A DNA stretch of 64,000 nucleotides, taken from contig NZ_RBIQ01000007.1 in assembly GCF_003634105.1 (NCBI RefSeq), forward strand, positions 1,302,001 to 1,366,000. Reading direction: 5' to 3'. This document shows positions 1 through 64,000 of this stretch, in pieces; the first letter of the stretch is position 1, and each line of letters starts with the position of its first letter. Made by a program: the position numbers and the translations under genes. The notes under the pieces are model-generated. The model had not been told where the DNA came from. It searched no databases and worked only from the letters and a program-made list of their open reading frames with translations. This DNA is from Maribacter vaceletii (lineage in GTDB: Bacteria; Bacteroidota; Bacteroidia; Flavobacteriales; Flavobacteriaceae).

Positions 1-149
1 ACAAAAAAGGTTTGTTTAAAGAGTTCAATGAGTACACAACATCTGCTAACGTAACTTTACGTAATGTAAAGGATGCTATTGCCTTTAATGTTTTTCATGA
101 AGGTTTGCATTTAGGTGCAATTATAGCATTGAAGAAAGCACTTATTTAA
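1..149 (+). CDS. DinB-like family protein, C-terminal fragment
   Basis: The window opens inside a rightward gene whose last 48 codons are visible, in the frame starting at base 3 and ending with TAA at 147-149. The tail contains FHEGLHLGAI, which resembles the last metal-ligand helix of DinB/YfiT four-helix-bundle proteins, where a conserved His near the C-terminus helps bind a divalent metal. The role of these proteins is often unknown; some are thiol-dependent transferases. Its stop overlaps by a few bases the end of the convergent lipoprotein gene. The family call rests on this short tail only. Confidence 0.6.
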   Translation, partial: KKGLFKEFNEYTTSANVTLRNVKDAIAFNVFHEGLHLGAIIALKKALI

Positions 150-882
150 CCTTAACGGCTAAGTATTTTTTAACTTCTGAATAAGGAATTGTTACCTCTA
201 TAGGTCCCTCTGCAAAAGAAGATACTTCATATTGGTTATAAAGTAATTGTATGCCATTTGGGGTAAAACCAATATTTTCGGGTAAATAGAAAGCATCTTC
301 CTCGAACATAAAACCAGTATAATTTATAGGTTGGTCTTGGGGTATGTTTTCTTGAATCCTAAATTTAATTTCAGCAAATTTTTCAAAATTAAATTTGGTA
401 TTAAAAAGTTCCCAATTTTCTATTTCAGCACCATTTTTTTTACTAAAATTTAAATATTTTTTTGCAGAATAGCCATGTGCCCCACCAGTAAAAATGTAAG
501 AGTCTAAAGCTATAGTTAAAATATCTTTATTTTCATATAATACCTCTCCATTAATAACAGCTTCCCACTTTGTAGATTCTTCAGGAAATTTATCTTTTAA
601 TTTATTATAACCTTCATTAAAAGATACAATTGCAGTTTTTATAGAAGTAACATTAGTTGCTTCATCAAAATTTAAAAGGATAATAATTTCTTCTTGTAAA
701 GCAGTATTTATGTTTTTAGAAATAGTAGTTTTTTCTAATGCTTTTGGAATATCAATAGTCACTGCAGGACAATTTTTACAAGTTTTATCTTCAATCAATA
801 AAGTTTCAAAAGTTAGTAGTGTTTCATTTTTACAGCTAATAGAAACAAGTAATAAAAGAAGTAGTATATAAATATATTTCAT
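142..882 (-). CDS. DUF4163/DUF3298 (PdaC/RsiV-like) lipoprotein
   Basis: Encodes 246 residues starting with a lipoprotein signal peptide: Lys, a Leu-rich core, then VSISC, whose Cys would be lipidated. The middle holds the FTGGAHGYS signature of DUF4163, the domain seen in PdaC and RsiV, and the C-terminal part matches the DUF3298 segment that normally follows it (ENIGFTPNGIQLLYNQYEV). It is probably anchored in the periplasm or outer membrane; the molecular role in Bacteroidota is unknown. A GTG at 907-909 lies in frame further upstream, but it overlaps a good promoter -7 element (909-916), so the ATG at 880-882 is preferred. It is convergent with the DinB fragment. Confidence 0.85.
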   Translation of the reverse strand: MKYIYILLLLLLVSISCKNETLLTFETLLIEDKTCKNCPAVTIDIPKALEKTTISKNINTALQEEIIILLNFDEATNVTSIKTAIVSFNEGYNKLKDKFPEESTKWEAVINGEVLYENKDILTIALDSYIFTGGAHGYSAKKYLNFSKKNGAEIENWELFNTKFNFEKFAEIKFRIQENIPQDQPINYTGFMFEEDAFYLPENIGFTPNGIQLLYNQYEVSSFAEGPIEVTIPYSEVKKYLAVKVK

Positions 883-908
883 AGAAAGAGATAATAATTT
901 TAATGCCA

Positions 909-937
909 CAAAAATACGGTTTCGTTATAATCTCCAA
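909..937 (-). promoter_or_regulatory. Flavobacterial-type promoter for the DUF3298 lipoprotein
   Basis: Reading leftward, TTG (937-935) is followed after 18 bases by TATTTTTG (916-909). This fits the Bacteroidota primary-sigma consensus, a -33 TTG and a -7 TAnnTTTG. Transcription would begin roughly 20 bases before the ATG at 882. This placement also argues against the longer GTG start. Confidence 0.6.
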
Positions 938-981
938 GGAGAATACTGTAAATTTAAAATAGTATTAACTAATTCTTTTTT

Positions 982-2136
982 ATGACTAATAAATCTTTAA
1001 AATTTAATAGTAAAACGATACATGGTGGGCAAGAGCTAGAAAAAGCATATGGGGCGGTTATGCCTCCAATTTATCAAACATCAACTTTTGCTCAAGAAAG
1101 TCCAGGGGAGCATAAGGGTTATGCGTATGCTAGGAGCGCAAATCCAACAAGAACAGCTTTAGAAAAGGCAATGGCGAGTATTGAAAATGGTAATTATGGG
1201 TTGGCTTTTGGTAGTGGTCTTGCGGCTATAGATGCTATAATAAAATTACTTAGCCCAGGGGATGAGGTTATATCTAATAATGATTTGTATGGTGGTAGTT
1301 ATAGATTATTTAAACAAGTTTTTGAAAAATACGGAATAGTGTTTCGTTTTATAGACATGCATAATGCCGTTTCTATAGAACCTTATATTACTAATAAAAC
1401 AAAACTCATTTGGTTAGAGACTCCCACAAACCCTATGCTTAACATAATAGATATTAAGGCTATTACAAAAATAGCAGAAAACCATGAGGTTTTAGTAGCG
1501 GTTGATAATACGTTTGCATCTCCATATTTACAAAGACCTTTAGATTTAGGAGCAGATATAGTTATGCATTCTGCTACTAAATATTTAGGAGGACATAGTG
1601 ATACTGTTTTAGGTGGTATCATTGTTAGAGATAAAGCATTAGCAGATAAGCTCTATTTTATACAGAATGCAAGTGGAGCTATATGTGGCCCTATGGATAG
1701 TTTTTTAGTACTTCGTGGAATTAAAACATTACACGTAAGAATGCAACGTCATTGCGAAAATGGAAGAACAATTGCAGAATTTCTTAATCATCATTCTAAA
1801 GTAGAAAAAGTGTTTTGGCCAGGTTTTACTAATCATCCTAACCATGAAATTGCAAAAAGTCAAATGAAAGATTTTGGAGCAATGTTATCTTTTCTCCCAA
1901 AAGGTGCAGATTATAAAAAAGCTATTGCAATTATAAAAAAACTCTCTCTTTTTATGCTAGCAGAATCTCTTGGTGGTGTAGAGAGTTTAGTTGGGCACCC
2001 TGCAAGTATGTCTCATGGGGGAATGACTAAAAAAGAACGTGAAAAAGTTGGAATTAAAGATGCGTTAATTAGAATTAGTGTTGGGATAGAAGATGTGCAA
2101 GATTTAATTGAAGATTTAGAGAATGCTTTAAGGTAA
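982..2136 (+). CDS. metB: Cystathionine gamma-synthase / trans-sulfuration PLP enzyme
   Basis: A full-length 384-residue Cys/Met-metabolism PLP enzyme, fold type I. Family landmarks are YAYARSANPTRTALE near residue 48, the GSGLAAI segment near 77, DNTFASPYLQRPL near 175 and the PLP-lysine motif MHSATKYLGGHSD with Lys200. The C-terminal SLGGVESLVGHPASMSH segment is typical of the gamma-synthase/gamma-lyase group. Such enzymes join O-acylhomoserine to cysteine, or cleave cystathionine, in the cytoplasm. Sequence alone does not separate MetB from gamma-lyase or O-acetylhomoserine sulfhydrylase, so the symbol is tentative. It appears to be transcribed alone; the upstream gene is divergent and gdhA starts about 200 bases downstream. 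Confidence 0.88.
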   Translation: MTNKSLKFNSKTIHGGQELEKAYGAVMPPIYQTSTFAQESPGEHKGYAYARSANPTRTALEKAMASIENGNYGLAFGSGLAAIDAIIKLLSPGDEVISNNDLYGGSYRLFKQVFEKYGIVFRFIDMHNAVSIEPYITNKTKLIWLETPTNPMLNIIDIKAITKIAENHEVLVAVDNTFASPYLQRPLDLGADIVMHSATKYLGGHSDTVLGGIIVRDKALADKLYFIQNASGAICGPMDSFLVLRGIKTLHVRMQRHCENGRTIAEFLNHHSKVEKVFWPGFTNHPNHEIAKSQMKDFGAMLSFLPKGADYKKAIAIIKKLSLFMLAESLGGVESLVGHPASMSHGGMTKKEREKVGIKDALIRISVGIEDVQDLIEDLENALR

Positions 2137-2153
2137 TTAGTAATACATTGTGA

Positions 2154-2169
2154 AAAAAGCATGCTTTTT
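2154..2169 (+). terminator. Possible weak terminator after metB
   Basis: A perfect palindrome, five A then GCATGC then five T, lies 17 bases after the metB stop. The stem is short and AT-rich, so termination is only plausible. The rest of the 206-base gap to gdhA shows no clear TAnnTTTG box. An 8-base inverted repeat, TACATTGT at 2144-2151 and ACAATGTA at 2208-2215, encloses this palindrome. Confidence 0.3.
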
Positions 2170-2342
2170 AAAGAGAACAATAAAAAGGTGCAATTTAAAG
2201 TTTTTTAACAATGTAGGATTAAGATTGTTAAATTAAGATTATGATAATTTAACTAAAAAAAATAGCGATATAATTATAGTAATGTCATAATTTCGCCGTT
2301 ATATTTCTAAATTGTTAAAACATAATATATTAAAATAGCTTT

Positions 2343-3677
2343 ATGGAGGCAAAAATTAAAGGTTTTATGGATGAGGTTAAGGCAAGAAACGGCCATGAAC
2401 CTGAGTTTATCCAAGCAGTACAAGAGGTAGCAGAAACTGTAATACCATACATTGCTAGTAATGAAATTTATAATGGCAAAAACATTCTGTTAAGAATGGT
2501 AGAACCGGAACGTTTAATATCGTTTAGAGTTGCATGGGTAGATGATAAAGGAGAAATACATGTAAACAGAGGATATCGTATACAAATGAACTCGGCAATT
2601 GGTCCTTATAAAGGAGGCTTACGTTTTCATCCTACAGTAAACGCAAGTATTCTTAAGTTTTTAGCTTTTGAGCAAGTATTTAAGAACAGTTTAACTACAC
2701 TGCCTATGGGTGGTGGTAAAGGTGGTTCAGATTTTGACCCTAAAGGTAAGTCTGATGATGAGGTAATGCGTTTTTGCCATGCATTTATGTTAGAGTTAAA
2801 TAGGCATATAGGTCCTAATACAGATGTACCTGCAGGAGATATTGGTGTTGGTGCAAGAGAAATTGGGTTTCTTTTTGGAATGTATAAAAAAATAAGAAAC
2901 GAGTTTACGGGAGTTTTAACCGGTAAGGGTCTTTCTTGGGGTGGTTCTAAAATACGCCCAGAAGCAACAGGCTATGGTACAGTATATTTTGCACAAAGCA
3001 TGTTAAAAACTAAAGGGCAAGAGATAAATGGAAAAACGGTTGTTATTTCTGGTTCTGGTAACGTAGCACAATTTGCTGCAGAAAAAGTACTTCAATTAGG
3101 GGGTAAGGTGGTTACACTTTCAGATTCTGCGGGGTATATTTACGATAAAGACGGTATAGATGAAGAGAAGCTAGCTTATGTTATGGATTTAAAAAATAAC
3201 AAGCGTGCTCGTATTTCTGAGTATACTAAAAAATATAGCTCTGCAACCTATCATGCTGGAGAAAAACCTTGGGGAGTTACTTGTGAAATTGCATTACCAT
3301 GTGCAACGCAAAACGAATTAAATGTAGAACACGCAAAGCAACTAATAGCAAATGGGTGTATTTGTGTTGCAGAAGGAGCAAATATGCCATCTACAGCAGA
3401 TGCTTTTCATGATGCCAAAATACTTTTTGCTCCAGGAAAGGCTTCTAATGCTGGCGGTGTTGCAACTTCTGGATTAGAAATGTCTCAGAATTCTCTTAGA
3501 ATTAGTTGGACAAGAGAAGAGGTAGATGAAAGATTAAAAGGGATTATGGAAGAAATTCATAATTCTTGTATTGAATTCGGCAAAGAAGAAGATGGTTTTT
3601 GTAATTATGTAAAAGGAGCAAATATTGCTGGTTTTGTTAAAGTTGCAGATGCTATGTTAGCGCAAGGTGTAATTTAA
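2343..3677 (+). CDS. gdhA: Glutamate dehydrogenase (hexameric, probably NADP-specific)
   Basis: A complete 444-residue enzyme matching the usual length of small hexameric glutamate dehydrogenases. It interconverts 2-oxoglutarate plus ammonia and glutamate in the cytoplasm. Visible motifs are the substrate-binding MNSAIGPYKGGLRFHP (Lys90), the catalytic PMGGGKGGSDFDP with Lys126, DVPAGDIGVG around residue 161, and the dinucleotide-binding GSGNVAQFAAEK from 237. Similarity to the E. coli GdhA class suggests NADP use and ammonia assimilation, but cofactor choice is inferred. It stands alone, followed by a strong hairpin terminator. Confidence 0.95.
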   Translation: MEAKIKGFMDEVKARNGHEPEFIQAVQEVAETVIPYIASNEIYNGKNILLRMVEPERLISFRVAWVDDKGEIHVNRGYRIQMNSAIGPYKGGLRFHPTVNASILKFLAFEQVFKNSLTTLPMGGGKGGSDFDPKGKSDDEVMRFCHAFMLELNRHIGPNTDVPAGDIGVGAREIGFLFGMYKKIRNEFTGVLTGKGLSWGGSKIRPEATGYGTVYFAQSMLKTKGQEINGKTVVISGSGNVAQFAAEKVLQLGGKVVTLSDSAGYIYDKDGIDEEKLAYVMDLKNNKRARISEYTKKYSSATYHAGEKPWGVTCEIALPCATQNELNVEHAKQLIANGCICVAEGANMPSTADAFHDAKILFAPGKASNAGGVATSGLEMSQNSLRISWTREEVDERLKGIMEEIHNSCIEFGKEEDGFCNYVKGANIAGFVKVADAMLAQGVI

Positions 3678-3699
3678 ACCTAAATATAAATAGAAAATT

Positions 3700-3730
3700 A
3701 AGGCTTTCCAGTTTCTGGGAAGCCTTTTTA
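3700..3730 (+). terminator. Rho-independent terminator after gdhA
   Basis: AAGGCTTTCCAG, a TTT loop and CTGGGAAGCCTT form a 12-base stem with one G-T type mismatch, followed by T residues. It begins 22 bases after the gdhA stop. Confidence 0.85.
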
Positions 3731-3742
3731 TTTTATTACAAT

Positions 3743-3750
3743 TATCTTTG
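3743..3750 (+). promoter_or_regulatory. Candidate -7 element for recO
   Basis: TATCTTTG fits the Bacteroidota -7 consensus TAnnTTTG and lies 19 bases before the recO ATG, just after the gdhA terminator. No convincing -33 TTG was seen at the normal spacing. Confidence 0.45.
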
Positions 3751-3769
3751 TACGGATATAATAACCTAT

Positions 3770-4489
3770 ATGCAGGTAACAACTAAAGCTATAATATTAT
3801 CTTCTTTAAAGTATGGAGACACCAGTTTAATTGTTAAGGCTTTTACAGCTTCAGACGGGCTTAAATCCTATTTGTTAAAAGGTGTTTTGGCGAGCAAAAA
3901 AGGAAAATTAAAAACAGCATATTTTCAACCTTTAATGCAATTAGAAATTGTTGCAAACCATAGAAATAAGGGAACATTAGAAAGTATACGGGAAGCTAAA
4001 GTAAATTATCACTATCAAACCTTACATTCACAAATTGCAAAAAATGCAATGACTCTTTTTTTGGCAGAAATGTTAAGCCATAGTATTCATGAAGAAGAGT
4101 GTAACAAAGACCTTTTTTCTTTTATAGAAGTAATGTTGCAATGGCTAGATACTAATGATGAAATTGCAAATTTTCATTTATACTTTTTACTACAATTAAC
4201 TAGATATTTAGGAATATATCCAGATACGTCTAATATACAAGCCTTATATTTTGATTTGCTAGAAGGAGAGTTTATTAAAAGCCCATCATTAAACCCAATG
4301 CTACAAAATAAAAATTTAGCAAACTTTAAAACACTATTAGGCATAAATTTTGATGCATTACATACCATTAAGTTACATAAAGAAAGTAGGCAAGATTTGT
4401 TAAAATCTTTAGTGCTTTATTTTGAATTACATTTACAAGGGTTTAGGAAACCTAAATCTCTAGCCATACTAAATGAAGTATTTAATTAA
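3770..4489 (+). CDS. recO: DNA repair protein RecO
   Basis: A 239-residue protein with the N-terminal OB-fold typical of RecO (TTKAIILSSLKYGDTSLIVK, then SYLLKGV) and a helical C-terminal domain. RecO works with RecR and RecF to load RecA onto SSB-coated single-stranded DNA during gap repair. Length matches the Bacteroidota family. I do not see the four-Cys zinc site found in some RecO proteins; the single Cys near residue 111 is isolated. The stop codon lies one base before the ATG of the next gene, so the two are probably cotranscribed although functionally unrelated. Confidence 0.9.
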   Translation: MQVTTKAIILSSLKYGDTSLIVKAFTASDGLKSYLLKGVLASKKGKLKTAYFQPLMQLEIVANHRNKGTLESIREAKVNYHYQTLHSQIAKNAMTLFLAEMLSHSIHEEECNKDLFSFIEVMLQWLDTNDEIANFHLYFLLQLTRYLGIYPDTSNIQALYFDLLEGEFIKSPSLNPMLQNKNLANFKTLLGINFDALHTIKLHKESRQDLLKSLVLYFELHLQGFRKPKSLAILNEVFN

Positions 4490-4490
4490 G

Positions 4491-6902
4491 ATGCAAAAAA
4501 TAATATTTTTTATAGCGTTTTTATTTGTACAAATAGTGTTTGCACAACAAATAACTGTTTTAGATACAGACACTAATACTCCTATAATTAATGTTGCTGT
4601 ATTTAATAGTGATAAGTCTAAAGCAACAATCACCGATATAAATGGAACCTGTATATTAGATGGTTTTAGGTTAAAAGAAAAAATAATATTTAAGCATGTT
4701 AGTTATGAACTTTTAAAAAAGACTAAAAAGCAACTCATAAAACAGGATTATAAAGTTTTTATGGAGATGAAACCAAATGAGTTAGACGAGGTTGTTATGT
4801 CTATCTCTAAATGGGAACAGCAAAAAAAAGATATTCCAAATAAAATAACATCTATAGATGCTAAAAGCATTTCCTTTACTGCGCCACAAACTGCCGCAGA
4901 TGTATTGCAAAAAAGCGGCAAAGTATTTGTGCAAAAAAGTCAGTTAGGAGGCGGAAGCCCCATGATAAGGGGTTTTGCAACCAATAGATTACTGCTTTCT
5001 GTAGATGGTGTTCGTATGAATAATGCCATTTTTAGAGGAGGTAATGTGCAAAACGTTATTTCTATAGACCCATACACAATTAAAAATACTGAAATAATTT
5101 TTGGTCCAGGATCCGTAATTTATGGTAGTGATGCTATTGGGGGTGTTATGAATTTTTATACCAAAAAAGCAACTTTTTCTACAATAGATAGTTTGGCAGT
5201 TATGGGTAATGCTAATTATCGTTTCTCTTCTGCAAATATGGAAAATACAATACACGCAGATGTTAATTTTGGAAAAAAGAAATGGGCACTTTTAACAAGT
5301 GTAACTCATAATCGTTTTGACGATTTAAAAATGGGGGCTTCAGGGCCAGATTCTTATTTAAGAAATTATTATGTAGAAAGAGTAAATAATGAGGATAAAT
5401 TGGTAAATAATACAAACCCTAAAAAACAAGTTGCAAGCGGATATAACCAAATTAATGTAATGCAAAAATTAGCATTTAAACCTAATAATAATTTAAAATT
5501 GTTCTTAGGAACTTATTATTCAGAAACATCAGATTATTCTAGGTATGACCGTTTAATAAGACCAAATAGTAATGGAGACGGACTTCGTTATGGAGATTGG
5601 TATTACGGCCCTCAAAAATGGTTTATGGCTAATTTTCAATTACAAAAAAAAGGAAATGGTAAATTTTATGATGGCTTAAAAATAACTACAGCATACCAAC
5701 ATTTTGAAGAAAGTAGAAATAGTAGAAACTTTAATGCATTAGATTTAGTTAGTACTAAAGAAAAGGTAGATGCCTTATCTGCTAATATAGATTTTGAAAA
5801 CAAAAAAATTGGAGATTTACGTTTGTATTATGGAGGTGAATTTATTTTTAACAAAGTATATTCTAATGGTTTAGAAACAAATATTGAAACCAAAGAAACT
5901 AATGTAGCGGCATCTAGATACCCTCATGGCGCAAGTTGGAAAACCGTTGCTGCGTACGTTAATGGAGAATATAAAGCTAAGCCTAATTTCACTGTATTAT
6001 CTGGTTTAAGATATAGCCATGTATGGATAGATGCAGATTTTGACACAAGTTTTTATCCTTTTCCTTTTGATAATGAAAGGCTTAGTACAGGGGCTTTAAC
6101 AGGTAGTTTGGGATTAAGTTGGTTTCCTAAAAAAAATCTTCAAGTTACTTTTAATGGTTCTACAGGGTTTAGGTCTCCTAATATAGATGATGTTGGTAAG
6201 GTTTTTGATTCGGAACCTGGATCTGTAGTAGTGCCTAATCCAGATTTAGAACCAGAATATGCCTATAATGTAGAGTTAGGTATTCATAAAAATATTAAAG
6301 ATATAGTTGTGCTAAAAGGCGCAACATTTTATACTTATTTAGTAGATGCTTTGGTACGTAGAGACTTTAATTTTAATGGCGCATCAGAGATAAATTATAA
6401 TGGAGAATTAAGTAATGTTCAGGCAGTTCAAAATGCAGCTAAAGCATATGTTTATGGATTTGAGTTTGGGTTGGATGCTTATATAAGTGAAAATTTTTCA
6501 ATAACTAGTAATATAACTTTTGCAGAAGGTATAGAGGAAGAAGAAGATGGTACAGATACTCCAGCAAGGCATGTATCACCAACATTTGGTGATTTTCATG
6601 TTATATGGAAAAACCAAAAAATTAAGACAGATATTTATTTAAATTATAACGGAGAAATAGCGTATAATGATTTAGCAAGTTCAGAAAAAAATAAGGAATA
6701 TATTTATGCTTTAGATGCAAACGGTAATCCATACTCACCATCTTGGCATACTCTTAATTTTCGTTCTCAATATGCAATTTCATCTGCATTAAAAACATCT
6801 TTAGGTATAGAGAATATTACAAACCAAAGGTATAGAACGTATTCTTCTGGTATAGTTGCTCCGGGAATAAATTTTATTCTTGGAATAGGATATAAATTTT
6901 AG
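4491..6902 (+). CDS. TonB-dependent outer-membrane receptor, heme/siderophore-like
   Basis: An 803-residue receptor with signal peptide (ending VQIVFAQQ), a carboxypeptidase-D-like beta-sandwich (about 20-105), a plug domain (about 110-230) and a 22-strand type barrel ending in GYKF. The plug carries SPMIRGFATNRLLLSVDGVR and GPGSVIYGSDAIGGVMN, resembling hemoglobin/hemin and catecholate-type receptors. It would import a large or scarce ligand across the outer membrane using TonB energy. No SusD partner is adjacent, so a metal or cofactor substrate is likelier than glycans, but this is inference. An ATG at 4473 would overlap recO and precede the signal peptide awkwardly, so the ATG at 4491 is chosen. 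Confidence 0.9.
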   Translation: MQKIIFFIAFLFVQIVFAQQITVLDTDTNTPIINVAVFNSDKSKATITDINGTCILDGFRLKEKIIFKHVSYELLKKTKKQLIKQDYKVFMEMKPNELDEVVMSISKWEQQKKDIPNKITSIDAKSISFTAPQTAADVLQKSGKVFVQKSQLGGGSPMIRGFATNRLLLSVDGVRMNNAIFRGGNVQNVISIDPYTIKNTEIIFGPGSVIYGSDAIGGVMNFYTKKATFSTIDSLAVMGNANYRFSSANMENTIHADVNFGKKKWALLTSVTHNRFDDLKMGASGPDSYLRNYYVERVNNEDKLVNNTNPKKQVASGYNQINVMQKLAFKPNNNLKLFLGTYYSETSDYSRYDRLIRPNSNGDGLRYGDWYYGPQKWFMANFQLQKKGNGKFYDGLKITTAYQHFEESRNSRNFNALDLVSTKEKVDALSANIDFENKKIGDLRLYYGGEFIFNKVYSNGLETNIETKETNVAASRYPHGASWKTVAAYVNGEYKAKPNFTVLSGLRYSHVWIDADFDTSFYPFPFDNERLSTGALTGSLGLSWFPKKNLQVTFNGSTGFRSPNIDDVGKVFDSEPGSVVVPNPDLEPEYAYNVELGIHKNIKDIVVLKGATFYTYLVDALVRRDFNFNGASEINYNGELSNVQAVQNAAKAYVYGFEFGLDAYISENFSITSNITFAEGIEEEEDGTDTPARHVSPTFGDFHVIWKNQKIKTDIYLNYNGEIAYNDLASSEKNKEYIYALDANGNPYSPSWHTLNFRSQYAISSALKTSLGIENITNQRYRTYSSGIVAPGINFILGIGYKF

Positions 6903-6906
6903 GCAA

Positions 6907-6943
6907 AAAAAAGGGCGAAACAATTAAGTTTCGCCCTTTTTTA
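6907..6943. terminator. Bidirectional terminator between TonB receptor and repeat lipoprotein
   Basis: A stem built from AAAAAAGGGCGAAAC and GTTTCGCCCTTTTTT flanks a short AATTAA loop. It has A-tracts on the left and T-tracts on the right, so it can stop both convergent genes. Confidence 0.88.
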
Positions 6944-6956
6944 TAAGAATAAGTTC

Positions 6957-7301
6957 TTAGTGCTTTACTGCATCTTTAACTTTATCAGCAGCAGCTCCTG
7001 CAGCGTCTTTTGCTTTGTCAGCAGCATCGTTTGCAGCGTCTTTAGCAGAATCTACAGCGTTACCTGCAGCATCTTTAGCAGAATCAACTGCATCACCAGC
7101 AGCGTTAGCAGCATCACCAGCTACTTCTTTTGTAGCGTCAACAGCTTTATCTGCAGCATCGCCAGCAGCATCTACCGCATCTCCTGCAGCATCAGCAGCA
7201 GCTTCTGTAGCATCTTTAGCTTTATCAGCAGCTTCTCTACATGATACAAATGATACACTTAATGCAACCATTAAGATTGATCCTAAAATTACTTTTTTCA
7301 T
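6957..7301 (-). CDS. Small Ala/Asp/Lys-rich lipoprotein with eight 11-residue repeats
   Basis: Encodes 114 residues: a lipoprotein signal peptide ending SFVSC (Cys21), then a region of almost only Ala, Asp, Lys, Gly and Val. From residue 25 to 112 it divides exactly into eight 11-residue units such as GDAVDSAKDAA, GNAVDSAKDAA and NDAADKAKDAA, ending KH. Undecad repeats of this amphipathic kind are known from group 3 LEA-like and apolipoprotein-like proteins, which form extended helices. It probably lies on a membrane surface as a long helix, perhaps with a stress or envelope-stabilising role (inference). Rightward ORFs over the same DNA are shadows created by the repeat. A -7 box lies upstream at 7338-7345. 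Confidence 0.82.
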   Translation of the reverse strand: MKKVILGSILMVALSVSFVSCREAADKAKDATEAAADAAGDAVDAAGDAADKAVDATKEVAGDAANAAGDAVDSAKDAAGNAVDSAKDAANDAADKAKDAAGAAADKVKDAVKH

Positions 7302-7337
7302 TGTGAATGTTTTTAGTGTTTAAATATGTTTTCAACG

Positions 7338-7345
7338 CAAATATA
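7338..7345 (-). promoter_or_regulatory. Candidate -7 element for the repeat lipoprotein
   Basis: On the minus strand this reads TATATTTG, fitting TAnnTTTG, 36 bases before the ATG at 7301. No TTG was found at the expected -33 position. Confidence 0.45.
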
Positions 7346-7443
7346 TACGTAATAAATCGAATTTTGGATGTTCTTGTTTAAGAAAGAAGGTGTAAGGGCA
7401 TATATTGGTTGGTTTTATAGGCCTATTATTCAATCTAAATTTA

Positions 7444-7451
7444 TAATTTTG
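7444..7451 (+). promoter_or_regulatory. Candidate -7 element for ileS
   Basis: TAATTTTG fits TAnnTTTG and lies 32 bases before the ileS ATG. TTG triplets upstream (7405-7411) are too far away for the usual 17-23 base spacing, so only the -7 part is supported. No T-box-like leader is visible. Confidence 0.45.
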
Positions 7452-7483
7452 CAGCCTTAATTAAAAGGTAGAGCACTGAGATT

Positions 7484-10400
7484 ATGAAGTTTGCAGGATA
7501 CAACAATTTAGACTTACCAAAGGTAGCAGAAGAAATTCTTAAATACTGGAAGGAACAAGATATTTTTGATAAAAGTGTTTCTTCTAGAGAGGGGAAACCA
7601 AGTTATGTTTTTTATGAGGGACCTCCTTCGGCAAACGGTATGCCTGGCATACATCATGTAATGGCTCGTACTATTAAAGATATTTTTCCAAGGTATAAAA
7701 CCATGAAGGGCTTTCAGGTAAAAAGAAAAGCAGGTTGGGATACGCATGGATTACCTATTGAGTTAGGTGTGGAGAAAGAATTAGGTATTACCAAAGAAGA
7801 TATTGGTAAAAAAATATCTGTAGAGGAGTATAATGCAGCTTGTAAAAAAGCAGTAATGCGTTATACAGATGTTTGGAATGAAATGACCGAGAAAGTTGGT
7901 TATTGGGTAGATATGGAAGATCCATATATTACTTATAAGTCTAAATACATGGAATCTGTTTGGTGGTTATTAAAGCAGATTTATAATAAAGACCTTATTT
8001 ATAAAGGATATACAATACAACCATATTCTCCTAAAGCAGGTACAGGTCTAAGTTCTCATGAGCTTAACCAGCCGGGAACCTACCAAGACGTTACAGATAC
8101 CACGGTAACAGCACAATTTAAGGCTATTAACGAAACACTTCCAGATTTTTTACAAGATGAAGGAACTATATTTTTTATAGCATGGACAACAACTCCATGG
8201 ACATTACCAAGTAATACAGCATTAACTGTTGGCCCTAAAATAGATTATGTTTTGGTAGAAACGTATAACCAATATACGTTTAAGCCTATGAATGTAATTT
8301 TAGCCAAAAACTTAGTTGGTAAACAGTTTGCAGGTAAATTTAAAGAGGTAGAAACTAAACCAGAATTATTAGAATATACATCTGGCGATAAAAAAATACC
8401 ATATTACGTTGTAAAGGAATTTAAAGGAAAAGACCTTGTTGGTATTAAATACGAACAACTTATAGATTTTGTGCAACCCTACCAAAATGCAGAAGATGCT
8501 TTTAGAGTAATTTCTGGAGATTTTGTTACTACAGAAGACGGTACAGGAATTGTGCATACAGCACCTACTTTTGGTGCAGATGATGCCCTTGTGGCAAAAC
8601 AAGCAGTGCCAGAAATTCCACCAATGTTAGTTTTAGATGAGAACGGAAACCCAGTTCCATTGGTAGATTTACAAGGAAAATTTAGACCAGAATTAGGAGA
8701 ATGGGGAGGTAAATATGTTAAGAACGAATATTATGAAGAAGGTAAAGCTCCTGAACGTTCTATAGATGTAGAAATAGCAATTCGTTTAAAAGAAGAAAAC
8801 AAAGCTTTTAAGGTAGAGAAGTATGTGCACAGTTATCCAAACTGCTGGCGTACAGATAAACCTATATTATATTACCCACTAGATTCTTGGTTCATTAAGG
8901 TGACAGATGTAAAGGATAAAATGTTTCAGTTAAATGAAACTATTAACTGGAAACCAAAATCTACTGGCGAAGGTAGGTTTGGAAACTGGTTGGCAAATGC
9001 TAATGATTGGAACCTTTCTAGATCAAGGTATTGGGGAATACCATTACCAATCTGGAGAACAGAGGATGGTAAAGAAGAAATTATAGTAGGTTCTATTTCA
9101 GAATTAAAAGAGGAAATGGCTAAGGCATTACAAGCAGGTGTTTTAGAAAAAGACATTTTTGAAGATTTTGTTGTAGGAGATATGAGCGAAGAGAACTATG
9201 AGAAAATAGATTTACACAAGAATATTGTAGATCAAATTACTTTAGTTTCTGCTTCGGGAAAACCAATGAAGAGAGAGAGTGATCTTATAGATGTTTGGTT
9301 CGATAGTGGTTCTATGCCATACGCACAATGGCATTATCCGTTTGAAAATAAAGATTTAATAGATGAAGGAAAAACTTTTCCTGCAGATTTTATTGCAGAA
9401 GGAGTGGATCAGACAAGAGGGTGGTTTTATACTCTCCATGCTATTGCATCTATGGTTTTTGATTCTGTAGCGTATAAAAATGTAGTTTCTAATGGCTTGG
9501 TATTAGATAAGGATGGTAAAAAAATGTCTAAGCGTTTAGGGAATGCAGTAGATCCTTTTACAACTATGGATGCTCATGGACCAGATGCCACCCGTTGGTA
9601 TATGATTTCTAATGCAAATCCTTGGGATAATTTAAAGTTTGATATTGAAGGTATTGCAGAGATTAAACGTAAATTTTTTGGAACACTTTATAATACCTAT
9701 TCTTTCTTTGCTTTATATGCTAATTTGGATGATTTTAAATATGCTGAAAAAGACATTCCGTTAGAGGAAAGACCAGAAATAGATCGTTGGATTTTGTCAG
9801 AACTACATTCTTTAATTAGAAAGGTAGATGATGCTTATGCGGAATATGAACCTACAAAAGCAACAAGAGCTATATCAGACTATGTACAGGAATATTTAAG
9901 TAACTGGTATGTAAGATTATGTAGAAGACGTTTTTGGAAGGGAGAATATGAGCAAGATAAAATATCTGCGTATCAAACTCTTTATACATGCTTAGTAACT
10001 ATTGCAAAGTTATCGGCGCCTGTAGCTCCATTCTTTATGGATAGACTTTACAAAGATTTAACAAATACTACGCAAAAAGATGCTTCTGAAAGTGTACATT
10101 TAGCAGATTTTCCAGAATATGATAGTGCTATTATAGATGCAGATTTGGAAAGTAAAATGGAAAAAGCGCAAACTATTTCTTCTTTAGTTTTGTCTATAAG
10201 ACAAAAAGAAAAAATAAAAGTAAGACAGCCATTGCAAAAGATAATAGTTCCTGTATTAGATGAAAAACAAAAACAGGAGATAGAAGCTGTTGCAGATTTA
10301 ATAAAGTCTGAGGTTAATGTAAAAGAAATTGAATTATTAGATGATGCTTCAGACATTTTAGTAAAGCAAATAAAACCTAATTTTAAGGTTTTAGGACCTA

Positions 10401-10882
10401 AATATGGGAAAGATATGAAGCTAATTGCACAAGCTGTAGCGGGTCTTAATCAAGAAGATATCCAGAAAATTGAGCAGGATGGCGAATTATCTATAAGCAT
10501 AGAAAATAAAAGTATTAATTTACAGTTACAGGATGTAGAGATTTCTTCTCAAGATATTGAAGGTTGGTTAGTGGCAACATCAGGTAAACTTACCGTTGCT
10601 CTAGATGTTACTATCAATGATGAGCTTAAAAAAGAAGGAATAGCTAGAGAATTAGTAAACCGTATTCAAAATATTAGAAAAGAATCTGGTTTTGAAGTTA
10701 CAGACAAAATTGATATTAAAATATTAAAAGACGGTATTGTAGAAGAAGCAGTTGCTGGAAATATAGATTATATTAAGACAGAAACGTTAACTGCAGATTT
10801 ACATTTTGAAGAAAAATTAGAAAGTGGCACGGAAGTAACTTTTGACCAAGTGAACACAAAATTGTTTATTGCAAAACATTAA
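7484..10882 (+). CDS. ileS: Isoleucine--tRNA ligase
   Basis: A complete 1132-residue class I synthetase that charges tRNA-Ile. The HIGH-type motif is PPSANGMPGIHH (47-58) followed by GWDTHGLPIE, and the KMSKR loop is at 680-684. The editing CP1 domain lies between, with TTTPWTLPSNTAL near residue 245. The C-terminal anticodon-binding part ends without a recognisable four-Cys zinc finger. The length and the block after HIGH resemble the eukaryote-like (type 2) IleRS class, which is often less sensitive to mupirocin; that assignment is inference. The DksA-like gene and lspA follow, a common flavobacterial order. Confidence 0.97.
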   Translation: MKFAGYNNLDLPKVAEEILKYWKEQDIFDKSVSSREGKPSYVFYEGPPSANGMPGIHHVMARTIKDIFPRYKTMKGFQVKRKAGWDTHGLPIELGVEKELGITKEDIGKKISVEEYNAACKKAVMRYTDVWNEMTEKVGYWVDMEDPYITYKSKYMESVWWLLKQIYNKDLIYKGYTIQPYSPKAGTGLSSHELNQPGTYQDVTDTTVTAQFKAINETLPDFLQDEGTIFFIAWTTTPWTLPSNTALTVGPKIDYVLVETYNQYTFKPMNVILAKNLVGKQFAGKFKEVETKPELLEYTSGDKKIPYYVVKEFKGKDLVGIKYEQLIDFVQPYQNAEDAFRVISGDFVTTEDGTGIVHTAPTFGADDALVAKQAVPEIPPMLVLDENGNPVPLVDLQGKFRPELGEWGGKYVKNEYYEEGKAPERSIDVEIAIRLKEENKAFKVEKYVHSYPNCWRTDKPILYYPLDSWFIKVTDVKDKMFQLNETINWKPKSTGEGRFGNWLANANDWNLSRSRYWGIPLPIWRTEDGKEEIIVGSISELKEEMAKALQAGVLEKDIFEDFVVGDMSEENYEKIDLHKNIVDQITLVSASGKPMKRESDLIDVWFDSGSMPYAQWHYPFENKDLIDEGKTFPADFIAEGVDQTRGWFYTLHAIASMVFDSVAYKNVVSNGLVLDKDGKKMSKRLGNAVDPFTTMDAHGPDATRWYMISNANPWDNLKFDIEGIAEIKRKFFGTLYNTYSFFALYANLDDFKYAEKDIPLEERPEIDRWILSELHSLIRKVDDAYAEYEPTKATRAISDYVQEYLSNWYVRLCRRRFWKGEYEQDKISAYQTLYTCLVTIAKLSAPVAPFFMDRLYKDLTNTTQKDASESVHLADFPEYDSAIIDADLESKMEKAQTISSLVLSIRQKEKIKVRQPLQKIIVPVLDEKQKQEIEAVADLIKSEVNVKEIELLDDASDILVKQIKPNFKVLGPKYGKDMKLIAQAVAGLNQEDIQKIEQDGELSISIENKSINLQLQDVEISSQDIEGWLVATSGKLTVALDVTINDELKKEGIARELVNRIQNIRKESGFEVTDKIDIKILKDGIVEEAVAGNIDYIKTETLTADLHFEEKLESGTEVTFDQVNTKLFIAKH

Positions 10883-10886
10883 TATT

Positions 10887-11270
10887 ATGGCAGAAGATTT
10901 AAAAGTAAGGTATTCAGATAAAGATTTAGCAGAGTTTAGAGTGCTTATAGAAGAAAAAATAGAGAAAGCTAAAAGTCATTTAGAATTACTTAAAAGTTCG
11001 TATATGAATGATGGTAATAATGGTACGGATGACACTTCGCCAACTTTTAAGGCTTTTGAGGAAGGTTCGCAAACTATGAGTAAAGAAGCTAATACGCAAT
11101 TAGCTATACGCCAAGAAAAATTTATTCGTGATTTAAAAAATGCTGTTCTTCGTATAGAAAATAAGACGTATGGTATTTGTAGAGTTACAGGTAAACTTAT
11201 AAACAAAGAGCGTCTTAAATTAGTACCACACGCAACACTTAGTATTGAAGCTAAGAATATGCAAAAATAA
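10887..11270 (+). CDS. TraR/DksA-family protein lacking most zinc-finger cysteines
   Basis: A 127-residue protein starting at the ATG at 10887, four bases after the ileS stop. An upstream in-frame ATG at 10869 would overlap ileS and is less likely. It has the DksA layout: an N-terminal helical hairpin with coiled-coil character (about 10-85) followed by YGICRVTGKLINKERL and PHATLSIEAK. In classical DksA/TraR the globular part holds four zinc-ligating Cys; here only Cys98 remains. DksA proteins bind the RNA polymerase secondary channel and adjust initiation with ppGpp. This conserved flavobacterial variant may do so without zinc. It is probably cotranscribed with ileS and ends at a strong terminator. 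Confidence 0.85.
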   Translation: MAEDLKVRYSDKDLAEFRVLIEEKIEKAKSHLELLKSSYMNDGNNGTDDTSPTFKAFEEGSQTMSKEANTQLAIRQEKFIRDLKNAVLRIENKTYGICRVTGKLINKERLKLVPHATLSIEAKNMQK

Positions 11271-11276
11271 TAGCAA

Positions 11277-11300
11277 AACGCCCTTTTTAGGGCGTTCTTT
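11277..11300 (+). terminator. Terminator after the DksA-like gene
   Basis: AACGCCCT and AGGGCGTT form a perfect 8-base stem around four T residues, followed by TCTTTAT. It begins seven bases after the stop codon. Confidence 0.8.
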
Positions 11301-11310
11301 ATAACTAAGC

Positions 11311-11931
11311 ATGAAAAAGTTTATTTTCCCCCTTTTACTTTTTTGTTCCTTTATTGGTCTAAGTCAGAAAGTAGTAAAAAAATCCATAGTAAATAGTGCT
11401 ATTTCTACTATAGAAATAGATGCTACCAATTGTTATAAAATAGAGGTTGTAACAACAGACAATAACGAAATAATTTTAGAGGCTCTAATCGATGGAGAGT
11501 ATCAAAAAGATTTACTCTTAAATGTCAGCGAAAGAGAATCTTCTATTGGCATAAAAACAGAATTTCAACCTGTTTTTGTAAGTCCAAATGATAAATTAAG
11601 TGCGCATAAAGTAGTATCTATAGCACTAAAAATTATGCTTCCTAAAGATAAAGACGTTTTATTGTTAGGTACAAATAGTAATATAGTAGCATCTGGTACT
11701 TATAAAAGCTTAAGAGTTTCTTTAGAAGATGGTATATGTAACTTATCTACTATAACAGGAGACGTTTTTGTTACCACTAAAAGTGGAGACATAATAGTTA
11801 AAAATGAACAAGGTAAATTTATTACCTATAGTAAATACGGAGAAATTAAAAAAGATGATTTCCCAGAGGGAGAAACCCTTTTTAATTTAACAACTATTAC
11901 AGGAAATATCTTGTTAAATAAAGTAAAATAA
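11311..11931 (+). CDS. Secreted protein with DUF4097-like beta-strand repeats
   Basis: Encodes 206 residues with a clear signal peptide (MKKFIFPLLLFCSFIGLSQ). The second half is rich in short beta-strand repeats, including SLEDGICNLSTITGDVFVTT then KSGDIIVKNEQGKFITYS, resembling the beta-helical adhesin-like DUF4097 domain. The protein is probably periplasmic or surface exposed. It lies between the DksA-like gene and lspA, which are often closer neighbours in relatives, and a candidate promoter for lspA sits just after its stop. Function is unknown. Confidence 0.7.
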   Translation: MKKFIFPLLLFCSFIGLSQKVVKKSIVNSAISTIEIDATNCYKIEVVTTDNNEIILEALIDGEYQKDLLLNVSERESSIGIKTEFQPVFVSPNDKLSAHKVVSIALKIMLPKDKDVLLLGTNSNIVASGTYKSLRVSLEDGICNLSTITGDVFVTTKSGDIIVKNEQGKFITYSKYGEIKKDDFPEGETLFNLTTITGNILLNKVK

Positions 11932-11937
11932 TATGTC

Positions 11938-11945
11938 TATTTTTG
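11938..11945 (+). promoter_or_regulatory. Candidate -7 element for lspA
   Basis: TATTTTTG fits TAnnTTTG and ends 18 bases before the lspA ATG. A TTG codon inside this box (11943) would be an alternative start, but the promoter placement argues against it. Confidence 0.5.
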
Positions 11946-11963
11946 TCGTCCATAAATAAGATT

Positions 11964-12602
11964 ATGAATTTAAAAAAGTCATTACTACTAATTTTCATTT
12001 TACTTTTAATAGATCAGATTAGTAAAATTTATATAAAAACAAATTTTGTTTTAGGGGAATCTGTTGAGGTTTTTAGTTGGTTTAAAGTACTTTTTATAGA
12101 AAATGAAGGTGCAGCTTGGGGAGCTAAATTAAGTGATATTATACCAGTTTCAGATGCTACAGGAAAGCTTATCTTAACTGTCTTTAGGCTTTTTGCAATT
12201 ACAGGTATTGGTTATTGGTTATATGATGTTATAAGAAAAGGAGCTTCTAATACACTAATAATTGCCGTTTCGTGTATTTTTTCTGGTGCTTTAGGTAATA
12301 TTTTAGATTCCTTATTTTACGGCGTAATTTTTAATGATAGTTACAATCAAGTAGCAACATTATTCTCTAATGAACCTTATGGAGGCTTTTTTTATGGAAA
12401 AGTGGTAGACATGCTTTATTTTCCAATGGTAGATACTACTTTACCAGAATGGATTCCTTATTTTGGAGGAGATAATTTTCGTTTTTTTGAGCCAGTTTTT
12501 AATATTGCAGATACAGCAATTAGTACAGGGGTAGGCATTTTATTAGTTTTTAATAAAAAAGCTTTTGGAGAAATCTCTGAAGAAAATAAAAATGAAGAGT
12601 AG
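11964..12602 (+). CDS. lspA: Lipoprotein signal peptidase (signal peptidase II)
   Basis: A 212-residue inner-membrane aspartyl protease that cleaves prolipoproteins before the lipidated Cys. Conserved elements are the first membrane helix with LLLIDQISK (Asp17), FIENEGAAWG near residue 44, GNILD (Asp115), KVVDM (Asp149) and FNIADTAIS (Asp183); the catalytic pair is expected in the last two motifs. It is longer than the E. coli enzyme, mainly through about 20 extra residues between GNILD and VVDM, as seen in Bacteroidota homologues. It serves the many lipoproteins encoded in this window. The ATG at 11964 gives a normal N-terminus. Confidence 0.95.
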   Translation: MNLKKSLLLIFILLLIDQISKIYIKTNFVLGESVEVFSWFKVLFIENEGAAWGAKLSDIIPVSDATGKLILTVFRLFAITGIGYWLYDVIRKGASNTLIIAVSCIFSGALGNILDSLFYGVIFNDSYNQVATLFSNEPYGGFFYGKVVDMLYFPMVDTTLPEWIPYFGGDNFRFFEPVFNIADTAISTGVGILLVFNKKAFGEISEENKNEE

Positions 12603-12635
12603 TTTTTCCTGAAAGTAATTGATAATCGAGATTTA

Positions 12636-12705
12636 AATGCTCCGAAGCTTGCCTCGAAATCAAAATTAGTTTCCTAATAAATGCCTCGTGGGCTTGCCCC
12701 GAGGT
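12636..12705. repeat. REP-like GC-rich palindromic repeat pair
   Basis: The gap between lspA and the leftward cyclo-ligase gene holds two related units, at 12636-12661 and 12679-12705. Both contain AAATGC followed by GCTTGCC and CGA within about 26 bases. The second folds into CCTCG-T-GGGC / GCCC-CGAGG, a nine-base stem with one bulge. The local GC content is well above the surroundings, as in REP elements or a degenerate terminator for the two convergent genes. Confidence 0.5.
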
Positions 12706-12712
12706 AGTTTAC

Positions 12713-13273
12713 TTAAAAAACATATGTTTTTTTTGGTGTAAGGCAGTAGTCTAGTGGAATATCATTTTCATATACATCCGTAATTTGTTCTTCTGCTTCA
12801 AAAAGAGAAAGCCCTATTTTTAGAACTTCAGGTTTGCAGTTATTTAAAAAATTATCATAATATCCTTTTCCATAACCTACTCTATTCCCTTTTTTATCAA
12901 AAGCTAAAAGTGGAACAAATACAACATCAATAGAAGAAGGTTCTATCTTAATACCATCTATAGGTTCTGAAACTCCCCATTTATTTTTTTTTAATGTAGT
13001 ATTATCTGTAAGTAAATAGTTTTCTAAACTATTGTTTGTAAACATTTTAGGAATAATAACGTTTTTATCTTTTCCATGTAAAATAGACAAAATAAAACTA
13101 GTGTCTATTTCATTTTTATTATCAATAGGTAAAAAAATATGGTAGTTAGTATAACTCCATACAGGTAAGACTAATAAGTTATTAGAAATAATTAAGCTTT
13201 CGCTTTGTAAAGACTGTGTAGAATATTGAAGTCTTTTGTCTAAATATATGGTTCGTAAATCTTTTTTCAACAT
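12713..13273 (-). CDS. 5-formyltetrahydrofolate cyclo-ligase
   Basis: A 186-residue cytoplasmic enzyme that uses ATP to convert 5-formyl-THF to 5,10-methenyl-THF. The hallmark FDKKGNRVGYGKGYYDNFL near residue 128 is the ATP/folate-binding loop of the 5-FTHF cyclo-ligase (MTHFS, YgfA) family, and the N-terminal basic segment (MLKKDLRTIYLDKR) is also typical. Length is normal. The ATG at 13271-13273 is the only plausible start. It is convergent with lspA. A 12-base motif AAGTTTACGTAA lies 18 bases upstream of its start. Confidence 0.92.
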   Translation of the reverse strand: MLKKDLRTIYLDKRLQYSTQSLQSESLIISNNLLVLPVWSYTNYHIFLPIDNKNEIDTSFILSILHGKDKNVIIPKMFTNNSLENYLLTDNTTLKKNKWGVSEPIDGIKIEPSSIDVVFVPLLAFDKKGNRVGYGKGYYDNFLNNCKPEVLKIGLSLFEAEEQITDVYENDIPLDYCLTPKKTYVF

Positions 13274-13321
13274 GTATAAAAGTTGATTTTAAGTTTACGT
13301 AAAGTTACTTATTAGTACTAT

Positions 13322-13408
13322 TATTCTTTTACAGAAGATGCGTAAAACACCTTAAAAAATAACATTAATATTAAGTAAGTTCCTAAGGTAATTATGTAGC
13401 TGTCCATG
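13322..13408 (-). CDS. Possible 28-residue single-span membrane micro-protein
   Basis: ATG at 13406-13408 opens 28 codons to TAA at 13322-13324. The product starts MDSYIITLGTYLILML, a hydrophobic run long enough for one membrane span, and ends with a short polar tail (ASSVKE). It lies in the same orientation as the cyclo-ligase gene, about 50 bases upstream of it. Short single-span proteins are plausible here, but there is no clear promoter and chance hydrophobic ORFs arise easily in AT-rich DNA. Confidence 0.3.
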
Positions 13409-13462
13409 ATTTTCGGGTTTTAAGATGTTTTAAATATATGTAAAAAAAACGATATAAAACCC

Positions 13463-13499
13463 ATGAAATACACTTTTGTATCGATGAAATGCACATTTT
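13463..13499. repeat. Direct repeat pair with 21-base period
   Basis: ATGAAATACACTTTT at 13463-13477 and ATGAAATGCACATTTT at 13484-13499 are near-identical copies spaced 21 bases start to start, about two helical turns. This is typical of sites bound by tandem response-regulator-type factors. The pair lies 55-91 bases upstream of the possible micro-ORF. Confidence 0.4.
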
Positions 13500-13836
13500 A
13501 ACAAAAAAAATTTACAAAAAAGAAAAGTTTACGTAACATTAAAATGTAGTTTATATATTTAAAAAATTGATAATCAATTTGTTACAAAAATTTCTTCTAA
13601 AATGCCATTAAATATTCCTTTTTTTTGGCAAACTGTTTTTAACATTTTTATAGAGTTTCGTATTTAAAAATAACAATATGAAAATATTGCCCTTTGTAAA
13701 TCAAGAATTTGACAATATTAAAAACTTAGTTTGACTAAATATAATAGAGTTAAAAAAAGTTGAAATAGATAGTTATTATTTAAAAAACATAGTAATTTAA
13801 CCTTACTTTATAAAAGGTCAATAATCTTGTTTTTTC

Positions 13837-15633
13837 ATGTCTCATATTCCTATAAAAATACAATTAAGTACAATTCCCAAAAGCCCTGGGGTGTATCAAT
13901 TTTATGATGAGGAAGATAAGATACTATATATAGGCAAAGCAAAAGATTTAAAGAAAAGAGTTTCTTCCTATTTTAATAAGAAACATGATAATGGTAAAAC
14001 GAGAGTATTAGTAAAAAAAATAAGGAATATAAAGCATATAGTTGTATCTACAGAATCTGATGCGCTTTTGTTAGAAAATAATTTAATTAAAAAATATAGA
14101 CCTAGGTATAATGTTTTGTTGAAAGATGATAAAACCTACCCTTGGATTTGTATTAAAAATGAACGATTTCCTAGAATATTTAGTACAAGGAGATTAATAA
14201 AAGATGGATCGGCTTATTTTGGCCCTTACACAAGTACTTTCACCGTAAAGACTTTATTAGACTTAATTAAAAGTGTTTATCCTCTTCGCACTTGTAACTA
14301 TGATCTCTCTAAAGAAAAAATAGAGGCCGGAAAATATAAAGTATGTTTAGAATATCATTTAGGAAATTGCAAGGGGCCATGTGAAGGGTATCAATCTTTG
14401 GAGGATTATAATCAGCAAATAAAAGATATTAAAGAAATTCTTAAAGGTAACTTTAAAACATCATTACATTATTTTAAAAGCCAAATGGTAAAAATGGCTA
14501 AGGAAATGCGGTATGAAGAGGCGCAAGCAATAAAAGAAAAGATTGAAGTTTTAGAAAATTACCAATCTAAGTCTACGGTGGTAAACCCTAAGATTAATAA
14601 TGTAGATGTATTTTCTATAATTTCTGATGAAGCTTTTGCTTATGTAAATTTTTTACAGCTTTCTCATGGCGCAATTATTAGATCACATACCATGGAGCTT
14701 AAGAAAAAATTAAATGAGACGGATGCCGAGCTTTTGCTTTTAGCTATTATAGAAATTAGACAGCGTTTTAACCTAGTAACAAGAGAGCTTTACTTGCCTT
14801 TTAAAATAGAAGTTGCCCCAGAGTTAAAGATTACAGTACCAAAGTTAGGAGACAAAAAAAGGATACTAGAATTATCAGAACGTAATGCTAAATATTATAG
14901 GAAAGAACGTTTTAATCAAATAAAAATAATTGACCCAGACAGGCATACAAATAGGTTAATGGGGCAAATGAAAAAAGATATTCGTCTTTCTGAAGAGCCC
15001 AGACATATAGAATGTTTTGACAATAGTAATATTCAGGGAACACATCCAGTTGCTGCATGTGTAGTCTTTAAAAATGGTAAGCCATCTAAAAAAGAATACA
15101 GGCACTACAATATAAAAACAGTAGAAGGGCCAGATGATTTTGGCTCTATGGAAGAGGTTGTTTATAGAAGATATAAAAGATTAGTTTCAGAAGGAGAACC
15201 GCTACCACAATTAATAGTTATAGATGGCGGAAAAGGACAACTATCATCCGCATTAAAAAGCTTAGACTTGTTGGGTTTAAGAGGAAAAATTGCGATTATA
15301 GGAATAGCAAAAAGATTAGAGGAGATTTATTTTCCAGAAGATCCAATACCTTTATATTTAGATAAGAAATCTGAAAGCTTAAAAATTATTCAACAACTAA
15401 GAAATGAAGCACATAGATTTGGAATTACTTTTCATAGAAATAAAAGAAGTAAAGCGGCTATACACTCTGAGTTAGAAAATATAGAAGGTATAGGAAAAAA
15501 AACAATAGAAGAATTATTAAAACAGTTTAAATCGGTAAAAAGAGTAAAAGAAGCATCCTTAGAAAAGTTAACAGAAAACGTTGGTTTTTCTAAAGCAAAA
15601 AAAATATTTGAAGCATTTAATACTAAACAATAA
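13837..15633 (+). CDS. uvrC: UvrABC system protein C
   Basis: A complete 598-residue excision-nuclease subunit that cuts both sides of DNA lesions in complex with UvrB. The N-terminal GIY-YIG nuclease is clear (GVYQFYDEEDKILYIGKAKD from residue 18), followed by a UVR/UvrB-binding segment around 210-240 (MAKEMRYEEAQAIKEKIEVL). The RNase H-like second nuclease region contains HIECFDNSNIQGTHPVAACV and VIDGGKGQLSSA. Tandem helix-hairpin-helix motifs close the protein (IEGIGKKTIEELL). It is followed after 11 bases by the patatin gene, probably in one transcript. Confidence 0.97.
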   Translation: MSHIPIKIQLSTIPKSPGVYQFYDEEDKILYIGKAKDLKKRVSSYFNKKHDNGKTRVLVKKIRNIKHIVVSTESDALLLENNLIKKYRPRYNVLLKDDKTYPWICIKNERFPRIFSTRRLIKDGSAYFGPYTSTFTVKTLLDLIKSVYPLRTCNYDLSKEKIEAGKYKVCLEYHLGNCKGPCEGYQSLEDYNQQIKDIKEILKGNFKTSLHYFKSQMVKMAKEMRYEEAQAIKEKIEVLENYQSKSTVVNPKINNVDVFSIISDEAFAYVNFLQLSHGAIIRSHTMELKKKLNETDAELLLLAIIEIRQRFNLVTRELYLPFKIEVAPELKITVPKLGDKKRILELSERNAKYYRKERFNQIKIIDPDRHTNRLMGQMKKDIRLSEEPRHIECFDNSNIQGTHPVAACVVFKNGKPSKKEYRHYNIKTVEGPDDFGSMEEVVYRRYKRLVSEGEPLPQLIVIDGGKGQLSSALKSLDLLGLRGKIAIIGIAKRLEEIYFPEDPIPLYLDKKSESLKIIQQLRNEAHRFGITFHRNKRSKAAIHSELENIEGIGKKTIEELLKQFKSVKRVKEASLEKLTENVGFSKAKKIFEAFNTKQ

Positions 15634-15644
15634 TCTAATATAGT

Positions 15645-17894
15645 ATGCCCAAGTTACTAATAACAATAGCAGCAATATTATTTACTATTTTTGTAAATGC
15701 GCAGAATTTAGCAGTACAAAAAGATGTAAAAGTAGGCCTGGTTTTAAGTGGTGGTGGAGCAAAAGGAATGGCTCATATTGGCGCATTAAAAATTATTGAA
15801 GAAGCAGGAGTACATGTAGATTATGTAAGTGGCACAAGTATGGGAGCAATTGTTGGTGCATTATATGCTTCTGGTTATTCTGCTACGGAGTTAGACTCTA
15901 TTTTTAGAAATATAGATTTTGGAGGTTTTATTCAAGATAATTTACCAAGAAGTGCAAAAACATTTTATGAAAAAGAGGATTCTGAACGTTATATTTTAAC
16001 ATTACCATTTAATAAATTTAAGATATCAGTTCCTGCTGCATATTCTGGAGGACAAAATATTTATAATGAGTTGGTGCGCTTATTGTACCATGTAAAAGAT
16101 ATTAATGATTTTAAAAAATTACCAAAACCATTTGTATGTATTGCAACCAATGTAGAAACGGGAGAAGAGGTAATTTTAGATAAAGGTTACTTGCCTGAAG
16201 CAATAATGGCTAGCGGTACACTCCCTTCCCTTTTTGAGCCAACAAGAATAGGAGACAAAACCCTAATAGACGGGGGTATTGTAAATAACTACCCTATAGA
16301 TCAAGTAAAAAAGTTAGGGGCAGATGTTGTTATAGGAGTAGATGTACAACATGGTTTATCTAGCAGAGAAGAACTTTTGTCTGCAACAGAAATTTTATCT
16401 CAAATAAATAATTTTAGAGTAGCTACAGATATGGAAAAAAAATCTGAAGAGACTACTATCTATATTAAACCAAAAATTGGAGAATATTCCGTTTTAGATT
16501 TTAATGAAGGAGAAGCCATTATTAAAACAGGGGAAACTGCTGCAATTCAAAAATATTCTGAATTAAAAACCGTAGCATTTAATCAAAATCATATTAAAAA
16601 ACCTATTACAAAAACAACAGTAAAGGATACTTTGATAATTAGCCGACTAATTATAGATGGGAATAATAATTACTCAAGAGGCTATGTAAAAGGAAAACTA
16701 AGGTTTTCTATGGGAAAAGAAATTACGTTTTTAGACTTGCAAAAAGGAATTTTAAATTTATCGGCTACAGGAAACTTCCACACTAATAGATATAAACTTT
16801 TAGAAAATGGCATTGGAGAAGACCTTATTTTAAATTTAGAAGAAAAGAAAACTAAAGCCTTTATTCGTTTAGGAGCTCATTATGACGATCTGTATAAAAG
16901 TGCAGCAATAATTAACCTTACAAGAAAAAATTTTTTAACAAGAGATGATGTTGCTTCTTTTGATTTTATTTTAGGAGACAATGTGCGTTATAATATGCAG
17001 TATTATATAGATAAAGGTAGCTATTGGAGTTTTGGAGTTACCTCTAGGTTTAATGCTTTTGAAGAAGAAATAGATTTTAGCATAATAAATGAAAATTATG
17101 ATATTCCAGGTATAGCTAATGTTAATAGGATTAATTTAGATGTAACAGATTTAACAAACCAAATATATGTACAAACGGTTTTAAAAGACGAATTAGCATT
17201 TACATTAGGAGTAGAGCATAAATTTATAAAATATAGCTCTAGAACTCTAGCAAGTATAGATAGTACTGCAAGTTCTAAAGATAGAAGAACCTTTTTTGAA
17301 AAAAGCACTTTTTTAAGTGCCTATAGCCAATTAACGTATGATACTTATGACAATAAATATTTCCCAAAAAAAGGGGTGTATTTTAATGGCGATTTTCATT
17401 TTTACCCTTGGTCGTCTGATTATAATAACAATTTTAAAGAATTTTCAATATCTAAAGCAAAAATAGGAGTGGCTATTCCTATAACTAAAAACCTAGCCCT
17501 AAATATAGAAACAGAAGGAGGTTTTAAACTAGGAACATCTAAAGTATCTACTTTCGATTTTGTTTTAGGAGGTTTTGGAGCTAGTACTATTAATAATTTT
17601 ACTCCTTTTATTGGGTATGATTTTTTAAGCTTGCCAGGCAATAGTTTTGTAAAAGCTTATGCAAAATTAGATTATGAATTTGCGGCTAAAAATCATTTTA
17701 TGTTTGCATGTAATTATTCTAATATAGAGGATGATATTTTTAGGACAGGAGAATGGTTTACCGCGCCAAATTTTTCTGGCTATGGAATAGGATATGGTTT
17801 AGATTCTTTTGTAGGCCCTATTCAATTAATGTATTCTTGGTCTCCAGAAGTAAAAAAAAGTAATCTGTTTATAAGTGTAGGATACTGGTTTTAG
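15645..17894 (+). CDS. Patatin-like phospholipase fused to an Omp85-type barrel
   Basis: A 749-residue two-part protein with a signal peptide (ending FVNAQ). The N-terminal patatin domain (about 28-280) has the oxyanion-hole GGGAKG (36-41), nucleophile GTSMG with Ser65 and the catalytic Asp209 in DGG. A POTRA-like segment follows (about 325-400, LIIDGNNNYSRGYVKGKLRF), then an Omp85/surface-antigen beta-barrel to the C-terminus, ending SVGYWF. This resembles PlpD-type (type Vd) autotransporters, which expose or release a lipase through their own barrel. In Bacteroidota the patatin may instead stay periplasmic and act on outer-membrane phospholipid; sequence cannot decide. Confidence 0.93.
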   Translation: MPKLLITIAAILFTIFVNAQNLAVQKDVKVGLVLSGGGAKGMAHIGALKIIEEAGVHVDYVSGTSMGAIVGALYASGYSATELDSIFRNIDFGGFIQDNLPRSAKTFYEKEDSERYILTLPFNKFKISVPAAYSGGQNIYNELVRLLYHVKDINDFKKLPKPFVCIATNVETGEEVILDKGYLPEAIMASGTLPSLFEPTRIGDKTLIDGGIVNNYPIDQVKKLGADVVIGVDVQHGLSSREELLSATEILSQINNFRVATDMEKKSEETTIYIKPKIGEYSVLDFNEGEAIIKTGETAAIQKYSELKTVAFNQNHIKKPITKTTVKDTLIISRLIIDGNNNYSRGYVKGKLRFSMGKEITFLDLQKGILNLSATGNFHTNRYKLLENGIGEDLILNLEEKKTKAFIRLGAHYDDLYKSAAIINLTRKNFLTRDDVASFDFILGDNVRYNMQYYIDKGSYWSFGVTSRFNAFEEEIDFSIINENYDIPGIANVNRINLDVTDLTNQIYVQTVLKDELAFTLGVEHKFIKYSSRTLASIDSTASSKDRRTFFEKSTFLSAYSQLTYDTYDNKYFPKKGVYFNGDFHFYPWSSDYNNNFKEFSISKAKIGVAIPITKNLALNIETEGGFKLGTSKVSTFDFVLGGFGASTINNFTPFIGYDFLSLPGNSFVKAYAKLDYEFAAKNHFMFACNYSNIEDDIFRTGEWFTAPNFSGYGIGYGLDSFVGPIQLMYSWSPEVKKSNLFISVGYWF

Positions 17895-17979
17895 GAGCCT
17901 CTTTTCTTAAAAAAAATATAAAATTATAGGCTAAATACCAATAAGTGTTAATGTAATAGTTAAAGTAAGTTAAAGCTTG

Positions 17980-18009
17980 TTGTTGTAAAAGTAGTATACA
18001 CTACATTTG
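17980..18009 (+). promoter_or_regulatory. Flavobacterial promoter of the candidate small RNA
   Basis: Overlapping TTG triplets (17980-17982, 17983-17985) precede TACATTTG (18002-18009) by 19 or 16 bases. This is one of the best TTG...TAnnTTTG matches in the window. No ATG-initiated ORF follows before the terminator at 18086-18117. Confidence 0.65.
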
Positions 18010-18014
18010 TATAA

Positions 18015-18117
18015 CATAAGGGGTGGTTCCCTTATAACTTTAAGTATTGGTTTTTCATAATTTAAAGTTTGGTTGGTTATTTAGGAAAAGCCCAGTTTTA
18101 AAACTGGGCTTTTTTTA
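18015..18117 (+). ncRNA. Candidate small RNA, about 100 nt, three hairpins
   Basis: The unit lies between a consensus promoter (TACATTTG ending 18009) and a strong intrinsic terminator, with no ATG in between. The predicted transcript starts with hairpin ATAAGGG/CCCTTAT (18016-18035) with loop GTGGTT. A second stem, ACTTTAA/TTAAAGT (18037-18043 with 18062-18068), has a U-rich loop, and the terminator hairpin follows. Unpaired parts repeat GGTT, including TTGGTTGGTT at 18069-18078. It is independent of the upstream patatin gene and is followed by a separate operon. Alternatives are a 5' leader of the DUF3108 operon with attenuation. I cannot assign it to a known RNA family. Confidence 0.6.
18086..18117 (+). 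terminator. Strong terminator ending the candidate small RNA
   Basis: AAAAGCCCAGTTT and AAACTGGGCTTTT form a perfect stem running into seven T residues. It stands 190 bases after the patatin gene and 100 bases before the DUF3108 gene. Confidence 0.88.
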
Positions 18118-18153
18118 TACAATACTTTGGAACAAATTTTGTTTAAGATATTG

Positions 18154-18188
18154 TTACTAACACACATTTAGTATTACTAATTAGTAAT
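18154..18188 (+). promoter_or_regulatory. Palindromic operator candidate before the DUF3108 operon
   Basis: ATTACTAATTAGTAAT at 18173-18188 is a perfect 16-base palindrome. An extra half-site, TTACTAA, lies at 18154-18160, 20 bases upstream and so on the same helix face. The palindrome ends 26 bases before the ATG of the DUF3108 gene, where a repressor or activator would act. Confidence 0.4.
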
Positions 18189-18214
18189 TTTAATGTTTTA
18201 AACAACTATAGGTT

Positions 18215-18994
18215 ATGAAAAAAATTATATTCTTATTTTTCTTATTCATAAGTTTATTTAGTAACGCACAAAATCAAAAATCTTCATTTAAATCAGGAGA
18301 GTGGCTTAAATTTCGTATGCATTATGGTTTTTTAAATGCTAGTTATGCCACCTTACAAGTTAAAAATAGTACCATAAATAATAAACCAGTATACCATGTT
18401 GTAGCGCATGGAGAAACTACAGGTTTTGCAAGTGTATTTTTTAAAGTAGATGATACATATGAGAGTTATTTTGATAAAAAAGATGGAAAGCCATACCGTT
18501 TTGTTCGCAAAATTAATGAAGGAGGTTATAAGAAAGATGTTGAGATAAATTTTGATTATAAGAAAGATAAGGCATTATTAAACGATAAAAAGAACAAGAA
18601 AAAGCTTAATTTTGACCTTCAAGATAGTATACAAGATTTAATATCTGCTTTTTATTACCTTAGAAACAATTACAATGTTCAAGATTTAGTAAAAGGAGAA
18701 GCAATTACATTAAAAATGTTGTTTGATGATGATGGCGTTTTTAATTTTAAATTAAAGTATCTTGGAAAAGAAGTGGTTAAGACAAAATACGGAAAGGTAG
18801 AGTGCCTTAAATTTAGACCTTTAGTTCAATCAGGAAGAATATTTAAAGAGCAAGAAAGTTTATCTCTTTGGGTGTCTAATGATGATAATAGAATACCAAT
18901 AAGAATAAAAGCAGACATAGCGGTTGGTTCTATAAAGGCAGATTTAGATGGGTATAATGGTCTTAAACATCAGTTTAAAATTATAATGGACTAA
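18215..18994 (+). CDS. DUF3108 domain-containing periplasmic protein
   Basis: A 259-residue protein with signal peptide (ending SLFSNAQ) and the DUF3108 fold over most of its length: FKSGEWLKFRMHYGFLNASY near the start and KYGKVECLKFRPLVQSG near residue 195, ending in a beta-rich segment. DUF3108 proteins are periplasmic beta-barrel-like proteins in Gram-negative bacteria whose role is not established. It heads a tight rightward run with tryptophan dioxygenase-like (7-base gap), M23 peptidase and pgi genes. Confidence 0.88.
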   Translation: MKKIIFLFFLFISLFSNAQNQKSSFKSGEWLKFRMHYGFLNASYATLQVKNSTINNKPVYHVVAHGETTGFASVFFKVDDTYESYFDKKDGKPYRFVRKINEGGYKKDVEINFDYKKDKALLNDKKNKKKLNFDLQDSIQDLISAFYYLRNNYNVQDLVKGEAITLKMLFDDDGVFNFKLKYLGKEVVKTKYGKVECLKFRPLVQSGRIFKEQESLSLWVSNDDNRIPIRIKADIAVGSIKADLDGYNGLKHQFKIIMD

Positions 18995-19001
18995 CTTACT
19001 A

Positions 19002-19970
19002 ATGGAGAATAACGAGCAGATAGAGTCTCAAATAAAAAAACTACAAGAAAAATATAAAGATTCTGGCCAAGATCTTAGCGCTTATTTAGATGGTTTGCTC
19101 TACCAACGCTACTTAACTTATTGGGATTATATACATTTAGATACACTTTTAAGCTTACAGGTTCCCAAAACATATTTCCCTGATGAAGAGATTTTTATAA
19201 TGTACCATCAGATTACCGAACTATACTTTAAATTAATATTACACGAACAGAAACAATTGGTGGACGATAAGTCTCTAAGCGTTTCTTTTTTTATTGATAA
19301 GGCTAATAGAATAAATAATTACTATAAAGCTTTAATATCCTCCTTTAGTATCATGATTAAAGGAATGGAAAGAGAGCAATTTTTAAAATACAGAATGGCA
19401 TTATTGCCAGCTAGTGGCTTTCAATCTGCACAATATAGGATGATAGAACTTTATGCAACTCCAATGCATAATTTAGTGCACCATACACAAAGAGAGCTTT
19501 TTTCTTCAGAAAATACTATAGAAGAATTGTATGAAACTATATATTGGAAAAAAGGAGCAATAGACAAAGAAACGGGAGAAAAAACATTAACCTTAAAACA
19601 GTTTGAGTATAGGTATACGCCACGTTTAATAAGAATAGCAAAGCAAGTTCATAACAGTACTATTTATGATAAATACTTGCAACTTTCTAAAGAAGATCAA
19701 AACAATAAAGAACTAGTTAAAGCGTTAAAAAAGTTAGACTTAAATGCAAATGTAAATTGGCCACTAATGCATATGGGTTCTGCACATAGGTATTTACATA
19801 AGGAGAAAGAAGCCATAGATGCAACTGGAGGAACAAATTGGAAAAAATATTTACCACCAAGTTTTCAAAAAGTAATATTTTTTCCAGAAATATATACAAA
19901 ACAAGAAATAACAGATTGGGGAAAAGAATGGGTAAACCATATTTTTAATCCAGATAATAACAAAGAGTAA
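19002..19970 (+). CDS. Tryptophan 2,3-dioxygenase family protein
   Basis: A 322-residue all-helical heme protein. MYHQITELYFKLILHE around residues 67-82 matches the TDO distal-pocket motif, with His69 as the distal His. WPLMHMGSAHRYLH aligns with the proximal heme-His region, making His257 the likely iron ligand. The loop that in typical TDO reads GTGGSSGYQYL is here ATGGTNWKKYL, and the protein is longer than bacterial TDO (about 280). The canonical reaction opens the indole ring to N-formylkynurenine, but the altered loop suggests possible different specificity. No kynurenine-pathway gene lies nearby; its neighbours are envelope proteins and pgi. Confidence 0.85.
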   Translation: MENNEQIESQIKKLQEKYKDSGQDLSAYLDGLLYQRYLTYWDYIHLDTLLSLQVPKTYFPDEEIFIMYHQITELYFKLILHEQKQLVDDKSLSVSFFIDKANRINNYYKALISSFSIMIKGMEREQFLKYRMALLPASGFQSAQYRMIELYATPMHNLVHHTQRELFSSENTIEELYETIYWKKGAIDKETGEKTLTLKQFEYRYTPRLIRIAKQVHNSTIYDKYLQLSKEDQNNKELVKALKKLDLNANVNWPLMHMGSAHRYLHKEKEAIDATGGTNWKKYLPPSFQKVIFFPEIYTKQEITDWGKEWVNHIFNPDNNKE

Positions 19971-19972
19971 TA

Positions 19973-21241
19973 ATGCATAAATATTGGGGCACAATAATAG
20001 CATTGGTTTTACTGTCTGCTTGTAAAAACAATGAAACAAAAAAAACTACTGCTGAGGTACAAAAACCTAAGCAAGAAGAAAAGGTAATTACAAAACAATA
20101 CGGCTTTAATTTAGATAATTTTAAAGTACATAAAGACACGGTTAAAAATGGAGATAGCTTTGGAGAGTTAATGCTTCAAAACCACGTAGAATATCCTAAA
20201 ATCGCAAAAATTTCAGAGGATTATAAAGACACTTTTGATGTTCGTAAAATAAGAGTAGGAAAACCTTATATAATATTAAAAGCAAAAGATACTACAGAAA
20301 CTGCACAAGTTTTTATTTATGAAAATGATGCTATAAATTATACTGTAGTAGATTTAAGAGATAGTGTAACCGCATATAAGAATAAAAAAGAGGTAAAATA
20401 TGTAGAAAGAGAAGCTTCTGGCGTAATAGAAACTTCTTTATCCGAAGCAATTTTAGATCAAGGAATAGATTATAATGTAACAAACAATTTATCAGAAGTT
20501 TATGCGTGGACAATAGACTTTTTTAGACTTCAAAAGGGAGATAAATTCAAGGTAATATATAAAGAAAAGTATATTAACGATTCTATTTATGCAGGAGCTG
20601 GACCAATAGAATCTGCTTTTTTTGAGCATAATGGCAAACCAATTTATGCGTTTGCTTATGAAAATGATTCTTTGAAAAATATTGTAGATTATTTTGATGA
20701 AAATGCAAATAACCTAAGAAGAACTTTTTTAAGAGCCCCAGTAAAATTTAGTCGCATATCTTCAAGATATAATTTAAAAAGAAGAATAAAATATTACGGG
20801 TACAAACTAAGACCGCATAAAGGAACAGATTATGCTGCAGCAATAGGAACACCAATTATTGCTACAGCAGACGGTACTGTTACAGAATCTACCAGAAGAG
20901 GAGGTAATGGTAAATATGTTAAAATAAGGCATAATGGTACTTATTCTACACAATATTTACACATGAAAAACCAAAATGTTAAAAAAGGGGAGTTTGTAAG
21001 GCAAGGAGATGTTATTGGATGGATTGGTATGACGGGAAATACAGGAGGACCTCATGTATGTTATCGTTTTTGGAAAAATGGAAGACAAGTAGATCCACTA
21101 AAAGAAAAATTGCCACAAGCAGAGCCGTTAGCGGAATCTTTAAGGGAAGATTATTATAATTTTATAAATCCTAAAAGAGAACAATTAGATAGTATTAATT
21201 TTCCAGAGAAAATAGAAGAAGAACTAGTAACACTTAATTAA
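19973..21241 (+). CDS. M23 family metallopeptidase lipoprotein
   Basis: Encodes 422 residues with a lipoprotein signal (ALVLLSAC). An N-terminal region with a LysM-like or OapA-type fold (about 45-230) precedes the LytM/M23 domain from about residue 265. Zinc-site motifs are RPHKGTDY (His282, Asp286), the QYLHMKN histidine, and GPHVCYRFW (His361, Cys363), where the usual HxH second His is Cys. M23 enzymes cut peptidoglycan peptide cross-links in the periplasm. It starts two bases after the TDO-like gene and is four bases from pgi, so it is clearly in the same transcript. Confidence 0.92.
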
Positions 21242-21245
21242 AACA

Positions 21246-22883
21246 ATGCCACTACAGAACACTAACCCAACAACAGCAAAAGCTTGGACTAAATTAGAGG
21301 AGCACTTTAGTTCTATAAAAGAAACTACTTTAAAAGATTTATTTAGAAAAGACCCTAAAAGGGCAGAAAAGTTTACTCTAAATTGGGAAGATTTTTTAGT
21401 AGATTTTTCAAAGAATAGAATCTCTAAAGAGACTATAGATTTATTAGTAGAATTGGCTAATGAATTAGAGTTAAAAGATGCAATAAATAAATACTTTACT
21501 GGAGACGTAATTAATGAGACCGAAGGTAGAGCAGTATTACATACAGCACTAAGAGCTAAAAAAGAAGATACTGTTTTAGTAAACGGAAAAAATATTATAC
21601 CAGAAGTATATGAGGTTAAGGAGCATATTAAAGAATTTACTAGCACTATAATATCTGGAGAAGCAAAAGGATATACAGGAAAATCTTTTACTGATGTTGT
21701 AAATATAGGTATTGGGGGTTCAGATTTAGGGCCTGCAATGGTAACCGAAGCTTTAAAATTTTATAAAAATCATTTAAAATTACACTTTGTTAGTAACGTA
21801 GATGGCGATCATGTACGTGAAGTGTTAAGAGATTTAAATCCAGAAACAACACTTTTTGTAATTGTATCTAAAACTTTTACAACACAAGAAACCTTGAGTA
21901 ATGCAACAACTATAAAAAAATGGTTTCTAAATCATGCAACTCAAGAAGATATAGCAAAACATTTTGCAGCCGTTTCTACAAATGCAGAAAAGATTGCTGA
22001 ATTTGGAATATCGAGTGATAACGTTTTTCCTATGTGGGATTGGGTTGGGGGCCGTTTTTCTCTTTGGAGTGCTGTAGGTTTGTCTATAGCGTTAGCAGTA
22101 GGCTATGATAATTTTGATGCTTTATTACAAGGGGCAAATGAAATGGATGAGCATTTCAAAAATGAAGATTTTGATAAAAATATACCAGTAGTTTTAGCAC
22201 TTCTTAGTGTTTGGTATAATAACTTTTATGGCGCAGAAACAGAAACAATAATACCATATACACAGTATTTAAGTAGATTTTCTGCCTATTTACAACAAGG
22301 TATAATGGAAAGTAATGGTAAAAGTGTAGATCGCAATGGTATTACAACTAAATACCAAACGGGAACAATAATTTGGGGGGAGCCTGGAACAAATTCGCAA
22401 CACGCCTTTTTTCAATTAATACACCAAGGTACTAAGTTAATACCTGCCGATTTTATAGGATTTAAAGAGTCTTTGTATGGTGAAACAGACCACCATAATA
22501 AATTAATGGCTAATTTCTTTGCGCAGACAGAAGCTTTAATGAACGGAAAAACTAAAGAACAAGTAGATTCAGAGTTAAAAGCTAAAAACGTGTCAGAAAA
22601 AGAAATGGAGAAATTATCTCCTTTCAAAGTGTTTCAAGGTAATAAACCTACAAATACACTACTAATAGATAAGCTCACCCCCAAATCTTTAGGGGCACTT
22701 ATAGCAATGTACGAGCATAAAATATTTGTACAAGGTGTAATCTGGAATATTTTTAGCTATGATCAATGGGGTGTAGAGCTAGGAAAACAACTAGCGGGAA
22801 CTATACTAAAAGATATAGAAGGTTCTGAAATTGCTAATCATGATACATCTACATTACAATTATTGCAAGAATTTAAGAAATAA
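21246..22883 (+). CDS. pgi: Glucose-6-phosphate isomerase
   Basis: A full-length 545-residue glycolytic enzyme interconverting glucose-6-phosphate and fructose-6-phosphate. Signatures include [16 protein letters not shown] near residue 150, [13 protein letters not shown], the catalytic-Glu segment [29 protein letters not shown] with the catalytic His, and [11 protein letters not shown] with the catalytic Lys near the C-terminus. It is the last gene of the DUF3108 - TDO-like - M23 run and ends at a strong terminator. Confidence 0.98.
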
Positions 22884-22906
22884 TAGAGGGTTTTAATAGT
22901 ATTTAT

Positions 22907-22942
22907 AAAAGCTTATAACTTATGTAGTTATAAGCTTTTTTT
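22907..22942 (+). terminator. Terminator after pgi
   Basis: AAAAGCTTATAACT and AGTTATAAGCTTTT form a perfect 14-base stem around a five-base loop, followed by T residues. Confidence 0.88.
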
Positions 22943-22995
22943 ATGATAAAATTATGTTAATTTTGATGCGATTAATTTAACATTGTCTTAATGTG

Positions 22996-23021
22996 TTGTT
23001 AAAAAAAATAGAACACATTTG
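22996..23021 (+). promoter_or_regulatory. Promoter of the 23054 TonB receptor
   Basis: TTG at 22996-22998 is followed after 15 bases by CACATTTG (23014-23021), one mismatch from TAnnTTTG. A transcript starting about 23027 would barely include an ATG at 23030 but would give a normal leader for the ATG at 23054. Confidence 0.45.
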
Positions 23022-23053
23022 CACAATAAATGAAAAAACAAACAAATAGAGAA

Positions 23054-25756
23054 ATGAAAAAAATGTACTTCGCATTAGCAGCTTTTTTAATGACTGCAGT
23101 TGCATTTTCACAAGGAACAGTTACTGGTACAATTATAGATGGAGATTCAAATTCTCCATTACCAGGAGCAAGTATAGTAGTTAAAGGAACTACAAACGGT
23201 ACTTCTGCAGATTTTGATGGAAACTTTACAATAAATGTTTCAGATGCTTCAGGAAGCTTAGTAATTTCATATATTGGATTTATAAGTAAAACAGTAACTT
23301 ATACATCAGAAGGAAGCTTAGGTTCAATTATATTACAACCAAATGCAGAAGAGTTAGAAGGTGTTGTGGTAACTGGAATAATGGATATTGCAAAGGATAG
23401 AGAAACCCCTGTTGCAGTATCTACAATTAGAGCATCAGAAATTCAGGAAAAATTAGGAAGTCAAGAACTTCCAGAAATTTTGAAATCTACCCCTTCTGTA
23501 TATGCAACAAAATCTGGAGGTGGATTTGGAGATGGAAGAGTTAATGTTAGAGGCTTTGATTCTCCAAACATTGCAATTATGGTTAATGGTATTCCTGTTA
23601 ACGATATGGAAAACGGATTTGTATATTGGAGTAATTGGGCTGGTTTAAGTGATGTTACTACAGCAATGCAAGTACAAAGAGGTTTAGGTTCTTCTAAATT
23701 AGCAATATCTTCTGTAGGGGGAACAATAAACATTGTAACTAAATCAACTGAGCAAGAAAAAGGTGGTGCTGTTACTTTAGGAGGAGGTAATGACGGCTAT
23801 TTAAAAACTAATGTTTCTTATAATACCGGTAAATTGGATAATGGATTTGCTGCAAGCATATTGTTAGGTAGAACTGCTGGTGATGGTTATATTAACGGAA
23901 CAGAGTTTGAAGGTTATAATTACTTTATTGGTTTAGGATATGAGCCAAATGAAAAACACAATTTTCAATTTATATTAACTGGTGCTCCACAAGTTCACAA
24001 TCAAAGAACTACTAGCTTTTTTAATGTTGCTGAGTTGTCAGATTATATAGAATACGGTAAAAAATATAATTATAATGATGGCACTTTAAATGGTGAAGAA
24101 TTCGGTTGGAGAAAAAACTTTTATCACAAGCCAATTGTATCTCTTAACTGGGATTGGGAAATTAATGAAAAATCCACATTGTCATCTTCTGTTTATGCTT
24201 CTTTTGGTAGAGGTGGAGGAACAGGTGATATAGGTGTAGGTCCAAGTTTTGGATTTGCAAGTTCTAGTAGATATAGAAACCCAGAAAATGGGCAAGTAGA
24301 TTATGAGTTAATCTCAAGGTTTAATGGTGGTGAAGCGGTAACATTTTATGATGGCAGAGATTATCAATTATCACCTAATGGAGATGGAGAATATATTACA
24401 ACTAGTTTTGGAGATGGTTTAGCAAGAAGAGCCTCTATGAATTCTCATAACTGGTATGGTGCAATAGTTAATTTGCACACAGATGTAAGTGAAAATTTTA
24501 GTTATGATTTTGGAATAGATTTAAGAACCTATAAAGGCATCCATTATAGAAGAATGGACAATTTGTTAGGAGCAGATGGTTATGTAGATGGGGATGATAT
24601 TAATAACCCGGATCATGTAATTAGAGCTAGTGATACTATTGAATCAGATTTTTCTTCAATTCTAAATGTATTTAAGAGTATTGATAATGAAGAAAAAATA
24701 GACTATTATAATGATGGTATAGTTAATTGGCTAGGTGCTTTTGGTCAAGTAGAATATAAAAATGAAATTATTTCAGCTTTTCTTCAAGGGGGTGTTTCTC
24801 AACAAGGATTTAAAAGAATAGATTATTTTAATTATTTAGACTCTGACCCTGCTCAAGAAACAGACTGGGAAAATATTTTAGGAGGTAATATTAAAGGTGG
24901 TCTTAATGCCAATATTGATGAAGAAAATAATGTTTTTGTAAATGCAGGATATTATTCTAAGCAACCTAAATTTGATGCTATTTTCTTAAATTTCTTAAAT
25001 GATTTAAACCCAGATTACAGAAATGAAAAGATTTTTGGTGTTGAAGCTGGTTACGGCTTAAATTTAGGGGATTTTAGAGCAAAACTAAATATATATAGAA
25101 CTTCTTGGAAAGATAGATTTGTAAATGTTGAAGTAGAAACAATTACTGGAGATGAAGGTTTTGCAAATATTTCAGGTGTACAACAAATTCATAAGGGAAT
25201 TGAAATAGAAGCAGATTATAGAGCTTCTGATGTTGTACAATTTAAAGGAATGATTTCTTTAGGAGATTGGGAATATTCAGGAAACGTTAATGGTGTAGCT
25301 TTTGACGATAGTCAAAATGTTATTGATGATGATGTTAATTTATTTTTAGATGGAGTAAAAGTTGGTGATGCAGCTCAGTTTACATCTAATCTAGAAATGG
25401 TAGTTCGTCCATTAGAGGGGTTAAAATTAAGTGCAAATTTATTTACGGCATCTAAGTTATATGCTTCAATTTTAGCGGAAGATTTTGATGAACCTGATCA
25501 TAATGGTTCTTTAAGATTACCAACATATAATCTTGTTGATGCTGGAGCATACTATAAGTTTAAATTAGCTGGTAGTAATGAAATTAGTTTAGCCTTTAAT
25601 GTAAATAATGTTTTTGATAAAGAATATATTGCTGAGTCATTAACAAATACATTTGCATCTCCTGGAGATGATACTTATGAAGGTATCTCTACAAGTAACA
25701 AGGCTTTCTTTGGTTTTGGTAGAACATGGAATGTTAGTATACGTTATAACTTCTAG
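23054..25756 (+). CDS. TonB-dependent receptor with carboxypeptidase-D-like domain
   Basis: A 900-residue outer-membrane receptor (908 if the ATG at 23030 is used). The chosen start gives a clean signal peptide, MKKMYFALAAFLMTAVAFSQ, and fits the promoter position. Next come a carboxypeptidase-D-like sandwich (about 20-105), a plug domain with VNVRGFDSPNIAIMVNGIPV and YWSNWAGLSDVT, and a large barrel ending SIRYNF. It would import an unidentified ligand with TonB energy. No SusD gene follows, which argues against a classical polysaccharide locus. The plug is recognisably related to the receptor at 27445. Transcription ends at a strong hairpin. Confidence 0.92.
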   Translation: MKKMYFALAAFLMTAVAFSQGTVTGTIIDGDSNSPLPGASIVVKGTTNGTSADFDGNFTINVSDASGSLVISYIGFISKTVTYTSEGSLGSIILQPNAEELEGVVVTGIMDIAKDRETPVAVSTIRASEIQEKLGSQELPEILKSTPSVYATKSGGGFGDGRVNVRGFDSPNIAIMVNGIPVNDMENGFVYWSNWAGLSDVTTAMQVQRGLGSSKLAISSVGGTINIVTKSTEQEKGGAVTLGGGNDGYLKTNVSYNTGKLDNGFAASILLGRTAGDGYINGTEFEGYNYFIGLGYEPNEKHNFQFILTGAPQVHNQRTTSFFNVAELSDYIEYGKKYNYNDGTLNGEEFGWRKNFYHKPIVSLNWDWEINEKSTLSSSVYASFGRGGGTGDIGVGPSFGFASSSRYRNPENGQVDYELISRFNGGEAVTFYDGRDYQLSPNGDGEYITTSFGDGLARRASMNSHNWYGAIVNLHTDVSENFSYDFGIDLRTYKGIHYRRMDNLLGADGYVDGDDINNPDHVIRASDTIESDFSSILNVFKSIDNEEKIDYYNDGIVNWLGAFGQVEYKNEIISAFLQGGVSQQGFKRIDYFNYLDSDPAQETDWENILGGNIKGGLNANIDEENNVFVNAGYYSKQPKFDAIFLNFLNDLNPDYRNEKIFGVEAGYGLNLGDFRAKLNIYRTSWKDRFVNVEVETITGDEGFANISGVQQIHKGIEIEADYRASDVVQFKGMISLGDWEYSGNVNGVAFDDSQNVIDDDVNLFLDGVKVGDAAQFTSNLEMVVRPLEGLKLSANLFTASKLYASILAEDFDEPDHNGSLRLPTYNLVDAGAYYKFKLAGSNEISLAFNVNNVFDKEYIAESLTNTFASPGDDTYEGISTSNKAFFGFGRTWNVSIRYNF

Positions 25757-25781
25757 AGAGAGAATAGAAGAAGAATTTTTT

Positions 25782-25809
25782 AAAACCCTGCTCTATGCAG
25801 GGTTTTTTT
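25782..25809 (+). terminator. Terminator after the TonB receptor
   Basis: AAAACCCTGC, loop TCTAT and GCAGGGTTTT form a perfect 10-base stem followed by T residues, 25 bases after the stop. Confidence 0.88.
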
Positions 25810-25844
25810 ATGCTTAAAATTCACTATTTTTATCAAAATAATTG

Positions 25845-26288
25845 ATGACTATGGAAATTATAAAAACCCTTCATTCTTCTTTGGCCTATGTTGCATTGGC
25901 GGTATTATTCTTAGCAGTAGCAAATGCTATTATTGGTTTAGTTGGTAATAAGGTATTTACAATGACTAAAGATTTGCGAATAAGCCTATTTGCAATGATT
26001 TTATGTCATATTCAATTACTTGTAGGGCTTATCCTTTATTTTGTTTCTGCAAATGGCTTAAATGCTATTAAAGAGCTTGGTATGGGAGGTTTAAATTCTG
26101 CAGCAAGGCTTTTGGCAGTAGAACATCCTTTTATTAATATTATTGCTTTGGTTTTAATTACAATTGGTTGGTCCCGACATAAGAAATTTGTTGAAGGGAA
26201 CAAAAAATTTAAAAGTATTGCAATGTTCTATGGTATTGGTTTAATACTTATTTTAAGTAGAATTCCTTGGGGACAGTGGTTTTCTTAA
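25845..26288 (+). CDS. Four-helix integral membrane protein, cytochrome-b-like
   Basis: A 147-residue protein with four predicted membrane spans, at about 12-30, 42-64, 90-108 and 122-140. Two His in otherwise hydrophobic context (in MILCHIQLLVG and VEHPFINI) recall small membrane heme-binding or DUF-type proteins of Bacteroidota, but heme binding is inference. Alternative starts are TTG at 25842 and ATG at 25851; the latter gives MEIIKTLHSSLAYVAL and is equally plausible. It follows a terminated receptor gene and ends four bases before the convergent endonuclease-fold gene. Confidence 0.7.
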   Translation: MTMEIIKTLHSSLAYVALAVLFLAVANAIIGLVGNKVFTMTKDLRISLFAMILCHIQLLVGLILYFVSANGLNAIKELGMGGLNSAARLLAVEHPFINIIALVLITIGWSRHKKFVEGNKKFKSIAMFYGIGLILILSRIPWGQWFS

Positions 26289-26292
26289 AAAG

Positions 26293-27345
26293 CTATTTTT
26301 TTATTAAGTACATATATACAGGAAAGTGATCACTGTATCCTCCTGCATAACTTCCACCTGCATATGTTCTATAGGGGTAACCTTTATATTTTCCTGTTTG
26401 GGTAAGTAAAAAGGAAGGATTATAAACTCCTGTTTTCCAAAAAGTGTACCCATTAGAAGAAATAGAATTGGTTAAACTTTTGGTCATAAAAAATTGGTCA
26501 AATAAGTTCCATTTATCTCTATAAGCAAGAGTGCCAATTCCTTTTTTAAATAGTTTTTCCATAGGATTGTAAAGTTCCCCATCTTCTAATTTTTTCTTTT
26601 TCCCTTTAGTTCGTAATATTTTTTTTAGGCTATCATCTATTGGGTCATCATTTAAATCTCCCATACTTATGATTTTAGGATCTACTTCAATTTTAGAAAT
26701 AGAATCTATAATACGTTTATTAAGTTTAGCTGCTTGTAATCTATTAGGTTTGCTCCTTGCTGCACCACCACTTCTAGACGGCCAATGGTTTACAATAAAA
26801 TGAATTTTATCACTATCTAATAAGCCACTTACTACAAGTTGGTCTCTGGTATAATCTCTATACCCTTCTTCATTAAAGAGTAAAAGTCTATGGCTGTTAA
26901 AACTATCAGGAATAAATACATCTTTCTTATAAAGTAAAGCTACATCTATACCCCTTTCATCAGGCGAGTCAAAATGTATAATACCATAATTTTTGTTTTT
27001 AATATTTGGATGATTTACCAAATCTTTTAATACTTGTAAATTTTCTATTTCGCAAAGCCCAATAATATCTGGAGATGTGTTGGTTACTTTAAAACCAATT
27101 TGGCTTAATACTTTAGAGGTGTTTTTAATTTTAGTGTTATATCTATCTAACGTCCAATTATCCTTTCCAGAAGGGGTTCTATCGTCATCTCTAGTAAGGG
27201 AATCATTTTTAATATCAAACAAGTTTTCAACATTATAAAATGCGATAGTTCGGACTGCATATTTGTTTTTTTCCTGTCCGTATCCTGTATAAACAACAAA
27301 TATAAATACAAGAATATTCTTTAAAATTGTAAAGGTATATTTCAT
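26293..27345 (-). CDS. Secreted endonuclease/exonuclease/phosphatase-fold enzyme
   Basis: A 350-residue protein starting with a signal peptide (MKYTFTILKNILVFIFVVYT). The EEP fold is shown by TIAFYNVENLFD (metal/Asn), LCEIENLQ (metal Glu), VNHWPSRSGG (His/Asn), ISMGDLNDDP (catalytic Asp/Asn) and YSDHFPVYMYL (terminal Asp-His). Such enzymes hydrolyse phosphodiesters in DNA, RNA, nucleotides or phosphoinositides. The WPSRSGG block resembles extracellular nucleases of Bacteroidota. A TTG start 21 bases upstream is possible but less likely. It is divergent from a TonB receptor and a DUF5689/LTD lipoprotein, together suggesting nucleic-acid or phosphate scavenging. Confidence 0.88.
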   Translation of the reverse strand: MKYTFTILKNILVFIFVVYTGYGQEKNKYAVRTIAFYNVENLFDIKNDSLTRDDDRTPSGKDNWTLDRYNTKIKNTSKVLSQIGFKVTNTSPDIIGLCEIENLQVLKDLVNHPNIKNKNYGIIHFDSPDERGIDVALLYKKDVFIPDSFNSHRLLLFNEEGYRDYTRDQLVVSGLLDSDKIHFIVNHWPSRSGGAARSKPNRLQAAKLNKRIIDSISKIEVDPKIISMGDLNDDPIDDSLKKILRTKGKKKKLEDGELYNPMEKLFKKGIGTLAYRDKWNLFDQFFMTKSLTNSISSNGYTFWKTGVYNPSFLLTQTGKYKGYPYRTYAGGSYAGGYSDHFPVYMYLIKK

Positions 27346-27444
27346 AAATATTTTAATATATGACAAAATAATAAGGTTTTTTCATACAATAAAATTGTCT
27401 TTTTTGCTATATGTATATGCAACCATTAACCATAACCAAATATA

Positions 27445-30183
27445 ATGCGATATTTTGTATTGTCGCTATGGCTTTTTACGCTACAATTTTTAGTAGCGCA
27501 AGATGATTTTAAAATAACAGGCAAAGTTATCTCCATAGTAAACCAAGAAGCGCCTATTAATGCTACACTTAGCATTAATGGAAAACCAAAAGAAAGTCCT
27601 ATACCTATATCGGGTAATTTTACAATTTCTTTGAGCATAAAGGGTTCTTTTATTTTAGAAGTTAGCGCATCTAATTTTGTAACTAAGAAATTAGAGTTAA
27701 TAGGTACTAGAGAGGATATAGATTTAGGCATTATTTATTTAGAACCAGATATAGTAATTGAAAAAACCAATAATTTAATTGCTTTAACTGATGCCGATTT
27801 GGAGGATGACCAAGGAGAATCTATTACTTCTGGTTTATTACAAGCAACAAAAGATATTTTCCTTAATAGAGCTGCTTTTGATTTTGGTCAGGCTTTTTTT
27901 AGAGTTCGGGGCTATGATTCTCGTAATGGGAAGGTGCTAATTAATGGTATTCCCATGAATAAACTCATAGACGGAAGGCCACAATGGAATAATTGGGGAG
28001 GATTAAATGACGTTACTAGAAACCAAGAATTTTCAGCCGGCTTAAATCCTTCTTCTTCATCTTTTGGAGGAATTTTAGGAACTACAAATATAGACACGAG
28101 GCCATCGCAACTTAGGCCTGGGTATAAATTTTCCTCTTCTATTTCTAATAGAACTTATGCAGGTAGATTAATGGCAACGTATACTTCTAGGACTAATAAA
28201 AAAGGAATTACATATAGTATTTCGGGTTCTTTAAGAGGTGCTAAAAATGGCTTTGTTAAAGGAACATTATATAGTGCATATGCAATTTATGGCGCATTGG
28301 AATATAATTTAAACACCAAACATACACTACTACTAACAGCCTTTTTGGCATCCAACAGAAGAGGAAGGTCTTCTGCAATTACAGAAGAAGTGTTTGAACT
28401 AAAAGGGAATACCTATAACCCATATTGGGGAAATCAAAATGGGAAAATAAGGAACTCTAGAGAGCGTAAATTACAAGAACCTACGTTTATGCTTAACCAT
28501 AGATTTATTACTGAAAAAGCACTCATAAACACAGGAGTTTCTTACCAATTTGGAACACATTCTAAAAGTAGATTAGGATATTATAATGCACCTAACCCCG
28601 ATAAAACATATTATAGATATTTACCAAGCTTTTATTTAAACAGCCCAATCGGTGCTAATTTTTATAGCGCAAATAAAGCGGAAGAAGATTTTTTAGAGAA
28701 TGCACAAATAGGTTGGGAGAGTTTATATGCAGCAAATACAAATACCATAACTTCTCCAGCTTCTTATATGTTATATAATGATGTGGTTAAAGACCGCCAA
28801 TTTATAATTAGCAGTGTAGCAAATATTAATTTTGGAACTAGTTTTAAATTAGATGTTGGCACGTATTATCAAAATCTACATTCTAAAAACTATGCACAAA
28901 TAGACGACCTATTAGGAGCAAATTATCATAATGATGTAGATGCTTTTTCTAACACAAAAAATAATGTAAATGAAAATCAGGAAAAAATAGCAGGAGATAT
29001 TTTTAACTATAACTACAATATTCTTGCAAATAACTACAATGTATTTGGGCAGTTAAAATATGAGTCTAAAAAATGGGAAGGATTTATATCTGGAAAATAT
29101 AGCACATCTAATTATCAAAGAGAAGGGTTATACAAAAACGAACGCTTTTTAGATAATTCCTTAGGGACAAGTGAGAAGATAAATTTTTCAAATATGGCTA
29201 CAAAAGCGGGTGCTACGTATAAAATTAACGGTAGAAATTGGGTGTCTACTAATGTAGCATTAATGAACAGACCTCCAACAGTGCAAAACTTGTTTATTAA
29301 CCCTAGAGAGAATAATACTATTGTTGGCGAGAGTACAAAAGAAAAAATAACTAGTGTAGATTTAAGTTACTTTGCAAGTTTTCCTAAACTAACAGGAAGA
29401 GTTACAGGTTTTCATACCCGTTTTCAAAATACTACAGATATTAATTTCTTTTTTGTGGATGCTGGTGTTGGGTCAGATTTTGTGCAAGAAGTTCTTACAG
29501 GTCTAGATAAATTACATATTGGTGCAGAGTTGGGAGTAACCTACCAATTATCCTCTGCGGTAAAACTTTCTGGTGTATTTTCTCTTGCAAAATATGTATA
29601 CGCAAGTAACCCTAATGTTTCTATAAATTTTGATACTGCAGATGCATCAGAAGAACTTATAAATACAACCGGAAATGTAGATTTGGGAGAAGCATATATA
29701 AAGGATTATAAACTAGCACAAGGGCCTCAAAAAGCATGGGCTATTGGTATAGATTATAGAGACCCTAAATATTGGTGGGTAGGGCTTAGTGCTAATTTTT
29801 TAGGCAATAATTATAGTAATATATCTACCATTACCAGAACAAACAGTTTTTATTTAGATCCAGAGACTGGAGAAAAATTTCCAGATGCTACAGAAGAAAA
29901 AGTAACGGCATTATTAGAGCAGAAGCCATTAGATAATTTTTACTTGTTAAACGCAGTAGCAGGTAAATCTTGGTTAGTAAATGGCAAATACATTAGTGTT
30001 TTTATTAGTCTAAATAATTTATTTAATACCACATATAGAACAGGAGGATATGAACAAAGTAGAAATGGAAATTATGGGCAATTAAGAGATGATAACCTTA
30101 GTGGTAGCCCTTCTTTTGCTCCCAAATATTGGTATGGTTACGGTAGAACCTATTTTTTAAATTTTGCATATAGTTTTAATTAA
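27445..30183 (+). CDS. TonB-dependent receptor next to the endonuclease-fold gene
   Basis: A 912-residue outer-membrane receptor with signal peptide (ending LQFLVAQ), a short carboxypeptidase-D-like domain (about 22-95), a plug with FRVRGYDSRNGKVLINGIPM and QWNNWGGLNDVT, and a C-terminal barrel ending FAYSFN. The plug signature matches the receptor at 23054, so the two are paralogues. It lies eight bases upstream of a DUF5689 lipoprotein, which could act as its surface partner much as SusD does for SusC. The substrate is unknown; the neighbouring secreted EEP enzyme suggests phosphate-containing polymers or nucleotides (inference). Confidence 0.9.
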   Translation: MRYFVLSLWLFTLQFLVAQDDFKITGKVISIVNQEAPINATLSINGKPKESPIPISGNFTISLSIKGSFILEVSASNFVTKKLELIGTREDIDLGIIYLEPDIVIEKTNNLIALTDADLEDDQGESITSGLLQATKDIFLNRAAFDFGQAFFRVRGYDSRNGKVLINGIPMNKLIDGRPQWNNWGGLNDVTRNQEFSAGLNPSSSSFGGILGTTNIDTRPSQLRPGYKFSSSISNRTYAGRLMATYTSRTNKKGITYSISGSLRGAKNGFVKGTLYSAYAIYGALEYNLNTKHTLLLTAFLASNRRGRSSAITEEVFELKGNTYNPYWGNQNGKIRNSRERKLQEPTFMLNHRFITEKALINTGVSYQFGTHSKSRLGYYNAPNPDKTYYRYLPSFYLNSPIGANFYSANKAEEDFLENAQIGWESLYAANTNTITSPASYMLYNDVVKDRQFIISSVANINFGTSFKLDVGTYYQNLHSKNYAQIDDLLGANYHNDVDAFSNTKNNVNENQEKIAGDIFNYNYNILANNYNVFGQLKYESKKWEGFISGKYSTSNYQREGLYKNERFLDNSLGTSEKINFSNMATKAGATYKINGRNWVSTNVALMNRPPTVQNLFINPRENNTIVGESTKEKITSVDLSYFASFPKLTGRVTGFHTRFQNTTDINFFFVDAGVGSDFVQEVLTGLDKLHIGAELGVTYQLSSAVKLSGVFSLAKYVYASNPNVSINFDTADASEELINTTGNVDLGEAYIKDYKLAQGPQKAWAIGIDYRDPKYWWVGLSANFLGNNYSNISTITRTNSFYLDPETGEKFPDATEEKVTALLEQKPLDNFYLLNAVAGKSWLVNGKYISVFISLNNLFNTTYRTGGYEQSRNGNYGQLRDDNLSGSPSFAPKYWYGYGRTYFLNFAYSFN

Positions 30184-30191
30184 AGAAGAGA

Positions 30192-31568
30192 ATGAAGAAT
30201 GTAAATACATACAAGAATTACTTTTTTATACTAATGTTAAATTTAGTATATAATTTAGGATGTGCTCCAGATAAAAATTTTGAAACACCAGATAATCTAT
30301 GTAATGCAGACTTAGTAGCTACAATTAGTTTAGAAGATTTAAAAAATATATATGTTGATGGTGTTATAGAAATACAAGAAGATTTAGTCTTGGAGGCAAT
30401 TGTTATTTCATCAGATAAAGAAGGGAATTTTTTTAGTGTTCTTCATTGTCAAGATAAGCCCATAAATCCTTCAGGGGGAATACAACTAGAAGTGGATTTG
30501 CAAAATTTGCATTTACAATATCCTGTGGGCTCCAAGGTATTTATAAAATTAAAAGGACTGTATTTAGGAAAAAGTAAAGACACTTATAAAATTGGAGGTC
30601 TTTTTACTTCTTTTGGTAATTTATCGGTAGGTAGGTTGCCAGCACTATCTTTAAAAGAACATGTGTTTTTATCTTGTGAAGAACAACAAGAATTAGAGCC
30701 AACAGTAATAGAAATACCCCAGATATCTGACCAACTCATTAATACTTTGGTTAGGTTTAATGATGTAGAGTTTTTGGAAGAAGAATTACAACTAACATTT
30801 GCAGAAGAAAAAGAGGAAACCGGAAGAACATTACAAAGCTGTGATGAAGATATTTTAAAACTTGTTAATAGTGGTTATTCCAACTTTTATGATAGTATTT
30901 TACCAAATTTAAATGGTACTATAACAGGAGTGCTTTCAAAATCTAGCAAGGATTATCAATTAATAATTAGAAGTTTAGACGACCTTAATTTTAATAAAGA
31001 ACGTTGTGTAGAAGAGATAACAGAATTTACATCAGATGCTATATTTATATCAGAATTAGCGGATCCAAATAATACTAGTTTAGGAAGGTTTGTAGAGCTT
31101 TATAATGCTAGTGATAGTACATTAGTTTTAAATAAATGGACATTACAAAGATATACTAACGGAAATATAGAAGTAAGTTCAGAGGTAAATTTATCTGGTC
31201 TTGAAGTAGCGCCCCAAAGCACAATAGTAATAGCTCCTAGTGCAGATAATTTTAATTCTATTTATGGTTTTTTACCAAATTTAGAAGTTGGGATTAATAG
31301 TCCTGCAGATTCTAACGGCGATGATAATTTAATCTTGGTAGACCCTTTTGGTAAAATAATAGATGTTTTTGGTGTAGTTGGTGAAGACGGTTCTGGTACA
31401 AACCATGAGTTTGAAGATGGTAGAGCAGTAAGAAAATCAGAGGTGCAAAATGGTAACCCAGTCTATGATTTTAGTGAATGGATTATTACTAATGATTCTG
31501 GAGAGGATGGCACTATAAATAACCCAGGAGTTGCTCCAGAAAGTTATACTCCAGGGGTACATAATTAA
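30192..31568 (+). CDS. DUF5689 and lamin-tail domain lipoprotein
   Basis: A 458-residue protein whose N-terminus has a hydrophobic stretch ending NLVYNLGC, a plausible lipobox. Residues about 40-275 match the DUF5689 pattern (TISLEDLKN, EAIVISSDKEGNFFS, YPVGSKVFIKLKGLYLG). A lamin-tail (LTD) domain follows from about 285: IFISELADPNNTSLGRFVE then YNASDSTLVLNKWTLQRY. LTD domains often occur in secreted bacterial nucleases and surface proteins. Placement directly behind the TonB receptor points to a surface-exposed accessory protein. It ends two bases before the convergent response regulator gene, and no terminator is visible between them. Confidence 0.87.
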   Translation: MKNVNTYKNYFFILMLNLVYNLGCAPDKNFETPDNLCNADLVATISLEDLKNIYVDGVIEIQEDLVLEAIVISSDKEGNFFSVLHCQDKPINPSGGIQLEVDLQNLHLQYPVGSKVFIKLKGLYLGKSKDTYKIGGLFTSFGNLSVGRLPALSLKEHVFLSCEEQQELEPTVIEIPQISDQLINTLVRFNDVEFLEEELQLTFAEEKEETGRTLQSCDEDILKLVNSGYSNFYDSILPNLNGTITGVLSKSSKDYQLIIRSLDDLNFNKERCVEEITEFTSDAIFISELADPNNTSLGRFVELYNASDSTLVLNKWTLQRYTNGNIEVSSEVNLSGLEVAPQSTIVIAPSADNFNSIYGFLPNLEVGINSPADSNGDDNLILVDPFGKIIDVFGVVGEDGSGTNHEFEDGRAVRKSEVQNGNPVYDFSEWIITNDSGEDGTINNPGVAPESYTPGVHN

Positions 31569-31570
31569 GA

Positions 31571-31963
31571 TTAGTAGCTTGCTATTTTTTCTAAATCGGA
31601 GGGTGTAATTGGTTTTACTATATAATCTGTAACCATAGGATAAGCTTTTATCATTTCTATTTCATTAGGATTAATAGAAGAACTCATAACAATTATTTTT
31701 ATATCCTCTTTATTAGAAATTGTTGCTTTCGCAAAACTGTCTAAAAATTCCCAACCGCTCATTATTGGCATACTTAAATCTAAAAAAATAATATTTGGTA
31801 AATTTTTGGTAGCATTAAGATTAATAATACCTTCAATGCCTTCTTTTCCATTTTCAAATTCAATTATAGAATTACAAAAATTACATTCATCCATAAGTCG
31901 TTTTACAATATATACATAGATAGAGTCATCATCAATTATGCAAACAGAGTTAATTTTTTTCAT
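31571..31963 (-). CDS. Single-domain response regulator
   Basis: A 130-residue receiver domain with no output domain. Acidic-pocket residues Asp11-Asp12, phospho-acceptor Asp62 (in FLDLSMP), the Ser-rich switch near 94-96 and Lys117 (YIVKPI) are all present. The order of motifs is normal for the CheY fold. It starts seven bases downstream of the PAS histidine kinase and is probably its cognate partner or a phosphotransfer intermediate. With no DNA-binding domain it must act through protein contacts. Confidence 0.93.
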   Translation of the reverse strand: MKKINSVCIIDDDSIYVYIVKRLMDECNFCNSIIEFENGKEGIEGIINLNATKNLPNIIFLDLSMPIMSGWEFLDSFAKATISNKEDIKIIVMSSSINPNEIEMIKAYPMVTDYIVKPITPSDLEKIASY

Positions 31964-31970
31964 TACAATA

Positions 31971-33803
31971 TTAGGGTGTTATGAATTTTAAGGTAAATGT
32001 TGTTCCTACATTTACTTCACTTGTTACAGAAATACTACCGCCCATTGCTTCTATCTGGTTTTTAGTTATATACAAACCTACACCTCGGGCATTTTTATTT
32101 CGGTGAAAGGTTTTATTCATGCCAAAAATTTTATTTCCAAATTTATTTAAATCTATACCTTTTCCATTATCTGTAAAACTTAAAATTAAATTTTTTCCAG
32201 AATTAGTAGTTTTAATTTCAATAGAGGGAGGTCTGTCATTAGCAGAGTATTTTATACTGTTTGTAAATAAATTTAGTAAAATACTATCTAAATAAGCAGG
32301 AACTCCAAGAACAATAGAGTTGGAGGAGAGCTTTAAGATACAGGAAGCATTTTTCTCTATAAAAGTAGCCGAGATATTATTTTTCACATTTTCTATAACC
32401 TCTTTTAAGTTTATAGGCTCAAGTTTATTAGTAACGTTGGCGTTAGATTGTACAACCTCATTTAAATTATATACAGTACTATTAAGACTTTCTGTAGACT
32501 CTCGTAACATAGCCATTAATTTTTGCCTTTCCTCATCTTTTCTTTCTTCTAATAAAAATCCTGTAACCATAGATAAGTTTGTAGCATGGGATCGTAAATC
32601 ATGGGAAACCATGTGGGCAAAATTAGTGAGACTATTATTCTGTTCTCCGGTTAATTGTGCGTATTCTTTTAGTTTTTGTTCAGATTCTTTTTCTTTAGTT
32701 ATATCTGTTATAACCCCTATTGCTTTATTATTATGCTTTTCTGTTTCTGTAAAAAAAGTTACTACAGCTCTTAAATGTCGTATACTTTTATCTTTAAGGA
32801 TAACTCTATATTCAATTACTCCGCTTCCTTCTCCTTTACTAACTGCAAAAGCTTCATTTAAAACTCTTAAAAAATCATCGGGATGTATAGCAGATTCCCA
32901 TGCCTCGTATGTGCTTTTATAGTCTTTTGGGTTTTTATGGTGTAATTTATAAGACATAGCATCCCAAGTAGCAATTCTGTCTTTTGTTGTAAATTGCCAA
33001 ATACCTACATTAGAAGCTGTAGTCGCTATTTTTGCTCTTTCAGCTTCTTTTCTATATTTTAATTCGGCAATTTTGCGGTCATTAATATCTTGGCAAATAC
33101 CATATAATCTTACACATTTACCATTAATAAATTCTGGTTTGCCTTTTGTTCTAATCCAAACTTCTTTTCCTTTACCAGTAATCATGATTACTTCAGTATC
33201 CCAAGGAGTTCCTTTTGTTATTGCAATATTAGCTAAGCGTAAAACAGTATCTCTATGTTCCCCTTCTTTAAAGTGTTTAAAACATTCTTCAAAACTTTGT
33301 GGAACATAGTCTAAGGGTTGTTCATGAATAATATTAACCATTTTGGTCCAAGTAACTCTAAAATTTTGCAGATAAGCCTCCCAGCCACCAACTCTAGAAA
33401 CAATTTGGGCTTCTTTAATTAAAGCTTCTTTGTTTTTGTCTTTAGTAATATTATCAAGTTCAATAATTAATCCTTTTACTTGTTCATTAATTCCTTTCCA
33501 AGAATTAATACTCCATTTTAGCCAAATAAATTCATTATTATTACCATTAAACTTTTTACCATCATTATAACAATCATTTCCTTTTAGGCAGTATTGTAAA
33601 AAAGCGGAAAAGTCTTTAGGTAAATTATACATTACTGAGAAAAAGTCTTTGCCAATAATATTAGTTTTTAATTCAAAGTTATTCTCCCAAGTTTTGGAAC
33701 AACTTATAAATTCTAATTTGGAATTTAGTAATGCTACAGAATTTGAAGTTTCCCTAATTAATTTAGGGTTTAAAGCTAGTTTTGATAATATAGAGGCGGC
33801 CAT
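31971..33803 (-). CDS. PAS-domain sensor histidine kinase
   Basis: A 610-residue soluble kinase without membrane spans. Three PAS/PAC-type modules occupy about 15-120, 130-245 and 255-375, followed by the dimerisation helix with SHDLRSH (His401 as phospho-acceptor) and a HATPase domain: N-box LLNLFTNSIKYSAND near 507, FTDNGKGID and ARGVGLYITKNQIEAMGG. It presumably senses a cytoplasmic ligand or redox cue and phosphorylates the adjacent response regulator. The upstream gap is shared with divergent katG, hinting at oxidative stress, but nothing in the sequence proves the link. Confidence 0.93.
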   Translation of the reverse strand: MAASILSKLALNPKLIRETSNSVALLNSKLEFISCSKTWENNFELKTNIIGKDFFSVMYNLPKDFSAFLQYCLKGNDCYNDGKKFNGNNNEFIWLKWSINSWKGINEQVKGLIIELDNITKDKNKEALIKEAQIVSRVGGWEAYLQNFRVTWTKMVNIIHEQPLDYVPQSFEECFKHFKEGEHRDTVLRLANIAITKGTPWDTEVIMITGKGKEVWIRTKGKPEFINGKCVRLYGICQDINDRKIAELKYRKEAERAKIATTASNVGIWQFTTKDRIATWDAMSYKLHHKNPKDYKSTYEAWESAIHPDDFLRVLNEAFAVSKGEGSGVIEYRVILKDKSIRHLRAVVTFFTETEKHNNKAIGVITDITKEKESEQKLKEYAQLTGEQNNSLTNFAHMVSHDLRSHATNLSMVTGFLLEERKDEERQKLMAMLRESTESLNSTVYNLNEVVQSNANVTNKLEPINLKEVIENVKNNISATFIEKNASCILKLSSNSIVLGVPAYLDSILLNLFTNSIKYSANDRPPSIEIKTTNSGKNLILSFTDNGKGIDLNKFGNKIFGMNKTFHRNKNARGVGLYITKNQIEAMGGSISVTSEVNVGTTFTLKFITP

Positions 33804-33968
33804 TATGCAATTTAATGAATATATGTAAGGGAATTAGTACTATAGATAAAAATTATTATTTAATAATATTTTAATATTAATTGATTATAGTTTGGTTGCT
33901 ATATTTTGTAAATTTAGATACTTAAAAAGATAGAAAGGAATAGTAATAATCATAAAATATAGTGTACT

Positions 33969-36170
33969 ATGGATGCTAAAAAAAACCATGAGAGTGGAGA
34001 TATAAGTAAATGCCCTTTTATGGGAGGAGTGCAAAAAGAAACAGCTGGCGAGGGTACTTCTAATAAAGATTGGTGGCCTAATCAATTAAATTTAAATGTT
34101 CTTCGTCAAAATTCTTCTTTATCTAACCCTATGGGTAGTGCATTTAACTATGCAGAAGAATTTAATAAACTAAACTTAAGTGATGTTAAACAGGACATTA
34201 TTAAGTTGCTTACAACATCGCAAGATTGGTGGCCTGCAGATTATGGTCATTATGGGCCAATGATGATCCGTATGGCATGGCATAGTGCAGGAACCTATAG
34301 AGTTGGTGATGGGCGTGGTGGTGCAAATACAGGAAATCAACGTTTTGCGCCATTAAATAGTTGGCCAGATAATGGCAACTTAGATAAAGCCCGTTTGCTA
34401 TTATGGCCTATAAAAAAGAAATATGGAAAGAAAATTTCTTGGGCAGATTTAATGATATTAACAGGGAACTGTGCTTTAGAATCTATGGGTTTTAAAACTA
34501 TGGGTTTTGCAGGAGGAAGAAAAGATGTTTGGGAACCAGAACAAGATGTATATTGGGGTTCCGAAAAAGAATGGATGGGAAATGAAGAGCGTTTTGAAGA
34601 TGGAGATTTAGAAGGATATTTAGGAGCATCTCACATGGGGTTAATATATGTAAACCCAGAAGGCCCTAATGGAAAATCAAATCCTTTAGAAACAGCAAAG
34701 CTTATGAAGGAAACTTTTGGGCGTATGGCAATGAATAATGAAGAAACAGTTGCACTTACAGCCGGAGGGCATACTTTTGGTAAAGCTCATGGCGCTGCAG
34801 ATCCAAACAAATATGTTGGTGCGGAGCCTCATGGAGCGCCAATAGAACAAATGAGTACAGGGTGGAAAAATACTTTTGGCACAGGTGTTTTAGATGATGC
34901 TATTACTAGTGGAATTGAGGGAGCTTGGACACCAAATCCTACAAAATGGGACCACGATTTTTTTGATGTATTATTAAACTACGATTGGGAGCTAACTAAA
35001 AGCCCTGCAGGAGCAAGCCAATGGAAGCCAACAGAGGCTTCAAAAGCTAAAATGGCTCCAAAAGCAGGTGATGCATCTAAAAAACAAGGATTAATGATGA
35101 CAGATGCTGATATGGCATTAAAAGTAGATCCTGAATATTTAAAGATTTCAAAATATTTTCAAGAAAACCCAAAAGATTTTGAGAAGGCTTTTGCTAGGGC
35201 TTGGTATAAATTAACACATAGAGATATGGGGCCTATTTCTCGTTATTTAGGTGAGGAAGTTCCTAATGAAGAACTAGATTGGCAAGACCCTATTCCAACA
35301 GTAAATTATACTTTGAGCAATAACGATATTGAAACATTAAAGAAATTAATTTTAGATTCTGGTTTAACGGTTTCTCAATTAGTTTCTACAGCATGGGCAT
35401 CTGCCTCTACTTTTAGAGGTTCAGATATGCGTGGTGGTGCAAATGGAGGTCGTATTCGTTTAGAACCTCAAAAAAGTTGGGAAGTAAATAATCCTAAAGA
35501 GTTAGAAAAAGTTCTTGCTACTTACAATAATATTCAAAAGGAATTTAAAGGAACAATATCTATAGCAGACTTAATTGTTTTAGGAGGCTCTGTAGGGGTA
35601 GAAAAAGCAGCAAAGAATGCTGGTCATAATATAACTGTTCCTTTTACAGGAGGAAGGGGAGATGCTTCTCAAGAGCAGACAGATATAGAGTCTTTTACAC
35701 ATTTAAAACCAGATGCAGACGGGTTTAGAAATTATAAAAAGGAGTCTATTAAGTTAGCAGATGAAAATTTACTACTAGACAAAGCTAATTTGTTAACATT
35801 AACTGCACCAGAAATGACAGTATTAGTAGGTGGTCTAAGAGTATTAGGTGCAAATTATGATGGGTCTAATCATGGCGTATTTACAGAAAATGTGGGTAGT
35901 TTAACAAATGATTTTTTCTTAAACATTTTAGATTTTACATATACTTGGAAATCAATTTCTAATGAAGATGTTTTATTTGAAGGGATAGATAGGAGAACAA
36001 ATACAGCTAAGTTTTTAGGAACCCGTGTAGATTTAATCTTTGGCTCTAATACAGAACTAAGAGCTATTGCAGAGGTATATGCTGCAGATGATGCAAAAGA
36101 AAAATTTGTTACAGACTTTGTTGCCGCTTGGACTAAAGTGATGAATTTAGACCGTTTTGATGTAAAATAG
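33969..36170 (+). CDS. katG: Catalase-peroxidase
   Basis: A full-length 733-residue bifunctional heme enzyme that removes hydrogen peroxide. The distal triad Arg101-Trp104-His105 lies in [13 protein letters not shown], Tyr227 and Met253 complete the Met-Tyr-Trp adduct required for catalase activity, and His268 in [12 protein letters not shown] is the proximal heme ligand. A second, heme-free peroxidase-like domain follows, as in all KatG. No signal peptide is present, so it is cytoplasmic. A terminator follows, then an ankyrin protein gene in the same direction. Confidence 0.98.
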
Positions 36171-36210
36171 ATTAGGGTATTTTAAATAAGAAAAAAATTT
36201 ATAATTAAAT

Positions 36211-36250
36211 AAAACTGCTATACTCTTAAGAAAGATATAGCAGTTTTTTA
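36211..36250 (+). terminator. Terminator after katG
   Basis: AAAACTGCTATA and TATAGCAGTTTT form a perfect 12-base stem around a 13-base loop, then T residues. It could be leaky, as the ankyrin gene begins 14 bases later without an obvious promoter. Confidence 0.82.
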
Positions 36251-36263
36251 TACATTTATTAGT

Positions 36264-36734
36264 ATGAATAATGAAAGTTTTTTTAACGAAATCCGAAATG
36301 GAAATTCCTTATTGGTAGAAGAAGCACTTACAAAAAATCCTGATTTAATAAATGCAAAAGACCAGAGAGGTTCTACTCCTTTAATCTTAGCAACATACTA
36401 CAATCAGGAAAATATAGTATCTCTTTTATTAGAGAAAGGAGCAAAAATAGATCAAAAAGATTCTTCAGGGAATACCCCATTAATGGGTGTATGTTTTAAA
36501 GGGTTTTTACCAATAGCTAAAACATTAATAGAAAAAGGAGCAAATGTAAATGAGCGCAATTCTATGGGTGCTAGTAGTTTAATTTATGCCGCAACATTTA
36601 ATAGAGAAGAAATTGCAAAACTTCTTATAGAATATGGCGCAAAAAAAGATGTTAAAGATGCTCGAGGAAACACTGCATTAGATCATGCGAAAATGCAAGA
36701 ATTACCAAACTCTTTTTTAACTTTACTAGAGTAA
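36264..36734 (+). CDS. Ankyrin-repeat protein, catalase-linked
   Basis: A 156-residue protein of about four ankyrin repeats, with clear copies GSTPLILATYYNQENIVSLL, GNTPLMGVCFKGFLPIAKTL and ASSLIYAATFNREEIAKLL. There is no signal peptide. Small ankyrin proteins next to catalase genes are known in Proteobacteria, where AnkB of Pseudomonas aeruginosa supports KatB activity; that one is periplasmic, this one looks cytoplasmic, fitting a cytoplasmic KatG. The partnership here is inferred from position only. Confidence 0.9.
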   Translation: MNNESFFNEIRNGNSLLVEEALTKNPDLINAKDQRGSTPLILATYYNQENIVSLLLEKGAKIDQKDSSGNTPLMGVCFKGFLPIAKTLIEKGANVNERNSMGASSLIYAATFNREEIAKLLIEYGAKKDVKDARGNTALDHAKMQELPNSFLTLLE

Positions 36735-36746
36735 AAAATGCAGTAA

Positions 36747-37523
36747 ATGAAAAGTTCTAAATTAGAAATAGCTCTTGTACAAACTAGTCTGGTTTGGGAA
36801 AATCCTAAAGAAAATAGGCAAATAATAGCAGAAAAGATTAAGGAAATAAAGCCTTCTACAGATATAATTATTTTACCAGAAATGTTTACTACTGGTTTTA
36901 CAATGTCTCCTAAAAAAATAGATTTTAATGCCGCTTTAGAAACCTTAAAGTGGATGAAAACTATTTCTAAAGAAAAAAATGCCGCTTTAGTTGGTAGTAT
37001 AGTTTATAAAGAAGAAACTAAAAATTACAATAGGTTATATTTTGTAGAGCCCAGTGGTAAAGTTAGCTTTTATAATAAAAGACATACGTTTACTTTAGCA
37101 GGTGAAGATAAAGTTTACACAGCTGGGAAAGAAAAATTAATTGTAGAATACAAAGGGTTTAAAATTTGCCCATTAATTTGTTATGATTTAAGGTTTCCTG
37201 TATGGTCTAGAAATACTACTAATTACGATGTGTTAATCTATGTAGCCAATTGGCCTAAAAAAAGAATACTAGCTTGGGACAGTTTATTAAGAGCAAGAGC
37301 TATAGAAAATATGGCGTATTGTATTGGCGTTAATCGCGTTGGGATAGATGCTTTAGCTTACGAATATCCTGGACATTCTTCTGCTTATGATAGTTTAGGA
37401 ACACTACTATCCTTTTCAGATAAAGAAGAAGTTATATATGCTACAATTACAAAAGAACATATAAATACTACAAGAAATAAACTTAAGTTCTTAGAGGACA
37501 AAGATTTGTTTAATCTATTATAG
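36747..37523 (+). CDS. Omega-amidase (Nit2/YafV-type carbon-nitrogen hydrolase)
   Basis: A 258-residue nitrilase-superfamily enzyme with a complete Glu-Lys-Cys triad: Glu45 (LPEMFTTGF), Lys111 (NKRHTF) and Cys145 (PLICYDLRFP). The EMFTTGF and LICYDLRFPVWSRN blocks match the YafV/omega-amidase clade, which hydrolyses 2-oxoglutaramate and 2-oxosuccinamate to clear dead-end transamination products. Cytoplasmic. Its last 14 bases overlap the convergent Ig-like lipoprotein gene. Confidence 0.92.
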   Translation: MKSSKLEIALVQTSLVWENPKENRQIIAEKIKEIKPSTDIIILPEMFTTGFTMSPKKIDFNAALETLKWMKTISKEKNAALVGSIVYKEETKNYNRLYFVEPSGKVSFYNKRHTFTLAGEDKVYTAGKEKLIVEYKGFKICPLICYDLRFPVWSRNTTNYDVLIYVANWPKKRILAWDSLLRARAIENMAYCIGVNRVGIDALAYEYPGHSSAYDSLGTLLSFSDKEEVIYATITKEHINTTRNKLKFLEDKDLFNLL

Positions 37524-39126
37524 TAAAGGTTTGCTCCAATTCCCAATTAGCACGAACCTCAATAGCAACAGGATAGTAACTAACCCTTTCTGGTTGTATT
37601 TGTTTTAAATAATTACCAGTGTCCCATTTTTTATTTGCATTAGTATCAAAGAGTACACGAGCTAAATATTTACTTGGTTTAAGGTTATTAAACTCAAACA
37701 CTTTAGGTTCAGTAGCATAAATTTCTCTTTGTACTTCACCTTTCTCATCTGTTAATTGAATAATAATAGGGAAAGTTAAGCTGTTACCTACAAGTGTTAA
37801 TCTTAAATTACCATAGTCTGCATAACCTTTAGTTTGTAAGTTAAAAGACAAAGTATCATTAGAGGTGTTAAAAAAATCTGTTATTGCGCCAGGGAATAAA
37901 TCTATTTGGTAACTTTCATTAGGTTCTTTATCAAAACTAAAAACAACACTATTCTTTAAAGTATCTGTAGTAATGCTATGTTTTACCGCTAAAGAATCTT
38001 TATTTATTATTTTAATTTTAGAAGTATCGGTTTTAATTATTGGGGTGTTGGAGGCTATTTCAAAAATTTGATTAAAATCTATACCGCCAGAATAATTAGC
38101 AATAAGTTTAAGAGAGTCTAGCTCTAGTTTTCTATTCTTTATTTTAAAAGTATCTATAGTTTTAAAAGTATTGTTTTTTGCTAAGAAAAGAAGAGAATCC
38201 ATTTCAAAAGGAGTAAACCAAAAATTAATACTATCTTTTTTGTATTCTTTTTTATAGGTAGAAATTACAGAATCCGGTATTTTAGAGATTGCATCAATCT
38301 CTATATCATTACCATCTCCATAATAGCCAAAGGTTATTTTATTTTTTGCAGTTAAAGAAGGCAAAGACATAGAAAAATCGGGAACTTCCTTAAACAAGTT
38401 TAATAAGAAAATAGAGTCTGTAGGGACAATAACTGTATCTTTAATAAAGCCTATTTTGTCAGTGTTTTGGTCAAATATATTGTTCTTAGCTTCATCTTTT
38501 AAGGCAAATAAAGCATATTTTCCTTTTTTTAAATTTCTAAGATTAAAAATAATAGTACTATCTAAAGTATTCGTTATATAATTAGGGGGTCTTTTAAAAA
38601 TAGTAGAATCGTTATAAGTACTATCTATTTCGTATAACATAACACTAACAAACTCTTCAGAATCTTTATTAAATGCATCTTTAATTACACCAGTTATTTC
38701 TAAAGAATCTATGTAAGAACCTGTAGAAAAAACATAGGTTAAAAACCTATTTGGGTTACCCTCATTATTATCAACTATACTTTCACCAAAATTAAAAGTA
38801 TACGTAGTGTTTTCTTTTAAAGTATCTTTTATCTTAATTTCTACATACTTACTTGCACTACCCTGTGGAGATAAAAGTGGTGTATATTTTAAAGGAGGAG
38901 AAACAATTAATTGTTCTTGTACATCTTTAAGCTTTACATACTCATCAAAATATAAACGAATTTTAGTATCAGAAAAATTGACAGACATATTTTCTGGCTC
39001 CGCTTTTATAAGTACTGGTGGGTCTAAATCTTTAGGTCCTCCCGTAGGGTTACCCCTTCTTGCACATTGATAAAAAGCAGCAATAATAATACTAAAAAAA
39101 AAGCAGGTTAAAATTCGTTGTAACAT
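37510..39126 (-). CDS. Ig-like domain lipoprotein of Flavobacteriia
   Basis: A 538-residue protein beginning MLQRILTCFFFSIIIAAFY and then QCARRGNPTGGPKDLDPP, a lipobox followed by the Gly-Pro linker usual for this flavobacterial family. An SbsA-type Ig-like domain comes next (IKAEPENMSVNFSDTKIRLY from about 40), then a long beta-rich region with dispersed short repeats (KDTL, DSL, DTS). It is probably anchored in the outer membrane. A TTG start 21 bases upstream is less likely. Function unknown; conserved and often close to comF. Confidence 0.85.
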   Translation of the reverse strand: MLQRILTCFFFSIIIAAFYQCARRGNPTGGPKDLDPPVLIKAEPENMSVNFSDTKIRLYFDEYVKLKDVQEQLIVSPPLKYTPLLSPQGSASKYVEIKIKDTLKENTTYTFNFGESIVDNNEGNPNRFLTYVFSTGSYIDSLEITGVIKDAFNKDSEEFVSVMLYEIDSTYNDSTIFKRPPNYITNTLDSTIIFNLRNLKKGKYALFALKDEAKNNIFDQNTDKIGFIKDTVIVPTDSIFLLNLFKEVPDFSMSLPSLTAKNKITFGYYGDGNDIEIDAISKIPDSVISTYKKEYKKDSINFWFTPFEMDSLLFLAKNNTFKTIDTFKIKNRKLELDSLKLIANYSGGIDFNQIFEIASNTPIIKTDTSKIKIINKDSLAVKHSITTDTLKNSVVFSFDKEPNESYQIDLFPGAITDFFNTSNDTLSFNLQTKGYADYGNLRLTLVGNSLTFPIIIQLTDEKGEVQREIYATEPKVFEFNNLKPSKYLARVLFDTNANKKWDTGNYLKQIQPERVSYYPVAIEVRANWELEQTFTIID

Positions 39127-39176
39127 TCCTAAAATTGTTAGTAACAAAGAAACAACATATTTAATGAATTTAGAAA

Positions 39177-39881
39177 TTAGAGTACTACTGCCATACTACA
39201 AACATAAATTGTAATATTTGGAGTTTCCTGTAAGGCTTTTGCACAAATTTCCATGGTAGCACCAGTAGTTATAACATCATCAATTAATAATACATTTTTA
39301 TTTTCTAGGATAGCAGTATCTGTTAATTCGTATAGTTTTTTAGAGCTTTGCCACCGGTTAATTCTTCCTTTTTTAGTTTGTGTTTTGGTATTTGCTGTTT
39401 TTATAAGAACACCTTCAAGAAAAGTAGTATTTAAGTGCTTTGCTAAACTTTCGCCAAATAAAGAAACTTGGTTATATCCTCGTTTTCTTTTTTTCTTTGG
39501 ATGTAGAGGAACAGGAATAATATAATCTATATCTTTTAAGTAGTTGTTTTTTTCTAGAATTTGACCGTACCAATCCCCAATAAAAGAACCTATTTGCTTT
39601 TGGTTTTTATATTTTAAATTGTGAATTAGGTTTTTAACTATACCTATTTCGGTAAAAAGCAGGAAAGAACTAGCTTTTTTTATATTTATTATGCCATAAA
39701 AAATACGGTCAACAGCATTTTCTTCGTTAAAAGTAAACTCGGTGAGTGGTATTTGGTTTCGACAAATGGTACATAAATGCTTCTCTCCTCTATTTAATCG
39801 TGCATTACAACCAAAACACACTATGGGCAATAGGAGGGTATTTATATCATTTAGTATATTTGGTAACTTAGAATATAACAA
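39177..39881 (-). CDS. comF: ComF family phosphoribosyltransferase-like protein
   Basis: A 234-residue protein with an N-terminal double zinc-knuckle (CFGC and CTIC, about 22-40) followed by a type I phosphoribosyltransferase domain: VPLHPKKKRKRGYNQV and the PRPP loop VLLIDDVITTGAT near residue 200. ComF proteins take part in DNA uptake and processing in competent bacteria, and occur widely in non-competent ones. The reading frame has a stop two codons upstream and no ATG near the N-terminus; TTG at 39879-39881 is the best start. It lies in the same direction as the Ig-like lipoprotein gene, 50 bases away. Confidence 0.9.
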   Translation of the reverse strand: MLYSKLPNILNDINTLLLPIVCFGCNARLNRGEKHLCTICRNQIPLTEFTFNEENAVDRIFYGIINIKKASSFLLFTEIGIVKNLIHNLKYKNQKQIGSFIGDWYGQILEKNNYLKDIDYIIPVPLHPKKKRKRGYNQVSLFGESLAKHLNTTFLEGVLIKTANTKTQTKKGRINRWQSSKKLYELTDTAILENKNVLLIDDVITTGATMEICAKALQETPNITIYVCSMAVVL

Positions 39882-39924
39882 ATCTTAGTTTTTTATTAAC
39901 CTACTTAAAGACCGCTTTGTTCTG

Positions 39925-40821
39925 ATGGACAGTCAAGATACTAAAATTAATTATAAAGTTTTACTTGCAGCTATGGTTGCTGTTGTAATAGCAATTCTTA
40001 TTGCTTTTTACTATAGCTACGCCCAATCTAAAACAGAAATTAGTTATTTAGAGCAAGAAAAAGAACTTCTTGTAAAAGATTTAACTATTATGAAAGCAGA
40101 TGTAGATAGGCTTTCTGCTCTTAATGAGGTTAATGATATAGAATTACAAGACTCTAAATACAAAGTACAACAGTTAATAGATTCTGTAGGTAGATTAAAT
40201 TTTACGGTAGAAAAACTCAGAGAATTTAAAACGGAGTTAAGACGTTTAGAAGCTAAAAACGATAGTCTTAAGTTAAAGAACAACTTTCTTAAGTACAACA
40301 ATATGTTACTTGGAGAAAAGTATGAGGAATCTAGAAGACAAATAGAAGTTTTAAGAGGAAAAAGTAGCTCTTTGGCAGAGGCCGAAGCATTACAACGCAA
40401 AAAAATATTAGAACTAAATGACGAGCTTAAAACTAAAAGTTATTTAAGATTACAAAACTCTGAGGGTAGTGGTTTTAGGTTACGAAGTGGTAAACCTATA
40501 AAAACAAACAAAGCATCAATTATAGAAAAACTTAGAGGTTGTGTTACCATAGTAGCAAATCCAGAAGATGCCAATCAAGAAAAAATATTGTATTTACAGT
40601 TTTTAAGCCCTAATAAACAGGTTATAGAAGACAATGCCAATACTATAAACGTAAATGGTAATGTATATAGTAAGCGAGTAGAGCTTGTTTTTAATGGTGA
40701 AGAAACAAATGTATGTGATTTTATTACCATTCCAGAAGGTTCTTTAACTCCAGGAACGTATACAATTAATGTTTTTGAAGATGAACGTTTACTTTCCTCA
40801 TCAGAATTTCAATTAAAATAA
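39925..40821 (+). CDS. Membrane-anchored coiled-coil protein
   Basis: Encodes 298 residues: a short cytoplasmic N-terminus, one membrane span (about 12-33, LLAAMVAVVIAILIAFYYSY), a long coiled coil (about 40-165, Leu/Glu/Lys heptads) and a C-terminal beta-rich domain (about 200-298). It is well conserved beside glyS in flavobacteria, where it is sometimes loosely labelled as a chromosome-partitioning protein. The topology suggests an inner-membrane protein with the coiled coil in the periplasm. Function is unknown. The gene begins 43 bases from the divergent comF start and 34 bases before glyS. Confidence 0.75.
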   Translation: MDSQDTKINYKVLLAAMVAVVIAILIAFYYSYAQSKTEISYLEQEKELLVKDLTIMKADVDRLSALNEVNDIELQDSKYKVQQLIDSVGRLNFTVEKLREFKTELRRLEAKNDSLKLKNNFLKYNNMLLGEKYEESRRQIEVLRGKSSSLAEAEALQRKKILELNDELKTKSYLRLQNSEGSGFRLRSGKPIKTNKASIIEKLRGCVTIVANPEDANQEKILYLQFLSPNKQVIEDNANTINVNGNVYSKRVELVFNGEETNVCDFITIPEGSLTPGTYTINVFEDERLLSSSEFQLK

Positions 40822-40843
40822 TATATTTTTTAGTCTAATATTC

Positions 40844-40851
40844 TATTTTTG
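40844..40851 (+). promoter_or_regulatory. Candidate -7 element for glyS, leaderless arrangement
   Basis: TATTTTTG fits TAnnTTTG and ends only four bases before the glyS ATG. Transcription starting six or so bases downstream would fall at the start codon, giving a nearly leaderless mRNA. No -33 TTG is visible at normal spacing. Confidence 0.4.
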
Positions 40852-40855
40852 CTAG

Positions 40856-42400
40856 ATGGCAAAACAAGAAGACATTTTTAAAAAAGTAATTTCCCATGCA
40901 AAAGAGTATGGATATGTATTTCAATCTAGTGAAATATATGATGGTTTAAGCGCTGTTTATGATTATGGACAGAACGGTGTAGAACTTAAAAAGAACATTA
41001 GAGAGTACTGGTGGAAAGCCATGGTACAGTTAAATGATAATATTGTAGGATTAGATGCTGCAATTTTTATGCATCCCACTACTTGGAAAGCTTCTGGCCA
41101 TGTAGATGCTTTTAATGACCCTTTAATAGATAACAAAGATTCTAAGAAAAGATATAGAGCAGATGTTTTGGTAGAAGACTATGTTGCCAAAATTGAAAAT
41201 AAAATTGAAAAAGAGGTTAAGAAAGCTCAAAAACGCTTTGGAGATAATTTTAATAAAACACAATTTTTAGCTACAAACCAGAGAGTTGTTGATTATCAAG
41301 AACAAGTAACAAGTATTTTAAAAAGGCTAGGACAATCTTTAGAAAAAGAAGATTTAGTAGATGTTAAAAAACTTATAGAAGAGTTAGATATTGCTTGCCC
41401 AATGTCTGGTTCTAAAAACTGGACAGATGTTAAGCAGTTTAATTTAATGTTTGGAACTAAATTAGGAGCCAACGCAGAAACTGCAATGGATTTATATTTA
41501 AGACCAGAAACTGCTCAAGGTATATTTGTAAACTTCCTAAATGTTCAAAAAACTGGACGTATGAAGATACCTTTTGGAATTGCGCAAACAGGAAAAGCTT
41601 TTAGAAATGAAATTGTAGCAAGACAATTTATTTTTAGAATGCGTGAGTTTGAGCAAATGGAAATGCAATTCTTTATTCAGCCAGGAACACAAAAAGAATG
41701 GTATGAGAAATGGAAAGAAAATAGAATGAAATGGCACCTTTCTTTAGGAATGGGAGAAGATAATTATCGTTTTCATGACCATGAGAAATTAGCGCATTAC
41801 GCAGATGCAGCAGCAGATATAGAATTTAGATTCCCGTTTGGTTTTAAAGAATTAGAAGGGATACATTCTAGAACAGATTTTGATTTAGGAAGTCATGAAG
41901 AATTTTCAGGAAAAAAATTACAATATTTTGACCCTGAACTAAATAAGAACTATGTTCCTTATGTATTAGAAACATCTATAGGTTTAGATCGTATGTTTTT
42001 AGCAGTATTTTCTAATTCTTTACAAGAAGAAGAGTTAGAGAATAATACCACAAGAACAGTTTTAAAGCTTCCTGCAGTTTTAGCGCCAACTAAAGCAGCA
42101 ATATTGCCATTAGTTAAAAAAGATGGTTTACCAGATATAGCACATGGTATAATAGAAGATTTAAAATGGGATTTTAATGTAACGTATGATGAGAAAGATG
42201 CTGTTGGTCGTAGGTATAGAAGACAAGATGCCAATGGAACGCCATTTTGTATTACAGTAGATCACCAAACCAAAGAAGATAATACCGTAACTATTCGTCA
42301 TAGAGATTCTATGGAACAGGAAAGAGTTGCAATTGCAGATTTAAAAGCAATAATATCTAAAGCGGTAGATATGAGAACTTGGCTTTTAAAAATGAAATAG
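40856..42400 (+). CDS. glyS: Glycine--tRNA ligase (alpha2 type)
   Basis: A 514-residue class II synthetase of the eukaryote-like single-chain dimer type, not the bacterial alpha2-beta2 type. Motifs include YDYGQNGVELKKNIREYWW near residue 36, the class II motif 2 region GKAFRNEIVARQFIFRMREF near 240, motif 3 ETSIGLDRMFLAVF near 370 and an anticodon-binding domain with RYRRQDANGTPFC near the C-terminus. An inserted helical segment (about 85-190) is typical for Bacteroidota. The product charges tRNA-Gly. Confidence 0.96.
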   Translation: MAKQEDIFKKVISHAKEYGYVFQSSEIYDGLSAVYDYGQNGVELKKNIREYWWKAMVQLNDNIVGLDAAIFMHPTTWKASGHVDAFNDPLIDNKDSKKRYRADVLVEDYVAKIENKIEKEVKKAQKRFGDNFNKTQFLATNQRVVDYQEQVTSILKRLGQSLEKEDLVDVKKLIEELDIACPMSGSKNWTDVKQFNLMFGTKLGANAETAMDLYLRPETAQGIFVNFLNVQKTGRMKIPFGIAQTGKAFRNEIVARQFIFRMREFEQMEMQFFIQPGTQKEWYEKWKENRMKWHLSLGMGEDNYRFHDHEKLAHYADAAADIEFRFPFGFKELEGIHSRTDFDLGSHEEFSGKKLQYFDPELNKNYVPYVLETSIGLDRMFLAVFSNSLQEEELENNTTRTVLKLPAVLAPTKAAILPLVKKDGLPDIAHGIIEDLKWDFNVTYDEKDAVGRRYRRQDANGTPFCITVDHQTKEDNTVTIRHRDSMEQERVAIADLKAIISKAVDMRTWLLKMK

Positions 42401-42417
42401 CATTAAACATATTTTTT

Positions 42418-42460
42418 AAAAAAAACTCCATTAGCTTTTTTTAAGGCGGATGGAGTTTTT
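42418..42460. terminator. Bidirectional terminator between glyS and GH16
   Basis: AAAAACTCCAT and ATGGAGTTTTT pair across an 18-base loop, with A and T tracts on the two sides. It serves the rightward glyS and the leftward GH16 gene, which ends at 42482. Confidence 0.75.
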
Positions 42461-42481
42461 GTATTAAGAGGAACTAGCTAG

Positions 42482-43348
42482 TTATTTAGTTTCTTTATTT
42501 TTCCATGCTCTAAAATATTTTACATGGTATTCTCCATCTAATCTAGTATTATCTGGTAGGGCACCAAACCATTTGTTAGATTCACAATTAAAATTTATTT
42601 CTAAAGGTTGATGCCAATGGGTGTTTTTAGCCTCTCTAAACAAGATACCATCAATATAAAAACGAATATATTCTTTGTTCCATTCTAATCCCCAAACATG
42701 ATAATCTGCTTGTAGTTCTTCTGGAAAATAGTATTTTTTTGTTCTAGAGAAGTGTTTCGTTATGTTTCCTTTATTCTTAGGAGTTTTAAAAACATGAATA
42801 TTAGAGTTTAAATCATTTCTATTATATTCTAACCCTGGAGCATTTTCACAAATATCAATCTCTGTCCACCAATCTTTACCCACATTAGTCATCCAAAATC
42901 CAGAAACCCAAGGAGCATCCATAAGTTTCAATTCTGCTTCAAAATAACCATATAGTACTTTTTCTTTACTTTTTATAAAGCCTGTAGTATGTGTAAAATC
43001 TTTAGGTAATTTTTCGTTCTTATGTTGGTTCACTCTAATAACTAATTCACCCTTTTCTAAACTAACATTGGATCCATGAAAATAAGTAGGTGGTCTTCCT
43101 TTCCATTTAGGGTTATTAGGGTACCAGCGTTTTGTATTCAGCGTATTTTCAGAAAACTCATCAGATAAATTTTTCTGTAATTTCCATTTATTAGTATTTT
43201 TTTGATCAGATAATGGATACTCTGCAGTTATGCGTTCTTTCCTATTTTCTATTAAAACAGAATCTACATAATTCTTTGGAGGAATGGTTAAATCCTGTCC
43301 TAATGAAACTGTTATTGTAAATAAAAATATTAAAGTTAAATAGCGCAT
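42482..43348 (-). CDS. Secreted family 16 glycoside hydrolase
   Basis: A 288-residue enzyme with signal peptide (MRYLTLIFLFTITVSLGQ) and one GH16 jelly-roll domain. The catalytic signature ExDxxE is intact in WTEIDICEN: Glu163, Asp165 and Glu168. Flanking blocks (GYFEAELKLMDAPWVSGFWM and HVWGLEWNKEYIRFYIDG) resemble agarases, porphyranases and related marine polysaccharidases more than laminarinases. It probably cuts a beta-linked galactan outside the cell, with exact substrate unresolved. It has no sorting or carbohydrate-binding domain and stands outside a recognisable polysaccharide utilisation locus. Confidence 0.9.
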   Translation of the reverse strand: MRYLTLIFLFTITVSLGQDLTIPPKNYVDSVLIENRKERITAEYPLSDQKNTNKWKLQKNLSDEFSENTLNTKRWYPNNPKWKGRPPTYFHGSNVSLEKGELVIRVNQHKNEKLPKDFTHTTGFIKSKEKVLYGYFEAELKLMDAPWVSGFWMTNVGKDWWTEIDICENAPGLEYNRNDLNSNIHVFKTPKNKGNITKHFSRTKKYYFPEELQADYHVWGLEWNKEYIRFYIDGILFREAKNTHWHQPLEINFNCESNKWFGALPDNTRLDGEYHVKYFRAWKNKETK

Positions 43349-43371
43349 TATAAATATAATTTGTGTGCTAC

Positions 43372-43379
43372 CAAAAATA
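43372..43379 (-). promoter_or_regulatory. Candidate -7 element for the GH16 gene
   Basis: On the minus strand this reads TATTTTTG, a TAnnTTTG match 23 bases before the ATG at 43348. The nearest TTG lies 26 bases upstream, slightly too far. Confidence 0.45.
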
Positions 43380-43434
43380 ACTTAGTAGTTATAAAAGAGA
43401 ATATTCAAATGTACTTTTAAAGGCACCAAATGTT

Positions 43435-44322
43435 CTAAACAATACTCTTTTTATTTCCCTCAAAAATAGAATTAAATTTAAAGGGAGGATTTTTAATGAA
43501 CGTTATTTTTTTATTAGTAAAAGGATGCATAAACTCTAAAGAATAGGCATGTAAATACAAGCCTTTCCCTTTTAATTTTAAGTTTTTTAGAAAGTAGGTA
43601 GGATCTCCTAATATAGGATTTCCTATGCTAAGAAAGTGTTTTCTAAGTTGGTGTTTTCTTCCAGTTTCAGGGGTTAGTTCTACCCAATTTAAATACTGGA
43701 ATCTATTAGAAATAACAGTTTTAATTATTTGGTATTTTGAGGTAGCTTTTTTGCCATCAATAGGTTCTGTAATTGAGCCAGAATCTTTCATTTTTCCAAT
43801 AGTAACTGCTATATAGGTTTTGGTTATTTCTTTATTTTCAAATAACTTATTTAAAGCAATAATACTAGCACTTGTTTTGCCTATTACTAGTAAACCCGTA
43901 GTAGGGTAATCTAATCTATGAACAGGTTTTGGAGCAACGGCATCGGGTAAATTACTTTTAGTTATGTTTTGTTCTAAAGCATTTACAATAGTTTTAAAAG
44001 AATTACCGCTAACAAGAATACCAGGAGGCTTATTAATTATAGCTAAATAATTATCCTCAAAAACCACTTCTAAAGAGAGAACAATTTTCTTATGTTTTTT
44101 GGTATTTTTGTCTTCTAATAACGTTATTATTTCTGTACCATATATAAAGGTTGCAGTTGTTGCTATCTCTCCATTTACAAGAACTAAATTTTTTTTAATG
44201 CTCTTTTTTAATGCCGATTTTGTAGCAATAGTTTTAAAAATACCAACACCGTATTCCTGTAATCGTAAAGGCTTGCCTAAAATTTTTGCCGTATGTGATT
44301 CTAGAATATGTAAAGAAGGCAT
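43435..44322 (-). CDS. RluA-family RNA pseudouridine synthase
   Basis: A 295-residue enzyme with an N-terminal S4-like RNA-binding domain (about 18-70, KSIKKNLVLVNGEIATTATF) and an RluA catalytic domain. The catalytic motif is HRLDYPTTGLLV with Asp138; the usual form is HRLDRxTSG, so two positions differ. VELTPETGRKHQLRKHF and GNPILGDPTY are the other family blocks. It isomerises uridine in rRNA or tRNA; the target cannot be inferred. It starts three bases after the small beta-barrel gene, so the two are cotranscribed. Confidence 0.9.
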   Translation of the reverse strand: MPSLHILESHTAKILGKPLRLQEYGVGIFKTIATKSALKKSIKKNLVLVNGEIATTATFIYGTEIITLLEDKNTKKHKKIVLSLEVVFEDNYLAIINKPPGILVSGNSFKTIVNALEQNITKSNLPDAVAPKPVHRLDYPTTGLLVIGKTSASIIALNKLFENKEITKTYIAVTIGKMKDSGSITEPIDGKKATSKYQIIKTVISNRFQYLNWVELTPETGRKHQLRKHFLSIGNPILGDPTYFLKNLKLKGKGLYLHAYSLEFMHPFTNKKITFIKNPPFKFNSIFEGNKKSIV

Positions 44323-44325
44323 GAT

Positions 44326-44853
44326 TTAAAATCTGAACCCAACAGATAATCCTGCTCGGAACATAAATGTATTCTGAAAGTCTTCTGGATTTATATTTCT
44401 TCCTAAACCTCCACTAAGTTCTACTGTAAATTTATCACTTCTGGTAGCCCATTTATAACCGCCTCCCAGGCCTAGTGCTGTGGTACTATAATCTTTGTTT
44501 CTAACACCAAGTGTACTTGCAGCATCTTCTACTTCATCTTCACCGGTATAGTATAAACCAAAAGCTTCTGCAAATACACCGCTTTTAGGATTATAGCCAA
44601 AATAAGCTCTAACATTTGCTCCTAAACCAAAGTTTCCATTATAATCATCGCTATCACTATCAAAATACATGGTAGCACCAATACTAGTGTCTTCATTTAT
44701 ATAATATTCATACGAAATTTCGGCACTGGAAGTAATTAAGAATTGACCAATGTTGAATTTTATTTCATGAATATTGTCAGAATTAGAATAAGCTTGGGCC
44801 ATTAAAAAGTTAGAAGATAGTATAAAGATTGCTATGGCAATTATTTTTTTCAT
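44326..44853 (-). CDS. Small outer-membrane beta-barrel protein
   Basis: A 175-residue protein with signal peptide (ending NFLMAQ) and alternating hydrophobic strands to a C-terminal RAGLSVGFRF, typical of eight-strand barrels related to OmpA/DUF3575-type proteins. No OmpA peptidoglycan-binding domain is present. It heads a two-gene unit with the RluA-type gene and has a candidate -7 box upstream at 44901-44908. Ligand or structural role unknown. Confidence 0.8.
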   Translation of the reverse strand: MKKIIAIAIFILSSNFLMAQAYSNSDNIHEIKFNIGQFLITSSAEISYEYYINEDTSIGATMYFDSDSDDYNGNFGLGANVRAYFGYNPKSGVFAEAFGLYYTGEDEVEDAASTLGVRNKDYSTTALGLGGGYKWATRSDKFTVELSGGLGRNINPEDFQNTFMFRAGLSVGFRF

Positions 44854-44900
44854 CTGATTGTATTTAATATAAAAAATTAGTGTTTTGTAAAAATAAAATG

Positions 44901-44908
44901 CAAAAATA
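44901..44908 (-). promoter_or_regulatory. Candidate -7 element for the small barrel gene
   Basis: On the minus strand this reads TATTTTTG, fitting TAnnTTTG, 47 bases before the ATG at 44853. No TTG at the normal -33 distance. Confidence 0.4.
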
Positions 44909-44980
44909 GGCTATTAAAATTTTATAAATAGACTTATGGTCTTTCCTATTTTGTTACTTTTATGGACAGAAAATATATAA

Positions 44981-45745
44981 ATGAAGATAGTTTCCTATAA
45001 CGTAAACGGCATAAGAGCTGCATTAAAAAAAGGTTTTATAGATTGGCTACAGGCTGTAGACCCCGATGTAATATGCTTGCAAGAAATAAAAGCGAATAAA
45101 GAACAGTTAGACTTAGATGTTTTTACGGAAGCAGGATATTCTTATAATTATTGGTTTAGCGCACAGAAAAAAGGATATAGTGGTGTTGCTGTTTTAGCTA
45201 AGAAAGAACCAGATCATATAGAGTATGGTACTGGAATAGACTATATGGATTTTGAAGGTAGAAACTTGCGTGTAGACTACGGAGATGTTTCTATAATGAG
45301 CATGTATTTGCCTTCTGGCACTAATATGGATAGGTTAGAGTTTAAGTTAAAATATATGGAAGACTTTCAGACCTATGCAAATGAATTAAAAAAATCTCGC
45401 CCTAATTTAATTGTTTTAGGAGATTATAATATATGTCATGAAGCAATAGATATTCATGATCCTGTTAGAAATAAAAATGTATCTGGATTTTTACCTGTAG
45501 AAAGAGAATGGATAGGAAATTTTATGAAAAGTGGTTTTATAGATAGTTTTAGGCATTTTAATAAAGAACCGCATAATTATTCTTGGTGGAGCTATCGTGC
45601 AAATGCTAGGAATAACAATAAAGGATGGCGTTTAGACTATGCTATGGTAAGTTCTTCCTTAGAAGAGAGATTAAAAAGAGCTTTAATTTTATCTGAAGCC
45701 AAACATAGTGATCACTGTCCTATTTTAGTTGAAATTAGTAAATAG
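44981..45745 (+). CDS. xth: Exodeoxyribonuclease III
   Basis: A 254-residue AP endonuclease / 3'-5' exonuclease of base-excision repair. Landmarks are SYNVNGIRAALKKGF at the start (metal Asn), LQEIKANKEQL with Glu35, GYSGVAVLAKKEP, LGDYNICHEAIDIHD (catalytic Asp/Asn), WRLDYAMVS and the terminal KHSDHCPI (Asp-His). Complete and of normal length, with the single ATG start. It is convergent with the giant adhesin gene across a strong terminator. Confidence 0.96.
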   Translation: MKIVSYNVNGIRAALKKGFIDWLQAVDPDVICLQEIKANKEQLDLDVFTEAGYSYNYWFSAQKKGYSGVAVLAKKEPDHIEYGTGIDYMDFEGRNLRVDYGDVSIMSMYLPSGTNMDRLEFKLKYMEDFQTYANELKKSRPNLIVLGDYNICHEAIDIHDPVRNKNVSGFLPVEREWIGNFMKSGFIDSFRHFNKEPHNYSWWSYRANARNNNKGWRLDYAMVSSSLEERLKRALILSEAKHSDHCPILVEISK

Positions 45746-45765
45746 GTAATTATTTAATAGATATT

Positions 45766-45795
45766 AAAAAGGGTCGCAATTTGCGACCCTTTTAG
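45766..45795. terminator. Bidirectional terminator between xth and the SprB-repeat gene
   Basis: AAAAGGGTCGCAA and TTGCGACCCTTTT are perfect inverted arms with A and T tracts outside, lying between the two convergent stop codons. Confidence 0.9.
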
Positions 45796-45803
45796 TTTAC
45801 TAT

Positions 45804-48800
45804 TTACCTGTAAATTGTAACATGACCAACAAATTCGCGATCATCATTTTCGCCATTAAGTTTAATAACGTACCAATAATCTCCCGAAGGTAAATCTACA
45901 TTGTCGTAGGAGCCATCCCAATTACCTTGTTTTACAAAGTATTTAACCTGTCTACCATATCTATCATAGATTGCTCCCCAAAGATTTGGGAAACCTTCTA
46001 CATTTTTAATTACCCATGTATCATTAAATCCATCGCCATCAGGGGTAAAGAAATTTGGAATTTCAATGTCTATAAATTCTAAAGGAATTTCTAAACTGGC
46101 TTCACAACTTTTACTATCTATTACTTTAGCAGTGTATACATCGGTATGGTTAATATACATTGTACCATCACTACTAACTTCATCATCAAAATAATAGGTG
46201 TAAATACCGTCTCCACCAGTTGCTTCTACAATTATTTCATTAATACCGGCAGGTTTGCTAGTTAAAACTAATTGTTGTTGCGCTTCAATAGAAAAGTTTT
46301 TAACTTCAATACACCCTGTACCTAAATGAACAATACTTATAGTATGATTACCAGAAGATATATCTGTAAAGATAGCTTCTGCTTGCGCATTTGCAACATC
46401 TGGATTATTTGGGTTAGCATCATCTAAATCGAACACAATTTCTGAGGTATCCAGGTTTTCATCATCAAATAATATAGATGCGCCATAAATAGGTTGTCCA
46501 TTACTACACTCATTACTTGTTTCTACTGTTGCAGAAAGGTTAGAACCCACTTTTACTTCCTGTACCAGTACAAAATCACAATCATTAGCATCTTCAAGAT
46601 AAATTTCATAGAATCCACCATCAAGGTTATCTAAGGTTAAAGTAGAACCACTTATGGTAGTAAAACTATCTGTAGGGCTAGTAAGGTTATATTTGTATGG
46701 AGCAGTTCCGCCTGTTATTTCTACCTCAATAAGACCATTATCATCACTAGAACAAACTTCATCTTCTACTCTTGTTACATTTGCTAATAGAGCGCTATTA
46801 GGAGCTTCTATAGTAATGTTATTTACCGTAACTTGGCAACCATTAGCATCTTGTACTATTACACTATAAGTGCCACCGGGTAATCTATCAAAAGTATTAT
46901 TGTTTACTGCTTTTTTAGGGTTAGAAGATATTATATATTGGTACGGTCCATTACCGCCGCTGGCAGTAATTTCAATAGTTCCGTTATCTTCACCAAAGCA
47001 CATAACATTTGTGCTGTTTCCTAAATTTGCGGTTAGTAATGGTGGTTGGTTTATTGTAATTTCTTCTGAGTATTTCTCACAATCTGCACCACTTGTAGCA
47101 ACTATTCTATACACACCTTGCCCTAAGTTTTCAAAAATCCCAGAGTCTTGAGGGGCTCCTTGTAGTGTGCCATTAACCTCTAATTGGTATTGGTAACCAC
47201 CTAGGCCATCTGTTGCTTCTGCTACTAAAACAGCATCCATTTCTCCATTACAGTTAATAATAGTATTGTCACTATTTACAGTAATATCTAATGGTTCTAC
47301 TTTATTAATAGTACGTATTACAGATATAGGAGATACGCAATGTTTTGTTGGGTCACTATCACGAGCTAAAAACTCGTAAGTCCCTGGAGGTAGTGTATAT
47401 GCTTGTTTTGTATCCCAAGCTGTAATTGCTGTTGTAGGAGCAATAATTTTATATTCGTAACTACCACTACCACCAACAGCAGAAACCGTTATTTGTCCTT
47501 GAGAAATACAACCGGGTTCTATTGTTACGGTACCATCTATTTGTATTTCTACAGGATCTATAATGTTTATAATTCCAGTAGTAGTATCACAGCCAGAACC
47601 ATCTTGTACAGTTACTGTATAGTCACCTTCAAATAAATTAGAAAAAGTACTACTAGTTTGTGGTAAACCGCTAACTCCTGTTGTTACATTAGTTAAAATG
47701 TATTGGAAATTGGTATGCCCATTGCCAAACTCTCTAGTAGCAATTATAGTAATTTCTCCGTCATTTATTTTTGTACAAGAAGGGTTAGTTGTTGTTATTG
47801 AAGCTGGGTTAGCTGGGTCTACTATTATTGGGTCTATTGGATCAATAGTAATTGTTTTTGTAACATTGCTGCACCCATTAGCATCTCTAATAGTTAATTC
47901 ATAATTAATGCCAGAACTTAAATCGCTAAATACATTATTAACATCAAAAGGTTGTAATGTTGTACCAGAATCTGCATTTACTAATTCAAATTCATACGTG
48001 CCCCAACCACCTTGAGGTGTTGCTGTAATTTGAGCATCGGAACCAGGAGAACAAGTTAACTCATGTGTTGTCGCATAGGTAAAATCTAAAGGCTCTGCCG
48101 GACTTTGTATTGATATGAATTCTGATTTTACATGGCAACCAGTGTCATTATCTGTAGCTCTAACTACAAATGTACCAGCTGGCAGTAAATTATAAGAAAT
48201 TGGCGTTGTAGCTGTACTATTAGCCACAGAATATATAGGGGTAGAAGTATTACTTACATTATAAATGTCATAGCTAAATCCACTACCAAATCCTGAAACT
48301 TCAAAAGATAATTCTCCGTTAGATTCTCCATGACAAGTAATGTCATCTACTTTTGAAGCACTTATTTCTATGGTGTTGAAAGGAGCTATATTAACTTGAA
48401 CATTAGTGAAACAACCAGTATCATTGTCCGTAACTAAGAACGAATATGTATTTGGTTGCCCTCTTTCAATGGTAACAGTTGTTCCGGATATAGTTACATA
48501 AGGAGAGGCACTTGGTTGTTCTACAATACTAAAATTGGTGAAACTTGGGGGAATGTTAATCTCATATACACCATCAACCACGCAGTTCATTGCTGTTGTT
48601 GTTGTTGTTGTTATTGTTGCAGAAATTTTAGTTGCAGCAGAAACTGTTACAGTTGTAATAGGGTCTATTTTACACCCATTAGCATCTATAACATCTAAAA
48701 TAACATTTTGCGATGTAGACTTATAAGGAACTTCAAAAGAGATTGCAGTACCTGCAATAGAGCTAAAACTATTACTATTATAGCTATATTTATATGGGGC

Positions 48801-51800
48801 TATACCTCCTGAAACAGTTGCATCTATGGTAGCCATTCCTAGCTTATTATCTGTAGTACACGCAAAAGAAGATACTGTTGGCATAGTTAAAGTTACAGGA
48901 GCTGTTGGACCACCTACAGTTATTCCTGTTAAATTTTGGACACAATTTTTAGAGGAACGAATATCTACATCATAAGAACCAGCTGCCAGTCCTTCAAATA
49001 AGTTTGAAGTTTGGTAGGTTGTTCCACTATCAATACTATACTCATAGGATACATCTAAATTATCTACACCGTCTATTTGTTTGATGATTATTTTTCCATC
49101 CAAACTTCCAAAACAAGTTACAGGTACAGTGGTATCTACTTCAAATTGTGGATCTACAGGCATTATTAATTCTAATGCAGGAGAATCTTGAGTGCCACAA
49201 GTATTATCTAAATCATTTACGGTATAAACATAATTTACATTTGGCTCTAATCTTGTAAATATTCCTGTAGTATTTGTCTCTTCCCCAGGGGCATAAGAAG
49301 CTGGTATAGGAAAAATAGTATATTCAAAATTTCCAGACCCACCATAAGCAGAAGCTAACATTTCTCCGTTATCTAAACCAGAGATATCACAATCTACAGT
49401 TTTAGTAATTTTAGATTTAGCCACTAGTTGTGGATAAATATGAATGTTTTGGATATCGGAACACCCATTTTCATCACGTACAACTAGAGTGTGATTACCA
49501 GGGCCTAAAGTTTTTGTGGCTGTAGTAGTAACTTCCCCATCCCAAATATACACAGGGTCTGTATTTGTAGGGTTAGTACCAGGTTGCGTTAGTGTAGCAA
49601 CTACATTATATGTTTCGCTTCCACTTAATGGTGCACATCTGTCTGTTACATCTATAGTATCTATAATTGGTTCTGGGTCTTGCGTAAACGTAATAGGATC
49701 TGCTAACGCTTTTACACAACCGCCACCATCACGAACATAAGCACGGTATATATTGTTTACACCATCATAAGCTGTAGGCACAACATTAGTCCAGAGAGGA
49801 TTAGGCCCAAAATCTGCATCTGTTGGCGTTTGGCTATCTAACACTAAGGCATACTCATATTCATGCCAGTTTTGGTATAACTTATTTCTAATATTAAAAT
49901 ACTTTTCATTATCCCAACCGCCAATAGCAGATATTGCTACTTGGCCACCAATATTACAGGTAGGTTGTACAACTTGTTCTTCTTTTATTTGTAATTTAGT
50001 TTTTGGTCTATAGATCAAAAAACGTTCTCCTACGGAACAACCATTAACATCTTCTACTTCTACTACATACCATGCAACTCTTAAATCCTCTGGAACAATA
50101 AAGGTTATTGGGTTAACACCATCACTCGTAACTACATGACCATTACCATAAAAGTTTCCATATTGATAGCTTGCATGTTTTGGGTTACTTGCATTATAAA
50201 TTTTGTAGGTAATTGGGCCTGCTGCTGCACCATTTATAGTAAGTTGTAGTTTACCATCTTTGGCATTAGTACAAGTTTCACTTTGTGGAACTGCATCTAC
50301 AGAGATTCCAGGAGATGGAGGGTTAACCATGCCTAATGATCTCCAACGAATACAACCTGTTGCTTTATCTCTAATAATTATTGAGTAATTTACACCAAAT
50401 AATAATTTTCCATAAAGCGCACTATTTGTAAATTTATAATCTCGCTCATTATTAGGGTCTGCTGCATTGTATGCAGGATTTTCTATATCATCAAAAGGTC
50501 TCCAATCATTTGTAATATCATCTTCAATACCATCACCATCAGAATCAATCATGTCATAAGGCCAGATTCTAGCTTCGAAAGGTCCTACTAAAGTTGGATC
50601 ATCGTTAATTTTAAAATCAAATGTAGCACCGTTGGCACAAATAGGAGGGTCTTCTTTACCCACTACGGTCCCATTTGGAAAAGTAGGAGCAGTTACTGTT
50701 TCAACAGGAGATTCCCATAAACATCCTTTCTCATCTTCCACACGTACAACAAAATGATTTGCCCAATATAATCTAATATCAAAACCAGGATTGTTTCCGT
50801 ATAAAGTAGGTTTTGAGGCATTTAAGTAATTTGAATTTGTGGATAAATCAATGTCTTCATATCTTCTATAAACCCATGTACGTGTTTCGTCTCCAGCTTC
50901 ATATTTAGTTTTGTCATGCACTCTTATTAATGAAATGTTTACTAATCCAGTAGCATTAGTAATATTCTTTACTTTCATATTACCCCATACATTACCACCT
51001 TTAGCAGGGTCGCACTGAACATCGGTTTTTTCGTATTCAGCAATAATAGGGTCTTCAGAATGAACAAGAACTTCAATATCTTCCTTGGTACAGCCTAAAT
51101 CATCTTTAATTGCAAAATAATAGTTAGTAGCATCTAAATTTGGAAAAATTGCTTGATCTCCATATACTGGAGGGTTAGTACCAGAAAATGGGGTGTCACT
51201 AAAAGCATATTGGTATGGAGGTGTTCCACCATTTGCCATTAGTCTTACAGATCCTGTTCCGTCTTTTCCACAAGTGGTAGGGGAAACATTATTGCTAGAA
51301 TCTAAAGGCGGAGAGCTTTTAATATCTACCGCTTCTGTAGTAAAACTACAACCTTTAGTATCGGTTACTGTAAATGTATACAAACCTTCGGCAGAAGCAT
51401 TATACGGCATAGTAACTGGAGTAGGGTCTCCATTTACAGTATACGTATACGGAGGATAACCTTCTTCTGGAGTAACATTTATAATAGCGTCTGGAGTAGC
51501 ACCACAACCTAATGGTTTGGTTATTTGAGCAAGGGCAAATAATTGTCCGCTTATTTTTGTGTCTGCAACTACAGTTTCGCAACCATTTCCACCGATTACT
51601 TTTATAATATAATCTTCAGGAGTTAAGTTACTTAATGTAAATGTGCCGCCAGTAATTGGCATTGGAGTACCATTGTTTTGGGTATAAAAATATGGGGCTT
51701 CACCTCCAGAAACGTCTATTTTAAGAACACCTCTGTTTACATTATCGTAACAATAATGTGTTGGTGATCCGGTAGAAATATCTACTTCAGAAACAGGGCC

Positions 51801-54263
51801 ACCTTTATCCTCTAAATCAAAAGTTTGTGTGTCTACTACACAACCATTAATATCTTTTAAAATAATAGTATACGTACCTACTTGTGTTAATCCAGTAATG
51901 GTTTTATTACTTTGTGCTGTTGTGGTTGTGTTATTTGGTTGTAGTACAGCATAATTATAATTACCCCACCCACCAGAAGCTTCTATAGTAACAGATCCAG
52001 GAGAACCACAATTCATATGAGATACACTAAATGAATCTAAATTTAAAGCAGATGTAGGGGCTTCTATTATTTGCGTTTCTATATATTCACAAGGCCCGGA
52101 AGCATCTTTAATTTTTATTGTATAAGTGTCTGCTTGTAAACCAGAAATAATAATAGGAGATGTTGTAGCTCCAGTTATTCCTAAACCAGTATCTACTCCA
52201 GAACTATTTTCAACAACAACATCAAAAGAAGTATTAAAATTAGTAATATCTACTTCAATTTCTCCATCGGCTGTTCCGGCAGCAAAACAGGTTACTTGCT
52301 TTTTAACAGTGGTATTTGCTGTAAATTTTATAGGTTCTGAGACCGTATAATTTCTGACTATTTTACAACCATTATCATCTACTTCAAAAGTATAGGTTCC
52401 AGGAGCTAATGCTGTAAAAGTATCTCCAGGACTAGTTATATTAGACGGTGAAGTAATTTGGTATGTATAGGGTCCTGTACCATTTTCTACACTAATTTGT
52501 ATATCTGTTGCTCCAGTAGTACAATCTATATCACTTGTTAAAAATGTAAGATTTGTAGGGTTAGATCCTCCATTTATGGTTTGATCTACTGTTGTAGTAC
52601 AACCATTAGCATCTTTTACTGTAATGGTATAAGTTCCCGCTCCTAAGCCTGTAATTGTAGCACTTGGCTGAAAATCTACACCATTAGTACTATACTCAAA
52701 AGGAGAGGTTCCGCCAGCGGTAACTAAAGCCTCTATAGTAGCAGAGCCATTAGTACAATTTATTTGTTGTGTAACAGTGGCGGATGCTGTAAAAGCTGTA
52801 CTAGGATTTACAGTAACAGCGTTAGCTGTAACATTACAAGAACCACCTGCTTTTTCTTTTTTTATAGTTACAGTATAAGATCCACTAGCCAAGTTACTAA
52901 ATACATTAGAGGTTTGGAAGGTGGTACCATCTATACTATACGAGGTGGAGTACCCTTGACTGTTAGTTATAGCTACAGTTACACTACCATCATCTGCACC
53001 ATTACAGGTAATATCTTTTGGGGTAACTGTGTATGTTATTTCTGGCTCATTAATAACACTAACAGAATTTGCAGTTACTTCACAACCACTTGTGTCTCTA
53101 ACTTTAATTATAAAAGAACCTGCAGTGGGTATAGCAATATCCGTTTTATTACCAGAAGTAAAAGGCAAAAAAGCACCATTATCTACACTATATTCATAAG
53201 GGGCTGTACCTCCTGTAGGGGCAAGCGTAATAATACCATCTGTACAATCTATATTCTTAGTAACTATTGGGTTTGGTTGTATTTGCTCAAAAGAAGGTAA
53301 AACACTTGTTGCGTTCCAAGAACAGCTAGACATATTAGATAGTTTAACTGTAATATCATAAGAACCAGCATTTAGGTCTGTAAATGTGTACGTATTAGAA
53401 GTAATAGGGCCAGAAGAATTTATTAAACTACCGCCTTGGCTAATTTCATAAATGTAATTAGAAGAAGCATCGGTTAAATCTATTTTAATTCCGCCTTTGG
53501 CTGTATTACAAGTAATAGGTAAAATTGTTGGTGTTGCATTAAAACTATTGTTATTTACAGCAATGTTGTCTAAGCTAAAAAGACAACCATCTGCATTATT
53601 TTTATTTCTAATTTTAACATCATACGTACTTACACTAGTAATAGTAAAAACGTTAGAGTCTTGCCACGTTGCACCGTTATTAATACTATATTCATAGCTA
53701 CTAGGTACGTTAGTTATCGTTATTTTTCCAGGATTAGCACAATCTATATTAGAAACAATAGAGCTAGGTGCTAAACCATTTGCATATATATTAAAATAAA
53801 AACGCTCTGAAGTATTATCTGTATATCTTACAAAAATTCTAAATTCTCCACTTTCAGAGACATTATATTGTGTGTTGGTAGAAACTTGATTCCAAGTACA
53901 ACTTGTAGATGTATTTGGACAATCTGTTTTTGAAATAGCACAACTAGTACTTTGTAGTTTAGACCAAATAATTTGGCTTATGTTAGGAGCGTTTATTGTT
54001 AAAGTTCTTTCTGCATCTGCCCCACAAAGATAAAGTTCATGTAATTCACTATTATCATCAGAACAGAAAACTACATTATCAGAAACTCCAGTAAGCGGAT
54101 GGGTTCCTGAATAAATTTCAAAATTTTCATTAGTTGATAAGTTGTCATTTTTTGGATTAAAGACTGTTGGTAAAACATATCCAAATAAAGAAGACGCTAC
54201 TAGGATTAGTATTAGTAGGGTTAATGTCTTTTTATGACCTAAGACATTTTTAAAGATGTTCAT
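45804..54263 (-). CDS. Giant SprB-repeat surface adhesin with type B T9SS sorting domain
   Basis: Encodes 2819 residues from the ATG at 54263; a GTG 36 bases upstream is less likely. The N-terminus is basic then hydrophobic (LTLLILILVASSLFGYV), a signal anchor or signal peptide. By eye about 27 SprB-type units of 80-100 residues follow, each opening with a Cys block (such as ITCNGADDGSVTV or VMCFGEDNGTIEI), then GG.APY.YS and a closing G.YT..V.D..GC. The end (IEIPNFFTPDGDGFNDTW, then YDRYGRQV and GNWDGSYDN) is the gliding-motility-type (type B) C-terminal sorting signal, so it should be exported by the type IX system to the cell surface. Related SprB supports gliding and adhesion. No PorP/SprF partner gene is adjacent. 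Confidence 0.93.
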   Translation of the reverse strand: MNIFKNVLGHKKTLTLLILILVASSLFGYVLPTVFNPKNDNLSTNENFEIYSGTHPLTGVSDNVVFCSDDNSELHELYLCGADAERTLTINAPNISQIIWSKLQSTSCAISKTDCPNTSTSCTWNQVSTNTQYNVSESGEFRIFVRYTDNTSERFYFNIYANGLAPSSIVSNIDCANPGKITITNVPSSYEYSINNGATWQDSNVFTITSVSTYDVKIRNKNNADGCLFSLDNIAVNNNSFNATPTILPITCNTAKGGIKIDLTDASSNYIYEISQGGSLINSSGPITSNTYTFTDLNAGSYDITVKLSNMSSCSWNATSVLPSFEQIQPNPIVTKNIDCTDGIITLAPTGGTAPYEYSVDNGAFLPFTSGNKTDIAIPTAGSFIIKVRDTSGCEVTANSVSVINEPEITYTVTPKDITCNGADDGSVTVAITNSQGYSTSYSIDGTTFQTSNVFSNLASGSYTVTIKKEKAGGSCNVTANAVTVNPSTAFTASATVTQQINCTNGSATIEALVTAGGTSPFEYSTNGVDFQPSATITGLGAGTYTITVKDANGCTTTVDQTINGGSNPTNLTFLTSDIDCTTGATDIQISVENGTGPYTYQITSPSNITSPGDTFTALAPGTYTFEVDDNGCKIVRNYTVSEPIKFTANTTVKKQVTCFAAGTADGEIEVDITNFNTSFDVVVENSSGVDTGLGITGATTSPIIISGLQADTYTIKIKDASGPCEYIETQIIEAPTSALNLDSFSVSHMNCGSPGSVTIEASGGWGNYNYAVLQPNNTTTTAQSNKTITGLTQVGTYTIILKDINGCVVDTQTFDLEDKGGPVSEVDISTGSPTHYCYDNVNRGVLKIDVSGGEAPYFYTQNNGTPMPITGGTFTLSNLTPEDYIIKVIGGNGCETVVADTKISGQLFALAQITKPLGCGATPDAIINVTPEEGYPPYTYTVNGDPTPVTMPYNASAEGLYTFTVTDTKGCSFTTEAVDIKSSPPLDSSNNVSPTTCGKDGTGSVRLMANGGTPPYQYAFSDTPFSGTNPPVYGDQAIFPNLDATNYYFAIKDDLGCTKEDIEVLVHSEDPIIAEYEKTDVQCDPAKGGNVWGNMKVKNITNATGLVNISLIRVHDKTKYEAGDETRTWVYRRYEDIDLSTNSNYLNASKPTLYGNNPGFDIRLYWANHFVVRVEDEKGCLWESPVETVTAPTFPNGTVVGKEDPPICANGATFDFKINDDPTLVGPFEARIWPYDMIDSDGDGIEDDITNDWRPFDDIENPAYNAADPNNERDYKFTNSALYGKLLFGVNYSIIIRDKATGCIRWRSLGMVNPPSPGISVDAVPQSETCTNAKDGKLQLTINGAAAGPITYKIYNASNPKHASYQYGNFYGNGHVVTSDGVNPITFIVPEDLRVAWYVVEVEDVNGCSVGERFLIYRPKTKLQIKEEQVVQPTCNIGGQVAISAIGGWDNEKYFNIRNKLYQNWHEYEYALVLDSQTPTDADFGPNPLWTNVVPTAYDGVNNIYRAYVRDGGGCVKALADPITFTQDPEPIIDTIDVTDRCAPLSGSETYNVVATLTQPGTNPTNTDPVYIWDGEVTTTATKTLGPGNHTLVVRDENGCSDIQNIHIYPQLVAKSKITKTVDCDISGLDNGEMLASAYGGSGNFEYTIFPIPASYAPGEETNTTGIFTRLEPNVNYVYTVNDLDNTCGTQDSPALELIMPVDPQFEVDTTVPVTCFGSLDGKIIIKQIDGVDNLDVSYEYSIDSGTTYQTSNLFEGLAAGSYDVDIRSSKNCVQNLTGITVGGPTAPVTLTMPTVSSFACTTDNKLGMATIDATVSGGIAPYKYSYNSNSFSSIAGTAISFEVPYKSTSQNVILDVIDANGCKIDPITTVTVSAATKISATITTTTTTAMNCVVDGVYEINIPPSFTNFSIVEQPSASPYVTISGTTVTIERGQPNTYSFLVTDNDTGCFTNVQVNIAPFNTIEISASKVDDITCHGESNGELSFEVSGFGSGFSYDIYNVSNTSTPIYSVANSTATTPISYNLLPAGTFVVRATDNDTGCHVKSEFISIQSPAEPLDFTYATTHELTCSPGSDAQITATPQGGWGTYEFELVNADSGTTLQPFDVNNVFSDLSSGINYELTIRDANGCSNVTKTITIDPIDPIIVDPANPASITTTNPSCTKINDGEITIIATREFGNGHTNFQYILTNVTTGVSGLPQTSSTFSNLFEGDYTVTVQDGSGCDTTTGIINIIDPVEIQIDGTVTIEPGCISQGQITVSAVGGSGSYEYKIIAPTTAITAWDTKQAYTLPPGTYEFLARDSDPTKHCVSPISVIRTINKVEPLDITVNSDNTIINCNGEMDAVLVAEATDGLGGYQYQLEVNGTLQGAPQDSGIFENLGQGVYRIVATSGADCEKYSEEITINQPPLLTANLGNSTNVMCFGEDNGTIEITASGGNGPYQYIISSNPKKAVNNNTFDRLPGGTYSVIVQDANGCQVTVNNITIEAPNSALLANVTRVEDEVCSSDDNGLIEVEITGGTAPYKYNLTSPTDSFTTISGSTLTLDNLDGGFYEIYLEDANDCDFVLVQEVKVGSNLSATVETSNECSNGQPIYGASILFDDENLDTSEIVFDLDDANPNNPDVANAQAEAIFTDISSGNHTISIVHLGTGCIEVKNFSIEAQQQLVLTSKPAGINEIIVEATGGDGIYTYYFDDEVSSDGTMYINHTDVYTAKVIDSKSCEASLEIPLEFIDIEIPNFFTPDGDGFNDTWVIKNVEGFPNLWGAIYDRYGRQVKYFVKQGNWDGSYDNVDLPSGDYWYVIKLNGENDDREFVGHVTIYR
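48594..48612. repeat. In-frame trinucleotide microsatellite in the adhesin gene
   Basis: Six tandem TGT triplets plus one T on the plus strand encode a Thr run (TITTTTTTAMN) in the adhesin. Changes by whole triplets would keep the frame. Confidence 0.8.
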
Positions 54264-54391
54264 AAGTAGGTTTTTTAGCTGTTTGGTTAGCAATTTCACC
54301 TAGTTTTTGGGGGCTATTTAGTGAAATAAGCAATTAAATAACGTTCTAAATACCATTTTAGTATAGATAATGTGTTATGTAATTTATCGAT

Positions 54392-54414
54392 AAGGGCAAT
54401 TATCCATTGCCCTT
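54392..54414. other. Hairpin in the gap between the adhesin and the aldo/keto reductase genes
   Basis: AAGGGCAAT and ATTGCCCTT form a perfect nine-base stem with a five-base loop and no T-tract on either side. The 230-base gap also holds CTAGGCACCTAG (54448-54459), a small palindrome just upstream of a -7 box, and a leftward 34-codon ORF (54314-54418) overlapping this hairpin. Confidence 0.5.
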
Positions 54415-54470
54415 CCATAGACTAGTAATTAGATTTATTTTTTAATGCTAGGCACCTAGTTTATAATTAT

Positions 54471-54478
54471 TAAATTTG
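54471..54478 (+). promoter_or_regulatory. Candidate -7 element for the aldo/keto reductase gene
   Basis: TAAATTTG matches TAnnTTTG and ends 16 bases before the ATG at 54495. The palindrome CTAGGCACCTAG lies 11 bases further upstream, in the spacer or -33 region, a place where a repressor could act. Confidence 0.5.
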
Positions 54479-54494
54479 CCACTTTAATATTTTT

Positions 54495-55541
54495 ATGCAT
54501 ATGAAATACACCAAACTTCCACATACAGAAATAGAAGTAAGTAAAATTTGTTTAGGAACCATGACTTGGGGTAATCAAAACTCAGAAAAAGAGGGTTTTG
54601 ACCAAATGAATTATGCATTAGAACAAGGGGTTAATTTTTTTGACACCGCAGAACTTTACCCTGTTCCTGCTCATATAGATAGATATGCTCATACCGAAAA
54701 AATTATAGGAAATTGGTTTAAAGAAACTGGAAATAGAGATAAAGTTATTCTTGGTAGTAAGATTGCAGGAAATGGCGATTATACAAAATTTATACGTTCT
54801 ACTGGTTTTTCTAAAGACGCTATAATTGAAGCTGTTGAAGGAAGTTTAACTCGCTTACAAACAGATTATTTAGACCTGTACCAACTACATTGGCCAGAAA
54901 GAACAACCAATTATTTTGGAAAGAGAGAATATGTGCCAGATGTTACAGACCATTGGCAAGATAATATTCATCAAGTTTTAGAAACTCTTAGAGATTTAGT
55001 ACAAGAAGGTAAAATAAGACAAATAGGTATTTCTAATGAAACACCATGGGGTACTATGCGTTTTTTAGAGGAAAGTAAGGTGCATGCAAGTTTACCTAGA
55101 GCTATAACAATTCAAAATCCATATAGTTTATTAAATAGACAGTTTGAGATTGGTAATTCTGAAATATCTTTACGAGAAAAAATAGGGCTTTTGGCTTATT
55201 CTCCCTTAGGTTTTGGGGTTTTGAGTGGTAAGTATTTGGGAAATAAAAAACCCGAAGGAGCTAGAATAACATTGTTCCCAAATTACAATAGATACCTTGG
55301 CGAAACAGCAGTAGCTGCAACTGAAATGTATAGCAATTTGGCACAAGAGCATAATATGTCTTTAGCACAAATGGCTTTGGCGTTTGTAAATTCTAGACCT
55401 TTTTTAACTAGTAATATTATTGGAGCAACAAATTTAGAACAGTTACAAGAAAATATTAATAGTATAGATATAGATTTAAGCGATGAAATTCTGGAAGGAA
55501 TTAACGCTATACATAGTAAAATTCCTAATCCTGCACCATAA
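54495..55541 (+). CDS. Aldo/keto reductase (Tas-like)
   Basis: A 348-residue NADPH-dependent oxidoreductase with the AKR tetrad Asp50, Tyr55 (FFDTAELYP), Lys89 (LGSKI) and His132 (YQLHWPE). The insertion around TTNYFGKREYVPDV is typical of the Tas/Kv-beta-like subfamily. SPLGFGVLSGKY and SNIIGATNLEQLQENI are further family blocks. A second ATG at 54501 gives the same protein minus two residues. Substrate unknown; cytoplasmic. A 32-codon membrane-peptide ORF follows after ten bases. Confidence 0.92.
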   Translation: MHMKYTKLPHTEIEVSKICLGTMTWGNQNSEKEGFDQMNYALEQGVNFFDTAELYPVPAHIDRYAHTEKIIGNWFKETGNRDKVILGSKIAGNGDYTKFIRSTGFSKDAIIEAVEGSLTRLQTDYLDLYQLHWPERTTNYFGKREYVPDVTDHWQDNIHQVLETLRDLVQEGKIRQIGISNETPWGTMRFLEESKVHASLPRAITIQNPYSLLNRQFEIGNSEISLREKIGLLAYSPLGFGVLSGKYLGNKKPEGARITLFPNYNRYLGETAVAATEMYSNLAQEHNMSLAQMALAFVNSRPFLTSNIIGATNLEQLQENINSIDIDLSDEILEGINAIHSKIPNPAP

Positions 55542-55551
55542 ATATAATTAG

Positions 55552-55650
55552 ATGATGATATTAAAAGTAGGTATTTGGCAGGTAGTAGTTATTATAGCGG
55601 TAATAATTATATTGTTAACAATATCAAGAATTTTTAGGAGTAAAAATTAA
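55552..55650 (+). CDS. 32-residue single-span membrane peptide, TatA-like N-terminus
   Basis: ATG at 55552 (or the next codon) opens 32 codons to TAA at 55648-55650. The sequence begins MMILKVGIWQVVVIIAVIII, continues LLTISRI and ends with a basic tail FRSKN. The GIWQ-plus-hydrophobic helix resembles the membrane span of TatA proteins, but the amphipathic helix and GKKLPE-type hinge are absent. It lies ten bases after the aldo/keto reductase stop, in the same direction, and overlaps the radA stop by four bases. The tight fit favours a real gene. Confidence 0.5.
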   Translation: MMILKVGIWQVVVIIAVIIILLTISRIFRSKN

Positions 55651-57008
55651 CCAAATAAGCCACCTACCACGTCTTCTATTTTTGTAACTAATACAATATT
55701 TATGGAGGCTTTTTTAATAGTTATTTTATTGTTTTTGGAAACATAAATGGTATTAAATCCTAGTTTTTCTGCCTCTAAAATACGTTGGTCTACTCTTTGT
55801 ACAGGTCTTATTTCTCCTGCTAAACCAACTTCGGCTGCAAAACAAACACCTTTTTCTAGAGGAATATCCTCGTTACTAGATAATATAGCGGCAATGACAG
55901 CTAAATCTATTGCGGGATCATCTACCGAAATTCCTCCTGTTACATTAAGAAAAACATCTTTAGCAGCTAATTTAAATCCAGCTCTTTTTTCTAAAACAGC
56001 TAATAACATGTTTAATCTTTTAGCATTATAGCCTGTTGCAGAGCGTTGAGGTGTGCCATAAACAGCAGTACTCACCAATGCTTGTATTTCTATCATTAAA
56101 GGGCGCATTCCTTCTACTGTAGAAGCTATTGCAGTACCACTTAGATCTTCATCTGTTTTAGAGATAAGTATTTCAGAAGGATTATTTACTTCTCGTAAGC
56201 CGCTACCTTGCATTTCATAAATTCCTAATTCTGCAGTTGAACCAAAACGGTTTTTTAAAGACCTTAAAATTCGATATACATAATTACGGTCTCCTTCAAA
56301 TTGTAAAACTGTGTCTACCATATGTTCTAAAATTTTAGGCCCTGCAATAGAACCATCTTTAGTAATATGACCAATAAGAATTACGGGAGTGTTTGTTTCT
56401 TTGGCAAATTTTATTAATTCAGTTGTACATTCCCTAATTTGTGAAATACTACCTGCGGCAGACTCTATATAATCGGAATGAAGTGTTTGTATAGAGTCTA
56501 TGACTACAATGTCTGGTGTGGTTGCTTCTATTTGCTTAAATATATTTTGTGTCTTTGTTTCTGTTAGTATAAAACAAGTTTCACTATTTGGATGAATGCG
56601 ATCTGCTCGCATTTTTATTTGTTTTTGACTTTCTTCTCCAGAAACGTATAGTGTTTTGTAAGGAAGTTTTAGAGCTATTTGTAAGAGTAACGTGCTTTTA
56701 CCCACACCAGGTTCTCCTCCAAGTAATATTAAAGCTCCAGGAACTAAACCACCACCCAGAACACGATTAAATTCTAAATCATAAGTATTTAGTCTTAGCT
56801 CTTTTTCTGTGCTAATTTCATTTACTCGTAATGGTGTGGCAACCTTTTTTACAGTACTACTAGGGGTTTTCCAATCTTTTTTATCTTCTTTTTGTATTAC
56901 TTCTTCTACAACAGTATTCCACTCTTTACAAGAAGTACATTGCCCTATCCATTTTGCGTATTGAGCGCCACAATTTTGACAAAAATATGCAGTTTTTGTT
57001 TTAGCCAT
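55647..57008 (-). CDS. radA: DNA repair protein RadA
   Basis: A 453-residue RecA-like ATPase that speeds branch migration during recombination. It has the N-terminal zinc finger (Cys10, 13, 24, 27), the Walker A GGEPGVGKST (97-106), Walker B VVIDSIQT, the RadA-specific KNRFGSTAELG near 251, and a C-terminal Lon-protease-like domain (GGISVDDPAIDLAV, EVGLAGEIRPV). Complete. Its stop overlaps the 32-residue peptide gene on the other strand. A hairpin separates it from the leftward panC run, so it is transcribed on its own. Confidence 0.97.
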   Translation of the reverse strand: MAKTKTAYFCQNCGAQYAKWIGQCTSCKEWNTVVEEVIQKEDKKDWKTPSSTVKKVATPLRVNEISTEKELRLNTYDLEFNRVLGGGLVPGALILLGGEPGVGKSTLLLQIALKLPYKTLYVSGEESQKQIKMRADRIHPNSETCFILTETKTQNIFKQIEATTPDIVVIDSIQTLHSDYIESAAGSISQIRECTTELIKFAKETNTPVILIGHITKDGSIAGPKILEHMVDTVLQFEGDRNYVYRILRSLKNRFGSTAELGIYEMQGSGLREVNNPSEILISKTDEDLSGTAIASTVEGMRPLMIEIQALVSTAVYGTPQRSATGYNAKRLNMLLAVLEKRAGFKLAAKDVFLNVTGGISVDDPAIDLAVIAAILSSNEDIPLEKGVCFAAEVGLAGEIRPVQRVDQRILEAEKLGFNTIYVSKNNKITIKKASINIVLVTKIEDVVGGLFG

Positions 57009-57073
57009 TACCTAAATTCGTGTTTGGTCTAAAGGTAGGGTAAAGTTTAAAAGATATAAAATTATAAAACTAG

Positions 57074-57114
57074 AAAAGCTACTTAAAACTATTAGAATTA
57101 AGTAGCTTTTTTAT
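57074..57114. terminator. Terminator after the panC-panD-YbhN-esterase run
   Basis: AAAAGCTACTTAA and TTAAGTAGCTTTT pair perfectly across an 11-base loop. It sits just beyond the 57131 stop on the minus strand, where the copy reads into TTTTCTAGTTTTAT. Confidence 0.75.
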
Positions 57115-57130
57115 AAAATATTTTTATTTT

Positions 57131-58273
57131 CTAGTATCCGAAGTCTGCTTTTAAAGCATCAATTTTTTCTAAAGCCATTTCTTTGGTTAAAAAATCTATT
57201 TCTTCCATGCCAAAAGCTTTTTCAAAAGTTCGTAGTGCTTTTTTTGGCTCTCCCATTTGTTCGTAGTATTCAGCTTCAAAATAAAAACCTAGCATGGTGC
57301 TTGGAAATTCTTTTTTGCATAAATCTGACAATGGTTTTAAGGATTCAAATTCTTCTTTCTTACGAGAAGCAGCATAAATAGCCATAATGTCATTAAGGTT
57401 AACGCTTTTTTGAAGTCCAAATAAATCTTCGATCCCTTTGTATTTGTTTTCTAGATAATCAAAAACAGGTTCTTCGGATGTTAGTATTTGCGTTTTATAC
57501 TCCTTTGGGCTAATAGGCTTAAACATTCCAAAAATGTTGTCAAAGGCTTTTCCTAATCCATAGGTAGCAATAGAAATATGATCAGCAGTTTTATAAGAAT
57601 CAAAATAATAATGTAAAGATTCTTTATCTATTGCTTTAAGTGCTTTGTCTAATGCTAAAATTTTAGACGTGTTTTTGCTTTTTTCATCTTCTACAATTAT
57701 TTGATAAAATATTTGTTGATTTATAGCGCCTAACCTTGTTGGTATTCTAGACTCCATTTCTGGAGCTAATGTTGGTGAGATTGTGATATATGCATTAAAT
57801 AAAGATTTTTCTTTAAAAAGATAGAAATTTCCAAAATTTGCGGTTATATCATAGCCAACAATCATTTTAAATGGAGCTATACTATAGCTAGTTTCTAAAT
57901 ATGGTATAAGTTCCATTCCTAAGAATTCAAAGAATTTTTTGCCTCTTTCTGTTGGTAAACCATTTTCTTCATCAAAAGAACAATCATCAAATCTTATGCT
58001 GTTTTCACTCTGGTTTATACCTACTATAATGCTTTGCGGCATCCCATGAAAATTGCTATAGAATTTAGAATTAGCAACTACTTGGTCAAATAAATATTCG
58101 GCATCTAAAACTACGATAAGAGGGTATTTTTTTTCTACATCATAATCTTCTGGAAAATAGTATTGAACATCACGTCTTTCTTGAAGTTTAAAAGACTCAA
58201 AAATTTCTTGTTTTACTTGAGCATTAGCTCCAAAACACAGGAATAGTGCGCAAATTGCAAAAATTTGTTTCAT
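57131..58273 (-). CDS. Esterase-fold (alpha/beta hydrolase) protein lacking the nucleophile Ser
   Basis: A 380-residue secreted protein with signal peptide (ending FGANAQ). It follows the putative-esterase (PF00756-like) pattern: RRDVQYYFPEDYD, KKYPLIVVLDAEYLFD, SIIVGINQSENSIRFDD and FNAYITISPTL. At the nucleophile elbow the expected GxSxG reads GYDIT (Gly140-Tyr-Asp142-Ile-Thr144), so the usual Ser is Asp. The C-terminal third has TPR-like helices (FEAEYYEQMGEPKKALRTFE). It is therefore likely a non-catalytic binder or uses another nucleophile. The ATG at 58273 is 32 bases after the YbhN gene. Confidence 0.85.
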   Translation of the reverse strand: MKQIFAICALFLCFGANAQVKQEIFESFKLQERRDVQYYFPEDYDVEKKYPLIVVLDAEYLFDQVVANSKFYSNFHGMPQSIIVGINQSENSIRFDDCSFDEENGLPTERGKKFFEFLGMELIPYLETSYSIAPFKMIVGYDITANFGNFYLFKEKSLFNAYITISPTLAPEMESRIPTRLGAINQQIFYQIIVEDEKSKNTSKILALDKALKAIDKESLHYYFDSYKTADHISIATYGLGKAFDNIFGMFKPISPKEYKTQILTSEEPVFDYLENKYKGIEDLFGLQKSVNLNDIMAIYAASRKKEEFESLKPLSDLCKKEFPSTMLGFYFEAEYYEQMGEPKKALRTFEKAFGMEEIDFLTKEMALEKIDALKADFGY

Positions 58274-58305
58274 TAGTATGGTTTTAATACTTAAAAAAGA
58301 AGTAC

Positions 58306-59268
58306 TTATTTTCGATTTAATAACGGTAATACAAGAAAAGATATTGCCCCAAAAACTACAATCATAGCAGTTTGTGAAATCCACATAATCCATCCAAAAG
58401 CATTCCCAGAAACTTCGCTAATACCGTACAAAGCTAAAGCTTGACTAATAGCAATAGGATAGATTCCAATACCGCCATTGGTTGCTGCCATAGCAAATGT
58501 TCCTGCAACAAATGCCACCATTAGCTGGCTTATAGTTAGACTTTCTGTTCCTGGAACTGCATATTTTATTACCCATAGCATGGCTACGTAACAAAACCAA
58601 ATAAATAGAGTGTGGAGTACAAAAGCCCATTTATTTTTCATTTTAAAAATGCTTAAAACCCCGTCTAAAAGACCAGAAATAAAGCTTTTTATTTTTAAGG
58701 CAAATGCGTTTGTAGATTTTTTAATAAAGAATATGAAGAATAATAACCCTACAACACCAAGACCAATTAAAAGGAAAATAGAATTAAGATTAACCCCTTT
58801 TTTTTGAATAAAACCTAAGATAACATCGGTTTGTAAAAAGAGGGTTATGGTAACAAAAAGTAATAACATTAGAACATCTATTACTCTTTCGGTAACAATA
58901 GTTCCAAAACCTTTTTCAAAAGGGACATCTTCATACGTAGTAAGCGCTGTTGCCCTTAAAAATTCCCCAGTTCTTGGAACTCCTAGATTTGCAAAATAGG
59001 CCATAAGAACTATAAGAAGGTTATTACTAATTTTGGGTTTGTAGCCTAGGGGTTCTATTAAATAATTCCAACGTATTGCTCTAGAAAAATGGCTAAGAAT
59101 TCCAAAAAGTATAGACACGCTAACCCAAAACAAATTAGCTTCTTTTATATAATATAGTATTTGTTTTCTGTTTTCTATAGACGTTGAGTTATAAGAGTAC
59201 CAAACTAAAAAAACTCCCAAGGCAATTGGGAGTATAGTTTTTAATATTTTTTTAATGTTGATATTCAA
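58306..59268 (-). CDS. YbhN/lysylphosphatidylglycerol synthase-like membrane protein
   Basis: A 320-residue inner-membrane protein with about eight membrane spans. It matches the UPF0104/YbhN (LPG synthase transmembrane) family: SHFSRAIRWNYLIEPLGY near 60, NLGVPRTGEFLRA near 95, FGTIVTERVIDVLMLL near 120 and the conserved NGGIGIYPIAISQALALYG near 264. The cytosolic catalytic domain of true MprF is missing, so it is more likely a flippase-like or other transport unit (inference). It starts three bases after the panD stop, indicating cotranscription with panCD. Confidence 0.9.
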   Translation of the reverse strand: MNINIKKILKTILPIALGVFLVWYSYNSTSIENRKQILYYIKEANLFWVSVSILFGILSHFSRAIRWNYLIEPLGYKPKISNNLLIVLMAYFANLGVPRTGEFLRATALTTYEDVPFEKGFGTIVTERVIDVLMLLLFVTITLFLQTDVILGFIQKKGVNLNSIFLLIGLGVVGLLFFIFFIKKSTNAFALKIKSFISGLLDGVLSIFKMKNKWAFVLHTLFIWFCYVAMLWVIKYAVPGTESLTISQLMVAFVAGTFAMAATNGGIGIYPIAISQALALYGISEVSGNAFGWIMWISQTAMIVVFGAISFLVLPLLNRK

Positions 59269-59271
59269 AAT

Positions 59272-59622
59272 TTACTTTAACAAATTGTTTTCTTCATTAG
59301 GAAAAACAAGAGAAGGATTAAATGTTTTTGCTTCCTCAATATCCATTCTTGCGTAAGTTATTAATATTAAAATATCATCAACGGCAACTTTTCTAGACGC
59401 AGCACCGTTTAGAGTAATTTCGCCACTGTTACGAGGTCCAGGAATAGCATACGTTTCTAAACGTTCGCCATTATTGTTATTTACAATTTGTACTTTTTCG
59501 CCTCTAACAATATTGGCAGCATCCATTAAATCTTCATCAATGGTTATGCTTCCTATATAATTTAAATCTGCACCAGTTACTTTAACACGGTGGATTTTGG
59601 ATTTTACTACTTCTATTTGCAT
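59272..59622 (-). CDS. panD: Aspartate 1-decarboxylase precursor
   Basis: A 116-residue pyruvoyl enzyme making beta-alanine from aspartate for pantothenate synthesis. Self-cleavage occurs at Gly24-Ser25 (NYIGSITID), the Ser becoming the pyruvoyl group. [20 protein letters not shown] and the conserved ILITYARM segment are present. Complete. It lies between panC (13-base gap) and the YbhN-like gene, supplying the beta-alanine that PanC uses. Confidence 0.97.
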
Positions 59623-59635
59623 ACTACAAAATTAG

Positions 59636-60481
59636 TTAATTAAGTGCAATATTGTCTATAAGTCTAACATTCTCAGTATAAACAGCAATAAATGCACGGT
59701 ATTTTTTGCCTTTTTGTTTTCTCTTAATTGGTTTTAAAGTATCTATATCCGAAATTTCTATATACTCTAGTTCAAATGTATTATTTTCAAGAAAAGTCTT
59801 TGTTACCCAATCTTTAACTTTAGATGCACTTTTCGTGCCAAATTTTTCTTTGGCAGTTTTTAAGGTTTCGTATATAAAAGAGGCTTCATTTCTTGTTTTT
59901 GTAGAAAGTCTTTCATTTCTAGAGCTCATTGCCAAACCATGTGGCTCTCTTACAATAGGGCAGCCAATAATAGTAACTAGTATATCTTGTATTTGAGTTA
60001 GTTTTTTAATAATTTGTAATTGCTGAAAATCTTTTTCTCCAAAATAAGCATTATCTGGTTTAATTAAATTTAAAAGCAATTCTACAATTGTACCAACACC
60101 GTTAAAATGATCGTCTCTAAATTCGCCTTCCATTACCCTGTCTAAGCCCTGAAAATCATACTTTTTAGTAACAATATTATTCTTGTAAACTTCTTCTACA
60201 GATGGTGCGAAAACAGTTATTTGGTTAGATAATGAGCTTAATAGTGCAATATCTTTTTCTAGAGTATTGGGGTATTTTTCTAAATCTTCTTTATTATTAA
60301 ACTGTGTTGGATTTACAAAAATACTAACCATGACAGATTGGTTTTCTCTTATAGCTTTTTCTACTAAAGATAAGTGCCCTTTATGTAAAGCACCCATTGT
60401 AGGAACTAATCCTAAACTCTCTTTTTTATGAAGAGAATTTAGAAAGGTATTTAACTGCAAATTAGTTGTAATTACCAACAT
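59636..60481 (-). CDS. panC: Pantoate--beta-alanine ligase
   Basis: A 281-residue cytoplasmic enzyme that joins pantoate and beta-alanine with ATP to make pantothenate. Signatures are LVPTMGALHKGHLSLV (His33 and His36 at the ATP site), FVNPTQFNNKEDLEKYP, YFGEKDFQQLQIIKK and SSRNERLS. It heads the leftward panC-panD-YbhN-esterase run. A divergent promoter region of about 107 bases separates it from the half-length glycogen synthase gene. Confidence 0.97.
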   Translation of the reverse strand: MLVITTNLQLNTFLNSLHKKESLGLVPTMGALHKGHLSLVEKAIRENQSVMVSIFVNPTQFNNKEDLEKYPNTLEKDIALLSSLSNQITVFAPSVEEVYKNNIVTKKYDFQGLDRVMEGEFRDDHFNGVGTIVELLLNLIKPDNAYFGEKDFQQLQIIKKLTQIQDILVTIIGCPIVREPHGLAMSSRNERLSTKTRNEASFIYETLKTAKEKFGTKSASKVKDWVTKTFLENNTFELEYIEISDIDTLKPIKRKQKGKKYRAFIAVYTENVRLIDNIALN

Positions 60482-60501
60482 ATAATTTATTTAAAAGCTA
60501 G

Positions 60502-60509
60502 CAAACTTA
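60502..60509 (-). promoter_or_regulatory. Candidate -7 element for panC
   Basis: On the minus strand this reads TAAGTTTG, fitting TAnnTTTG, 20 bases before the panC ATG. No TTG was found at -33. Confidence 0.5.
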
Positions 60510-60540
60510 CTATAAATACCTGTAATCTCTATAATTTTTG

Positions 60541-60564
60541 TAATTTTGCATTTGCGTTCGCAAA
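60541..60564 (+). promoter_or_regulatory. -7 element and palindrome upstream of the glycogen synthase-like gene
   Basis: TAATTTTG (60541-60548) fits TAnnTTTG. Two bases later TTTGCG-TT-CGCAAA (60551-60564) is a near-perfect inverted repeat at the expected transcription start, a position suited to an operator or a 5' hairpin of the mRNA. The ATG is 24 bases further on. Confidence 0.45.
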
Positions 60565-60588
60565 AAAAATTTAAAAATATTTTCTTAT

Positions 60589-61398
60589 ATGAATGGTAAA
60601 AAGGTATTGTTTGTATCTTCTGAGTTAGTCCCTTATCTTCCTCAAAATGAAGTTTCGTTAATGTCCTATGAAACTCCAAAAATGGTAAATAGTAATGGAG
60701 GGCAAATTAGAATTTTTATGCCTAGGTATGGAAATATAAACGAAAGAAGACACCAGCTACATGAAGTAATTCGTCTTTCTGGGATGAATTTAGTGATTAA
60801 TGACATGGATATGCCTTTAATTATAAAAGTAGCATCTATCCCAAAAGAACGTATTCAAGTTTATTTTATAGATAACGAAGAATATTTTAAAAGAAAAGCC
60901 ACCTTTACAGATAAAGAAGGTAATCTTTTTTCTGATAATGACCAGCGTGCTATTTTCTTTGCAAAAGGAGTTGTAGAAACGGTTAAAAAATTAAATTGGA
61001 CACCTGATATTATTCATGTACACGGCTGGATGGCATCTTTATTACCATTGTACTTAAAAAAGTATTACGCAGATGAACCTTTATTTGCTGATAGTAAAAT
61101 AGTTACCTCTGTTTACGGAAAAGGTTATGAAGGAGAGTTAGATTCTGAAATGGTTTCTAAAATTGCTTTTGATGGTATTTCAGAAGAAAGTATTACTCCA
61201 TTGAAGGAGCCAGACTATAATAATTTGTTAAAAGTTGCAGTAGATTATTCAGATGCTGTTATTTTAGCAGCGGAAGAAATTCCAGAAGATTTACAAAGCC
61301 ACATATCCAACCTAGAAAAACCAGTGTTGCCTTTTGTTCCTCTTCAAGAATTTGAAGAAGCATATGCTAATTTTTATAACACAGAAGTTTTAAAATAA
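60589..61398 (+). CDS. Half-length glycogen/starch synthase (GT5 N-terminal domain only)
   Basis: Encodes 269 residues matching only the N-terminal GT-B half of family 5 glycogen synthases: KKVLFVSSELVPYLPQNEVS at the start, GQIRIFMPRYGNINERR, and IIHVHGWMASLLPLYLKKYY near residue 142. The C-terminal nucleotide-sugar domain, with its Glu-containing active site, is missing and the ORF ends naturally before DUF4270. Full-length enzymes are about 470-500 residues. This short form is recurrent in Flavobacteriia beside panC, so it is not obviously a broken gene, but it is unlikely to make glycogen. Confidence 0.88.
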   Translation: MNGKKVLFVSSELVPYLPQNEVSLMSYETPKMVNSNGGQIRIFMPRYGNINERRHQLHEVIRLSGMNLVINDMDMPLIIKVASIPKERIQVYFIDNEEYFKRKATFTDKEGNLFSDNDQRAIFFAKGVVETVKKLNWTPDIIHVHGWMASLLPLYLKKYYADEPLFADSKIVTSVYGKGYEGELDSEMVSKIAFDGISEESITPLKEPDYNNLLKVAVDYSDAVILAAEEIPEDLQSHISNLEKPVLPFVPLQEFEEAYANFYNTEVLK

Positions 61399-61403
61399 TC
61401 TAA

Positions 61404-63245
61404 ATGAAATTACTGAATAGATTACAGTTTCCTGCACTAGCGGGGGCTATGTTTATTTTAATAGTATTGTCTTCTTGTGAAGAAGATTTAACAACTATAG
61501 GTGGAGATGTTGTTGGCGAAACTCCATTTACAACAGATAAAGAAGTTTATGATGTGTTTGCATATAATAATAATATAAATGCAGTACAGACTAATAAATT
61601 ATCCGTGTATCAGTTAGGAGTTTTTAACGACCCTATTTATGGGAAAACTGAAGCTCAAATAACTTCTCAAATACAATTATCTGCAGCAAACCCTTCTTTT
61701 GGTATATATAGCCAGTCTACAGAAGATGAATCAGATACAGATGATGTTGTTGCAACTATAGAAGAAAATGAAACTACAAAAGAGGTTTATTTATACCTTC
61801 CTTATTTAACAAAGGCTTCTTCCGAAGATACTGATGGGGATGGTGTTATTGATGCTTATGACAATGATATAGATGCGGATAACGATAATGATAATGATGG
61901 TAGAACCAATAATGAAGAAAGAACAGCAGGTACAGATCCATTAGACCCAAGTAGTGTAGATGCAGATTTGGATGGTATAAATGATGTAGACCCTAAGGAA
62001 GAAATAATAGCAAATAACTTTGCTGTTAGAGTAGAGTTAGATAGTATTTACGGAGATAGAGAAACTTCTTTTAATGTAAGCGTAAAAAGATCTACTTTCT
62101 TTTTAAGAGATTTTGATGCAGATGCAAATTTTACAGAAGCAGAAGAGTACTATTCTACGCAAGAATTTTCTCCTGCATTTACAGCTGAAGAATTGGCAAA
62201 TGAAGAAGAGACTGTTAGTGAGTATCAAATATTAATTCCAAAAGTTGATGATACTAGTACTACAGATGTAGATGAATCTAAACAAAATACAAAATTAGCT
62301 CCAGGGATACGTATCCCTTTAGATACTGCATTTTTTCAGAATAATATCTTAGATAAAGAAGGTAGTACAGAGCTTATAAGTCAGGCAAACTTCAAGGAAT
62401 ACATTAGAGGATTACATATATCATTAACATCAAATGGAAATGATATTATGCCACTCCTAAATTTATCACAGGCAAATATTACAATGACTTATACGTATAA
62501 TTCTGTAAATACAAATAGTACTACAGATACTTCTGATGATGAAATTGAAATAAAAGAAAAGGATTTTGTTTTTTCATTTGTTGGAACAGATTTTTCTGGT
62601 AATGCAGTAAATACATTTATAAATGAAAATTATCCTCCAGAAGTTTTAGATGCCTTAAATGCTCCAGAGCAAGATGCCGAAAAAATATATCTAAAAGGTG
62701 GGGCAGGAGCATATGCTAAAATTAAATTGTTTAATGAGGAAAATACAACTGAATTAATTAAGGAAATAAAAGAAAATAATTGGATTATAAATGAAGCTAA
62801 TTTAGTTTTTTATGTAGACCAAACGGCTTCAGGTATTAATAGTAATATTAAACCTCCAAGGTTATATTTATTTAATACAGATGGTAATACTGGTATTTAT
62901 AATATAGCAACAGAAAATTCTCTTGATAATACTGCTTTTGGATTGTATTTAAATTATGATGGCTTTTTAGAAGAATCAGATTCTGGGGATAAATACACTG
63001 TTCGTATTACAGATTATATTAATAGTATTATTGATGAAAATGAGAATCCAACATTAGGATTAATGATAACTCCAAATGTTGGAATATCTAGAGCATTAAA
63101 TGCTCAAGTAAACGGAGAGTCAATAGAATTACCAATAGCACCTACAATTTCGCCTTTAGGAACTGTATTGTATGGTAGTAATGTATCTTCTGAGAATAGT
63201 GACAAGAAATTACAACTAGAAATTTTTTACACAAAAACTAATTAA
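61404..63245 (+). CDS. DUF4270 lipoprotein with calcium-binding-type repeats
   Basis: A 613-residue outer-membrane lipoprotein with lipobox VLSSC (Cys25). The DUF4270 body opens with TTIGGDVVGETPFTTDKEVY and continues with QLGVFNDPIYGKTEAQITSQ. Residues about 142-195 form an Asp/Asn-rich thrombospondin type 3-like insert (DTDGDGVIDAYDND, DNDNDGRTNNEE, DADLDGIND) that would bind calcium. The rest is beta-rich. It starts five bases after the glycogen synthase-like gene, so the two are cotranscribed. Function unknown; the family is restricted mainly to Bacteroidota. Confidence 0.88.
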   Translation: MKLLNRLQFPALAGAMFILIVLSSCEEDLTTIGGDVVGETPFTTDKEVYDVFAYNNNINAVQTNKLSVYQLGVFNDPIYGKTEAQITSQIQLSAANPSFGIYSQSTEDESDTDDVVATIEENETTKEVYLYLPYLTKASSEDTDGDGVIDAYDNDIDADNDNDNDGRTNNEERTAGTDPLDPSSVDADLDGINDVDPKEEIIANNFAVRVELDSIYGDRETSFNVSVKRSTFFLRDFDADANFTEAEEYYSTQEFSPAFTAEELANEEETVSEYQILIPKVDDTSTTDVDESKQNTKLAPGIRIPLDTAFFQNNILDKEGSTELISQANFKEYIRGLHISLTSNGNDIMPLLNLSQANITMTYTYNSVNTNSTTDTSDDEIEIKEKDFVFSFVGTDFSGNAVNTFINENYPPEVLDALNAPEQDAEKIYLKGGAGAYAKIKLFNEENTTELIKEIKENNWIINEANLVFYVDQTASGINSNIKPPRLYLFNTDGNTGIYNIATENSLDNTAFGLYLNYDGFLEESDSGDKYTVRITDYINSIIDENENPTLGLMITPNVGISRALNAQVNGESIELPIAPTISPLGTVLYGSNVSSENSDKKLQLEIFYTKTN

Positions 63246-63371
63246 ATAAGTATCCGGTATATTACATTTTAATTTTAAGACGTTATAGTTCTTGTATTAC
63301 GTATTTATTGCATCTTAAAGGAATTATAAGTTATATATCTAATTTCTCTATTTTTATATTAATACTTAATA

Positions 63372-63379
63372 TAGATTTG
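63372..63379 (+). promoter_or_regulatory. Candidate -7 element for glmS
   Basis: TAGATTTG fits TAnnTTTG, 40 bases before the glmS ATG. The 174-base gap shows no hairpin terminator after DUF4270. Confidence 0.45.
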
Positions 63380-63419
63380 CACCAAACAAATAAGATACAA
63401 CCTTAACTAATAAAAAAAT

Positions 63420-64000
63420 ATGTGCGGAATTGTAGGGTATATAGGCCATAGAGATGCCTTCCCAATTGTTATTAAAGGATTACAAAGATTAGAGTATAGA
63501 GGTTACGATAGTGCAGGGATTGCTCTTTTTGATGGTAACTCTATAAATCTTTCTAAGACAAAGGGAAAAGTAGAAGACCTTAAAAAGAAGTCAAAAGAAA
63601 TATCTGTAGCTGGTACTTTAGGTATTGGTCATACACGTTGGGCAACACATGGTGTTCCTAATGATGTTAATTCCCACCCGCATTATTCTAATTCAGGAGA
63701 TTTAGTAATAATTCATAATGGAATAATCGAGAATTACGAGTCTATTAAACAGGCTTTGATAAATAGAGGGTACACTTTTAAATCTGATACAGATACAGAG
63801 GTTTTAATTAATTTAATTGAAGAGGTTCAAAAGACCGAAGGGGTTAAATTAGGAAAAGCTGTGCAAATTGCACTAAACCAAGTGGTAGGAGCGTATGCTA
63901 TAGCTGTTTTTGATAAGAAAAAACCAGACGAAATTGTTGTTGCTAAATTAGGGAGTCCTTTAGCTATTGGTGTTGGGGAAGATGAATTTTTTATAGCATC
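63420..64000 (+). CDS. glmS: Glutamine--fructose-6-phosphate aminotransferase, N-terminal part
   Basis: The gene starts with ATG at 63420 and runs off the window after 193 complete codons. MCGIVGYIG gives the Ntn-type glutaminase with Cys2 as nucleophile after Met removal. RLEYRGYDSAGIAL, GIGHTRWATHGVPN, HPHYSN and HNGIIENYE are diagnostic of the GlmS glutaminase domain. The enzyme makes glucosamine-6-phosphate for peptidoglycan and lipopolysaccharide. No glmS ribozyme is visible in the leader. Confidence 0.97.
   Translation, partial: MCGIVGYIGHRDAFPIVIKGLQRLEYRGYDSAGIALFDGNSINLSKTKGKVEDLKKKSKEISVAGTLGIGHTRWATHGVPNDVNSHPHYSNSGDLVIIHNGIIENYESIKQALINRGYTFKSDTDTEVLINLIEEVQKTEGVKLGKAVQIALNQVVGAYAIAVFDKKKPDEIVVAKLGSPLAIGVGEDEFFIA

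Follow-up and report, generated by a model that had tools for sequence, protein, structure and literature searches.

A well-supported RNA gene lies between a patatin/Omp85 protein gene and a DUF3108 protein gene in the window, the whole 64,000-nucleotide stretch of Maribacter vaceletii DNA analysed here. Our preferred reading, to which we assign a probability of about 0.52 from comparisons of sequences, is that the gene would encode a free-standing, trans-acting sRNA of ~100 nt that pairs with mRNA start regions. The gene status itself is well supported because conservation drops outside the RNA, stem 1 and the terminator covary, its synteny is kept, and it possesses a −7 box and a terminator of its own.

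Conservation and structure of the RNA gene

The two stem-loops, the GGTT repeats, the perfect terminator hairpin and the run of seven T that a first-pass annotation had read from the sequence were all located at 18014–18116 (Table 1), and its remark that the RNA contains no ATG is borne out for the + strand of 18010–18117. The tail that separates stem-loop 2 from the terminator is G/U-rich.

Table 1. Positions within the window of the RNA gene, its parts and neighbouring control elements
Feature	Position	Strand	Basis
sRNA gene	18014..18117	+	conservation, synteny, covariation; start predicted, end set by the terminator
Three GTTAA direct repeats, putative activator site	17947..17974	+	kept in 26/28 related upstream regions, window included
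TAnnTTTG −7 promoter box TACATTTG	18002..18009	+	present in 24/28 related regions, window included
Stem-loop 1, ATAAGGG/CCCTTAT, loop GUGGUU	18016..18035	+	fold; both-side changes at 4/7 pairs
Stem-loop 2, ACTTTAA/TTAAAGT	18037..18068	+	fold; near-invariant
UUUCAUAA presented by stem-loop 2	18053–18060	+	complement of UUAUGAAA
Unpaired tail UUUGGUUGGUUAUUUAG with GGTT repeats	18068..18084	+	TTTGGTTGGTTA invariant; related element in other 3′ ends
Intrinsic terminator	18086..18116	+	sequence; both-side changes in 8/12 pairs
Terminator hairpin GCCCAGTTTTAAAACTGGGC	18090–18109	+	sequence
Seven-T run	18110–18116	+	sequence
Sigma54-like −24/−12 box TTTGGAACAAATTTTGTTT, probable separate DUF3108 promoter	18126..18144	+	28/28 related regions with up to 4/19 substitutions allowed; reversed word 1/28
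DUF3108 gene, neighbour outside the RNA	18215..18994	+	PF11306, E 6.7e-63

Among 20 other genera carrying the first RNA form, a non-random set drawn from 30 DUF3108 loci (the home locus plus the 29 loci that ranked next by protein match, 28 of these 30 carrying the RNA core), mean identity to the window was 99.5% over the 47 nt of stem-loop 2 and tail and 96.3% over the RNA core without terminator, versus 71.7% for the DUF3108 coding sequence, 71.0% for the spacer 3′ of the terminator, 67.9% for the promoter region and 56.6% for the flank further upstream. The RNA is thus kept far better than its flanks, the opposite of the outcome that had been named as speaking against an RNA gene, namely unconserved stems and loops between conserved genes. 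A second RNA form, represented by seven loci, retains a mean of 82.7% identity in stem-loop 2 and tail, and the form found in Flavobacterium keeps the 3′ elements with small changes in length, some of its sequences differing at the tip of stem-loop 1.

The fold of 18015–18117 has a predicted energy of −37.2 kcal/mol, compared with −19.0 ± 3.1 for shuffled sequences (z −5.9; none of 200 as good). Without the terminator, z falls to −2.6 and 4 of 200 shuffles are as good; because this value is just moderate, folding energy alone is insufficient as proof of a gene. In an alignment of 32 sequences, changes on both sides occur in 13 of 28 pairs (71 cells), a result that none of 500 shuffles equalled, and the covariation score of 0.280 drops to at most 0.107 when the partner is slid by one to three columns. 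The expected compensatory changes are found in stem 1, where 80.6% of cells hold a standard pair at the four outermost positions, and in the terminator; stem 2 is little informative in this respect because it hardly varies. The TTTGGTTGGTTA element in the tail is invariant in a set of 32 sequences. Three of four representatives folded singly form all three hairpins, and the best fold of the fourth, a Flavobacterium-form sequence (L107), lacks stem-loop 1. In four loci of this form (L105, L107, L108 and L128) the GGUGGUU tip of stem-loop 1 is lost and the 3′ module is unchanged, hinting that stem-loop 1 may be dispensable or redirected there. The RNA's terminator is not among the listings of a generic terminator scan.

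We propose that the RNA is transcribed from the TAnnTTTG promoter, ends at its own terminator, and is probably switched by a regulator that would bind the triple GTTAA repeat. The promoter had originally been described as TTG together with TAnnTTTG; the −7 box recurs in most related regions (Table 1), but a TTG 16–23 nt above it is present in just 7 of 28.

The 3′ module in other transcripts and its possible pairing with start regions

Weak matches to the RNA model away from DUF3108 genes revealed that a second half resembling that of the RNA occurs at the 3′ ends of other transcripts. This module, UUUCAUA...UUUGGUURGUUARUU, terminates several messages, those of hsp20 among them. The pattern TTTCATA followed after 2–24 nt by TTTGGTTRGTTARTT was matched 48 times across 42 of 249 family genomes, and one of these matches (in G101) is the DUF3108-side RNA itself; the reversed control gave none. 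The exact pattern is absent from the home genome, where the tail has TTATTT. An intrinsic terminator follows directly in 25 of 30 module loci fetched, compared with one of 30 in each of two controls, taken 300 nt further on and from shuffled sequence. One recurring form accounts for 17 of the 30 loci, all with a terminator, and 8 of the remaining 13 have one as well. In six loci of the recurring form the reading frame ends MVEIS* at the element itself, and this form looks, by sequence, like an Hsp20 3′ end; the three upstream proteins tested by Pfam (L381, L395, L402) are Hsp20 (PF00011). The presence of one 3′ module in the RNA and in stress-protein messages suggests a shared RNA control element.

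Several further observations concern the distribution of the module. Hsp20 or Hsp20-like 3′ ends with the module and then a terminator occur in several genera (L365–L369, L371, L381, L395, L402), and in one recurring Hsp20-like form UUUCAUAA overlaps the stop codon. Short RNA-like loci of relatives (L363, L373, L097 and, less exactly, L372) carry an GGTTGGTTAGTT tail and a terminator, with TTTGGCA...TTG(C) boxes of the sigma54 type upstream as judged by eye; they may represent further sRNAs of this class that depend on RpoN. The 15-base tail word, one mismatch being allowed, is no commoner in the home genome than its reversal (7 versus 6 sites). Four of the seven sites run into a terminator by inspection: this RNA and the 3′ ends of clpP, of a lipoprotein-like gene and of a gene with a SIMPL match below the cut-off. 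The 3′UTRs of clpP and the lipoprotein-like gene (L380 and L376, 1501–1515) read TTTGGTTGGTTA and then a terminator. On its own, the shorter word GGTTRGTTA shows no association with terminators: across 864 kb of home sequence, 5 of its 36 sites are linked to one, compared with 5 of 25 sites of its reversal and 11 of 64 sites of four permutations.

In the preferred reading, stem-loop 1 would be a 5′ accessory hairpin, and the working part would be the near-invariant 3′ half, in which stem-loop 2 presents UUUCAUAA and is followed by the unpaired tail UUUGGUUGGUUA. Read as their reverse complement, AACCAACCAAA ... UUAUGAAA, the two elements have the leader-then-start-codon order of an mRNA; likewise, the reverse complement of the module places AACCAA ahead of UAUGAAA, as in an mRNA start region. 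The most likely consequence of pairing across the start regions of mRNAs that begin AUGAAA would be a block of translation, and hsp20 messages, along with some others that close with a similar 3′ half, may release sRNAs of the same reach.

Pairing statistics gave mixed results. For the 708 ORFs in 864 kb of home sequence, the mean duplex energy between tail and start regions was below that of every one of 25 shuffled tails. Of three other genomes, two gave a value below all 40 shuffles, and in the third 5 of 40 were as low. Among its 15 permutations, AACCAA ranks first in the leaders of ATGAAA genes across four genomes, occurring in 31 of 426 such genes versus 52 of 1276 others (nominal p 0.007, uncorrected). 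Control regions taken from coding sequence, however, give pairing with the tail roughly as good as that of start regions. Perfect Watson-Crick matches of 8 or 9 nt between start regions and the tail were not significantly more numerous than those to shuffled tails in any of four genomes; in the best case, 51 of 200 shuffles were as high. The 40 best pairings of the home sample include 17 signal-peptide-like genes, versus 9.3 ± 2.7 expected, an excess that was not repeated in other genomes, where 6, 13 and 13 of 40 shuffles were as high. For stem-loop 1, a target signal was absent from the home sample. Profile searches of the home genome for Hfq and RRM_1 (PF00076) found neither, although the control searches were positive in 5 and 2 of 14 named genomes, and the Bacteroides control was positive for PF00076.

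The lack of an exact-seed excess speaks for the main rival to start-region pairing, which we consider possible though not probable. It holds that stem-loop 2 and tail serve mainly as a site for an RNA-binding protein, or for a factor that protects 3′ ends, common to the RNA and to hsp20-type messages, in which case the RNA would either be an sRNA that is stabilised and uses a different seed or, in the manner of CsrB, act as a sponge for protein. Protein binding would fit the occurrence of related modules, with variable spacing, ahead of the terminators of unrelated transcripts, and also the near-invariance of both arms and the loop of stem-loop 2, which exceeds what pairing requires. Against it stand the element order, which suits an anti-start-region layout, the over-representation of AACCAA leaders before ATGAAA, and the absence of an Hfq or RRM_1 match in the home genome.

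Beyond the pairing sRNA itself, one may imagine a wider Flavobacteriaceae RNA network that operates without Hfq or RRM proteins and is built on one portable module (UUUCAUA, UUUGGUURGUUARUU and a terminator). Its users would be the stand-alone sRNA and sRNAs freed from the 3′ termini of messages for proteostasis (hsp20, clpP). In mRNAs for envelope proteins the module would grip both the leader and the start codon, and protein-folding stress would in this way lower the export load. We offer this extended scheme as speculation and think it rather unlikely to hold in full.

Distribution of the RNA and its position relative to DUF3108

The RNA is found in all eight genomes of the home genus, the home genome included. 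A strong match (E < 1e-9, strict filters) is present in 39 of 149 family genomes, a lower bound in which one match (G071) is partial. RNA model R2 was built without base pairs and scores sequence alone. A larger tally of 154 of 299 was not used as a prevalence because it includes weak, module-only matches. In a second genus the core pattern, with at most three mismatches, occurs in 317 of 398 genomes and its reversed control in none. We take this genus to be Flavobacterium because the core word in named genomes belongs mostly to Flavobacterium among the stretches listed (80 of at least 118), the same 80 also including Myroides, Paenimyroides and some metagenome bins under other titles. The RNA is thus widespread in the family, at a lower bound of 39 of 149 genomes. 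An order-wide search gave matches in 27 of 196 genomes; the four matches outside the family (L095, L098, L099, L100) lack the GGTTGGTTA core and look like plain terminators.

In 37 of the 39 strong-match genomes the RNA lies 29–313 nt upstream of the DUF3108 gene on the same strand, and in the second genus all 30 loci fetched have a DUF3108 motif 196–334 nt downstream. Such constancy would suit a leader or attenuator acting in cis on the DUF3108 gene, a reading that we nonetheless regard as improbable, since a strong terminator and a separate promoter-like box intervene and the association is not universal. Two of the 39 genomes are exceptions: G028 has one copy, away from DUF3108, and G030 has three copies, none of them near its DUF3108 gene. 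The region upstream of DUF3108 in G028 (L044) has no core match, yet by eye it contains a similar box. A DUF3108 match itself is found in 147 of 149 family genomes, and two genomes (G231, G185) have two close-set RNA matches each. The occurrence of the RNA away from DUF3108 in two genera (G028, G030) implies that it is a separate gene rather than just a leader. This position, together with the drop in conservation outside the RNA, the covariation, its own −7 box and terminator and the separate box before DUF3108, upholds the original proposal of an independent sRNA of about 100 nt.

The box at 18126–18144 is labelled sigma54-like after the −24/−12 consensus, and its recurrence in related regions (Table 1) suggests that DUF3108 may be under RpoN control. 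A sigma54 motif has been reported in F. psychrophilum (PMC9723704).

That the conserved feature is instead the other strand, as a start region with the eight-codon frame MKNQYLKL, is very improbable: its ATG has a typical leader context on the antisense strand, but by eye the frame is not kept in other RNA forms, a T-run follows the hairpin solely when the + strand is read, and covariation is seen in stem 1 and the terminator.

Relation to known RNAs

To our knowledge, few sRNAs have been described in Flavobacteriaceae. In other bacteria, 3′UTR-derived stress sRNAs of the CpxQ type come from stress-gene messages that end in a conserved seed-like module and a terminator. The hsp20 messages with module and terminator resemble this arrangement, their processing to a short RNA being putative here. 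CpxQ uses Hfq, whereas Hfq was not found in the home genome, and the present RNA bears on how base-pairing RNAs act in bacteria without Hfq. Its 47 nt, near-frozen across 20 genera and usually next to one fixed gene neighbour, offer an easy experimental handle.

The comparison with Rfam that had been advised, Flavo-1 included, identified no family at the gathering threshold in scans of the window, in which all matches were sub-threshold. The best such score in the RNA region was that of MicC (26.3 bits versus 90 needed), and Flavo-1 was absent from the 26 sub-threshold matches of that region. Flavo-1 is described in PMC9723704 as a computationally found RNA motif that is widespread in Flavobacteriaceae. 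The two are alike as RNA motifs of this family, but the window has no Flavo-1 match at the gathering threshold. The article texts searched contained no description of this RNA; F. columnare sRNA candidates are listed in a supplement of PMC5395568.

The closest parallels in the family are the Rfp sRNAs of F. psychrophilum, especially Rfp18, which according to PMC9723704 is stand-alone, has a strong predicted structure and is conserved in its genus, as is the RNA described here; a homologue of an Rfp sRNA is expressed in F. columnare (same source). Rfp18 is said there to pair via its third stem-loop, whereas the third hairpin of our RNA is the terminator. It is possible that the RNA is identical to Rfp18, or to Rfp11, 13 or 15; F. 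psychrophilum is not among the 80 loci listed of at least 118 core-word stretches.

FopS and GibS of Bacteroides are short sRNAs with a terminator end and a conserved single-stranded seed; they have paralogues, one of them 3′UTR-derived, and act near the start codons of outer-membrane protein mRNAs (PMC11697453). The seed of FopS lies towards its 5′ end and its partner is the RRM protein RbpB (PMC11697453), whereas the module of the present RNA lies in the 3′ half, the home genome has no PF00076 match, and no Rfam family matches at the gathering threshold. The FopS system nonetheless resembles the action proposed for our RNA, in that a short, terminator-ended sRNA acts near start codons (PMC11697453).
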